Shown here one piece after another: positions 1 to 39,404 of a stretch of 39,404 nucleotides of DNA; the first letter of the stretch is position 1; the number at the start of each line of letters is the position of its first letter. Source of the DNA: Gammaproteobacteria bacterium (GTDB lineage: Bacteria > Pseudomonadota > Gammaproteobacteria > JACCYU01). The notes under the pieces were generated by a model that saw nothing but the letters and a program-made list of their open reading frames with translations, ran no database searches and was not told where the DNA came from. Both the position numbers and the translations under genes were made by a program. The stretch covers positions 1-39,404 of the forward strand of contig JACCZW010000125.1 in the NCBI GenBank assembly GCA_013695765.1. The letters are read 5' to 3'.

Positions 1-62
1 CCCAAGCGCACCGCCTCGGCTTTGAACTCCTCGGTATACTCACGTCGTTTTGAGTCTGACAT
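1..62 (-). CDS. IS3-family transposase OrfA, N-terminal fragment
   Basis: The first 20 codons on the minus strand read MSDSKRREYTEEFKAEAVRL, the typical opening of IS3/IS911-type OrfA proteins, which carry a helix-turn-helix DNA-binding domain (HTH_Tnp_1). A GGAGGAC ribosome binding site lies 4 bases before the ATG at 62. The rest lies outside the window, so whether the transposase is intact cannot be told. In this family OrfA is normally fused by -1 frameshifting to the catalytic DDE part, OrfB. Confidence 0.8.
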   Translation of the reverse strand, partial: MSDSKRREYTEEFKAEAVRL

Positions 63-125
63 CTGGTCCTCCGATTTCGGTATTGTCCACCTTAGACGGG
101 TGTCCACCAAATCGGGGGAGGTTCA
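1..125 (-). mobile_element. IS3-family insertion sequence, left end (partial)
   Basis: This is the upstream end of an IS3-family element that continues beyond the left edge. On the minus strand the terminal sequence starts TGAACCTCCCCCGATTTGG at about 125 and contains GGTGGACA-type subrepeats. It leads into a good ribosome binding site (GGAGGAC) and an orfA start at 62. TG...CA ends and this spacing to orfA are usual for the family. The plus-strand neighbour loses its natural 5' end exactly here, so the element interrupts it. The outer boundary is inferred from the terminal TG and could be off by a few bases. Confidence 0.75.
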
Positions 126-126
126 A

Positions 127-618
127 AAGGCCATTTTATTGGCAGAGCTAACACCATCTATGCAGGTGTTCGTGGCATGTGGAACCGCACTCGATGCGCT
201 ATATGAGCAATTAAAGCCTTTTGCGAAGATCAGCGAAGAGGACATAAAAATCTGGCGCGAAAACAAAACTAGTAGAGCTGCACAAATAGCAGAGATAATA
301 AGAAGGGTGTACAAGCTGAACAAAGATATATTCAAGGCCTTTAGAAATAATATTAAATCAATCATCAAATACAGAGACGAGGCTGTTCATCCAACGCACG
401 AGATTAAACGAACTTGCACAAGGCCGGATGTTCCTGTTGGAGTTGATTGGAGATTTTCTGCATATCGTTATCATAACGGTGCTATTTGTTACAGAAGAAC
501 GATGGAAATGTTTGTCCATCTATATGAAAAAGGGGCTAGCGACGAGAAAGTAAATGAGAATATGGAGAATATGTTCAAAGCTTTTAAGGAACTCAGTCTG
601 GTATCGGTAAATGCCTAA
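127..618 (+). pseudogene. HEPN-like protein, 5' end removed by IS insertion
   Basis: About 163 codons remain of a mostly helical protein; the reading frame runs back into the IS, so the natural start is lost. An internal ATG at 160 could permit re-initiation. Codons 373-390 give RDEAVH, an Rx4H arrangement like the catalytic motif of HEPN ribonucleases, which are common in toxin-antitoxin and abortive-infection systems. The rest does not let me name a family, so HEPN is inferred from motif plus helical context. The stop codon lies inside the 5' core of an attC site, as is typical of integron cassettes. The region is clearly more AT-rich than the chromosome around it. Confidence 0.55.
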
Positions 619-688
619 CAACGGCATCAACACGGACGACGCAGAGCGCCGTTCCGTCGTCGCATCACTTTTCATCGCCGGTTATGGC
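613..688 (+). repeat. attC recombination site of the first cassette
   Basis: The 5' core GCCTAAC (613-619) overlaps the stop codon of the HEPN-like gene. The 3' side ends in GTTATGGC (681-688), and the outer arms pair as GCC-TAAC-CGGC-AT with single extra bases. An inner arm pair GACGACG / CGTCGTC lies at about 634-658. Bulged imperfect palindromes of this kind are the folded substrate of integron integrases. A second possible 3' core, GTTGAGG, lies at 693-699, right at the start of the next IS remnant. Confidence 0.6.
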
Positions 689-697
689 GAGCGTTGA

Positions 698-1105
698 GGC
701 TGTTGAAAAAACTCCCCCTTCTCCCTTGTCTCGGCGATATGTGATTGGCATTATTGAGATATCGTTGTTGTTGTCGAGAGCATGCAATGCCGCGCTTCAA
801 AGACGTCGACCACAGTCCCCGCTTTCTCGCGGTTGATCTTTCCCGCCAACTCATTCATGGTACTTTCCAACACGCCCTGCACCACTTGCTCGATTGCGAG
901 ATCGATCTGACTGAGATCGAAGCGCGCTATCGCAATGACGAAGTGGGGGCGTCGCCTTACGAGCTGCGCGTGTTGCTCAAGATCGTGCTGTTTGCCTACG
1001 CCCGGGGAATCATTAGCTCACGCAGCATCGAAGCGGCCCGCCGCAGCAACGTCCAGTTCATCGCGCTATCGGGCGACAGTCAACCTCACTACAGCACGCT
1101 GAGAG
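698..1105 (+). mobile_element. IS1182-type insertion sequence remnant
   Basis: The left end starts GGCTGTTGAAAAAACTCC, the kind of terminal repeat seen in IS1182-family elements, and is followed by the transposase N-terminus. The element is cut off at about 1105, where homology stops and attC-like sequence begins. It lies within about 10 bases of the attC core of the preceding cassette, so it inserted at or beside a cassette junction. No right end is visible. Confidence 0.65.
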
Positions 1106-1185
1106 GCCTAACCCTACGCCCAACCGGACGGGCCGATACGCGGCTTCTTCTTGGCGAGCGTCGGCGCGGCCCGCCGGTTAGCTGA
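787..1185 (+). pseudogene. IS1182-family transposase, truncated
   Basis: From the ATG at 787 the product begins MPRFKDVDHSPRFLAVDLSR and continues with ARYRNDEVGASPYELRVLLK and FIALSGDSQPHYST, all characteristic of the N-terminal DUF772-type domain of IS1182-family transposases. Only about 105 codons of the expected 400-500 remain. After about base 1105 the frame runs into unrelated Arg-rich sequence and stops at 1185. The catalytic DDE part is missing, so the protein is inactive. Confidence 0.75.
1118..1183 (+). repeat. attC-like imperfect palindrome
   Basis: The arms GCCCAACCGG-A-CGGGCCG (from 1118) and CGGCCCGCCGGTTAGC (to 1182) are complementary apart from one bulged base and a few mismatches. 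The 5' box GCCCAAC fits RYYYAAC; the 3' box GTTAGCT differs from GTTRRRY at one position. The length of 66 bp and the place after a dead reading frame fit a cassette attC. A second half-site follows at 1219-1241 (ending GTTGGGC), which suggests that a cassette was deleted between them. Confidence 0.5.
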
Positions 1186-1218
1186 TACGTTCGAGCAAAC
1201 GCACTTGCCAGACTGCAT

Positions 1219-1241
1219 CGCTCAACTCAGTAGCGTTGGGC
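1219..1241 (+). repeat. 3' half of an attC site
   Basis: The sequence CGCTCAACTCAGTAGCGTTGGGC has the form of an attC right arm (AACTCA-n-GCGTTRRRY), with a perfect GTTGGGC core at 1235-1241. No convincing left arm precedes it. It marks the start of the EamA cassette, which begins TTGGGC. Confidence 0.5.
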
Positions 1242-1282
1242 GCCACAGGTGATAGCTGTTTGGCGGCCTTGGATAATTTTCC

Positions 1283-2125
1283 ATGTCAAAAGCACGCATC
1301 ATTGTCCTGACGTCATTAGCCATGATTGCTTTTGCAGGTAATTCGCTACTTTGCCGGGTGGCTCTGACACATACCGGCATTGATGCAGCCAGCTTCACTA
1401 CAATTCGATTGATCTCCGGAGCGGTAATGCTTTGGCTGCTGGTGCGATTGAGACATGGCGCACATACGGGTGGGGGGAGTTGGTTGTCAGCATTTGCATT
1501 GTTTGCATACGCTGCCAGCTTTTCTTTTGCCTATGTAAGCCTGCCCGCGGCAACCGGCGCGCTGCTGCTCTTTGGCGCTGTCCAGGCAACGATGATCGGT
1601 TATGGCATCTGGATGGGAGAACGCCTGTTGAAACTGCAACTCGTCGGCCTTGTACTTGCTTGCGGAGGATTGGTTGGTCTATTGCTGCCAGGTCTCTCCG
1701 CTCCACCGCTGTATGGTTCTTTATTGATGCTGGGCGCTGGAGTTGCATGGGGTGTCTATTCTTTACGCGGGAAAGGCGCGGGCGATCCCATGAGGGTTAC
1801 GGCAGGTAATTTCCTGCGCGCTGTTCCGATCGCGGCAATATTGAGCGTATTAATGTTGAACGACGCCTCTCTTGATAATGCCGGATTCTGGTACGCGGTT
1901 TCGTCGGGTGCCGTGGCTTCTGCATTAGGGTACGCCATTTGGTACACAGCGTTACCTGCGTTGAAAGCGACTAATGCTGCAACAGTGCAACTCAGTGTTC
2001 CAGTCATTGCGGCCTTGGGTGGCACCGCTTTCCTCGGTGAGCCCATAACCTTACGCTTAGTAATGGCGTCCGTTGCTATTCTCGGTGGAATCGCGCTGGT
2101 AATTCTGGACAAACAACATGCCTGA
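1283..2125 (+). CDS. EamA-family (DMT superfamily) exporter, cassette-borne
   Basis: This is a 280-aa, very hydrophobic protein with about ten predicted membrane segments arranged as two EamA repeats. The first holds GNSLLCRVALTHTGIDAASF and the second GVYSLRGKGAGDPMRVTAGN, both typical of the drug/metabolite transporter superfamily. Members export amino acids, nucleosides, drugs or other small molecules; the substrate here cannot be told. The length is normal for the family. The ATG at 1283 has no strong ribosome binding site, which is common for cassette genes that sit right after an attC. The stop codon lies inside the downstream attC core (2120-2126). It could be a resistance determinant, but that is inference from the family and the integron setting. 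Confidence 0.85.
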   Translation: MSKARIIVLTSLAMIAFAGNSLLCRVALTHTGIDAASFTTIRLISGAVMLWLLVRLRHGAHTGGGSWLSAFALFAYAASFSFAYVSLPAATGALLLFGAVQATMIGYGIWMGERLLKLQLVGLVLACGGLVGLLLPGLSAPPLYGSLLMLGAGVAWGVYSLRGKGAGDPMRVTAGNFLRAVPIAAILSVLMLNDASLDNAGFWYAVSSGAVASALGYAIWYTALPALKATNAATVQLSVPVIAALGGTAFLGEPITLRLVMASVAILGGIALVILDKQHA

Positions 2126-2182
2126 CAAATCGTTTCAGCGGATCGCCCATAAGCGGGCGGCCGCTGAACTCAAACGTTTGGG
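2120..2182 (+). repeat. attC site of the EamA cassette
   Basis: The left arm GCCTGACAAATCG-TTTCAGCGG pairs with the right arm CCGCTGAACTCAAACGTTTGGGC, leaving a few unpaired bases as in true attC sites. The inner CAGCGG/CCGCTG pairs are perfect, and the central loop holds a second hairpin CGCCCATAAGCGGGCGG. It is 63 bp long. The core GCCTGAC departs from RYYYAAC at one base and GTTTGGG from GTTRRRY at one or two, so recombination activity may be weakened. Confidence 0.7.
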
Positions 2183-2204
2183 CGGATCTATTTGAGACAG
2201 AGAG

Positions 2205-3026
2205 ATGAAAGAAGAAACGAAGGGGTCCTATGTGTTGGGGCACTGGTGCAATGAACATCGTCGCCTTATGTTGCAGTCACGGTTTATCGGCGAACTGACG
2301 GAGTCACTGTTTGTGCGTTCGGGACTGACGAAAGGCATGAATGTCCTTGACGCCGGCTGTGGTGCCGGTGATGTCAGCATACTCGCTGCGGCGTTCGTTG
2401 GCCCAAGCGGAAATGTTCTGGGTTTGGATCAATCGGCGGACTCCATTGCATTGGCTCGGGAGCGTACCAAAAGTGCAGGACTGAGTAATGTGCGCTTCGA
2501 GGTCGACGTTCTTGAGAACCTCAAACACAGGGGTCCGTTCGATGCTCTGGTCGGGCGCCTGGTTCTTCTTTATCTGCAAGAGCCCGCTGCCATCCTTCGA
2601 AAAATGGCGGAACTCGTTCGACCGGGAGGGCTTATCGTCTTTCAAGAAATGGAAATGGCAACTGGTCGGAGCATACCCGAAGTCCCGCTATACACTCAGT
2701 GTGGACAGTGGATCGTCAGGGCTTTTGAGCGTGCGGGTGTTGAAACGTCGATGGGGTCACGTTTGTACGCCATTTACAAGCAGGCTGGTCTTCCCGCGCC
2801 TCAGATGATAGGCGGAGGACGGGTCGAAGGCGGTTCACAATCCGAGATCTACGAATGGGTGGCGCAAACAGTTCGCAGCTTACTCCCAATGATCGAAAAA
2901 ACGGGAGTCGCAACGAAAGACGAAGTAGACGTAGACACGCTCGCAGATCGACTGCGTAAGGACGTTACTGGCAAAGGAGGTGTCATTCACTCGCCCATAT
3001 TTGTGGGCGCTTGGGCTCGCAAGTGA
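2205..3026 (+). CDS. Class I SAM-dependent methyltransferase, cassette-borne
   Basis: The product has 273 aa. Residues 47-56 (VLDAGCGAGD) are motif I, the SAM-binding glycine loop of Rossmann methyltransferases. LGLDQS follows as motif II, and LRKMAELVRPGGLIVFQEME covers post-I motifs before a variable C-terminal region. The acceptor substrate cannot be deduced; similar proteins act on small molecules such as ubiquinone precursors, antibiotics or metalloids. A purine-rich AGACAGAGAG precedes the ATG at 2205. The gene lies alone between two attC sites, so it is a cassette of its own. The cassette starts GTTTGGGC and ends GCCCTAAC, nearly exact complements, as expected of one mobile unit. Confidence 0.85.
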   Translation: MKEETKGSYVLGHWCNEHRRLMLQSRFIGELTESLFVRSGLTKGMNVLDAGCGAGDVSILAAAFVGPSGNVLGLDQSADSIALARERTKSAGLSNVRFEVDVLENLKHRGPFDALVGRLVLLYLQEPAAILRKMAELVRPGGLIVFQEMEMATGRSIPEVPLYTQCGQWIVRAFERAGVETSMGSRLYAIYKQAGLPAPQMIGGGRVEGGSQSEIYEWVAQTVRSLLPMIEKTGVATKDEVDVDTLADRLRKDVTGKGGVIHSPIFVGAWARK

Positions 3027-3046
3027 ATTGGAAATAGGTCCTTATG

Positions 3047-3107
3047 GCCCTAACAACGCGTGCAGGCGGAAGCGGCAAAGCCGCGCCGCTGAAGCACAGT
3101 GTTAGAT
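3047..3107 (+). repeat. attC site of the methyltransferase cassette
   Basis: This is the best-preserved site. The left box GCCCTAAC (3047-3054) and right box GTTAGAT (3101-3107) flank arms GCGTGC..GGCGGAAGC and CGCTGAAGCAC, with a strong central hairpin GCGGC-AAA-GCCGC. It is 61 bp, the classic '59-base element' size. The right core overlaps the start of the next gene, which is frequent in cassette arrays. Confidence 0.75.
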
Positions 3108-3335
3108 GTTACGAGATTTGACGGCACTGAAATCTCGTGGGGTCATATCATTGGTGCAGCGGTGGTGAGTATCATCGTTTTCTTCTTGCTGATTTACGTT
3201 GTCGCACCAATCGCTGAAGCACTGTTAGATCTTCAGCGAAAGGCCACAGGAAAGCCTTTTTCGCTTAGCAGCATCCTGCTCTCAAAAAAATGGAGTTCTT
3301 CGGCATCTAACTATGAAAGTCACGCCCCGCCCTGA
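3099..3335 (+). CDS. Small single-span membrane protein, last cassette (3' end altered)
   Basis: A GTG at 3099 inside the attC starts a 78-aa product. Residues about 14-38 ([20 protein letters not shown]) form one membrane span and are followed by a charged cytosolic tail. I do not recognise a family. The frame runs through ATCTAAC at 3305-3311, the exact complement of the GTTAGAT at the cassette's own start, and ends only in the neighbouring DNA, overlapping the 3' end of cysI on the other strand by 29 bp. The natural C-terminus was therefore probably lost when the cassette's attC was cut off. Confidence 0.5.
3304..3311 (+). repeat. Truncated attC left core at the cysI junction
   Basis: CATCTAAC is the reverse complement of GTTAGATG at the start of the preceding cassette (3101-3108), as expected for the two cores of one cassette. 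No attC arms follow: the DNA passes straight into cysI, whose stop codon (3307-3309, minus) lies within these eight bases. Confidence 0.5.
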
Positions 3336-5007
3336 CTTCCCTCACATATTCCTTGCGGATCACAAAGTCCCCGAAATGCTCACCGTCGTCGCGTTCTTTC
3401 GCATAGCGCTTGATGACGGGCGTGAGTTCGGCGAGGATTTTTTCTTCCGTAATACCTTCGCGATATAGCTTGCCCAGTCGCTGCCCGTGGAATCCGCCTC
3501 CGAGATACACGTTGTAATGCCCCACGGATTTGCCGACGAAACCGATCTCCGCAATGTATGGCCGCGCGCAGCCGTTGGGGCAGCCGGTCATGCGTAAGGT
3601 GATGGCGTCGTCGCGCAGACCGGCGTCCAGCATGACTTCTTCCAGTTTCGTAATCAGACCCGGCAGGTAACGCTCGCTCTCGGCCATCGCCAGTCCGCAG
3701 GTCGGAAATGCGACGCAGGCCATGGAGTTGAGTCGTAGCGCGGAATGAGCGGTTCCGTCGTCCAGTTTGTATTGCTTGATCAGACGTTCGATCTTCGCTT
3801 TCTGGTTTTCGGCAACGCTTGCGATGATGAGGTTCTGATTGGCGGTCACGCGAAAGTCGCCCTTGTGAATTTTGGCGATCTCGCGCAGGCCCGTCATCAT
3901 CGGATAATCATCGGTATCGCGAATGCGCCCGTTCTCGATAAACAAGGTCACATGCCGCTTGCCGTCAGCGCCTTTCACCCAGCCGTAGCGGTCGCCGTTG
4001 TCGGTGAACTGATAAGGTTTCGCCGGTTCGAGCGCCCAGCCTAAGCGTGATTCCAGTTCGCCCTTGAACCACTCCACGCCGCGGTCGTCGATGGTGTATT
4101 TCAAACGCGCGTGTTTGCGGTTACCGCGATCGCCGAAATCGCGCTGCGTCTTTACCACATGCTCGGCGACTTCCAATACCTGCTCTGGCTTGCAGAAGCC
4201 GATCACGTCCGCCAGCCGCGGAAAGGTCTCCGGTTCGCTGTGCGTCATGCCCATGCCGCCGCCGACCGTGACGTTGAAGCCGGTCAGTTTTTCGTTTTCG
4301 ACGATGGCGATGAAACCCAGATCGTGCGCGTAGATGTCCACGTCGTTGCTGGGCGGCACTGCGATGACCACTTTGAATTTGCGCGGCAGATACACCTTGC
4401 CGTAAAGCGGCTCGTCGGTCTCCGGCGTGCCGGCCACGGGTTTTTCGTCCAGCCAGATCTGATGATAAGCGCGCGTCTTCGGCAACAGGTGTTCGCTGAT
4501 TTGTTTCGCGTACTCGTATACGTTCGCATGCACCTCCGACTGATGCGGATTGGGATTGCACATCACGTTGCGGTTGACGTCGCCACACGCGGCGATGGTG
4601 TCCAGCAAGGTCTCGTTGATCTCGCGAATAGTGCGCTTGAGATTGCGCTTGAGAATGCCGTGCAACTGAAACGTCTGACGAGTCGTAAGTCGTAACGAAC
4701 CGTTCGCGTGCGTGTTGGCCACGCGATCCAGATCCAGCCACTGCTCTGGTGTACACACGCCGGCCGGCATGCGCACGCGGATCATGAACGAATAGGCCGG
4801 CTCCAGCTTCTGCTTGCGGCGCTCCTGACGCAGGTCCCGATCGTCCTGTTGATAGCTGCCGTGAAACTTGAGCAGTGCGGTGTCGTCCTCCGCGATCGCG
4901 CCGGTGATGGGGTCGGCAAGGCCCTGCTCGATCGTGCCGCGCAGGTAATCGCTGTTGTCCTTGATGATCTCGACGCCGGAGCGCTGTGTTTTGGGATCGT
5001 CGTTCAT
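3307..5007 (-). CDS. cysI: Sulfite reductase (NADPH) hemoprotein, beta subunit
   Basis: CysI reduces sulfite to sulfide with six electrons from the flavoprotein CysJ, in cytoplasmic assimilatory sulfate reduction. The 566-aa product matches the family's usual 570. The four cysteines for the [4Fe-4S]-siroheme centre are C431, C437, C476 and C480, in CVAFPTCG and [10 protein letters not shown], each three residues below the E. coli numbering. The N-terminal repeat contains [16 protein letters not shown], which shapes the siroheme pocket. The ATG at 5007 has no clear ribosome binding site, but a -10-like TATACC ends six bases before it, so transcripts may be leaderless. cysJ lies upstream on the same strand with about 500 bp and two tiny genes between, so the pair may not be a simple operon. 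Its 3' end is the edge of the cassette array. Confidence 0.95.
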
Positions 5008-5013
5008 ATGCAG

Positions 5014-5044
5014 GGTATACCGGCCTTTTAGACAGTCGTCTCAA
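5014..5044 (-). promoter_or_regulatory. Candidate cysI promoter (leaderless)
   Basis: On the minus strand TTGAGA (5044-5039) and TATACC (5019-5014) are separated by 19 bases, slightly longer than ideal. The expected start point, seven bases after the -10 end, falls on the A of the cysI ATG at 5007. Confidence 0.3.
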
Positions 5045-5100
5045 GACAAGAGGCTAAACAGGTATGATGCGCCTCCGACCGCCACCGCAGGCAGGCGTTG

Positions 5101-5133
5101 GCCAGCGAGCGACTAAGATCGGAGCTCGCTGGC
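5101..5133 (-). terminator. Perfect 10-bp stem-loop between the small ORF and cysI
   Basis: GCCAGCGAGC (5101-5110) and GCTCGCTGGC (5124-5133) are exact inverted repeats around a 13-base loop. It lies just after the 28-codon gene on the minus strand and before the cysI promoter, so it may end that transcript. No T-run follows, so intrinsic termination is doubtful; a protein-binding or mRNA-stability role is equally possible. Confidence 0.4.
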
Positions 5134-5138
5134 GGAGG

Positions 5139-5225
5139 CTACTTCGTATGTCGAACCGCGTCGAGAGCGAGATAAGTAAGAAAGCCAGCCGCTCCGATTA
5201 GCAGCAAACCCATGAGGTACTCCAC
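5139..5225 (-). CDS. 28-aa hydrophobic peptide
   Basis: A GTG at 5225 lies seven bases after a strong AGGAGG site that sits inside the last codons of the upstream 75-aa gene, and translation runs 28 codons to a TAG. The peptide is one membrane span (LMGLLLIGAAGFLTYLAL) with a basic end (VRHTK). The perfect ribosome binding site and 1-base spacing from the upstream stop argue for a real gene translated together with its neighbour. No function is recognised; it could be a subunit or regulator of the 75-aa membrane protein. Confidence 0.55.
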   Translation of the reverse strand: MEYLMGLLLIGAAGFLTYLALDAVRHTK

Positions 5226-5226
5226 G

Positions 5227-5454
5227 TTACAACCTCCTAACTTGGTCGATCTTTATCTGGATTTGTTTGTGTACCATAAAACACCCTACACCAATAGCCA
5301 ACAACGCAACGAAGCCGCTAAGCACGAGAAACCAGTGAGTCGACTCAAAACCAGCGAACAACCATCCAACCAGGCTGATGCCGGTCACGATCGTGATGCC
5401 CAACCACAGTTTTAGATAAGCAATCTCTTCTTTTGTTCCGTCGAGTTCAGACAT
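5227..5454 (-). CDS. 75-aa two-span membrane protein
   Basis: A 75-residue product with a charged start (MSELDGTKEEIAYLKLW) and two membrane spans (LGITIVTGISLVGWLFAG and WFLVLSGFVALLAIGVGCFMV), ending in a basic helix. The EEIAYLKLWLG / SLVGW pattern looks like a small conserved membrane family, but I cannot attach a function. Its last codons carry the ribosome binding site for the 28-aa peptide, so the two form a unit. No strong ribosome binding site precedes the ATG at 5454. It begins 48 bases after the cysJ stop and could be read from the cysJ transcript. Confidence 0.65.
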   Translation of the reverse strand: MSELDGTKEEIAYLKLWLGITIVTGISLVGWLFAGFESTHWFLVLSGFVALLAIGVGCFMVHKQIQIKIDQVRRL

Positions 5455-5502
5455 TGAGGCAACGCAATACCGCCGCGACTATTGATATTCCACAACTAAT
5501 CA

Positions 5503-7326
5503 CTAATACACGTCGCGCTGATAGCGCTTGTCCCTTTGCAGACCCTTGACGTATTCGGCAGCCTTTTGCGCGGACAGCCCGCCCTCGTTCGACACGATGT
5601 CGATCAACGCCGCGTGCACGTCGTGCGCCATGCGGTCGGCGTCGCCGCACACGTAGAAATAAGCGCCTTCCTGCAGCCAGGCGTAGATGTCGCGGCTGCG
5701 CTCCAGCATGCGATGCTGGACATAAACTTTCTGATCGGTATCGCGCGAGAAGGCTACGTCCATGCGGGTGAGGACGCCGTCTTTGAGCCATCGCTGCCAA
5801 TCGATCTGATAGAGAAAATCGGTAGTGAAATGCTGATCACCGAAGAACAGCCAGTTTTTGCCGCTCGCGCCAATCGTCTCACGTTCTTCTATAAACGCGC
5901 GAAACGGCGCAACACCTGTACCCGGCCCGACCATAATCACCGGCGCCTGGCCGTCAGCCGGCAACTTGAAGTTTTTGTTGCTATCCACATAAACCGGGAT
6001 CGTATCACCTTCACTGAGCCGCTCGGCAAAATGGCTGGACGCGACACCCTTGCGCGGCCGGCCGTGGGCTTCGTAACGCACGGCGGCAATGGTCAGATGC
6101 GCCTCGTCGGGATTGGCCTGCTGACTGGACGCGATCGAATAAAGTCGCGGCGGCAGCTTGCGCAGCATGCCGGTGAGTTCGCCGGCGCCAATAGATGCAA
6201 GCGGAAACTGCCGCGCCAGATCGATAATGTCGCGGCCGCGAATGAATGCGGTCAGCGCCTTCTTGTTGCCGTCGTCCAGCAGCTTCAATAGTTCTTCGGA
6301 CTGGCTGCGCTCGGCGTACCGGGCGAGAAAAGGCCGGGTCAGAATGGAGATCTCGTAGGCATGACTCAGTGCGTTCTCCAGGGTCATCTCGCCCTCGAAA
6401 GTCGCCACCGTCTCGTTGCCGTCGAGCTTGAGCGTGCCGATCAGCTCGGCCACCAGTTCGGGACTGTTGCTGGGCATCACACCAAGCGAATCGCCGGGTT
6501 CGAACACCAGGCCGGATCCCTCTAGCGACAACTCCACGTGGCGGGTTTCCTTAGCGGAACCGCGCCCGTTAAGCACCAGATTCTCAAGCACGGCAGCCGG
6601 AAACGGGTTCTTCTTGGTGTAAAGCGAGGCGATTTTCGCGCCCGGCGCCTGCTGGGTGGCATTGTCCGCGACCGCGCCCTGCGGCGCTTGCAGAAACTCG
6701 GCGAATGCGTCCAGCGCGCCTTCGGCCCAGCCTTGCGCCGTCTCTTCGTAATCCACGTCACAATCACCGCGCGCGTGTACGCGTTGCGCGCCCAGCGCCT
6801 CCAGTCGTTTATCGAAGTCCTGTCCAGTCTGGCAGAAGTTCTCGTAACTGGTATCGCCCAGCGCCAATATCGAATAACGCAGATGTTTAAGCTCGGGCGC
6901 TTTCTTACCTAGCAGAAAAGAGTGCAGTTCCTCCGCGTTGTCCGGCGGGTCGCCCTCGCCATGAGTGCTGACCACCAGCAACAGGTTTTGCTCGTTTTTA
7001 AGCTGGTTCTTTTTGTAATCGCCCATGTCTTTGACACTGGCGCTGAATCCCCGCGCGGTGGCCTTGTCATATACCTGGCGGGCGATAGTCTCGCCGTTGC
7101 CGGTCTGCGAGCCATAAAGAATCGTCAGGCGTGGCTGCCCGGCAGTCTGCGCTACGGGTGCCGCCTGCGCCTGCGGCACGCCCTGACCGGCCCAGTTGAT
7201 GCCCGCCAGAAAACCGCTCACCCATGTCACCTGTTGCGGCGACAGGCTTTGCACCAGGCGGTTGAGCTGGTCCGTCTGACTCGCGGTGAGCGGCGTGCTG
7301 TGCTCGTTTAGGGAAATCAACTGCAT
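5503..7326 (-). CDS. cysJ: Sulfite reductase (NADPH) flavoprotein, alpha subunit
   Basis: CysJ passes electrons from NADPH through FAD and FMN to CysI. From the ATG at 7326 the product has 607 aa, the usual length. Domains in order: an N-terminal segment with the family phrase QQVTWVSGFLAGI, a flavodoxin FMN domain (LYGSQTGNGET), a connecting FAD domain (PPRLYSIASSQQ), an NADPH domain (VGPGTGVAPFRAFIEER) and the terminal QRDVY with its aromatic end residue over FAD. A longer frame opens at a TTG at 7413, but its first 29 codons do not look like CysJ. The gene runs away from nrdA, and the 370-bp region between them holds the control sites of both. Confidence 0.93.
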   Translation of the reverse strand: MQLISLNEHSTPLTASQTDQLNRLVQSLSPQQVTWVSGFLAGINWAGQGVPQAQAAPVAQTAGQPRLTILYGSQTGNGETIARQVYDKATARGFSASVKDMGDYKKNQLKNEQNLLLVVSTHGEGDPPDNAEELHSFLLGKKAPELKHLRYSILALGDTSYENFCQTGQDFDKRLEALGAQRVHARGDCDVDYEETAQGWAEGALDAFAEFLQAPQGAVADNATQQAPGAKIASLYTKKNPFPAAVLENLVLNGRGSAKETRHVELSLEGSGLVFEPGDSLGVMPSNSPELVAELIGTLKLDGNETVATFEGEMTLENALSHAYEISILTRPFLARYAERSQSEELLKLLDDGNKKALTAFIRGRDIIDLARQFPLASIGAGELTGMLRKLPPRLYSIASSQQANPDEAHLTIAAVRYEAHGRPRKGVASSHFAERLSEGDTIPVYVDSNKNFKLPADGQAPVIMVGPGTGVAPFRAFIEERETIGASGKNWLFFGDQHFTTDFLYQIDWQRWLKDGVLTRMDVAFSRDTDQKVYVQHRMLERSRDIYAWLQEGAYFYVCGDADRMAHDVHAALIDIVSNEGGLSAQKAAEYVKGLQRDKRYQRDVY

Positions 7327-7378
7327 GTGCGGGATAAACGTTTTGGCTGATGGCATTGGGCGGTGGCAGCCGCCATAC

Positions 7379-7390
7379 CATACCGGTATG
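7379..7390. promoter_or_regulatory. Perfect palindrome upstream of cysJ
   Basis: CATACCGGTATG is a perfect 12-bp dyad centred about 58 bases before the preferred cysJ start. It may be an operator; which regulator binds is unknown. A second perfect dyad, GTTATATAAC, follows at 7422-7431. Confidence 0.3.
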
Positions 7391-7421
7391 TCGGCGACGG
7401 CGAAAAGAATCAATCGCTATA

Positions 7422-7431
7422 GTTATATAAC
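7422..7431. promoter_or_regulatory. Perfect AT-rich palindrome GTTATATAAC upstream of cysJ
   Basis: This 10-bp dyad lies about 100 bases before the preferred cysJ start and includes TATAAC, which could be a -10 hexamer on the minus strand. No good -35 was seen. It is either part of the cysJ promoter or an operator. Confidence 0.25.
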
Positions 7432-7629
7432 GAAAATGTATTTACCCACCGGATTCATAAGCGGCACGACGTAGATACGATCGTCGAGCGTGACGCCACA
7501 CCAGAATTATAATTTTTTTATGGAGTCCATCATATCTATTGATGGCAAGCTTTTGATTAAATTTGCGCTAGCTTCATTTAACCGCACCGCGCGCGGCTCA
7601 GGCGCGATTACTCACCTCGAATCCCCAAG

Positions 7630-7638
7630 TTATGCACA
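7630..7638 (+). promoter_or_regulatory. DnaA box upstream of nrdAB
   Basis: TTATGCACA fits the DnaA box consensus TTATNCACA exactly. DnaA is known to control nrdAB in E. coli, linking dNTP supply to replication initiation, so a box 50 bases upstream of the nrdA promoter makes biological sense. Confidence 0.5.
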
Positions 7639-7663
7639 GGTTCTGGACCAGATTTCCACCAAT

Positions 7664-7711
7664 ACACCGCATCTTGTGCTTGACATGAAACGAAACCACA
7701 CGTAGTAGTGG
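7664..7711. promoter_or_regulatory. Pair of NrdR-box-like dyads before nrdA
   Basis: ACACCGCATCTTGTGC (7664-7679) and CCACACGTAGTAGTGG (7696-7711) each keep the outer CAC...GTG halves of the NrdR box (ACACWATATATWGWGT). Their centres are 32 bp apart, three helical turns, which is the spacing NrdR needs. They bracket the -35 and cover the -10 of the candidate nrdA promoter, as expected of a repressor. Match to consensus is moderate (11 and 9 of 16). Confidence 0.4.
7680..7708 (+). promoter_or_regulatory. Candidate nrdA promoter
   Basis: A perfect -35 TTGACA (7680-7685), a 17-base spacer and a weak -10 TAGTAG (7703-7708) predict a start near 7715, about 70 bases before nrdA. Confidence 0.4.
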
Positions 7712-7785
7712 TGCGCGTTCGACGTGTAATAGCTTCACACAAGCAGCGCGCAACCACGATCCCGCACGCGACTGAGGAAATTCAG

Positions 7786-10662
7786 ATGCAATTCGAGCCT
7801 TCCACCGCCCCACGCACAGACACGCGACCCAACGGCAAACCCGGTGTGGCCACCGAGATCGCCGCGGCCGCACCCGGACGCTATCGCGTTATCCGGCGCA
7901 ACGGCAAGGCCACCGTTTTTGATAAGAACAAGATCAAGCACGCGGTCACCAAGGCGTTTCTCGCCGTGGAAGACGGCAATGCCGCCGCCTCCGGGCGCAT
8001 CCGCGAGGCCGTGGATCGCCTGACCGAACGCGTAACGGGCGCGCTGGTGCGCAACCTGCCGGACGGCGGCATCTTCCACATTGAGGACATACAGGATCAG
8101 GTCGAACTGGCGCTGATGCGCGGCGAACATCACAAGGTCGCGCGCGCTTATGTGCTGTATCGCGAAGAGCACGCCAGGGCGCGCGCTGCGCACAAAGGCA
8201 CGGCCCGGATAGCAAACGCGCAACCGGTGCTTAACGTCACGTTGCCCGATGGCAACATAAAGCCGCTGGATACCGAACGGCTGCACAAGGTCGTTAACGA
8301 GGCGTGCCGTGGTACGGCGGATGTAGACCCCGAACCCATCATCGCCGAGACCGTGCGCAATCTTTACGACGGCGTGCACGAGCACGAGGTCGGCACCGCG
8401 CTGACTCTGGCCGCGCGCACCCTGATCGAGAAAGAACCGAACTACACCTATGTCTCGGCGCGCCTGCTGCTGGACAATCTGCGCCGCGAAGCGCTGTCAT
8501 TTCTGGCCGCCGGACATCGTGAAGCGACCTTCGATGAAATGCGGGAGCTTTATCCGCGATATTTTGGAGAATACGTCGCGCGCGCGGCCGAGCTGGAGCT
8601 TCTAGACCCTAAACTCGCGACCGAATACGATCTGGAAAAACTCGGCGCGGCGCTTAAGCCTGAGCGCGATCACCAGTTCACCTACCTCGGCCTGCAAACC
8701 CTGTACGACCGCTATTTTCTGCACACCGGCAGCACGCATTTCGAGCTGCCGCAGGCGTTCTTTATGCGGGTCGCGATGGGCCTGGCGATCAACGAGATCG
8801 ACCGCGAGGCGCGTGCGGTCGAATTCTATAACCTCCTCTCGTCGTTCGACCTCATGAGTTCCACTCCGACCCTGTTCAACGCCGGCACCTTGCGGCCGCA
8901 GTTGTCCAGTTGTTACCTGACCACCGTGCCGGACGATCTGTATGGCATCTTCGAGTCCATCCAGGACGATGCGATGCTCTCCAAGTTTGCCGGCGGCCTG
9001 GGCAACGACTGGACGCGGGTGCGCGCCATGGGCTCGCACATCAAGGGCACCAACGGCAAGTCGCAGGGCATAGTGCCGTTCCTTAAGGTCGCCAACGACA
9101 CCGCAGTAGCCGTCAACCAGGGCGGTAAGCGCAAGGGCGCGATGTGCGCCTATCTCGAAACCTGGCATCTGGATATCGAGGAGTTCATCCAGCTGCGCAA
9201 GAACACGGGTGACGAGCGCCGCCGCACGCACGACATGAACACCGCCAACTGGATTCCGGACCTGTTCTTAAAGCGCGTGATGGAAGACGGGCAGTGGACC
9301 TTGTTCTCGCCCAACGAGACCGCGGACCTGCACGATTTGTATGGCCGCGCATTCGAGCAGCGTTACGCCGAATACGAAACACAAGCCGCGCGCGGCGAGA
9401 TCAGAAACTTCAAACAGCTCAAGGCCATCGATCTGTGGCGCAAGATGCTGAGCATGGTGTACGAAACCGGGCATCCGTGGATGACCTTCAAGGACCCGTG
9501 CAACCTGCGCTCGCCGCAGGGTCACGTCGGTCAGGTGCATTGCTCGAACCTGTGCACCGAGATCACCCTGAACACATCGGATGACGAGATCGCGGTATGC
9601 AATCTGGCCTCGATAAACCTCGCCGCGCACGTGGACAGCCAGGGTCTGGACCACAAGAAGCTGAAGCAGACCGTCGCCACCGCCATGCGCATGCTGGACA
9701 ACGTGATCGACTACAACTATTACAGCGTCGGCAAGGCGCGCGCCGCGAATCTGCGTCATCGCCCGGTGGGTCTGGGACTCATGGGTTTTCAGGACGCGCT
9801 CTACAAGCTGCGCATTCCGTACGCGAGTGATGCCGCGGTGGAATTCGCTGATCGCTCCATGGAAGCGATCAGCTACCACGCGATCGAGGCCTCCACCGAC
9901 CTGGCCTGCGAGCGAGGCGCGTATTCGAGCTTCAGCGGTTCACTGTGGAGCCAAGGCGTGCTGCCCATCGATTCCATCGCGCGGCTCGAGCGGGAGCGCG
10001 GCGGCTATCTGGAGATGGATCGCTCCAGCGCGCTGGACTGGGAACCCTTGCGCGAACGCGTAAAAACCGTGGGCATGCGCAACTCCAACATCATGGCGAT
10101 CGCGCCCACGGCGACCATTTCCAACATCTGCGGCGTCACGCAGAGCATCGAGCCCACGTATCAGAACCTGTTCGTCAAATCCAATCTGTCGGGCGAGTTC
10201 ACCTGCATCAATCCGTTTCTGGTCGATGATCTCAAACAGCGCGGTCTGTGGGACGACGTGATGGTCAACGACCTCAAGTACTACGACGGCAGCGTGCAGG
10301 CCATCGACCGGGTGCCCGCCGAACTCAAGTTGCTGTACGCGACGGCTTTCGAGGTCGATCCAGAATTTCTGGTGGAAGCCGGATCACGCCGGCAAAAGTG
10401 GCTCGATCAGGCGCAGTCGCTGAATCTGTATATGGCCAAGCCCTCCGGCAAGAAGATCGATAATCTTTACCGGCTTGCCTGGACGCGCGGCCTGAAGACC
10501 ACGTATTACCTGCGCTCGTTAGGCGCTACGCACGTTGAAAAAAGCACCATGAGCGACGGGCGCGCCAGCAAACTCAACGCCGTGCCGACCAACGGAGCGG
10601 GCACGCAGGAGAAACTACAAGCCTGCGCGATCGATGATCCCGATTGCGAAGCTTGCCAATAA
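7786..10662 (+). CDS. nrdA: Class I ribonucleoside-diphosphate reductase, alpha subunit
   Basis: NrdA makes deoxyribonucleotides from ribonucleoside diphosphates. The 958-aa product starts at the ATG at 7786, behind GAGGAAA; a longer frame upstream lacks a site. Two N-terminal ATP-cone domains come first (about residues 30-125, YRVIRRNGKATVFDKNKI, and 145-235, TLPDGNIKPLDTERLHKVV), so dATP/ATP overall-activity control is likely. The catalytic barrel shows the redox cysteines in LSSCYL and VCNLASINL, the active-site N-x-C-x-E in SNLCTEI, and the radical-relay tyrosines in TTYYLR. The C-terminal CEAC pair, which re-reduces the active site, ends the protein. Two ATP-cones and this length resemble the NrdA partners of class Ic enzymes such as that of Chlamydia. 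Confidence 0.95.
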   Translation: MQFEPSTAPRTDTRPNGKPGVATEIAAAAPGRYRVIRRNGKATVFDKNKIKHAVTKAFLAVEDGNAAASGRIREAVDRLTERVTGALVRNLPDGGIFHIEDIQDQVELALMRGEHHKVARAYVLYREEHARARAAHKGTARIANAQPVLNVTLPDGNIKPLDTERLHKVVNEACRGTADVDPEPIIAETVRNLYDGVHEHEVGTALTLAARTLIEKEPNYTYVSARLLLDNLRREALSFLAAGHREATFDEMRELYPRYFGEYVARAAELELLDPKLATEYDLEKLGAALKPERDHQFTYLGLQTLYDRYFLHTGSTHFELPQAFFMRVAMGLAINEIDREARAVEFYNLLSSFDLMSSTPTLFNAGTLRPQLSSCYLTTVPDDLYGIFESIQDDAMLSKFAGGLGNDWTRVRAMGSHIKGTNGKSQGIVPFLKVANDTAVAVNQGGKRKGAMCAYLETWHLDIEEFIQLRKNTGDERRRTHDMNTANWIPDLFLKRVMEDGQWTLFSPNETADLHDLYGRAFEQRYAEYETQAARGEIRNFKQLKAIDLWRKMLSMVYETGHPWMTFKDPCNLRSPQGHVGQVHCSNLCTEITLNTSDDEIAVCNLASINLAAHVDSQGLDHKKLKQTVATAMRMLDNVIDYNYYSVGKARAANLRHRPVGLGLMGFQDALYKLRIPYASDAAVEFADRSMEAISYHAIEASTDLACERGAYSSFSGSLWSQGVLPIDSIARLERERGGYLEMDRSSALDWEPLRERVKTVGMRNSNIMAIAPTATISNICGVTQSIEPTYQNLFVKSNLSGEFTCINPFLVDDLKQRGLWDDVMVNDLKYYDGSVQAIDRVPAELKLLYATAFEVDPEFLVEAGSRRQKWLDQAQSLNLYMAKPSGKKIDNLYRLAWTRGLKTTYYLRSLGATHVEKSTMSDGRASKLNAVPTNGAGTQEKLQACAIDDPDCEACQ

Positions 10663-10676
10663 ACGCCGCTGAGAAA

Positions 10677-10817
10677 ATGACCCATCGTAACCTGCAAGCC
10701 CGCCGCCGCGTGCAGTTCACGCAGCTCGCGCGCAACACGGAGACAGGGCCGAAAGCGACCGCGCAACCTCGCGAGCCGCTGGCTTTCACCCCGCGCAAGC
10801 CGCAGTCGAAATCATAA
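10677..10817 (+). CDS. 46-aa basic protein between nrdA and nrdB
   Basis: An ATG 14 bases after the nrdA stop opens 46 codons (MTHRNLQARRRVQFTQLARN...) ending in TAA 28 bases before the nrdB ATG. The product is rich in Arg, Gln and Pro and has no membrane span. A weak purine stretch (TGAGAA) precedes the ATG. Its place inside a two-gene operon whose members are normally adjacent, and its filling of the gap, make a real gene plausible, but I recognise no family and it may be chance. Confidence 0.4.
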   Translation: MTHRNLQARRRVQFTQLARNTETGPKATAQPREPLAFTPRKPQSKS

Positions 10818-10845
10818 TGCAGACACGTAGAAACGGAGATTGAAA

Positions 10846-12057
10846 ATGCTGAACTGGGACGAACCGACTGGCGAACGTCACGACTACGACGCCAATGCTT
10901 CGCGCGGAAACAACCGCACGCCCGCGGAAGTAAATCCCTATTCGCTATCCGCCGGCGATGCGGCCTCGCCGCCAGCGAACGTCAAGAGCGCGCCCGACGA
11001 CCACGGCGCGACCGGGCTTGAAGAAGTCGAAATGGGCGCCGGGCGCATACGCGTGGACGACAAACGCATCATCAACTGCCGCGCCGATCTGAATCAGCTG
11101 GTGCCATTCAAATACAAATGGGCCTGGCAGAAATATCTGGATGGCTGCGCGAACCACTGGATGCCGCAGGAAATCAACATGAACGCGGATATCGCGCTGT
11201 GGAGATCATCCGGCGGATTGAGCAACGACGAACGTCTGATCCTCAAACGCTCGCTGGGCTTTTTTGCCAGTGCCGAATCTCTGATCGCCAACAACCTTGT
11301 GCTGGCGGTTTATCGTCACATCACCAATCCCGAGTGCCGCCAGTACCTGCTGCGGCAGGCCTTCGAGGAGGCGGTGCACACGCATTGTTTTCAATACATC
11401 GTCGAATCGCTGGGTCTGGACGAGAAGGAAATCTTCAACATGTATCGCGAGATTCCCGCGGTGCACGAGAAGGCCGCATGGGCGCTGCCTTATACGCAGT
11501 CCCTGGGCGACCCGCAGTTCCACACCGGCACGGCGGAGACCGATCAAAGACTACTGCGCGACCTGATCGCGTTCTACGTCATCTTCGAGGGCATCTTCTT
11601 CTACGGCGGCTTCGTGCAGTTTCTCTCCTTCGGCCGGCGCAACAAGATGACCGGCACCGCCGAACAGGTGCAGTACATCCTGCGCGACGAATCCATGCAC
11701 CTCAACTTCGGCATCGATCTCATCAACCAGATCAAGATCGAGAATCCGCATCTGTGGAGCGGCAGTTTCAAGGCCGAGGCGCAAAAGATGATTCGCGAAG
11801 CGGCCGAACTCGAAATCCGCTACACGAAAGACAGCATGCCGCACGGCGTGCTGGGCCTGAACGCCGGCATGGTCAATGAATACCTGCACTTCATCGCCAA
11901 CCGTCGCTGCGCGCAAGTCGGTTTATCCGAACTCTGGCCCGGCGCGGAAAATCCGTTCCCGTGGATGAGCGAAATGGTGGATTTGAACAAAGAGAAAAAC
12001 TTCTTCGAAACGCGCGTGACGGAGTATCAGACTGGAGGGGCGCTGAGTTGGGAGTAA
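10846..12057 (+). CDS. nrdB: Ribonucleotide reductase beta subunit, class Ic type (Mn/Fe)
   Basis: NrdB provides the oxidising cofactor for NrdA. The 403-aa product starts at the ATG at 10846, seven bases after GGAG; a TTG two codons earlier is in the same frame. Metal ligands are E144, E175, H178, E248, E282 and H285. Two features depart from standard class Ia: the first ligand is Glu instead of Asp, and the position four after H178, normally the radical tyrosine, is F182 ([11 protein letters not shown]), with Tyr at 184. The spacings 31, 3, 73, 34 and 3 are those of Chlamydia trachomatis R2 (E89, E120, H123, E193, E227, H230; F127, Y129), the founding class Ic enzyme with a Mn(IV)/Fe(III) centre. 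Subclass is inferred from these residues. Confidence 0.93.
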
Positions 12058-12097
12058 ATTCGGCAGGACCAGCATGCCAAGTCTTGTGCAAAATTAA

Positions 12098-12274
12098 ATG
12101 GATCAAGCGCAAACTAAACAACGATCGAAAGTCCTCGTTATTGTGCGCGGCGACGTCGCTGAGGTATACGCCGAGCCTGGAACAGATGTGTGTCTGGTCG
12201 ATTATGATAACGAACCTGAAGCAGAAATCCCTAAAGAGTATCGTCATCTGTTAAGTGGACCTTCAGCTTCCTGA
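12098..12274 (+). CDS. Small 58-aa hypothetical protein
   Basis: An ATG at 12098 opens 58 codons. The product reads KVLVIVRGDVAEVYAEPG followed by VDYDNEPEAEIP, a strand-rich small fold of a type I associate with short accessory proteins of phages and mobile DNA, of unknown function. No clear ribosome binding site precedes it. It overlaps the start of a broken DpnI-like gene by 20 bases. Both are more AT-rich than nrdB, suggesting they arrived together. Confidence 0.6.
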   Translation: MDQAQTKQRSKVLVIVRGDVAEVYAEPGTDVCLVDYDNEPEAEIPKEYRHLLSGPSAS

Positions 12275-12545
12275 TTACTTATGTAAGGAGTACAAGAAGC
12301 CCCGCTCAGCGAGCCCGAGTTCTCACCGAGCTTTGGGCTGAGAGGAATGTACTCTGTCCCTTTTGCTCTAAATTCTAACTAAGACGCCTAATAACAATCC
12401 GGCGACCGATTTTTACTGCAATAGCTGTCAGCAAGATTTTGAACTAAAAAGCGGCAGGTCATCGCGCGCTGGCTTAGATATGTTCAATACATCCATCGCG
12501 CCGCCTGACCGGAATAATGCGCAATTCATCGCTCCATACTGGTGA
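12255..12545 (+). pseudogene. DpnI-like restriction endonuclease, frameshifted and truncated
   Basis: Read across two frameshifts, the region gives VDLQLPDYLCKEYKKP (GTG at 12255), then AQRARVLTELWAERNVLCPFCSK, then NNNPATDFYCNSCQQDFELK. This matches the DpnI N-terminus in order, including both CxxC zinc pairs and FELKS; DpnI reads QKARILTEDW, YCPNCG, NNRPVADFYC and EEFELKS. DpnI cuts DNA methylated at GATC. The first frameshift lies in the CCCC run near 12299, the second near 12383. After FELKSG the frame loses similarity and stops at 12545, so the later catalytic and winged-helix parts are gone. It is certainly dead. Confidence 0.75.
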
Positions 12546-12595
12546 ATTGCCGCGTTCGTCACATTCCGGCAACGTTCCTTTGCGCGCGCATCGCG

Positions 12596-12624
12596 CCCGG
12601 GCTATGAAGGACTCACAGCCCGGG
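12596..12624 (+). terminator. GC-rich stem-loop
   Basis: CCCGGGCT (12596-12603) and AGCCCGGG (12617-12624) are exact inverted repeats around a 13-base loop, between the DpnI remnant and the next gene. There is no T-run, so it is a weak candidate terminator at best. Confidence 0.35.
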
Positions 12625-12688
12625 TAAGCGCCGTAAAGCACTCACGGTGATGACTCAGGCGATGAACCTCACGCATAAGGAGTTTGCC

Positions 12689-12946
12689 GTGGAAAGACTG
12701 ATCACTGACTTCTGCTTTCTGCCCGCCTATCAGGACGTATTTACCGGCGAAACTCATCTGCCGCTGGGCGTCGACGGTGTCGTTTCCTCTACGCACACTT
12801 TGTACGGTCTGCCGGACACCTGGGTGCTGGCGCGGGACGACGAGGGTCACCCGTTGGTGCTGAAGGCGCATATTATCGCCGGCTTCATGCGCAGTGGACG
12901 CTTTTACTCCCCCGAGGAGCTGGCGAGCATTTCTTACGATGCCTGA
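12689..12946 (+). CDS. Hypothetical protein, 85 aa
   Basis: The GTG at 12689 is preferred because AAGGAG lies seven bases before it; an ATG at 12647 in the same frame lacks such a site. The product (MERLITDFCFLPAYQDVFTG...ISYDA) is soluble, with no signal peptide or membrane span and no motif I recognise. Phrases such as GLPDTWVLARDDEGHPLVLK suggest a small mixed alpha/beta fold. It stands alone between the DpnI remnant and the OmpA-domain gene. Confidence 0.65.
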   Translation: MERLITDFCFLPAYQDVFTGETHLPLGVDGVVSSTHTLYGLPDTWVLARDDEGHPLVLKAHIIAGFMRSGRFYSPEELASISYDA

Positions 12947-13026
12947 ACACCGAAAGATCAGCGCGGCACCATCGTCCCCTTGACACGCGGGACTTCGGCA
13001 TGCCCACGCGCACGCCGCTTCGATGT

Positions 13027-13032
13027 TAGAAT
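13027..13032 (+). promoter_or_regulatory. Extended -10 upstream of the OmpA-domain gene
   Basis: TGTTAGAAT forms an extended -10 (TGn plus TAGAAT at 13027-13032), followed by CGCG. The same 11 bases, ATGTTAGAATC, occur just before the GTPase gene at 14501. The predicted start near 13039 leaves a leader of about 65 bases. Confidence 0.35.
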
Positions 13033-13105
13033 CGCGAAGCCCGCACGATCTATATTGAATAAAGATTGGGGCGCATAACGAACGGCGATTGCAGAGAGAC
13101 GAACC

Positions 13106-14338
13106 ATGCTTACCGGAGCTGTCATCTATCGTGCCATCATCGGCACCCTGGTTGCTTCTACCACCATGACCGGATGGACGGCCTATTATTTCGAGGTCGA
13201 TGCGGCCCGGCAGCATCGGCAAAAGTCCGCGGCGGTGGAGACCCAGCTTACCCAGCAGATCACGGCGCTTCAGCGGCGTTACGATACTTTCCGTCAGGCA
13301 CGCGAAGCGCGGCCAAAAGCCGCGTCGGAAACATCCACCGCCGGCAGCCGCATGGAAGGTCAGCTCGTCACCAGACTCGCGGAGCGTGACAATCTGAATT
13401 CGCGCCTTGACACGGCGCGCACCGACCAGACGCGGATCGCCGAACAACTTCAAGCCATGCTACGCGAGCGTGACCGGCTGGCCGCGCAACTGGATTCCGC
13501 CAAGGGCGCGCAGACCGATTTGCGCGCCGAACTCAAGGCCAACAAAAGGCGGATCAGCGCGGCGGTCGCCGAACTCGAAGGCTCGCAACAGCAACGCGCG
13601 GCTTTGCGAAAACGGCAGCAACACTTAAAGGCTCGTCTGAATGCGGCCATCGAAAGACAGGAAAAACTGCGCGCGCGCCTGCGGGTGACCAACGACCGGA
13701 TCAAGGCCAGGGAATCAGCGTTGCAGGCCGCGAAGCAAAAGTTCGAAAAACTGCAATCGAGCCTGAGTGACGCGACCGGCAGGATTGGGCGGCTGACCGC
13801 GGCGGTCGATCGCGCAAGACAGGCGCGGCAACAGGAAATCGACCGTTTCGCGCAGCTCAAGAGCGCGCTCGAGGACAAGCTCCGCAGTCGGGAGATCACG
13901 ATCGAACGTTTGCGTAACGACCGCACGCTAATCCGCGTGGGCGGCGACATTTTGTTTAATCTCGGTTCAGCCGAACTCAAACCCAACGGCGCCGAGGCGC
14001 TGCACCTGATTGCCGAGGCACTAAAGGAATTTCCCGATCGCGAAGTCAGTCTTGAGGGTCATACCGATAACCTGACGATCGGTGGGAGCTTAACCGAAAT
14101 CTATCCCAGCAACTGGGAGCTGTCCGCCGGGCGCGCCGCGCGCGCCGCGCGTTTCCTGCAAACCGAAGCAGGCATCGACCCGCGCCGCCTGCGCGTGGTG
14201 GGCTACAGCGAGTATCGGCCGGTAGCGCCCAACGATGAACCCGCCCAACAGGCGCGCAATCGCCGCATCGAGATCATGCTGCTGCCGCGCGCGAAGAACG
14301 TTTCGGTCGAGCAGGCTGAACTTCCGTCAAAGCTCTAA
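13106..14338 (+). CDS. OmpA/MotB-domain protein with long coiled coil
   Basis: The product has 410 aa. An N-terminal hydrophobic stretch (residues about 4-27) anchors it in the inner membrane or acts as an uncleaved signal. Residues about 30-275 are a long Ala/Arg/Gln-rich coiled coil. The C-terminal 130 residues are an OmpA-like peptidoglycan-binding domain: RVGGDILFNLGSAELKPNG, SLEGHTDN, NWELSAGRA and ARNRRIEIML, including the Asp and Arg that bind diaminopimelate. The layout (membrane anchor, coiled coil, OmpA domain) suits a protein bridging the inner membrane and the cell wall. It precedes two membrane GTPases on the same strand, but 178 bases and a separate promoter intervene. Confidence 0.85.
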   Translation: MLTGAVIYRAIIGTLVASTTMTGWTAYYFEVDAARQHRQKSAAVETQLTQQITALQRRYDTFRQAREARPKAASETSTAGSRMEGQLVTRLAERDNLNSRLDTARTDQTRIAEQLQAMLRERDRLAAQLDSAKGAQTDLRAELKANKRRISAAVAELEGSQQQRAALRKRQQHLKARLNAAIERQEKLRARLRVTNDRIKARESALQAAKQKFEKLQSSLSDATGRIGRLTAAVDRARQARQQEIDRFAQLKSALEDKLRSREITIERLRNDRTLIRVGGDILFNLGSAELKPNGAEALHLIAEALKEFPDREVSLEGHTDNLTIGGSLTEIYPSNWELSAGRAARAARFLQTEAGIDPRRLRVVGYSEYRPVAPNDEPAQQARNRRIEIMLLPRAKNVSVEQAELPSKL

Positions 14339-14351
14339 TAAGAGGACTACC

Positions 14352-14426
14352 ATGCGAACTCAGTGGCTTGCGAGCCGAGGCGCGGGAGCGATTCACACCT
14401 GCACAGCGACTCCCGGCGCCGGATAA
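14352..14426 (+). CDS. Possible 24-aa peptide after the OmpA-domain gene
   Basis: An ATG lies seven bases after a strong AGAGGA site, 13 bases beyond the OmpA-gene stop. It opens only 24 codons (MRTQWLASRGAG...). The good ribosome binding site is the only argument for it; it could be the remnant of a lost gene. Confidence 0.25.
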   Translation: MRTQWLASRGAGAIHTCTATPGAG

Positions 14427-14504
14427 TTCGACAGCGAAGACACGCGTCGTCCCTCAACTATCGCCCCGCGAGCGAGGCTCGAACTCGCTGTCGCGTGCGA
14501 ATGT

Positions 14505-14510
14505 TAGAAT
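14505..14510 (+). promoter_or_regulatory. Extended -10 directly before the GTPase start
   Basis: TGTTAGAAT places a TAGAAT -10 at 14505-14510, and the ATG follows at 14517. Normal spacing puts the transcription start on the A of the ATG, so this mRNA would be leaderless. No ribosome binding site is seen, which agrees. Confidence 0.45.
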
Positions 14511-14516
14511 CCTGAC

Positions 14517-16010
14517 ATGAACAGCCAGTCGATCGTGCGTCTGGGCGTTGCCGCGGTGGTTCTGCTTGCGCTGGCAATCTTGCTGGTGCTGTTCCTGCTG
14601 GCGTCGGACCTGGCGTTTACCGTGCGCGATCAACTGAACGAGACGTCGCCGTGGGTAAGCATCACCTATATCGCGGTGCTTGCGATTTTTCTGATCTTCA
14701 GTGCGATCGTCATATGGCGATTACTCGCGCCGTCGGGCGGCAAGACCGTCGTACCCGCGCCGCTGGACGAAAACAAGCTGCGCACAGACGTCGATCGACA
14801 CGCGGCGACCGGCATCGATGTCACCGGCTCACGTACTGAATTGCAGGAGCTGGATCGCCGCCGCTCGGACGGCCAGGTTTATATCGCGCTTTACGGCGAG
14901 ATCAGCAGCGGCAAGACCTCGCTGATCCGAGCGCTGGTGCCCGAAGCGCGCGCGCAAGAGCAGGCCGAAGTCGATGTAAGGGGCGGTACCACCCGGTCGG
15001 TACACCGCTACACCTGGCGCACACAAAGCGGCGATGAGTTAATTCTCGCCGACGTGCCCGGCTTCAACGAGGCCGGCAACCGCGCACCGCAAACCGCGCA
15101 CGAAGAAGCCGTCCGCGCGCATCTGGTCGTATATGTATGCGACGGCGATGTCACGCGCAATCAGTGGCAGGACCTGGAAGCATTGCAACGCTATGGTAAG
15201 CCGATGGTAGTCGCGCTCAACAAGGGCGACCGCTATCAGCCGCAAGACCTGGCACAGATTCAGGCGCGCATCCGCGAACGCATTTCTGCCGAGACGCCGC
15301 TGGTGGCGGTGCAGGCCGGCGGCAACGAGGAGATCGTGCGCGTGTTGCCCGATGGTCGCGAGGAAACCGTGGTGCGCGAGCGCGCCGTCAGCGTCGAATC
15401 GCTGGTGGTGGCGCTGCAGAACCTGCTGATCGAGCGTCAGGAACTGCTGGGCCCGCTGCGCGACAACGCCATAATTCTGCTGGCGGCGGGCAAGCTTGAG
15501 CACAACTTAAGTGATTTTCGGCGCCGCACGGCCGATGCACTGGTCGAGCGCTACACCCGCCGGGCGGTGGTCGGCGGGCTCGCGGCGTTCGCCCCGGGCG
15601 CGGACATCATCATCCAGGGCGCACTGGCGACCAGCTTCGTGCGCGCCCTGTGCGAGTTGTACGAGATTCCGGTGCGCACAGTCGATCTCGACAAGTTTCT
15701 AGGCGCCATCAAGAGTCGCGTCGGCCACTCGCTGCCGCTGATTCTGGCGATTGCCGGCAACGCGCTCAAAGCCTTTCCGGGACTGGGGACCGTAGTCGGC
15801 GGCCTCACACACGCGGTCGCCTACGGGTTGTTATTTCAGAGCCTGGGGCGGGCGCTGGTCGAGAGTTTGAGCACCCGCGGCGCGCTCGATACGCGCGCCA
15901 CCACCAAAGCGTTCGAGGAGAAACTGCGTGAAAATCTGGCAACGCGTGCGCGAGAGCTTGTCGTTCTTGCCCTCGCGGAAAAGAAACGCGATTCAAACGA
16001 TTCCTCCTGA
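14517..16010 (+). CDS. Membrane-anchored GTPase with DUF697-like C-terminus
   Basis: The 497-aa product starts with two membrane spans (residues about 8-30 and 47-70). A GTPase domain follows: P-loop G127-ExSSGK-T134, DVPG at 179-182 (G3) and NKGD at 235-238 (G4). The last 170 residues (RRAVVGGLAAFAPGADIIIQG...) are hydrophobic and match the DUF697/YcjF-type membrane-associated region. Dynamin-like or Era-like GTPases of this build have no settled function; envelope or stress roles are suggested for relatives. The downstream gene overlaps it by 83 bases and encodes a second GTPase of similar plan, so the two probably act as a pair. Expression may be leaderless. Confidence 0.8.
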   Translation: MNSQSIVRLGVAAVVLLALAILLVLFLLASDLAFTVRDQLNETSPWVSITYIAVLAIFLIFSAIVIWRLLAPSGGKTVVPAPLDENKLRTDVDRHAATGIDVTGSRTELQELDRRRSDGQVYIALYGEISSGKTSLIRALVPEARAQEQAEVDVRGGTTRSVHRYTWRTQSGDELILADVPGFNEAGNRAPQTAHEEAVRAHLVVYVCDGDVTRNQWQDLEALQRYGKPMVVALNKGDRYQPQDLAQIQARIRERISAETPLVAVQAGGNEEIVRVLPDGREETVVRERAVSVESLVVALQNLLIERQELLGPLRDNAIILLAAGKLEHNLSDFRRRTADALVERYTRRAVVGGLAAFAPGADIIIQGALATSFVRALCELYEIPVRTVDLDKFLGAIKSRVGHSLPLILAIAGNALKAFPGLGTVVGGLTHAVAYGLLFQSLGRALVESLSTRGALDTRATTKAFEEKLRENLATRARELVVLALAEKKRDSNDSS

Positions 16011-17313
16011 CTCACCGGCCCTTGACGCGCGCGGCGATGCGCTGGACAACGTTCGGGAGAGCCTGCACAAGCTGCTGGACGACCCCACTGTCCCGGCATC
16101 GGTCCGCGCGCAACTCGCACCCGAGTACGAAGATCTGGAGATCATGCTCGACAAGCTCGAACACGGCGATATCCACATCGCGGCGTTCGGGCGCGTGAGC
16201 GTGGGCAAGTCTTCGCTGCTGAACGCGCTGCTGGGTGAGCATCGTTTTTATGTCAGCGCGCTGCACGGCGCGACCCAACGAGCGGAAACCGCGAACTGGC
16301 GACAGAACGCGCAAGGCAATGTGGTGCTATACGACACGCCCGGCATCGACGAGATCGGCGGCGAAGCGCGCGAGCGTCAGGCCAGCGAGGTCGCGCAGCG
16401 CAGCGATCTGGTGTTGTTCGTGGTGGACGGCGACATCACCGACACGGAACTGCGCGCCCTGCGCGTGCTCGCGGCTGAGAACCGGCCGCTCTTGCTGGTG
16501 CTGAACAAGGCGGACCGTTACACAGCACCCGAACGCGAGCTGCTGCTGCGCCACATTACAGAGCGCACGCGCGGGCTGGTCGATCCCGCCAACGTGGTCA
16601 CCAGCGCCGCTTCGCCCGGCGAGCGCATTTATGTCGAGCGCGACGCCGTGGGCGGCGAGCGCGAAGTGCGACGCCGCCCGCCCGCGGACATCATTCAATT
16701 ACAGGAACATCTGTGGGCGATTCTGGAGCGCGAGGGCAAGACGCTCGCCGCGATCAACGCCGGCCTGTTCGCGGGACGCTTGAGCGACCAGGTCGCCGCG
16801 CGCATCACCGAGGTCAAGCAGGCGCTGGCGCAACGGGTAATCAACAACTACTGTTTGGGCAAAGGTCTGGCGGTGGCGTTCAATCCCGTGCCCGTCGCCG
16901 ACCTGGTGGCCGCCGCCGCGCTGGACATGGCGCTGGTGATTCACTTGAGCCGCGTATACGGCCTGCCCGTGACGCGCCGCGAAGCCGGCAGTCTCATTCA
17001 GACCATCATGACGCAGATCGCGGCACTCATGGGCGCGGTGTGGGCGATGAACGTGCTGTCCTCGGCGCTGAAACTCTCCAGCGCCGGGCTGACCACGTTT
17101 TTAACCGCCAGCACGCAGGGCGCGGTAGCGTATTACGGGACGTACGTTGTCGGGCGCAGCGCGGCGCGCTATTTCGCGCACGGAAAGTCCTGGGGCAAGG
17201 GCGGCGCGAAACGTGCGGTGAAAGAAGTGCTGGATGGCATCGATCGCGATTCCGTGCTCAAACAGGCGCGCGACGATATACGCGCGCGTCTGCGCGGGAC
17301 GCAAACCGGCTGA
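15928..17313 (+). CDS. Second GTPase with DUF697-like C-terminus
   Basis: The 461-aa product starts at a GTG at 15928, inside the upstream GTPase gene. G motifs are clear: G88-RVSVGK-S95 (P-loop), DTPG at 136-139 and NKAD near residue 192. The C-terminal third has hydrophobic helices (LGKGLAVAFNPVPVADLVAA, LIQTIMTQIAALMGAVWAM) of the DUF697 type. Unlike its partner it has no N-terminal membrane spans. The 83-base overlap is unusually long; the frame has other downstream starts, but the P-loop domain needs most of this N-terminus. The two probably form a heteromer or act in sequence, inferred from gene order. Confidence 0.8.
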   Translation: MKIWQRVRESLSFLPSRKRNAIQTIPPDSPALDARGDALDNVRESLHKLLDDPTVPASVRAQLAPEYEDLEIMLDKLEHGDIHIAAFGRVSVGKSSLLNALLGEHRFYVSALHGATQRAETANWRQNAQGNVVLYDTPGIDEIGGEARERQASEVAQRSDLVLFVVDGDITDTELRALRVLAAENRPLLLVLNKADRYTAPERELLLRHITERTRGLVDPANVVTSAASPGERIYVERDAVGGEREVRRRPPADIIQLQEHLWAILEREGKTLAAINAGLFAGRLSDQVAARITEVKQALAQRVINNYCLGKGLAVAFNPVPVADLVAAAALDMALVIHLSRVYGLPVTRREAGSLIQTIMTQIAALMGAVWAMNVLSSALKLSSAGLTTFLTASTQGAVAYYGTYVVGRSAARYFAHGKSWGKGGAKRAVKEVLDGIDRDSVLKQARDDIRARLRGTQTG

Positions 17314-17436
17314 CGATAATGCAGACGCGGGTGTTGAATACGGAGCGCTGCGAAGCGTCGAAGTCTGTCGTTATCACCTCCCTGCGATGGCCTTCGGACT
17401 GCGTGCGCGCGCACCGGTCGCGAGTGTCACGTGCGC

Positions 17437-18264
17437 TCAAACGTCTGTGGGATCAAACTGCGCGAACCATTGACCGAAGCCGTCGGACGCACCGCGATCG
17501 TAATACAGACTGCGCAATCTCAGGCCGCCCGCCGTGCCCAGTGGCGCGCCCTCGATCATGCTGTGGAAATGCTCTCCGCCCAGCAGTCGATGAGAGATCG
17601 TGAGATATAACCGCGCCATGCGTCGTGCGCGCAACATGGTGTCCAGCATGCGCGGACCGGCGATCAGATATAGGCAGCGGTAGCCGAGCCGGCCAAGCGC
17701 ATCCGTCAGCGGTGCGCCCGCAACCGACCGGTCCGCGCCGGCAAATATCACCTTCAGACCATGCGCTTGCAGCGCCCGCACGCGCGCGCGGTCAGCCGCC
17801 TGACCGGTTACGATGTACAAGGTCTGACCGTGCGCCGCAATCGAGTCCGGCACGGTAAAATCCAGGCTGGCGCTGGCGACCACCACGGCCGGCTGCTTGG
17901 AGAGACCATTATCCAAGCGCCATTCGACCAGATCGCCGCTGTCGTCCACCTGCAGAATATTGCCCAGCCGGCCCAAGCTGAGCGCGCGCAGATAACCCGC
18001 GTGAGTGATTAAACAATCGGCCTGCGCGTGCAACTCCTGGAACAGACGGAAATCGTTGCCGCCGCCTAAACCCTCGGGCAGATACGATTTGCCGTTGCCC
18101 GGCTCGATCAGCGCGATACGGCCGTCCAGACTGGTCACGAAGTTTGCGTACACGAACGGCTTGTCCACGCTGCCAATCTCGAACAGGCGCTGCCGCAGGT
18201 AAAGCCCCGTCAAGGCTTGTTCCGGGCCTGGATCGGGATACAGCGGTAAAATTTTCGCGGTCAT
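17437..18264 (-). CDS. RibD C-terminal domain (reductase) family protein
   Basis: The 275-aa product is preferred from the ATG at 18264 (MTAKILPLYPDP). It carries the dihydrofolate-reductase-like RibD_C fold: FVYANFVTSLDGRIAL near residue 40, the NADPH-binding region VVVASASLDFTVPDS in the middle, and LIAGPRMLDTMLRARRMARLYLT late. In riboflavin synthesis this domain reduces the pyrimidinone intermediate, but here it lacks the deaminase domain and no rib genes are nearby, so the actual substrate is open. A TATAAT at 18279-18274 leaves an expected leader of only about three bases. The gene is convergent with the GTPase pair. Confidence 0.8.
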   Translation of the reverse strand: MTAKILPLYPDPGPEQALTGLYLRQRLFEIGSVDKPFVYANFVTSLDGRIALIEPGNGKSYLPEGLGGGNDFRLFQELHAQADCLITHAGYLRALSLGRLGNILQVDDSGDLVEWRLDNGLSKQPAVVVASASLDFTVPDSIAAHGQTLYIVTGQAADRARVRALQAHGLKVIFAGADRSVAGAPLTDALGRLGYRCLYLIAGPRMLDTMLRARRMARLYLTISHRLLGGEHFHSMIEGAPLGTAGGLRLRSLYYDRGASDGFGQWFAQFDPTDV

Positions 18265-18273
18265 GCGTGTTCG

Positions 18274-18279
18274 ATTATA
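18274..18279 (-). promoter_or_regulatory. Consensus -10 before the RibD-like gene
   Basis: TATAAT (18279-18274, minus strand) is perfect and ends nine bases before the ATG at 18264. The expected start point is near 18267, giving an almost leaderless mRNA. Confidence 0.4.
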
Positions 18280-18342
18280 AACTCTCGCATTTCGCAACCA
18301 TGCGTGGTTCTCTGGTGAGAGTGCGGGCGGCGAAGGCGAACC

Positions 18343-19194
18343 TCACACGTCAACGTGAATATCATCGTCGCCGGTCACCCATGCCACGGGCATGTGCGAC
18401 GTGTTGCGGGCGAAACCTGCGCGGCTGTGGTTGTCGATGACGATCAGACCGGCTTCGCTGGATGTCTGGCGGGAGAAAATTTCAATCGCGGCTTTAGCTG
18501 CCTGCGTGGCGTCGAGACCCGTATCCAGGCGATCGACCGCCCATTTCGCCAGCACCACGCGGATAATGTCCTCGCCGATGCCGGTACACGAAACACCGCC
18601 GACGTCGCTGGCGTAGGTACCGCTGCCGATCTGTGGCGAATCCCCTACGCGGCCCGGCAGCATGCCGGAAATACCGCCGGTGGAAGTGCCCGCGGCGAAG
18701 CGGCCTTGCGCATCCCGCGCAACGCAGCCGACCGTGCCGTGTTTCGCTTCCCAGCGTTCGCGCCTTAGTTCCGTAATGAGCTCGGACGGATCGCAGGATT
18801 CTACCCCGTGTTCGCGCGCGAAGCGCTCCGCGCCGCCTGCCACAAGCAGCACATGGCGGCCATCTTCCAGCACCATGCGAGCAAGCTGGATGGGATTGCG
18901 CACGCGCTCCACCGCCGCCACCGCGCCGGCTTTGAGCTCGTCGCCGTTCATGATCGAGGCGTCCAGTTGAATGCAGCCGTCGGCATTGAGCGCCGCGCCC
19001 GTGCCGGCGTTAAAGACGGAATTGTTTTCCAGGCAGGTGACCGCGGCGACCACCGCATCCAGCGCCGCGCCACCATTTTTTAGCACTTCCCAGCCGGCGG
19101 CCGCCGCCTCACGGCAGCCCGCACGCGCGGGCTGGACATTTTCCTCGCGCAACGGGCCTGCGCCGCCGTGCACGATGATCGATGCCGTTTGCAT
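18343..19194 (-). CDS. iaaA: Isoaspartyl peptidase / L-asparaginase (Ntn hydrolase)
   Basis: The product has 283 aa from the ATG at 19194 (MQTASIIVHGGAG). HGGAG is the conserved start of plant-type asparaginases. NNSVFNAGTGAALN and MNGDELKAGAVAAV belong to the alpha chain. The proenzyme is cut before the nucleophile Thr in KHGTVGCVARD, and GTSTGGISGMLPGRVGDSP plus CTGIGEDIIR form the beta-chain substrate site. It removes isoaspartyl residues from peptides and can hydrolyse asparagine. The length is slightly below the usual 300-320. No strong ribosome binding site is seen. It diverges from the glutamate dehydrogenase gene. Confidence 0.92.
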   Translation of the reverse strand: MQTASIIVHGGAGPLREENVQPARAGCREAAAAGWEVLKNGGAALDAVVAAVTCLENNSVFNAGTGAALNADGCIQLDASIMNGDELKAGAVAAVERVRNPIQLARMVLEDGRHVLLVAGGAERFAREHGVESCDPSELITELRRERWEAKHGTVGCVARDAQGRFAAGTSTGGISGMLPGRVGDSPQIGSGTYASDVGGVSCTGIGEDIIRVVLAKWAVDRLDTGLDATQAAKAAIEIFSRQTSSEAGLIVIDNHSRAGFARNTSHMPVAWVTGDDDIHVDV

Positions 19195-19290
19195 GATTTT
19201 GCGCCTGTCCAAAAGCTGTCATTGTACGAACTCGCGCGCGCCACGGCACCTGTTTCCCGCGCCGTGGCTGAACATGAGCGGCTACGACTC

Positions 19291-19296
19291 TATACT
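19291..19296 (+). promoter_or_regulatory. Candidate -10 for the glutamate dehydrogenase gene
   Basis: TATACT at 19291-19296, with a poor -35 (CTGAAC at 19268-19273, 17 bases away), would start transcription near 19303. Confidence 0.3.
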
Positions 19297-19345
19297 AGCC
19301 CCTGCACATCCATAACGAATCGTCATGCAAACCGGGAAGACACGA

Positions 19346-22300
19346 ATGAAAGATGCCGCCATCGCCAGGGTCGCGCTTGCCGCGCGTAGCCGCCTGACCG
19401 GCGTGCAGGCGACTAACGCCGAGCGTTTTGCGCGCGCCTATTTTTCCGGTGTGGCGGCCGAAGACCTGGCCGGCAAGACGCCGGAAGATCTTTACGGCGC
19501 CATGCTTGCCCACTGGCAACTGGCACGGCGGCGGCAACCGGGTACACCCAACATCCGCATTTATAACCCGATCGCAGCCGAGCACAGCTGGCACAGCCCG
19601 CACACCGTGGTCCAGATCGTCACTGACGATATGCCGTTTCTGGTGGACTCGGTCAGCATGGAACTGAATCGACACGGCCTCACCATCCATCTCATTATTC
19701 ATCCGGTTATGCGTATGCGGCGCGATTCCCGCGGTGAACTGATCAATGTAACTGCCGCCAAGGGCGATGGCGACGCGCGGGCCGAGGCCATTATGCATTT
19801 CGAGGTGGATCAGGAGACCGACGCCGCCGCGCTGACCGGGCTTCACGCCCATCTGGAACGGGTGTTGAGCGACGTGCGCGCGGTGGTGGACGACTGGATC
19901 AAGATGCGCGCACGCCTCTACGATGTGATGTCCGCGTTGGAGACGCAAGCCCTGCCGGTGCCGGAGGAGGAGCTTACCGAAACGCTGGCCTTGCTTCGCT
20001 GGATCGACAATCATCACTTTACGTACATTGGTTTTCGCACCTTCGATCTGGTCGAGGAGCATGGCCAGTTGACCTTGCGCAACGCGCCGGGCACCGGCTT
20101 AGGAATCTTCCGCGATAGCGATGATGCACCGATCCCGATCCCGATCCCGCCGCGTCTGCATGGCGTCGCGCGCGCGCAGGAATTGTTGATTATCACCAAA
20201 TCGACCGCGCGCTCGACGGTGCATCGCCCGGCGCATCTGGATCACATCGGCATCAAGCGTTTCGATGAACAAGGCCACGTGATCGGCGAATGGCGTTTTC
20301 AGGGCCTTTACTCCTATCTGGCGTACAGCACCCGTGCGAGCGAGATCCCGCTGCTCAAGCGCAAGGTCGCACGAGTGCTGGGACGCGCCGACCTCGAACC
20401 CAATAGCCACGCCGGCAAGGCTTTGCGCAACATTCTCGAGCAACTGCCGCGCGACGAGATGTTTCAGGCCGCGGAGGACGAACTGTTCGACATTGCGATC
20501 GGCATACTGCATTTACAGGAGCGCGGGCGGCTGAAGCTGTTTCTGCGCCGCGATATATACGGCCGCTTTGTGAGCGCGCTGGTGTACGCGCCGCGCGACC
20601 GTTACAACACCACATTGCGCCTCAGGTTTCAGGAAATTCTGATGGAAGCGTTCGAGGGCCTGAGTGCGGAATTCAACGTGCAGTTCTCCGACTCGGTGCT
20701 GGCGCGCGTCTATTTCATCATCCGCACACCGCTGAACAGCGCGGTGGAAATCACCGCGGCCGAGCTTGAAGCGCGCATGGCCAGCGCCCTGCTGGCGTGG
20801 GAAGATCGGTTGCTCGCGGTTTTCTACGATCACCTTAGCGAGGCGCGTAGCAAAGATCTGTGGCAGCGCTACCGGGATGCATTTCCGGCGTCTTACCGCG
20901 AAGACTTTTTTGCGCTCGCGGCGTTCCGTGACATCGAGGGGTTGCAGACCATTTCGGCAAGCTGCCCCTTGATCACGCATCTGTATCGACTCAGAGACGC
21001 CGCGAACAACATGTTGCGTTTCAAGGTGTTCGGCCGTCACACGACGCTGGCGTTGTCCGACGTACTGCCCATCCTGGAGCGCATGGGTCTGCGCGTGCTC
21101 GCAGCTCGACCTTACGATATCCATCCTCGTGAGGCGGAGCCCTGCTGGATTCTCGATTTTGAGACGACCACAGCGCCCGGACTGGATGTGGAAGTGCTGG
21201 AAGTGAGAGATATCTTTCAGGACGCGTTCACGCGCATCGTCAGCGGCAGGATCGAGAACGACGGCTTCAACCGGCTGGTGCTGGCGGCGCAACTGAACTG
21301 GCGCGAGATCGTATTGCTGCGTGCGCTGTGCAAATACCTGCTTCAGACGCGCCTGCCCTTGAGTCAGGCGTACATGGAGCAGACCCTGGCGAACAACCCG
21401 GCGATCGCGCGCTGGCTGGTGGAACTGTTCAAGCTGCGTTTCGAGCCCGGAATGCCCGCGCAACCGGCTGTGGATGGCGTCAAAACGCGCATCGAGCAGA
21501 CATTGGAGGCGGTGACCAGCCTGGATGAGGATCGCATCCTGCGCTGCTTTTTGGCGCTTATGCTCGCCACCTTGCGCACCAATTACTTTCAGCGCGAAAG
21601 TACGGACGACGACAAGCCTTATCTTGCCTTCAAACTGGACTCGGCCGAGGTCCCGGAACTGCCGCTGCCAAAACCGATGTTCGAAATTTTCGTCTATGCG
21701 CCGTGGGTGGAAGGCGTGCACTTGCGCGGCGGCCGCGTCGCCCGCGGCGGCATCCGCTGGTCTGACCGACGCGAGGATTTTCGTACCGAAGTGCTGGGTC
21801 TCATGAAGGCGCAGACCGTCAAAAACGCGGTCATCGTACCCGTAGGCGCCAAGGGCGGATTCGTGTGCAAGAATCTGCCGCCGCCGGATGATCGAGACGC
21901 CGTCCAGCAGGAGGTCATCCGTTGCTATCGCACCTTTATCAGCGGCCTGCTGGATGTCACCGATAACCTTGTCGATGGTGCGGTGCGACCGCCACCGGAC
22001 ACCGTGCGTCACGACGGGGACGACCCGTATCTGGTCGTGGCCGCCGACAAGGGCACGGCCAGTTTCTCCGACATCGCCAACGAAATCTCCGCGCAATACG
22101 GCTTCTGGCTTGGCGACGCCTTCGCCTCCGGCGGAAGGTACGGTTACGATCACAAGAAAATGGGCATTACCGCGCGCGGTGCGTGGGAGTCCGTGGAACG
22201 GCATTTCCGGGAACTGGGGCTGGACGTGCGCAGCACACCATTCACCGCCGTCGGCGTGGGCGACATGTCCGGCGATGTGTTCGGCAATGGCATGCTGAAG

Positions 22301-24166
22301 TGGCCGAAGACGCGGCTGCTAGCCGCGTTCGACCATCGACATATCTTCATCGATCCCGACCCGGACACCGACCTCGCGTTCGCCGAGCGCCAGCGCCTGT
22401 TCGCGCTGCCGCGTTCCTCTTGGAGCGATTACTCGGTTAGCGCGATTTCAACCGGCGGCGGCGTTTATCCGCGTACGGCGAAGTCCATTGCGTTAAGCCC
22501 GCAAGCGCGCGCGGCGCTGGGCATCCAGGCCGAGCGGTTGCCGCCCAGTGAATTGCTCCGCGCCATCCTGCGCGCGCCGGTTGACCTGTTCTGGAACGGC
22601 GGCATCGGCACCTACGTGAAAGCCAGCGCCGAACGTCACTCCGATGTGGGCGACCGCGGCAACGATGGCGTGCGCGTGGACGCCGGAGAATTGCGCTGCC
22701 TGGTAATCGGCGAGGGCGGCAACTTAGGGTTGACCCAGCTAGCGCGCATCGAATTCGCGCGCGGCGGCGGACTGATCAACACCGACGCGATCGACAACTC
22801 CGCCGGGGTGGATTGTTCGGATCACGAGGTCAACATCAAGATACTGTTGAACCGCGCACTGGCAAAGAGCGAAATCGATCTCGAACAGCGCAATGTGTTG
22901 CTGGCGGAGATGACCGCCGATGTCGCGAGTAAGGTGTTGCGCGAAAATTATTTGCAGACCCAGGCGATCAGCCTCGCCGTCTCGCAAGCCGCGGAACTGC
23001 TGGGCGATCAAAAACGCCTGATTACGCAACTGGAGCGCGAGCGTCTGTTGAATCGCGCGCTCGAAGCGCTGCCGTCGGAGGAAGAGATCGCCAAACGCGA
23101 GACCGCGCAGGCGGGGCTAACGCGCCCGGAGCTCGCGGTGCTGCTCGCTTACAGCAAAATCCGCCTGGCGCACGAACTCACCGGCTCCAATATCGCTGGC
23201 GATCCATATTTCGTGCGCGAACTGCATAACTATTTCCCCGCGAACTTACGTGCTCGGTACGCGCAAGCCCTGGTGGACCACCCGTTGCGCGGTGAGATCA
23301 TCGTCACCCATCTGACTAACGACATCGTCAATCGCATGGGCAGCACGTTTTACATGCTGGTACACGAGCGCACCGGTAACCACGCGGATGATATCGCGCG
23401 AGCGTATGTTGCCGCGTGCGAGATTTTCGGCGCGCGCGAATTGTGGGCGGCGATCGAGGCGCTGGATGGCAAAGTTGTGGCCGCGTTGCAACTGGAAATG
23501 TTGACGGCAGTCTGCCGTCTGGCAGATCGCACCACCGTGTGGCTGCTGCGCAATCGCCGCATGCCACTGGACATTGCCGCCACGGCCGAACATTTTCGCG
23601 GCGGCGTGGAGGTAGTTCGAACGCGCATTCCGCGGCTGTTGCGCGATCATGGACACGAGGAGGTGGAGTTGCACATCGCGGAGCTGTGCGACGCGGGCGT
23701 GCCGGTTGAACTGGCGCAACACGTCGCGGGACAGGAGATCGTGTTTGCCACGCTCAACGTCGTGATGGTCGCCCGCGACACAGACACGCTGCTGGAGGTA
23801 GTGACGGACGTATATTTCGAGCTGGGCTTCGCGCTGTCGTTCGACTGGCTTTACGTGTGCGTGCGTGATTTGCCGGTCTTCGATTACTGGCAACGCGGCG
23901 CGCGCGGCATGTTGCGCGACGACCTGAGCGTCGAACTGCGCAAGCTTACGACCGACGCGCTCAGGCTAACGCCGGACGGCGATTCGTTCACGCAGCGAGT
24001 CGATAGCTGGCTAGAACTCAAACAGACCAAGCTCGCGCATTATCGTAGTGTGATCGCCGAACTGAAATCAGCCGGCAAGCCGAGCTTCGCGATGCTGTCG
24101 GTGGCCGTGCGCGAAGTGCGCGCGCTGGCGCGCGACGGACAAATCAACGCGGAGGATGCGGCTTGA
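19346..24166 (+). CDS. gdhB: NAD-specific glutamate dehydrogenase, large (about 180 kDa) type
   Basis: The enzyme oxidises glutamate to 2-oxoglutarate and ammonium with NAD, a catabolic role. From the ATG at 19346, behind GGGAAG, the product has 1606 aa; an ATG at 19325 adds seven residues. It is full length for the Bac_GDH family. The N-terminal half contains ACT-like regulatory domains (HTVVQIVTDDMPFLVDSVSMEL is diagnostic). The catalytic part lies at about residues 730-1230: RGGRVARGGIRWSDRREDFR, the Lys-containing VPVGAKGGFVCKN, and GVGDMSGDVFGNGML for cofactor binding. A helical C-terminal domain follows. The frame is unbroken over 4.8 kb. Relatives in Pseudomonas and Streptomyces are allosterically regulated. 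It stands alone with its own promoter. Confidence 0.96.
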   Translation: MKDAAIARVALAARSRLTGVQATNAERFARAYFSGVAAEDLAGKTPEDLYGAMLAHWQLARRRQPGTPNIRIYNPIAAEHSWHSPHTVVQIVTDDMPFLVDSVSMELNRHGLTIHLIIHPVMRMRRDSRGELINVTAAKGDGDARAEAIMHFEVDQETDAAALTGLHAHLERVLSDVRAVVDDWIKMRARLYDVMSALETQALPVPEEELTETLALLRWIDNHHFTYIGFRTFDLVEEHGQLTLRNAPGTGLGIFRDSDDAPIPIPIPPRLHGVARAQELLIITKSTARSTVHRPAHLDHIGIKRFDEQGHVIGEWRFQGLYSYLAYSTRASEIPLLKRKVARVLGRADLEPNSHAGKALRNILEQLPRDEMFQAAEDELFDIAIGILHLQERGRLKLFLRRDIYGRFVSALVYAPRDRYNTTLRLRFQEILMEAFEGLSAEFNVQFSDSVLARVYFIIRTPLNSAVEITAAELEARMASALLAWEDRLLAVFYDHLSEARSKDLWQRYRDAFPASYREDFFALAAFRDIEGLQTISASCPLITHLYRLRDAANNMLRFKVFGRHTTLALSDVLPILERMGLRVLAARPYDIHPREAEPCWILDFETTTAPGLDVEVLEVRDIFQDAFTRIVSGRIENDGFNRLVLAAQLNWREIVLLRALCKYLLQTRLPLSQAYMEQTLANNPAIARWLVELFKLRFEPGMPAQPAVDGVKTRIEQTLEAVTSLDEDRILRCFLALMLATLRTNYFQRESTDDDKPYLAFKLDSAEVPELPLPKPMFEIFVYAPWVEGVHLRGGRVARGGIRWSDRREDFRTEVLGLMKAQTVKNAVIVPVGAKGGFVCKNLPPPDDRDAVQQEVIRCYRTFISGLLDVTDNLVDGAVRPPPDTVRHDGDDPYLVVAADKGTASFSDIANEISAQYGFWLGDAFASGGRYGYDHKKMGITARGAWESVERHFRELGLDVRSTPFTAVGVGDMSGDVFGNGMLKWPKTRLLAAFDHRHIFIDPDPDTDLAFAERQRLFALPRSSWSDYSVSAISTGGGVYPRTAKSIALSPQARAALGIQAERLPPSELLRAILRAPVDLFWNGGIGTYVKASAERHSDVGDRGNDGVRVDAGELRCLVIGEGGNLGLTQLARIEFARGGGLINTDAIDNSAGVDCSDHEVNIKILLNRALAKSEIDLEQRNVLLAEMTADVASKVLRENYLQTQAISLAVSQAAELLGDQKRLITQLERERLLNRALEALPSEEEIAKRETAQAGLTRPELAVLLAYSKIRLAHELTGSNIAGDPYFVRELHNYFPANLRARYAQALVDHPLRGEIIVTHLTNDIVNRMGSTFYMLVHERTGNHADDIARAYVAACEIFGARELWAAIEALDGKVVAALQLEMLTAVCRLADRTTVWLLRNRRMPLDIAATAEHFRGGVEVVRTRIPRLLRDHGHEEVELHIAELCDAGVPVELAQHVAGQEIVFATLNVVMVARDTDTLLEVVTDVYFELGFALSFDWLYVCVRDLPVFDYWQRGARGMLRDDLSVELRKLTTDALRLTPDGDSFTQRVDSWLELKQTKLAHYRSVIAELKSAGKPSFAMLSVAVREVRALARDGQINAEDAA

Positions 24167-24354
24167 CTTGTCGCTCTTCCGCCAACCTACGCGGGCTTCT
24201 AGTACAGGCCGCCGATTATGGCGTGCGGTTTAGCGACGCCGTTGTTTGCTGCCGCATGGATGTGCTTAATTGCGTTGGTCTGCTCGGCAGTTCGCGCGTG
24301 CGCTGAATCGACATGCGCATGACAGCGCGTGTAAAGTCCTTTACCCTTGGCGCC

Positions 24355-24600
24355 ATGCAACCTGACGACATAAAGACACTGATCGAGGCCGGCATTCCTG
24401 GTGCGCAGGCGATTGTGACCGGCGACGGCTACAAGTTCGAAGCCGTGGTTATCAGCGAGGCGTTCGAGGGCTTAAGCATGGTCAAGGAACAGCAGCAGGT
24501 TTACGCCACGGTGAACGCGCAGATCGCCAGCGGCGAGCTGCACGCATTGACCATAAAGGCTTACACGCCCGACGAGTGGCGGGTCCTGAACGCGCGTTAG
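24355..24600 (+). CDS. ibaG: BolA-family protein IbaG
   Basis: From the ATG at 24355 the product has 81 aa (MQPDDIKTLIEAGIPGAQ...). It contains GDGYKFEAVVISEAFEGLSMVKEQQ-type BolA sequence and ends HALTIKAYTPDEW, as in E. coli IbaG (84 aa). The family binds monothiol glutaredoxins through a shared [2Fe-2S] cluster and takes part in iron-sulfur trafficking. An upstream in-frame ATG at 24313 adds 14 residues not found in the family. No ribosome binding site is visible. In many proteobacteria it neighbours cell-envelope genes; here the neighbours are glutamate dehydrogenase and cytochromes. Confidence 0.85.
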   Translation: MQPDDIKTLIEAGIPGAQAIVTGDGYKFEAVVISEAFEGLSMVKEQQQVYATVNAQIASGELHALTIKAYTPDEWRVLNAR

Positions 24601-24607
24601 CTTCCGG

Positions 24608-24627
24608 CCGGCGCGCACGGGCGCCGG
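24608..24627 (+). terminator. Stem-loop after ibaG
   Basis: CCGGCGC (24608-24614), a six-base loop and GCGCCGG (24621-24627) are followed by TTGTAT. This is a short GC-rich hairpin between convergent genes and could end both transcripts; the T-run is weak. Confidence 0.45.
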
Positions 24628-24648
24628 TTGTATCAATCCCGCATGTTT

Positions 24649-24972
24649 TCAGTCGATCTCCGGCTGAGACAAACCTTGTTGCTGCGAAAAATACGCGGCC
24701 AGATCTTCAATATCCTGCTCAGACAGCGGCCCGGCCATGCCGGCCATGGTGGAATTTTCCCGTGCGCCCGACTTGTAGTCGTGCAGGGCCTGCGTCAGAT
24801 AGTCCTCGTGCTGGCCCGCGAGCTTGGGGTAAGTCGGTGAAGTACTGTTGCCGTCCGGTCCGTGACAGGAGGCGCATTGCTGCGCCGTTTTCTTGCCAGC
24901 GGCGGGGTCACCCTCCGCGTGCGCGACGTTGAAAAACAGCGTGACGCTCAAGGCCAGAAGCATCGCTTTCAT
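24649..24972 (-). CDS. Periplasmic monoheme cytochrome c
   Basis: The product has 107 aa. A signal peptide (MKAMLLALSVTLFFNVAHA) is probably cut after residue 19. One heme site, C33-ASC-H37, and a distal Met in ENSTMAGMAGPLS make it a class I cytochrome, closest to the half-domains of cytochrome c4 (YPKLAGQHEDYLTQALHDYKSG). It would shuttle electrons in the periplasm. It starts three bases after the stop of the pentaheme cytochrome, so the two are one transcription unit and may hand electrons to each other. Confidence 0.9.
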   Translation of the reverse strand: MKAMLLALSVTLFFNVAHAEGDPAAGKKTAQQCASCHGPDGNSTSPTYPKLAGQHEDYLTQALHDYKSGARENSTMAGMAGPLSEQDIEDLAAYFSQQQGLSQPEID

Positions 24973-24975
24973 TGT

Positions 24976-26733
24976 TTATTGCCCCTTTTTTGTAGTGCCT
25001 GACTGTGGCTGTTCAGCCGCAGCCGCTTTTCCCGATTGCTGCTGTCCGCCGCCGGCAACCTGGGAAATAATGTAGTCAACCGCGAGTTTCACGTCGGCAT
25101 CGCTGAGCTGCGGATGACCGCCTTTCGCAGGCATGGCGCCGACGCCACCGATGGCGCTGGTGTAAAGGGCCTGCGCGCCCATGGCGATGCGCGACTGCCA
25201 CGCGCCGTGGTCGGTTATCTTCGGTGCACCCAGCGCGCCTGAATCGTGACACGAAGCGCATATGCCCTGATAAACAGATTCGTTGTCGGTTGATGCGCCC
25301 CGTGCGGCTATTTGATTAATACTTTGTCCCTTTTTTGCAGCGCCCGACTGCGGCTGTTTGGCCGCAGCCGCTTTCTGTTGTCCGCCGCCCACGACCTGGG
25401 AAATAATGTAGTCAACCGCGAGTTTCACCTCGGCATCGCTGAGCTGGGGATGACCGCCTTTCGCAGGCATCGCGCCCACACCACCGATGGCGCTGGTGTA
25501 GAGGGCTTGTGCACCCATGGCAATGCGCGACTGCCACGCGCCGCGGTCGGTTATCTTCGGTGCACCCAGCGCGCCTGAATCGTGACACGAAGCGCACATG
25601 CCCTGATAAACAGATTCGTTGTCGGCCGACGCGCCGCGTGCGGCTATTTGCTCGATACTTTGTCCGGTTTTTGCAGCGCCTGACTGCTGTTTGGCCGCGG
25701 CCGCTTTTTCTGATTGCTGTTGTCCGCCGCCGGCAACCTGAGAAATAATATAGTCGACGGCAAGTTTCACCTCGGCGTCGCTGAGCTGCGGATGACCGCC
25801 TTTGGCAGGCATCGCGCCCACACCACCGATGGCGCTGGTGTAAAGGGCTTGTGAACCCATGGCGATGCGCGTCTCCCACGCGCCGCTGTCGGTTATTTTC
25901 GGTGCACCCAGCGCGCCTGAATCGTGACACGAAGCGCACATGCCCTGATAGACTGATTCGTTTTCAAGTGCTGCGCCGCCTGCGGCTGCCTGCTTGATAC
26001 CTGGTCCCATGGCGGGGGGCTGAGATTCTTGTGCGGCCTTACCGCCTGCGGACGCGGTCTGCTGAGCACCGCCGGCTTCGCTGACCATGTAATCGACAGC
26101 GGCCTGCACGTCCGCGTCGCTCAGGCTGGGATCGCCGCCCTTGGGCGGCATGGCGCCGAACCCGTTGATGGCGTGCGAATATAGCGTTTGTTGGCCCTGC
26201 TGGATGCGTGGCTGCCAGGCCGTTTTGTCACCCAGCTTGGGCGCGCCGGAGGCGCCGGAGTCGTGGCAACTAGCGCAAACTTGCGCATAGGTCTGCTCGC
26301 CGGCCGCCGACTTCGAAGACGTTTGCTGACCGCCAGACGACGCGGTCTGTTGCGGTTTGCTGCCCGCGGACGCCGCACTTCCCAGCGACTCGAAATACGC
26401 GCCGATATTGGCCATATCCTTGGCGGAAAGCGTTACGGCCTGGGCGTGCATCGTGTCGTGATCGCGCTGACCGGCCTTGTATGCCTGTAACGCGGAGACG
26501 ATGTAATCGGAGTGCTGACCGCCCAGCTTGGGTACGTGATAGGACGGATACACGTTGGTATAACCGGGTATCCCGTGACAGCCTAGACAGGTGTCGGCTT
26601 TAAGCTTGCCTGCCGCGATGTCCTCTTGCGCCAGCACCGAACCGCTCAATGATCCGCACAGAACCGCGACTGCGCAAGGCCAGGTGGCTTTGATCGATAA
26701 CTTTCCGCCAGTGCCTGGCAGCTTTCGCCTCAT
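24976..26733 (-). CDS. Pentaheme cytochrome c with tandem c5-like domains
   Basis: The product has 585 aa. A signal peptide ends near residue 35 (SVLA-QE). The first domain is c4-like, with C49-LGC-H53 and LGGQHSDYIVSALQAYKAG. Four c5-like domains follow, each with CASCH, GAPK, a W-x2-RI helix, a Met in GAMPxKGG, and LSDADV/LSDAEV plus VDYIIS. Five hemes in all. The last three c5 domains are nearly identical, about 112-114 residues each, joined by low-complexity Gln/Ala/Lys/Gly linkers (GGGQQQSEKAAAAK). This points to recent internal duplication. A GGAGGAG site precedes the ATG. It could act as a periplasmic electron wire or store; the partner enzyme is not in the window. Confidence 0.9.
   Translation of the reverse strand: MRRKLPGTGGKLSIKATWPCAVAVLCGSLSGSVLAQEDIAAGKLKADTCLGCHGIPGYTNVYPSYHVPKLGGQHSDYIVSALQAYKAGQRDHDTMHAQAVTLSAKDMANIGAYFESLGSAASAGSKPQQTASSGGQQTSSKSAAGEQTYAQVCASCHDSGASGAPKLGDKTAWQPRIQQGQQTLYSHAINGFGAMPPKGGDPSLSDADVQAAVDYMVSEAGGAQQTASAGGKAAQESQPPAMGPGIKQAAAGGAALENESVYQGMCASCHDSGALGAPKITDSGAWETRIAMGSQALYTSAIGGVGAMPAKGGHPQLSDAEVKLAVDYIISQVAGGGQQQSEKAAAAKQQSGAAKTGQSIEQIAARGASADNESVYQGMCASCHDSGALGAPKITDRGAWQSRIAMGAQALYTSAIGGVGAMPAKGGHPQLSDAEVKLAVDYIISQVVGGGQQKAAAAKQPQSGAAKKGQSINQIAARGASTDNESVYQGICASCHDSGALGAPKITDHGAWQSRIAMGAQALYTSAIGGVGAMPAKGGHPQLSDADVKLAVDYIISQVAGGGQQQSGKAAAAEQPQSGTTKKGQ
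25049..25970 (-). repeat. Three tandem DNA repeats inside the pentaheme cytochrome gene
   Basis: Three consecutive units with periods of 336 and 342 bp (matching points at 25061, 25397 and 25739) encode nearly identical c5-like domains plus linkers. The DNA differs at scattered positions only, so duplication is recent relative to the older domain at about 26085-26290, which is only moderately similar. In-frame expansion or loss by recombination between units is likely. Confidence 0.9.
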
Positions 26734-26780
26734 GCCTGTCTCTCCTCCGGATTGTAGTTAGATGGACAAAAACCGCGCTA

Positions 26781-26809
26781 AGTATAACCGCATTTTTTGG
26801 CTGTGCGGA
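26781..26809 (-). promoter_or_regulatory. Candidate promoter of the cytochrome operon
   Basis: TATACT (26786-26781, minus) lies about 18 bases after a weak -35 (TTCCGC) and about 50 bases before the ATG at 26733. Confidence 0.3.
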
Positions 26810-26904
26810 ACCGAATCGCCCGCAATCAGGCAGCTAAAATTTCAATAGTGATCGTGGGAGAATTCAAGCTAACGGCAGGGGAGCAGACACGGCGGTCAAT
26901 GCAG

Positions 26905-26936
26905 AGAAAAGAAGGGAGGCTCTCTGCGAGCCCCCT
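26905..26936 (-). terminator. Intrinsic terminator after the DUF4331-lipoprotein unit
   Basis: On the minus strand a GGGGGCTC / GAGCCTCCC stem with a five-base loop (26936-26914) is followed by TTCTTTTC (26912-26905). It lies about 80 bases after the lipoprotein stop and before the cytochrome promoter. Confidence 0.6.
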
Positions 26937-27012
26937 GTAATCGCCTACGATGTGCCGCGTCTTCTTTCTATTGTACGGTTAAAGACTCTGCTGACGGCAT
27001 TGGTCATGCGGA

Positions 27013-27246
27013 CTACAAAACGTCGCCGGGCGGTCTGGGTTCGTCATTGGCGTCGCCGAATATACTGCCGATCTCGGACTCAAGCGGCGCAGGGTCGCCG
27101 TAGTCGACCGGCTCTGAGTTGGCGTCCTGCGTGAAGATGTCCGTAAATACGTTGCCCGCATCCTCGCCATCATCGTCATCTCCGCCGCAACCAGCCATCA
27201 GCAACGTTGCTGCGCAGAGCAGCGCAACAAGTGAGCGCGTAATCAT
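27013..27246 (-). CDS. Small acidic lipoprotein
   Basis: The product has 77 aa. The N-terminus MITRSLVALLCAATLLMAGCGGDDDD has a lipobox (LMAGC, lipidated Cys at 19), and the D/G run after it suggests delivery to the outer membrane. The rest is acidic with no known domain; IFTQDANSEPVDYGDP has an EF-hand-like look, but no complete calcium loop. The ATG overlaps the stop of the DUF4331 gene as ATGA, so translation is coupled and the two products probably work together. Confidence 0.7.
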   Translation of the reverse strand: MITRSLVALLCAATLLMAGCGGDDDDGEDAGNVFTDIFTQDANSEPVDYGDPAPLESEIGSIFGDANDEPRPPGDVL

Positions 27247-28790
27247 AGCCCGGCACCTCCGCCATTCGGCTCGCTGGACTCGAAGGGCGAGCCCGGCAAA
27301 GGCAGACCCAGATACGGAAACTGATCGATGAACAGGCCGTCTCCGGCGTTGGCCAGCGACGCGCCGTCGGTAACCACAGCGCCCGGCACCACGCTCGGGC
27401 TGGCGGGATTGCTCACATCGCAGGTTTGCAGGCCATTGGGATTCTCGGCGGTAATGGCGCCCAGCGCGACACTAAGCTCGATGTCCACTACGTCGTCTAT
27501 GGGTCGCCGGCCATTGGGAAAGCCGCCTAAGTCGCAGTCCAGGAAAGCAAGATCGCTCTGACTGCCGATGGGTGCCGGTACCAGAGTGTTAAGCCGCAAC
27601 ATCTCGCCAGCGCCTGCCAGGGTGTCTAGATTGACGTTGGCCGGCTTGGTTAAACCGGGCACGCCGGTCACAAACGCCTGCACCAGATCGAGCCGGGGCA
27701 GTGTCGGAACCGCGGTGTCGAACAGCACGTTAGCCAGCACCGGCAAGGTCGGGTTGGTCACGTAGGTGCCGAAGTTACTGACATCATTGGCCGGCTGGCT
27801 CGCATTGAACAGATTCTTGTCCGCCAGGCCGATTACCACCTCGTTGACCAGTGGCGAGCCCAGACGCGACACCTGCGTCCACGCACCGCCGTCGGCTGGG
27901 GCGTATTCACACCCGGCGTGGGATCCAGCACGCGCGCCTGCGGCAGGCTGGCGGTGGCCCATGCGCCGATGACCGGTTCCTGTCCGGCGGTCAGGCACGC
28001 GGTCGGTATCTCCAGTGCGAATGAGGTGACGTTCTTGTCGTCGATGATGTTCTGGCCCTCGCTGCGGTCGCCGACCGGATTCAGATTGATCAGGTCGAAC
28101 ACTTCGCCCAGATTGATATAGAAACCTTCGCGGCGCTGACCGACGGTTACGCGCGCACCCGCGGCGCTGCAACCGGGGATGGTAACGTCATAGATGTGCG
28201 CGTCGGCGTAGCTTTGATAATCGGGGATGGATTTCTCGCCTGTTATCGACCGGCTTGATAAAGCTCGTAGCACCGCTAGGATCGGTCACCGGCTGGCTGA
28301 CGCCTGAACGCCGGTCGCCGCGTACCACGTTCATGGTATAGCGCTCGACCCTGTTCAGATCGGGATCGGCGGGCGTGCTGATCGGGCCGACATTGATCAA
28401 GGGAATTTCAGATGCGGTGGGCGCGCCGTCCAGTCCCGGCCCGGTGGGTACGGAGAGGTTGCGAAAGCTCGTATCGAACTGGAATTGAAAGGTGATGTCC
28501 TCGACCGCGTCGCCGTTGTTATCGATGTGAATCTCGTACAGCGCAGAATCGTCCAGGGCGAAGTAGTTGGGACCGCCGTAGGAATCCTGAAGCGGCGCCC
28601 AGTTAGCGATGAGGGTGACGAAGCCCTCGCGCCCGGACTCGTAGCTGTTGAACATGTAAAAATCGGTGTTGTCCACTCTGGGCAGGCCGGCTATGAACGG
28701 CGCCTCACGGTGACTGGAAGCTTGCGCCATAAGCGAAGCGCCGACGCATGCCGCGGCGACTAGTGCGTGCGCAACAGGTTTGGTTTGCAT
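27243..28790 (-). pseudogene. DUF4331 secreted protein, two frameshifts
   Basis: From the ATG at 28790 (behind GAGGGGAA) a signal peptide leads into ASSHREAPFIAGLPRVDNTDFYMF, the signature start of DUF4331 proteins. The family sequence then changes frame twice: near 28243 (PVDN to GEKSIPDYQSYADAHIYDV) and near 27890 (GVNTPQ to DGGAWTQVSRLGSPLVNEVVIG). It continues to the end at 27243. First and last parts are in the same frame, but a stop at 28188 blocks reading straight through. Every family block is present, so the gene was recently intact, or the frameshifts are sequence errors. The function of DUF4331 is unknown; the protein is periplasmic or exported. A lipoprotein gene is translationally coupled downstream. 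Confidence 0.75.
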
Positions 28791-29011
28791 GATATTCCCC
28801 TCTTGTAAGTTAGTCCGACATTGCACGGAAAACTCGGTGTCCGGCATTGGTTAGATACCAATTGCTTTTTTGTCCGGATGCACTTTGATTGCCTGACCTT
28901 TGAAGATGCGAATGCCCCACCGCGAGCTTGCGTGAGCGGGGTGTCGGGCTCGCATCGCCACCGGCGAATATGCCACGAACCGGTGTCGCCTGCCAAATGT
29001 TTATTTGAGAA

Positions 29012-29389
29012 TCAGGACGATGCCGCGGCCGACCGCTCGATAACCACGCCGACTTCGCGCGCACCGCGCACCGCGCCGGGCTTGCTCACGCTGAGCTTCA
29101 GCCAGCGGATGCCGAATTCCGTCAGCAGCATGTCGGCGGCGCGTTCGGCCAACGTCTCGATCAGCTTGAAGCGGCTCTCTTCGACGAAGCTGCTGAGGCG
29201 TTCCGCGATGGCCTTGTAGTTGAGGGTGTCTTCAATGGCATCGGAAGCCGCGGCTGATGCGATGTCCGCCGCCATTTCCAGATCGATGCTAATCGTCTGC
29301 CGGACCCGCTGCTCCCATTCGTAGATACCGATCACCGCGGCGAGTCGCAGCTCGCGCAGATATACAAGATCGGGGGGTCGGGCGCTCAT
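29012..29389 (-). CDS. folB: Dihydroneopterin aldolase
   Basis: FolB cleaves 7,8-dihydroneopterin to 6-hydroxymethyl-dihydropterin and glycolaldehyde in folate synthesis. The 125-aa product has the family's length and pattern: [23 protein letters not shown], the catalytic Glu region and Tyr in [30 protein letters not shown], and a late [17 protein letters not shown] with the conserved Lys. It acts as a cytoplasmic octamer. It diverges from rpmB with 149 bases between the starts. No other folate gene is nearby. Confidence 0.92.
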
Positions 29390-29472
29390 TAGTGGTCAAT
29401 ATAGCGGCTGCCGCGCAAGCTGCCAATATCCTCAGGCTACCTTGTGCATCGGTGTGTTTACGCACGTTCGCC

Positions 29473-29501
29473 TTGAACGCTGACGGCTTATTTGTCAGAA
29501 T
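29473..29501 (+). promoter_or_regulatory. Promoter of rpmB-rpmG
   Basis: TTGAAC (29473-29478), 17 bases, and CAGAAT (29496-29501) with TG one base before it (TGTCAGAAT, extended -10). It is followed by the GC-rich CGCGCGC discriminator typical of ribosomal-protein promoters under stringent control. The start would be near 29508. Confidence 0.55.
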
Positions 29502-29538
29502 CGCGCGCTATGAACGATTACGGCAACCGGAGCGCCGC

Positions 29539-29775
29539 ATGAGCAGAATCTGTCAGGTCACGGGCAAGCGCCCCGTTACGGGGAACAATGTTTCGCACGC
29601 CCATAATAAAACCCGGCGCCGCTTTTTGCCGAACCTTCATTTCCACCGGTTCTGGGTCGAAAGCGAGCAGCGTTGGGTGAGGCTGCGCGTGTCCACGCGC
29701 GGTTTGCGGATCATCGACAAAAAAGGCATCGATCAGGTGCTAATCGATATGCGCGCCCAAGGCGACAAGGTATAA
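29539..29775 (+). CDS. rpmB: 50S ribosomal protein L28
   Basis: The 78-aa product starts at the ATG at 29539, seven bases after GGAG. It reads [20 protein letters not shown], then [18 protein letters not shown], and ends [10 protein letters not shown], typical L28 throughout. The protein binds 23S rRNA in the large subunit. rpmG follows two bases after the stop, the standard gammaproteobacterial rpmBG order. Confidence 0.97.
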
Positions 29776-29777
29776 CC

Positions 29778-29945
29778 ATGGCTAAAACAGCACGCGACAA
29801 AATCAAGCTGGTGTCCAGCGCGGGTACCGGACATTACTACACGACCACGAAAAACAAGCGCAACATGCCGGACAAGATGGAGATCAAGAAATACGATCCC
29901 GTGGTGCGCAAGCACGTGACTTACAAGGAATCCAAGATCAAGTAA
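29778..29945 (+). CDS. rpmG: 50S ribosomal protein L33
   Basis: The 55-aa product ([20 protein letters not shown]...) is full length. It is the zinc-free form: the CxxC pairs of the zinc-binding paralogue are absent and [23 protein letters not shown] replaces them. It is co-transcribed with rpmB, two bases after its stop. Confidence 0.97.
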
Positions 29946-29960
29946 GGTGAGCGGGGAATT

Positions 29961-29982
29961 CGCAAAGCGACTGAGCTTTGCG
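29961..29982 (+). terminator. Stem-loop after rpmG
   Basis: CGCAAAGC (29961-29968) and GCTTTGCG (29975-29982) are perfect inverted repeats around GACTGA, 16 bases after the rpmG stop. No T-run follows, so it may stabilise or end the rpmBG mRNA. Confidence 0.4.
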
Positions 29983-29993
29983 CCCGCGAACGA

Positions 29994-30052
29994 CCAGCCA
30001 TGGATGGCTGGGCCGTGGTATCGACACACTTTACGTCTCGCCATGGATGGCG
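29994..30052. repeat. Two related palindromes around CCATGGATGG
   Basis: CCAGCCATGGATGGCTGG (29994-30011) and CGCCATGGATGGCG (30039-30052) are perfect inverted repeats with a two-base centre, sharing GCCATGGATGGC, 41 bases apart. They lie in the convergent rpmG-desaturase gap. They could be copies of a dispersed palindromic (REP-like) element; a genome-wide count would tell. Confidence 0.5.
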
Positions 30053-30117
30053 GGTACACCGCCAACAGCACGCCTACAGTAACAACGATGAGAGTGGGGA
30101 AATTCGCAAAACGAAGA

Positions 30118-31305
30118 TTACACCCTGGCCGGCTGGAGCGAATAGCTCTGTAACCGCCGGGCGAATTCCTGCAACACCTCCACGCCAGTCGCTTCCGCCT
30201 GGCGGCACCACTCCTGCAAAGCCAGCAGCACTTTCTCGTGGCTGTCGAAGGTGCGACCCCACAACGCCTGCAGGCGCCCGCGAAATTCATACACCGTGCG
30301 CAACGCCTCGTTGCGGGCGAGCGTGTCTTGCAGTCTGGCCTTCACTTGCGTATCCACACGGCTTTCTTCGCGCACCAGCGCAAACCTCACCTTCTTTAGC
30401 GCAGCGCGGTACGGCAGGTCCGCCTGGCGCAATTGATCGCGGAATACCGGCAGGGTGACGCTACGGGCGTATTGCGCCATGACGTGCAGGCGCCCGGCGA
30501 TGACCGCGCGCGCTGTCTCGATGTCGATGACCTGCTTGTCGCTGCGGACCACGGGCTTGGGCGCGACTTTTTTGACCCTGGCCAGACCCATAGCGGACAG
30601 CACGCGAATGTACATCCAGCCGATGTCGAACTCCCACCACTTGTTGGAGAAGCGCGCCGAGGTCGGGAATGCATGATGGTTGTTGTGCATTTCCTCACCG
30701 CCGATGAGGATGCCGAAGTTGGTCAAATTGGTAGAACCGTCCGGGCTCTCGAAATTCCGGTAGCCCCAGAAATGCCCCAGCCCGTTCACCACCCCGGCGG
30801 CAAAAAACGGAATCCACATCATCTGCACTGCCCACAGCGTGATGCCGTAGATGCCGAACAGCCCGAAATTGATAATAACCAGCAGGCTCACACCCAGCAC
30901 GTTGTGACGTGAGTAAAGCTTGCGCTCCAGCCAGTCGTCCGGCGTGCCGCGGCCGTAATGTTCCAGCGTTTCGGCATTGCCCGATTCGGCGCGATACAGT
31001 TCCGCGCCTTCCCACAAAACCTTGTGAATGCCCTCGACATGCGGGCTGTGGGGGTCGCCTTCAGTCTCGGTTTTGGCGTGATGCTTGCGATGCACCGCGA
31101 CCCATTCCTTGGTGATCATGCCGGTCGTCAGCCACAGCCAGAAGCGGAAAAAATGGCTGGCGACAGGATGCAGGGTCAGCGCTCGATGCGCCTGGCAGCG
31201 ATGCAGAAAGATGGTGACAGAGACGATGGTGACATGCGTCAGCGCCAGACCGACGATGATGTAGCCCCACCAGGGCAGGGCCAGTAAACCGGTAGCTATG
31301 TTCAA
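30118..31305 (-). CDS. Acyl-CoA (delta-9) fatty acid desaturase
   Basis: The 395-aa integral membrane enzyme would introduce a cis double bond into acyl chains with a di-iron centre and O2. The three histidine boxes are HRCQAHR (residues about 35-41), HRKHH (about 72-76) and HNNHH in GGEEMHNNHHAFP (about 210). Four membrane spans lie around them. The last 140 residues form a charged, helical extension (VKARLQDTLARNEALRTVYEFRG) seen in the longer bacterial members. A GAGGG site lies 7-11 bases before the ATG. Two TTACATATA repeats on the coding strand sit immediately upstream and may be an operator responding to membrane state. Confidence 0.9.
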   Translation of the reverse strand: MNIATGLLALPWWGYIIVGLALTHVTIVSVTIFLHRCQAHRALTLHPVASHFFRFWLWLTTGMITKEWVAVHRKHHAKTETEGDPHSPHVEGIHKVLWEGAELYRAESGNAETLEHYGRGTPDDWLERKLYSRHNVLGVSLLVIINFGLFGIYGITLWAVQMMWIPFFAAGVVNGLGHFWGYRNFESPDGSTNLTNFGILIGGEEMHNNHHAFPTSARFSNKWWEFDIGWMYIRVLSAMGLARVKKVAPKPVVRSDKQVIDIETARAVIAGRLHVMAQYARSVTLPVFRDQLRQADLPYRAALKKVRFALVREESRVDTQVKARLQDTLARNEALRTVYEFRGRLQALWGRTFDSHEKVLLALQEWCRQAEATGVEVLQEFARRLQSYSLQPARV

Positions 31306-31317
31306 GATTCCCTCGAC

Positions 31318-31341
31318 TATATGTAATCGTTATATGTAACG
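31318..31341 (-). promoter_or_regulatory. Direct repeat upstream of the desaturase
   Basis: TATATGTAA occurs at 31318-31326 and 31331-31339 (period 13 bp), and the second copy is part of the dyad CGTTA-TATG-TAACG (31328-31341). It lies 13-36 bases before the desaturase ATG, in the promoter or early leader. It fits a repressor site. Confidence 0.35.
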
Positions 31342-31523
31342 TTTGCTTGACGCCCGCTCCGACTATAAAGCAATCTGGTTCGAAGCGTCTACCGGGGTAG
31401 GACACCGTTACAGTGACAAATATCCCGCGTATCGATGTGCGCGTGCGGCAAAGTGCGCATTGGAAGAACGCACGCATGCGGGCTGCGTGCCACGCCGCAC
31501 TATCGTTCGCGCGGCGCAGCTTA

Positions 31524-31529
31524 TAGAAT
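31524..31529 (+). promoter_or_regulatory. -10 upstream of the ABC exporter operon
   Basis: TAGAAT followed by CGCG, the same motif as before other genes here, predicts a start near 31536. No good -35 is seen. Confidence 0.35.
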
Positions 31530-31550
31530 CGCGCCACTATCTTCATTCAA

Positions 31551-32555
31551 ATGGCGTGCGACGCGCCGCCGCCCGATATTCACGCCTCAATGATTGACGA
31601 AGCACTGGTCAGCGCCGACAACCTCTTTCGCTACTACGGTCAGCACTGCGCGGTCGAGAACCTGAACCTTAAGCTAAGGCGCGGGGAAGTGCTGGGGCTG
31701 CTGGGGCCCAACGGCGCGGGCAAATCCTCGACTTTAAGGATGCTGAGCGGCAACTTAGCGCCCAGCCGCGGCCGCATTACGATTAACGGCATCGATCTGC
31801 TTGATGCGCCCAAACGCGCCAAGGCGCACATCGGCTATCTGCCCGAGCGCCCACCGCTCTATCCCGATCTCTCCGTGGATGAGTATCTGCGATACTGCGC
31901 GCGCCTGCATCGCATACCGCGCGCGCGCATCGCCGACGCCCTGATTGAGGTCAAGACGCGCTGCGGTCTGATCGAGGTCGGGCGCCGCATAATCGGCAAT
32001 CTGTCCAGGGGTTTTCAGCAGCGCGTAGGCATTGCACAGGCTCTGATTCACAGCCCTCCGCTGGTGATCCTGGACGAGCCCACCGTAGGTCTGGATCCCG
32101 TGCAGATTCACGAGATCCGCGCTCTGATCCGCGCGCTTGGACGCACGCATGGCGTGATTCTCTCCACGCATATTCTTCCCGAGGTGCAGGCGGTGTGCGA
32201 TCGGGTGCAGATCATCCACGCCGGGCGTACGGTGTTCAACGACACGCTCACCAGTTTAAGCGAGCACCAGGGCGCCAAATCCTGGATTGTTTCGTTTGCG
32301 TCGCCGCCCGCGCTGAGCGAACTGCGCCGGCTGGCCGGGATCGAGACGGTCGAGCCGCTCGCCGGCGGACGGCTGCGGCTCGTGTACGGGAACGCGGCCG
32401 CGGTGGATGCGCTGGTCGAGTCATCGGTCGCCAACAACTGGCGCCTGCGCGAACTCACACCGGAGACCACCACGCTTGAACAAATCTTCATAGGGCTGGT
32501 GCACAGCGAAGCGGACGCCGGCTCCGCCACCAACCAGCGTAGCGCCATCGCATGA
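31551..32555 (+). CDS. ABC transporter ATP-binding protein, GldA-like
   Basis: The product has 334 aa from the ATG at 31551; an ATG at 31590 would give 321 and begins closer to the domain. Walker A is GPNGAGKSST, the signature LSRGFQQR, Walker B LVILDEPTVGLDP and the switch STHILPE. A C-terminal extension of about 100 residues is typical of the ATPases of ABC-2 exporters. Four genes follow in a tight row: ATPase, permease, GldG-like auxiliary protein, DUF4340 protein. This is the GldAFG-type layout known from gliding Bacteroidetes but also found in non-gliding Proteobacteria, where the cargo is unknown. Confidence 0.9.
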   Translation: MACDAPPPDIHASMIDEALVSADNLFRYYGQHCAVENLNLKLRRGEVLGLLGPNGAGKSSTLRMLSGNLAPSRGRITINGIDLLDAPKRAKAHIGYLPERPPLYPDLSVDEYLRYCARLHRIPRARIADALIEVKTRCGLIEVGRRIIGNLSRGFQQRVGIAQALIHSPPLVILDEPTVGLDPVQIHEIRALIRALGRTHGVILSTHILPEVQAVCDRVQIIHAGRTVFNDTLTSLSEHQGAKSWIVSFASPPALSELRRLAGIETVEPLAGGRLRLVYGNAAAVDALVESSVANNWRLRELTPETTTLEQIFIGLVHSEADAGSATNQRSAIA

Positions 32556-33307
32556 TCCTCACTATCGCCAATGGCGAACTGCGCCGCATGTTCTATACGC
32601 CGCTGGCCTGGGTGATCCTGGCAGTGGTGTTGCTCGTGCTGGGGCTGCTGTTTCTGTTCCTGGTCGATAACTATCTGAACATCATTCAGCCCCAGCTCAT
32701 GGGCGTGTCCGGCGCGCCGGGTGTGACCGATTCGGTGCTGGCGCCGGTGCTGTTCTGGGCCGGCGTCGTGATGCTTGCCGTATCGCCGCTGTTGACCATG
32801 CGCATCTTCAGCGAGGAACGCGCCCTGGGCAGTCTCACCCTGTTGACCAGCGCGCCGTTATCCGTCACCGAGATCGTGCTGGGCAAATATCTGAGCTTGC
32901 TGATATTTACCCTGGCGATGCTGGCCCTGATCGCGCTGATGCCGCTGTCGCTGCTGGGCGGCACGCAGCTCGACTGGGGCAAGTTCGCCGCCGGCATGCT
33001 GGGCCTGTTTTTGATGATCGCCTCGTTTCTGGCGGCGGGCCTGTACATCTCCGCGCAGGTGCGCACGCCGCTGATCGCCGCGGTCGCGAGCTTCGGTCTG
33101 CTCATGTTGCTGGTGGTGCTTTATATGTCCGGCAGCGCCGAGGGCACGGCCAGCGAGCTGTTTATTTATCTCTCGCATTTCGGTCATTTTCTCTCCTTTC
33201 TGCAGGGCCTGTTCGACAGCAGCGACCTTGTCTATTACTTCCTGTTCAGCGCCGCCTTCCTGATCCTGACCATCCGGCGGCTGGACAACGAACGCCTGGC
33301 GCGCTGA
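32552..33307 (+). CDS. ABC-2 permease, GldF-like
   Basis: The product has 251 aa with six membrane spans. It starts in a 4-base overlap (ATGA) with the ATPase stop, so translation is coupled. Phrases such as RMFYTPLAWVILAVVLLVLG, LAVSPLLTMRIFSEERALGSL and LTSAPLSVTEIVLGKYLS mark the ABC-2/GldF permease family. It would form the membrane channel of the exporter as a dimer with the ATPase. Confidence 0.88.
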   Translation: MILTIANGELRRMFYTPLAWVILAVVLLVLGLLFLFLVDNYLNIIQPQLMGVSGAPGVTDSVLAPVLFWAGVVMLAVSPLLTMRIFSEERALGSLTLLTSAPLSVTEIVLGKYLSLLIFTLAMLALIALMPLSLLGGTQLDWGKFAAGMLGLFLMIASFLAAGLYISAQVRTPLIAAVASFGLLMLLVVLYMSGSAEGTASELFIYLSHFGHFLSFLQGLFDSSDLVYYFLFSAAFLILTIRRLDNERLAR

Positions 33308-33314
33308 ACGTCTG

Positions 33315-34673
33315 ATGGAAATCACGTCCCAATCGCGCTGGCGGCTGCGCCTGCAGAACGGTCTATTCGTCATGCTGTTCGTGGTTGTCATCGGCCTGCT
33401 GGCGTGGCTCAGCACCGCGTACAGGTTTCAGGCGGACTGGACGGCGGGTAATCGCAATACGTTGTCGCAAGACAGCCAGCAACTGCTGGCGACCATAGCC
33501 GAGCCGATTTCGATCACCGCGTTCGTGCCCGAAGACGCGACCTTGCGCGCCCGCATTGAGGAGACGCTGGGGAAATATCAGCGTTTCAAGCCGGACTTGA
33601 ACTTAAGTTTCAGTAATCCCGATCTGGAGCCGGAGCGTGCTCAGGCGGCCGGTGTCACCAGCACGGGACAACTGGCGGTACGAGTCGGCGAGCGCACAGA
33701 GACCGTGGACGACATGAGCGAGCAGACCCTCGCCGAGGCGCTGCAACGGCTTGCGCGCGATGGTCCACGCTGGGTAGTGTTTCTGGAAGGCCATGACGAA
33801 CGCGATCCGGAAGCCGAGATCAACCCCGGCTTCAGCCGCCTGAACGACAATCTCACCCGCGGCGGGCTGCAGGTGCGGACGCTCAATCTAATTCGCAACC
33901 CGCACATACCGGACAACACCACCCTGCTGGTCATCGCCTCGCCGCGCAAGGCGTTGCTGCCGGGCGAGGTCGCGAAACTGCGCGACTACGTGCGCGGCGG
34001 CGGTAATCTGCTGTGGTTGCGCGACCCGGATGAACCAGCGGGTACGCAACCGCTGACCCATGAGCTGGGTATCGAATTCATCGACGGCGTGCTGGTTGAC
34101 GCGAACCCGGAGTTACGCGAGATGCTGGGCATTCAGCACCCAGCCGTCGTGCCGGTAGTGGATTATGGTACGCATCCCGTGACCGAGGGCCTCACCGCGC
34201 AAACCCTGTTTCCCTTCGCCACCGCGCTAGCCGCCGGCACGGGTACGGACTGGAGTGCTGCCCCGATACTCACCACCTTGGCGCGCACCTGGTCTGAAAC
34301 AGGCAGCCTCACGGGTAAGGAAATCAGCTTCAGCAGTCAAGACGGCGATCGCGCCGGCCCGCTGACGCTTGCCTTGGGCCTTACGCGCGAGCTTGGGGGG
34401 TTGGAGCAGCGCGTGGCGTTGGTGGGCGACAGCGACTTTCTGGCGAACGGGTACATCGGCAACGGCGAGAATCTGGCACTCGCCAGCAATCTCTTTAATT
34501 GGCTGGCGCACGACGACGAACTGATCGCCATCAACCCCAAGGGCGCGCCCGACACGGTGCTGACACTGGGGAATACGCAGATCTTCGCAGTCGCGTTTTT
34601 CTTCCTGACCGTGCTGCCCGTCGCCCTTATGTCGGTGGGCCTGGTGATCTGGCTGCGCCGCCGACGGCGGTAA
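33315..34673 (+). CDS. GldG-like ABC transporter auxiliary protein
   Basis: The product has 452 aa, seven bases after the permease gene. A membrane span near the N-terminus (about residues 15-37) and another at the C-terminus enclose a large periplasmic domain of the ABC_transp_aux type: ADWTAGNRNTLSQDSQQLL, then SITAFVPED, LVIASPRKALLPGEVAKLRDYV and GGNLLWLRDPDE. Family members work with GldA/GldF-type exporters; the molecular role is not settled. It carries the same two-anchor plan as IFT52/GldG relatives. Confidence 0.85.
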   Translation: MEITSQSRWRLRLQNGLFVMLFVVVIGLLAWLSTAYRFQADWTAGNRNTLSQDSQQLLATIAEPISITAFVPEDATLRARIEETLGKYQRFKPDLNLSFSNPDLEPERAQAAGVTSTGQLAVRVGERTETVDDMSEQTLAEALQRLARDGPRWVVFLEGHDERDPEAEINPGFSRLNDNLTRGGLQVRTLNLIRNPHIPDNTTLLVIASPRKALLPGEVAKLRDYVRGGGNLLWLRDPDEPAGTQPLTHELGIEFIDGVLVDANPELREMLGIQHPAVVPVVDYGTHPVTEGLTAQTLFPFATALAAGTGTDWSAAPILTTLARTWSETGSLTGKEISFSSQDGDRAGPLTLALGLTRELGGLEQRVALVGDSDFLANGYIGNGENLALASNLFNWLAHDDELIAINPKGAPDTVLTLGNTQIFAVAFFFLTVLPVALMSVGLVIWLRRRRR

Positions 34674-34697
34674 TTGTCACCTTGCGATGATCTCCAG

Positions 34698-35534
34698 ATG
34701 ACGGCGCGCGCATGGCTGAATATCGCGCTGGTGGCCCTGCTCGCCGGGCTGGCGGCGGTCGCCTGGCTGAAGCCCGGTCAGACGGATGCACGTCTGCTGC
34801 AAATCGATGCGGAGGCTGTGAACCACATCGTTATCGAGCGCGCGCGCAAACCTGTCATCCGCCTTGAAAAGCGCCATCGACAATGGTGGGTTACGTCGCC
34901 GATTGTGGTTCGCGCGAACCCGGCGCGCGTCGCGTCGGTGCTGGAGCTGACGATCACGACCGGTGATACCCGCTACCCTGCTGATTCCCTGGAACTCGCC
35001 CGCTTTGGCCTGGCGAACCCAGGCGTTACCGTCAAACTGGACGGCAAAACGATCGCATTCGGGCGAATCAACCCGGTCACCCAGCTACGCTATGTGCAAA
35101 CCGGTCACACGGTGCACCTGATAAGCGATGTCCTGTTCAATCTGGAAAGTTCTGGTGCCGCGGCCTACGCATCCATCGCGTTGCTGCCCGCGGTGGCGAA
35201 CATCGAGGCGCTGCGCCTGCCGGACATCGACATTCGCCGCGCAAAAGACGGGGCGTGGACCGCGTCGCCGGCGGCGTTGGCGCCGCGAGCAATCAAAAAC
35301 ACGCTTCGCGCCTGGCGGGAAGCCAGCGCCATTCGTGTAGGCGCCTATCGGAAACAGCCGTCGGGAGATCGGGTGACGGTCGCGCTTGAAAACGGACGGG
35401 CGATGTATTTCGAGGTCGTCGCGCGCGAGGCGGAGCTGATTCTTGCGCGTCCAGGGTTGCGCCTTCAATACCACTTGCCGGCCACCTCCGCCGCGTCGCT
35501 GTTGCCCGTGAGCGCCGACGCGGAGCAACCCTGA
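34698..35534 (+). CDS. DUF4340 protein of the exporter operon
   Basis: The product has 278 aa from the ATG at 34698 (MTARAWLNIALVALLAGLAAVAW). A single N-terminal span anchors a periplasmic region with repeated beta-rich DUF4340 units (IVIERARKPVIRLEKRHRQWWVTSP, FGLANPGVTVKLDG). DUF4340 proteins regularly close GldAFG-type operons, which supports the assignment. A TTG at 34674 directly after the upstream stop would add eight residues; no ribosome binding site distinguishes them. Function is unknown. Confidence 0.8.
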   Translation: MTARAWLNIALVALLAGLAAVAWLKPGQTDARLLQIDAEAVNHIVIERARKPVIRLEKRHRQWWVTSPIVVRANPARVASVLELTITTGDTRYPADSLELARFGLANPGVTVKLDGKTIAFGRINPVTQLRYVQTGHTVHLISDVLFNLESSGAAAYASIALLPAVANIEALRLPDIDIRRAKDGAWTASPAALAPRAIKNTLRAWREASAIRVGAYRKQPSGDRVTVALENGRAMYFEVVAREAELILARPGLRLQYHLPATSAASLLPVSADAEQP

Positions 35535-35585
35535 TATCGCCGCCGGGCTGGCCGAGATTAATCGACGCACCGCAGCATTTCCGCT

Positions 35586-35591
35586 TACAAT
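35586..35591 (+). promoter_or_regulatory. -10 directly before uup
   Basis: TACAAT ends seven bases before the uup ATG at 35599, so the transcript would have a leader of about one base. No ribosome binding site is present. Confidence 0.35.
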
Positions 35592-35598
35592 CGCCGCC

Positions 35599-37512
35599 AT
35601 GCCGATGCTGACCCTGGATGAACTCTCGCTGGAAATCGGCGATCAGCCGCTGCTGCGCGATGCGAGCCTTGTAATCGAAACGGGCGAGCGCGTGTGTCTG
35701 ATCGGACGCAACGGCGCCGGCAAATCGACACTTTTGCGGCTCATCACCGGCGAGCAGCAGACCGATGCCGGCGACATTCGTCATAGCCCGGATTTGCGCA
35801 TCAGCCAGCTCGCGCAGGCGCTGCCGGACGAGCTGAAGCTCACCGCAAAGGCGTATGTCAGCGGCGGGCTGGCGCATCTGGCCAGACTCATCGAGCAGTA
35901 CCACGATCAATCGCAGCAGCACATGGACGCAGCGGGCTTGCGCGAGCTCGAACACCTGCAGCGGCGCATCGACGCCGAGGGCGGCTGGGATCTGGAGCGT
36001 CGTGTGGAAACGGTGCTCACCGAACTCGAAATTCCGGGCGACGCGCATTTGGAGAATTTATCCGGTGGCTGGCAGCGCAGGGTCGGGCTGGCGCGTGCGC
36101 TGGTGTCCAATCCCGAACTGCTTCTGCTGGACGAACCCACCAATCATCTGGATCTGGCCGCGATCGAGTGGCTGGAAAACCGCATCCGCAATTACCAGGG
36201 CAGCGTGCTGTTCATCACGCACGATCGCGCGTTCCTGCAGCGGCTGGCGACGCGCATCGTCGAACTCGACCGCACGCGACTAACAAGCTGGCCAGGCGAC
36301 TACCAGAATTTTCTGCGGCGCAAAGACGAAGCAATGAACGCCGAAGCGCTCGATCGCGTCGGCTTCAACAAGAAGCTGGCCGAAGAAGAAACGTGGATAC
36401 GTCAGGGCATCAAGGCGCGGCGCACGCGCAACGAGGGCCGCGTGCGCGCGCTGGAGGCGATGCGCGTGGAATTCGCCGAGCGCCAGCGCTTCAGGCCGGA
36501 ACAATCCGCGCGCATTCATATCGAGCAGTCTGAGCAGGATTCCGGACGCAAGGTCATCGAGCTGAAAAACGTCACGCACGGCTACGGCGGCGAGACCTTG
36601 ATTGACCATTTATCGCTCAAGGTCACACGCGGCGACCGCATCGGGCTGATCGGCAACAACGGCGTGGGCAAGAGCACCTTGCTGCGCATCATGCTGGACG
36701 AACTCGTGCCGCAAGCCGGAGTGGTCAAGCTCGGCACTAATCTGCAGATCGGTTATTTCGACCAGATGCGCCGCGATCTGGACCCGGACAAGACCATCGC
36801 CGAAGTGGTGAGCGATGGCCGCGACTACATCAAACTCAACGGCAAGGACCGCCACGTCATCGGCTATCTCAGGGGCTTTTTGTTCAGCGCCAAACGCGCC
36901 ATGACGCCGGTGCGCGCGCTCTCCGGTGGCGAGCGCAACCGCGTGATCCTCGCGCGCCTGTTCACGCGGCCATCGAATCTACTGGTGCTGGACGAACCAA
37001 CCAACGACCTGGACGTCGAGACCCTGGAAGTGCTGGAAGACCGGCTGGTCGAATATCAGGGCACCCTGATCGTCGTCAGCCACGACCGCGAGTTTCTGGA
37101 CAACGTCATCACCAGCACCCTGGTATTCGAACCCGGCGGCAAGGTGCGAAGCTACGTCGGCGGCTTCAGCGACTGGTCGCGCCGCGGCCGGCGACTCGCG
37201 GAGAAGGACGATCCCAATCCAGCGGGTATCGGAATCCAGCGCACATCGGATAAGGGCGCCGATCGAACCAGCGCCCCGCCCGAAACATCGTCAAGAAAAC
37301 TGAGCTACAAATTTCAGCGCGAGCTGGAAAAATTACCCGATCGTATCGAATCGCTGGAATCTGAAATCGCCACGCTGGAGTCGCAAACCGCCGCGCCCGA
37401 GTTCTACACGCAAACGTTCGAACAGGTGCAGCCACTGCTGGATAAGCTAAGGACGAAAAAGGACGAACTGGAACTGGCTGTTGATCGATGGGCGGAGCTG
37501 GAGCGCCGGTAG
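35599..37512 (+). CDS. uup: ABC-F ATPase Uup
   Basis: The product has 637 aa, the normal Uup length. Two ABC domains in one chain: the first with G36-RNGAGKS at the P-loop, LSGGWQRRVGLARAL and LLLDEPTNHLD; the second with GNNGVGKST, LSGGERNRVILARL and LVLDEPTNDLD. No membrane spans, as usual for ABC-F. The linker carries RRGIK-type basic residues (KARRTRNEGRVRALEAMR). The C-terminal coiled coil (YKFQRELEKLPDRIESLE...) is the Uup-specific DNA/RNA-binding domain. Uup acts on ribosomes and in replication-fork or transposon-excision stability. The gene is convergent with the oxidoreductase gene, with two bases between the stops. Confidence 0.93.
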   Translation: MPMLTLDELSLEIGDQPLLRDASLVIETGERVCLIGRNGAGKSTLLRLITGEQQTDAGDIRHSPDLRISQLAQALPDELKLTAKAYVSGGLAHLARLIEQYHDQSQQHMDAAGLRELEHLQRRIDAEGGWDLERRVETVLTELEIPGDAHLENLSGGWQRRVGLARALVSNPELLLLDEPTNHLDLAAIEWLENRIRNYQGSVLFITHDRAFLQRLATRIVELDRTRLTSWPGDYQNFLRRKDEAMNAEALDRVGFNKKLAEEETWIRQGIKARRTRNEGRVRALEAMRVEFAERQRFRPEQSARIHIEQSEQDSGRKVIELKNVTHGYGGETLIDHLSLKVTRGDRIGLIGNNGVGKSTLLRIMLDELVPQAGVVKLGTNLQIGYFDQMRRDLDPDKTIAEVVSDGRDYIKLNGKDRHVIGYLRGFLFSAKRAMTPVRALSGGERNRVILARLFTRPSNLLVLDEPTNDLDVETLEVLEDRLVEYQGTLIVVSHDREFLDNVITSTLVFEPGGKVRSYVGGFSDWSRRGRRLAEKDDPNPAGIGIQRTSDKGADRTSAPPETSSRKLSYKFQRELEKLPDRIESLESEIATLESQTAAPEFYTQTFEQVQPLLDKLRTKKDELELAVDRWAELERR

Positions 37513-37514
37513 AT

Positions 37515-38687
37515 TTAGCGTATGGCTTGTGCAACCAGGCGAGCGGAGGTCCGCGCCGACACCGTGAATGCAAAGAAGGGCCCGAATTCCTGGGTCGCGA
37601 GCAGGCTGGTGATGAACAAGCCCGGGATCGTCGTCTGCAAATTGTCATCGAGCATCGGGCAACCGTTTAGTAGCCCCAGCTTCGGCAGCAGGTTGCCTTG
37701 TGCTAACAACGGCACCTTCGAGACGTCCGCTTTGTAGCCAGCGGCGAGAATGATCTGGTCGATCGCCAGGACGCTGCCATTATCCAGCGCTACCTGCATG
37801 GCTCGATCGGGGCGCGTCATGACTGATTCGATTTGCGTGCGCGGCCACAATTTAGTCGTGTCCATCCGCAATCTCGGCTCAAGCCACGGTTCGACCTTAA
37901 GTCGGCCCTCTATCCAGAATCGATGATTGAGTGCCTCTCGCTCGTTCGATGGGAGCGCGCGATACCAGCCTGGCTCGGTCACGAAACGTTCGATGAGTGG
38001 GTTGACCCAGCCCCAGTCCGACTCGGCAAAACGCGGACTGTCGTGACGATACGAGACATGAACAGTCTCGGCACCGGCATCATTGAGCAGTGCGGCCCAC
38101 TCGAAGGCGCTCTGGCGTCCGCCGACGATAAGGCAGCGTTTGCCTTTAAGCCCTTCCAGGTCAACCAGATCGCAGGTGTGCCTAAAGTGGTTTCGCGGCA
38201 GGCGGGCGATCAGTTCCCCTGGCTGGTGCGCGAAGTGCCTGAACCCAATGGCGAGTAGTACGTGTTTGGCGCGTACGGTATCGCCGTTCTCCAGTTCGGC
38301 CTGAAAACGGGCGCGCTGGCCGTCCACCATTTCGAGGCGGCGAACGTGCGAAGGCATGGACTCAATCGCGGCTTGCTGCTGAAACCATTGCACATAGCTC
38401 AAGTAAAACTCAAGCGACAATGGCGTCACATCGGCGGGTTTGAGTCCCTGGTCATTAAGGAATCGTTCGATCGTGTAAACACAACCGGGATCCAGATGCC
38501 AGTCGCAGGCTGAGCGCAGCAACATGCCGGCTGGCATGTTTTCTCTCCAGAAGGACATGGGATTGCCGACCACGAGATGATCGATATCCAGATGCCGGGC
38601 GTACGCGGCCATCGCAAGTCCGAATGGACCCGCGCCGATGATCAGGAGATCAGTTTGCCTGTCCACGATTCCGCCAGAGGGTCGCAT
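37515..38687 (-). CDS. FAD/NAD(P)-dependent oxidoreductase (flavin monooxygenase-like)
   Basis: The product has 390 aa from the ATG at 38687; a TTG at 38717 would add ten residues. LLIIGAGPFGLAMAAY is an FAD-binding Rossmann motif and CLIVGGRQSAFEWAALL an NAD(P)-binding one, with IILAAGYKAD near the end, the plan of flavin monooxygenases and lysine/ornithine N-hydroxylase relatives. The specific substrate is not evident and no siderophore genes are near. The cyclase-family gene lies 42 bases upstream on the same strand, so the two may form a small catabolic operon. Confidence 0.8.
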   Translation of the reverse strand: MRPSGGIVDRQTDLLIIGAGPFGLAMAAYARHLDIDHLVVGNPMSFWRENMPAGMLLRSACDWHLDPGCVYTIERFLNDQGLKPADVTPLSLEFYLSYVQWFQQQAAIESMPSHVRRLEMVDGQRARFQAELENGDTVRAKHVLLAIGFRHFAHQPGELIARLPRNHFRHTCDLVDLEGLKGKRCLIVGGRQSAFEWAALLNDAGAETVHVSYRHDSPRFAESDWGWVNPLIERFVTEPGWYRALPSNEREALNHRFWIEGRLKVEPWLEPRLRMDTTKLWPRTQIESVMTRPDRAMQVALDNGSVLAIDQIILAAGYKADVSKVPLLAQGNLLPKLGLLNGCPMLDDNLQTTIPGLFITSLLATQEFGPFFAFTVSARTSARLVAQAIR

Positions 38688-38729
38688 GTCTGAACACGCG
38701 CCGGAAGCGTCCTTCAAATGCCTTGCCCA

Positions 38730-39329
38730 TCATCCGCCATCAGGCACAAAGGCGACGATGCGCAGCGGGCCGCCGCTGCCGCCTTTGATCTTCATTGGCA
38801 GCGCGACGACCTGTATTTCCTCCGCCGGAAGTTTATCCAGATTGGCGACATTCTCGAACGCCGGGATGTCATGCGTCATCAGCGCCACGTGGCTGCCGTA
38901 GCTCTCGGATTGTCCATGGTCGATGCTGGCGGTGTCTATGCCTACCGCGTTCACTTGTCTATTCCGCGTTAACCATGCGGCAGCGGCCGGATGCAGCCCC
39001 GGAAACTGTAGTTCGGCGACACCTTCGGGGCCACGCTTCACCGTCCCTAAGTATTTAGCCTCATCAGGCCAGTATTGACCGAATCCTGTTTGTAAGAGCA
39101 CGATGTTGCCATCGGGTATCCTGCCGTGGGCGGACTCCCAATCGGTAAAATCTTCGGCGCTGATCTGGTAATTTCGGTTTGCGGCTACCTTCGCCGAGAC
39201 ATCTATCTTTACAGCCGGCGCGATAAGCTGCGTCACGGGGATTTGATCGAGCGTCTTACGGCCTTTTGCGAAGTGTCCATCTTGCGGCGTCCACCCACGG
39301 CGCGAATCTGCGCCTCGCCAGGCGAGCAT
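38730..39329 (-). CDS. Cyclase-family (kynurenine formamidase-like) hydrolase, N-terminus unreadable
   Basis: The frame gives GHFAKGRKTLDQIPVTQLIAP, then IPDGNIVLLQTGFGQYW, VNAVGIDTASIDHGQS and MTHDIPAFENVANLDKLP, typical of the metal-dependent cyclase family that includes kynurenine formamidase. The N-terminal HGGTHxDAP metal motif that should come directly before HFAKG is not found in any frame; upstream of about 39300 the sequence is scrambled across frames, with stops within 100 bases. Either one or more frameshifts or a damaged 5' end is present, and the window ends at 39404. The start at 39329 is only nominal. It may be a pseudogene. Confidence 0.6.
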   Translation of the reverse strand: MLAWRGADSRRGWTPQDGHFAKGRKTLDQIPVTQLIAPAVKIDVSAKVAANRNYQISAEDFTDWESAHGRIPDGNIVLLQTGFGQYWPDEAKYLGTVKRGPEGVAELQFPGLHPAAAAWLTRNRQVNAVGIDTASIDHGQSESYGSHVALMTHDIPAFENVANLDKLPAEEIQVVALPMKIKGGSGGPLRIVAFVPDGG

Positions 39330-39404
39330 GCGGGCGAGACGCTATGGTGGCAACATCGATTAATTCGGACGCCTGCTTATTTTTCTTCGCGTACCGTATA
39401 AGGT

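Follow-up and report, generated by a model that had tools for sequence, protein, structure and literature searches.

In this study, we describe a gammaproteobacterial cytochrome in which five one-heme modules, one of them cytochrome c4-like and four c5/c555-like, follow one another in a single chain. We propose that it is a soluble periplasmic carrier, which would take electrons from either periplasmic dehydrogenases or the bc1 complex and convey them by tethered diffusion to aa3-type oxidases, and that it arose through capture of c5-like modules and subsequent tandem growth; taken as a whole, we regard this reading as moderately probable. The gene was found in a stretch of DNA of 39,404 nucleotides (the window), and according to the list of open reading frames and inspection of the sequence it is intact, without an internal stop. 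The encoded protein has CXXCH motifs at residues 49, 153, 266, 380 and 492, and a Met-ligand motif lies downstream of each (M95 in the first module; M195, M308, M422 and M534, within GAMPxKGG, in the others). It matches the Pfam families Cytochrome_CBB3 (E 9.9e-64) and Cytochrom_C (E 2.5e-35), and the calculated mass of the mature protein is 55.1 kDa, or 58.2 kDa with five hemes. These data bear out the pentaheme anatomy described in an earlier note on this DNA, including the c4-like and older c5-like domains ahead of three repeated c5-like domains. The parts are as follows.

24976..26733, minus strand: pentaheme modular cytochrome gene, 585 amino acids (intact open reading frame, five CXXCH, Pfam)
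26629..26733, minus strand: residues 1-35, likely a signal peptide of the Sec type (by inspection: hydrophobic core after a basic N-terminus, VLA followed by QED)
26380..26628, minus strand: c4-like domain with one heme, residues 36-118, which represents the original gene (PDB 6q2u match; class orthologs)
26308..26379, minus strand: linker 1, 24 amino acids, Ser/Gln/Ala-rich (composition; pLDDT <50)
26077..26307, minus strand: c5/c555-like domain 1, residues 143-219, older (PDB c-555 4j20 match)
25969..26076, minus strand: linker 2, 36 amino acids (sequence inspection)
25738..25968, minus strand: repeated c5-like domain, copy 1, residues 256-332 (repeat and domain comparison)
25627..25737, minus strand: linker 3, 37 amino acids, with an inner KTGQ and a short predicted helix (sequence; AlphaFold)
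25396..25626, minus strand: repeated c5-like domain, copy 2, residues 370-446 (repeat and domain comparison)
25291..25395, minus strand: linker 4, 35 amino acids, with an inner KKGQ and a short predicted helix (sequence; AlphaFold)
25060..25290, minus strand: repeated c5-like domain, copy 3, residues 482-558 (repeat and domain comparison)
24979..25059, minus strand: C-terminal tail, 27 amino acids, ending in KKGQ (KGQ-stop also closes the four-heme and one-heme orthologs)

Each domain of 77-83 amino acids contains one CXXCH motif, and successive motifs are 104-114 residues apart and accompanied by Met-ligand motifs, unlike in packed multiheme wires of the c3/c7/MtrC type with their close CXXCH spacing and bis-His ligation; weak c7/MtrC matches to the protein span the CXXCH neighbourhood only. 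Domain 1 matches the PDB cytochrome c4 6q2u (E 1.1e-18), and the c5-like modules match c-555 4j20 (E 1.7e-21) better than 8smr_L (E 7.9e-14) and 1cc5 (E 2.5e-12). The array modules match the class-I domain of cytochrome c5 in the Pseudomonas/Shewanella sense, but the extra CxxC pair after the Met ligand is absent, all cysteines of the mature protein being part of CXXCH, whereas 8smr_L has KGTCADC at this place. The linkers (24-37 amino acids) consist to 83-100% of A, G, S, Q, T, K, P and E. In an AlphaFold model that is weak overall (mean pLDDT 58, domain 1 poorly modelled, 5-sequence alignment), the c5 domains are folded, about 20 residues of each inter-c5 linker have a pLDDT <50, and a short helix precedes each of the three repeated domains. 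Both the low-complexity composition and the model agree with the flexible linkers that had been proposed for this protein.

A gene for a small cytochrome starts 3 bp past the pentaheme stop codon, and the same gene comes next in the sister species and in most of the class orthologs that were read. The neighbourhood contains the following features.

24982..24987, minus strand: AAGGGG within the KKGQ codons, where the downstream gene likely has its ribosome-binding site (position and conservation)
24649..24972, minus strand: downstream monoheme c4-half cytochrome, 107 amino acids (open reading frame; Pfam Cytochrom_C E 8.9e-13)
24313-24600: BolA-like gene, flanking the cytochrome pair
19325-24166: NAD-glutamate-dehydrogenase-like gene, flanking the pair (named from size and sequence)
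27243-28847, minus strand: DUF4331 gene, flanking the pair

The DUF4331 gene has a peculiarity of its own, in that its middle third (27920-28264) matches in a different frame from both ends, as two compensating indels would produce, while its ortholog matches in a single frame in both G001, a member of the same genus, and G002, from the sister genus.

The c4-like domain was found in 94 of 369 genomes of the class (E below 1e-20), and at the loci read it occurs either as a monoheme gene beside another of this kind or within a diheme fusion protein; we therefore take the host gene for the first half of a cytochrome c4 that is split in two. The likeness to cytochrome c4 (PDB 6q2u, 8smr) extends to these fused orthologs, but here the halves are adjacent separate genes and the first half bears four extra modules. 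All three family members (source, sister species and sister genus) have retained AAGGGGCAATAA with an ATG close behind it, and AAGGGG in the last codons of the pentaheme protein is, judging from this conservation, likely the ribosome site of the second c4 half. In the sister species (G001), the same gene encodes four hemes, in one c4-like and three c5-like domains, two of the latter near-identical, and the same small cytochrome follows. In G002, the gene consists of the c4-like domain only, ends with KANKGQ-stop and also precedes the small cytochrome. The number of copies, which had been suggested to vary between strains, does vary, and the variation seen is between species: five hemes here, four in the sister species and one in the sister genus. 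Such a natural series at one locus in one family provides a handle on what extra tethered hemes do. Among the 369 class genomes, the array was seen in the source genus only, with the loci read for about one-third of the 94 and the remainder assessed by open-frame length only; with the array as query, the same genomes yielded 30 loci, none of which outside the genus has more than two c5-like domains by motif count.

The array originated in the c4-half gene and is related to a multi-c5 paralog. This membrane-anchored gene encodes four c5 domains in the source genome (contig C75, L008), four in G001 and two in G002. In L008 (about 4530-4565), the frame of the third c5 domain is broken where 2 bp are missing from a GC run, be it real or a sequencing error. 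The older c5-like domain of the array shares 72% identity with domain 1 of paralog B. Array domain 2 and paralog domain 1 come together in the DNA tree (support 94) but not in the protein tree. Array domains 3-5 cluster, in the DNA and the protein tree alike (97-98), with domains 2 and 4 of the paralog in G000 and with its domains 2 and 3 in G001. As the two domain types occur in the same order in both genes, a copied block is the simplest reading, and since the two-domain form is present in G002, which is without the array, the paralog is the likely source. We infer from these sequence comparisons that the copy likely went from the paralog to the array gene. According to our proposal, the first half of the split cytochrome c4 would have acquired a c5-like block related to this paralog, the last module would then have been duplicated in tandem together with its linker, with the terminal KKGQ codons and their likely ribosome site retained, and the units would have been homogenised or re-duplicated independently in each species. 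The locus would thereby display a stepwise route from split c4 through c5 module capture and tandem growth to homogenisation.

A repeat finder delimited three 300-nt copies with 87-91% identity to the reference copy and spacings of 336 and 342 bp, and TRF returned the same array with a score of 1515, the score of anything else in the window being at most 59. At the protein level the last three domains are 89-94% identical to one another, against 56-60% between them and the older c5-like domain. The triplication and its two periods stand as first described, although 'near-identical' was slightly generous at this level of DNA identity. The assumption that the duplication was recent is not supported. 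The units within the pentaheme gene differ by a dS of 0.26-0.39 and the two near-identical units of G001 by a dS of 0.21, all from short domains of 82 codons, while at the flanking genes the species baseline is 0.373 for glutamate dehydrogenase (979 codons) and 0.426 for the small cytochrome. The duplications, or their last homogenisation, are therefore about as old as the species split. In an AU test, positional orthology of the units across the species was rejected (p 0.011) and species-wise clustering was not (0.42), which suggests either that the last units originated independently in the two species or that gene conversion keeps them alike. A literature search on gene conversion and tandem repeats of heme domains brought up no useful papers.

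The units evolve under purifying selection: with a dN/dS of 0.11-0.17 between them, each module is under constraint. This bears on the explanation that we consider the most serious competitor, though an unlikely one, namely a near-neutral expansion, in which unequal crossing-over duplicated a robust module, the copies were tolerated as each works alone, and copy number drifts without adaptive value. The restriction of the array to one genus, the differing unit numbers of its two members, the gain of modules by the paralog in the same genus and the recombination signalled by homogenisation all fit such a process. However, every unit has kept all its ligands, and the low dN/dS is combined with a divergence comparable to that of the species split; what the dN/dS indicates is that each module is constrained, not that their number is beneficial. 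At the other extreme, the genus might tune the length of its periplasmic electron chain by recombination among heme-module repeats, so that module number would be under selection and evolve rapidly, perhaps varying even within a species, and would determine reach or the number of partners; we put this forward as a speculation with a rather low chance of being right.

The source genome has a cytochrome c1 match, genes for cytochrome c assembly (Ccm) and three aa3-type oxidases. A cbb3 oxidase or a cd1 nitrite reductase was rejected as a partner, since no ccoP above cut-off was found in the whole genome and it contains no Cytochrom_D1 match; the ccoP model also stays below cut-off for the pentaheme protein, which is thus not a cbb3 oxidase subunit III. 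In the mechanism that we favour, flexible tethers rich in Gln, Ala, Ser and Lys would let the five separate class-I heme modules, all His/Met, collide with one another and with partner proteins and in this way hand on electrons, which would come from periplasmic dehydrogenases or the bc1 complex and go to the aa3-type oxidases. We infer these partners from genome content only, and additional modules would presumably bring a benefit. At another locus (L087, 747-2692), a methanol-metabolism-type cytochrome (weak match) adjoins a gene for a MoxJ-like binding protein, and a PQQ dehydrogenase match lies at another place in the genome; PQQ-dependent alcohol oxidation is possible.

The extra modules could instead form a periplasmic electron reservoir, raising the number of hemes per molecule for charge storage or flux buffering, with reach or tethering incidental. 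The near equivalence of the repeated modules (see the protein identities above) speaks for this, as there is then probably no potential gradient and mainly added capacity; on the other hand, capacity could be obtained by higher expression of a monoheme gene, and the linkers were retained along with the domains, so that we find the reservoir improbable.

Extending an electron shuttle by copied one-heme modules on linkers is a neat solution that has precedents in PgcA and in the neisserial tri-heme CcoP. PgcA of Geobacter sulfurreducens has three modules and reaches up to 18 nm, has paralogs with 3-14 hemes, and demonstrates the tethered mechanism for linked monoheme modules (PMC11520253). The pentaheme protein shares with it, by sequence and model only, independent monoheme modules on flexible low-complexity linkers, and by analogy the suggested reach across the periplasm is plausible. 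PgcA, however, carries a lipid anchor, is exported from the cell, joins its modules by (PT)x linkers and uses His/His ligation in the third of them (PMC11520253), whereas in the pentaheme protein inspection of the signal peptide region revealed no lipobox, PT-repeats are absent, the linkers are of the Gln/Ala/Ser/Lys type, and the modules are c4 and c5 with apparent His/Met ligation throughout. An extracellular or outer-membrane role like that of PgcA, for which the common principle of architecture might be cited (PMC11520253), is very improbable; besides the missing lipobox, no porin-cytochrome genes were noticed in the gene's neighbourhood, and c4/c5-type domains serve respiratory chains in other Proteobacteria. 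This respiratory setting contrasts with Geobacter iron reduction. In the neisserial tri-heme CcoP, a c5 domain has been added through an AlaSerPro-rich linker, and c5 (CycB) carries two tethered domains (PMC2924362). Our protein resembles CcoP in that c5 was joined to a different cytochrome by a linker of low complexity, but the host here is a split c4 and not an oxidase subunit, and the added module was then amplified. Finally, we can practically dismiss an assembly artefact of a single-unit gene, which the earlier note had named as the possible refutation: the genome is a 164-contig draft, but linker indels and 7-11% DNA divergence separate the units, and the separately assembled sister species has two units.

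The di-c5 cytochromes of Gammaproteobacteria (L090, L094, L102 and others), often membrane-anchored, resemble the array in their c5-like domains and Ala/Pro-rich linkers but usually have two modules, and the maximum seen outside the genus is three (L093, Thiotrichaceae). Among 80 c5 relatives from named genomes, the motif used identified a c5 frame in 72; 46 of these have one heme, 24 have two, L093 has three, and one (L146) combines two c5 with other hemes. The linker of one di-c5 protein (L207, genome G146) is a long EEAAPA/EEAAPV repeat. Four further proteins (L031, L034, L036 and L038) have four hemes, in two other cytochrome domains and two CxxC-bearing c5 domains, and the gene next to L036 and L038 resembles an oxidase subunit II with a CXXCH of its own.
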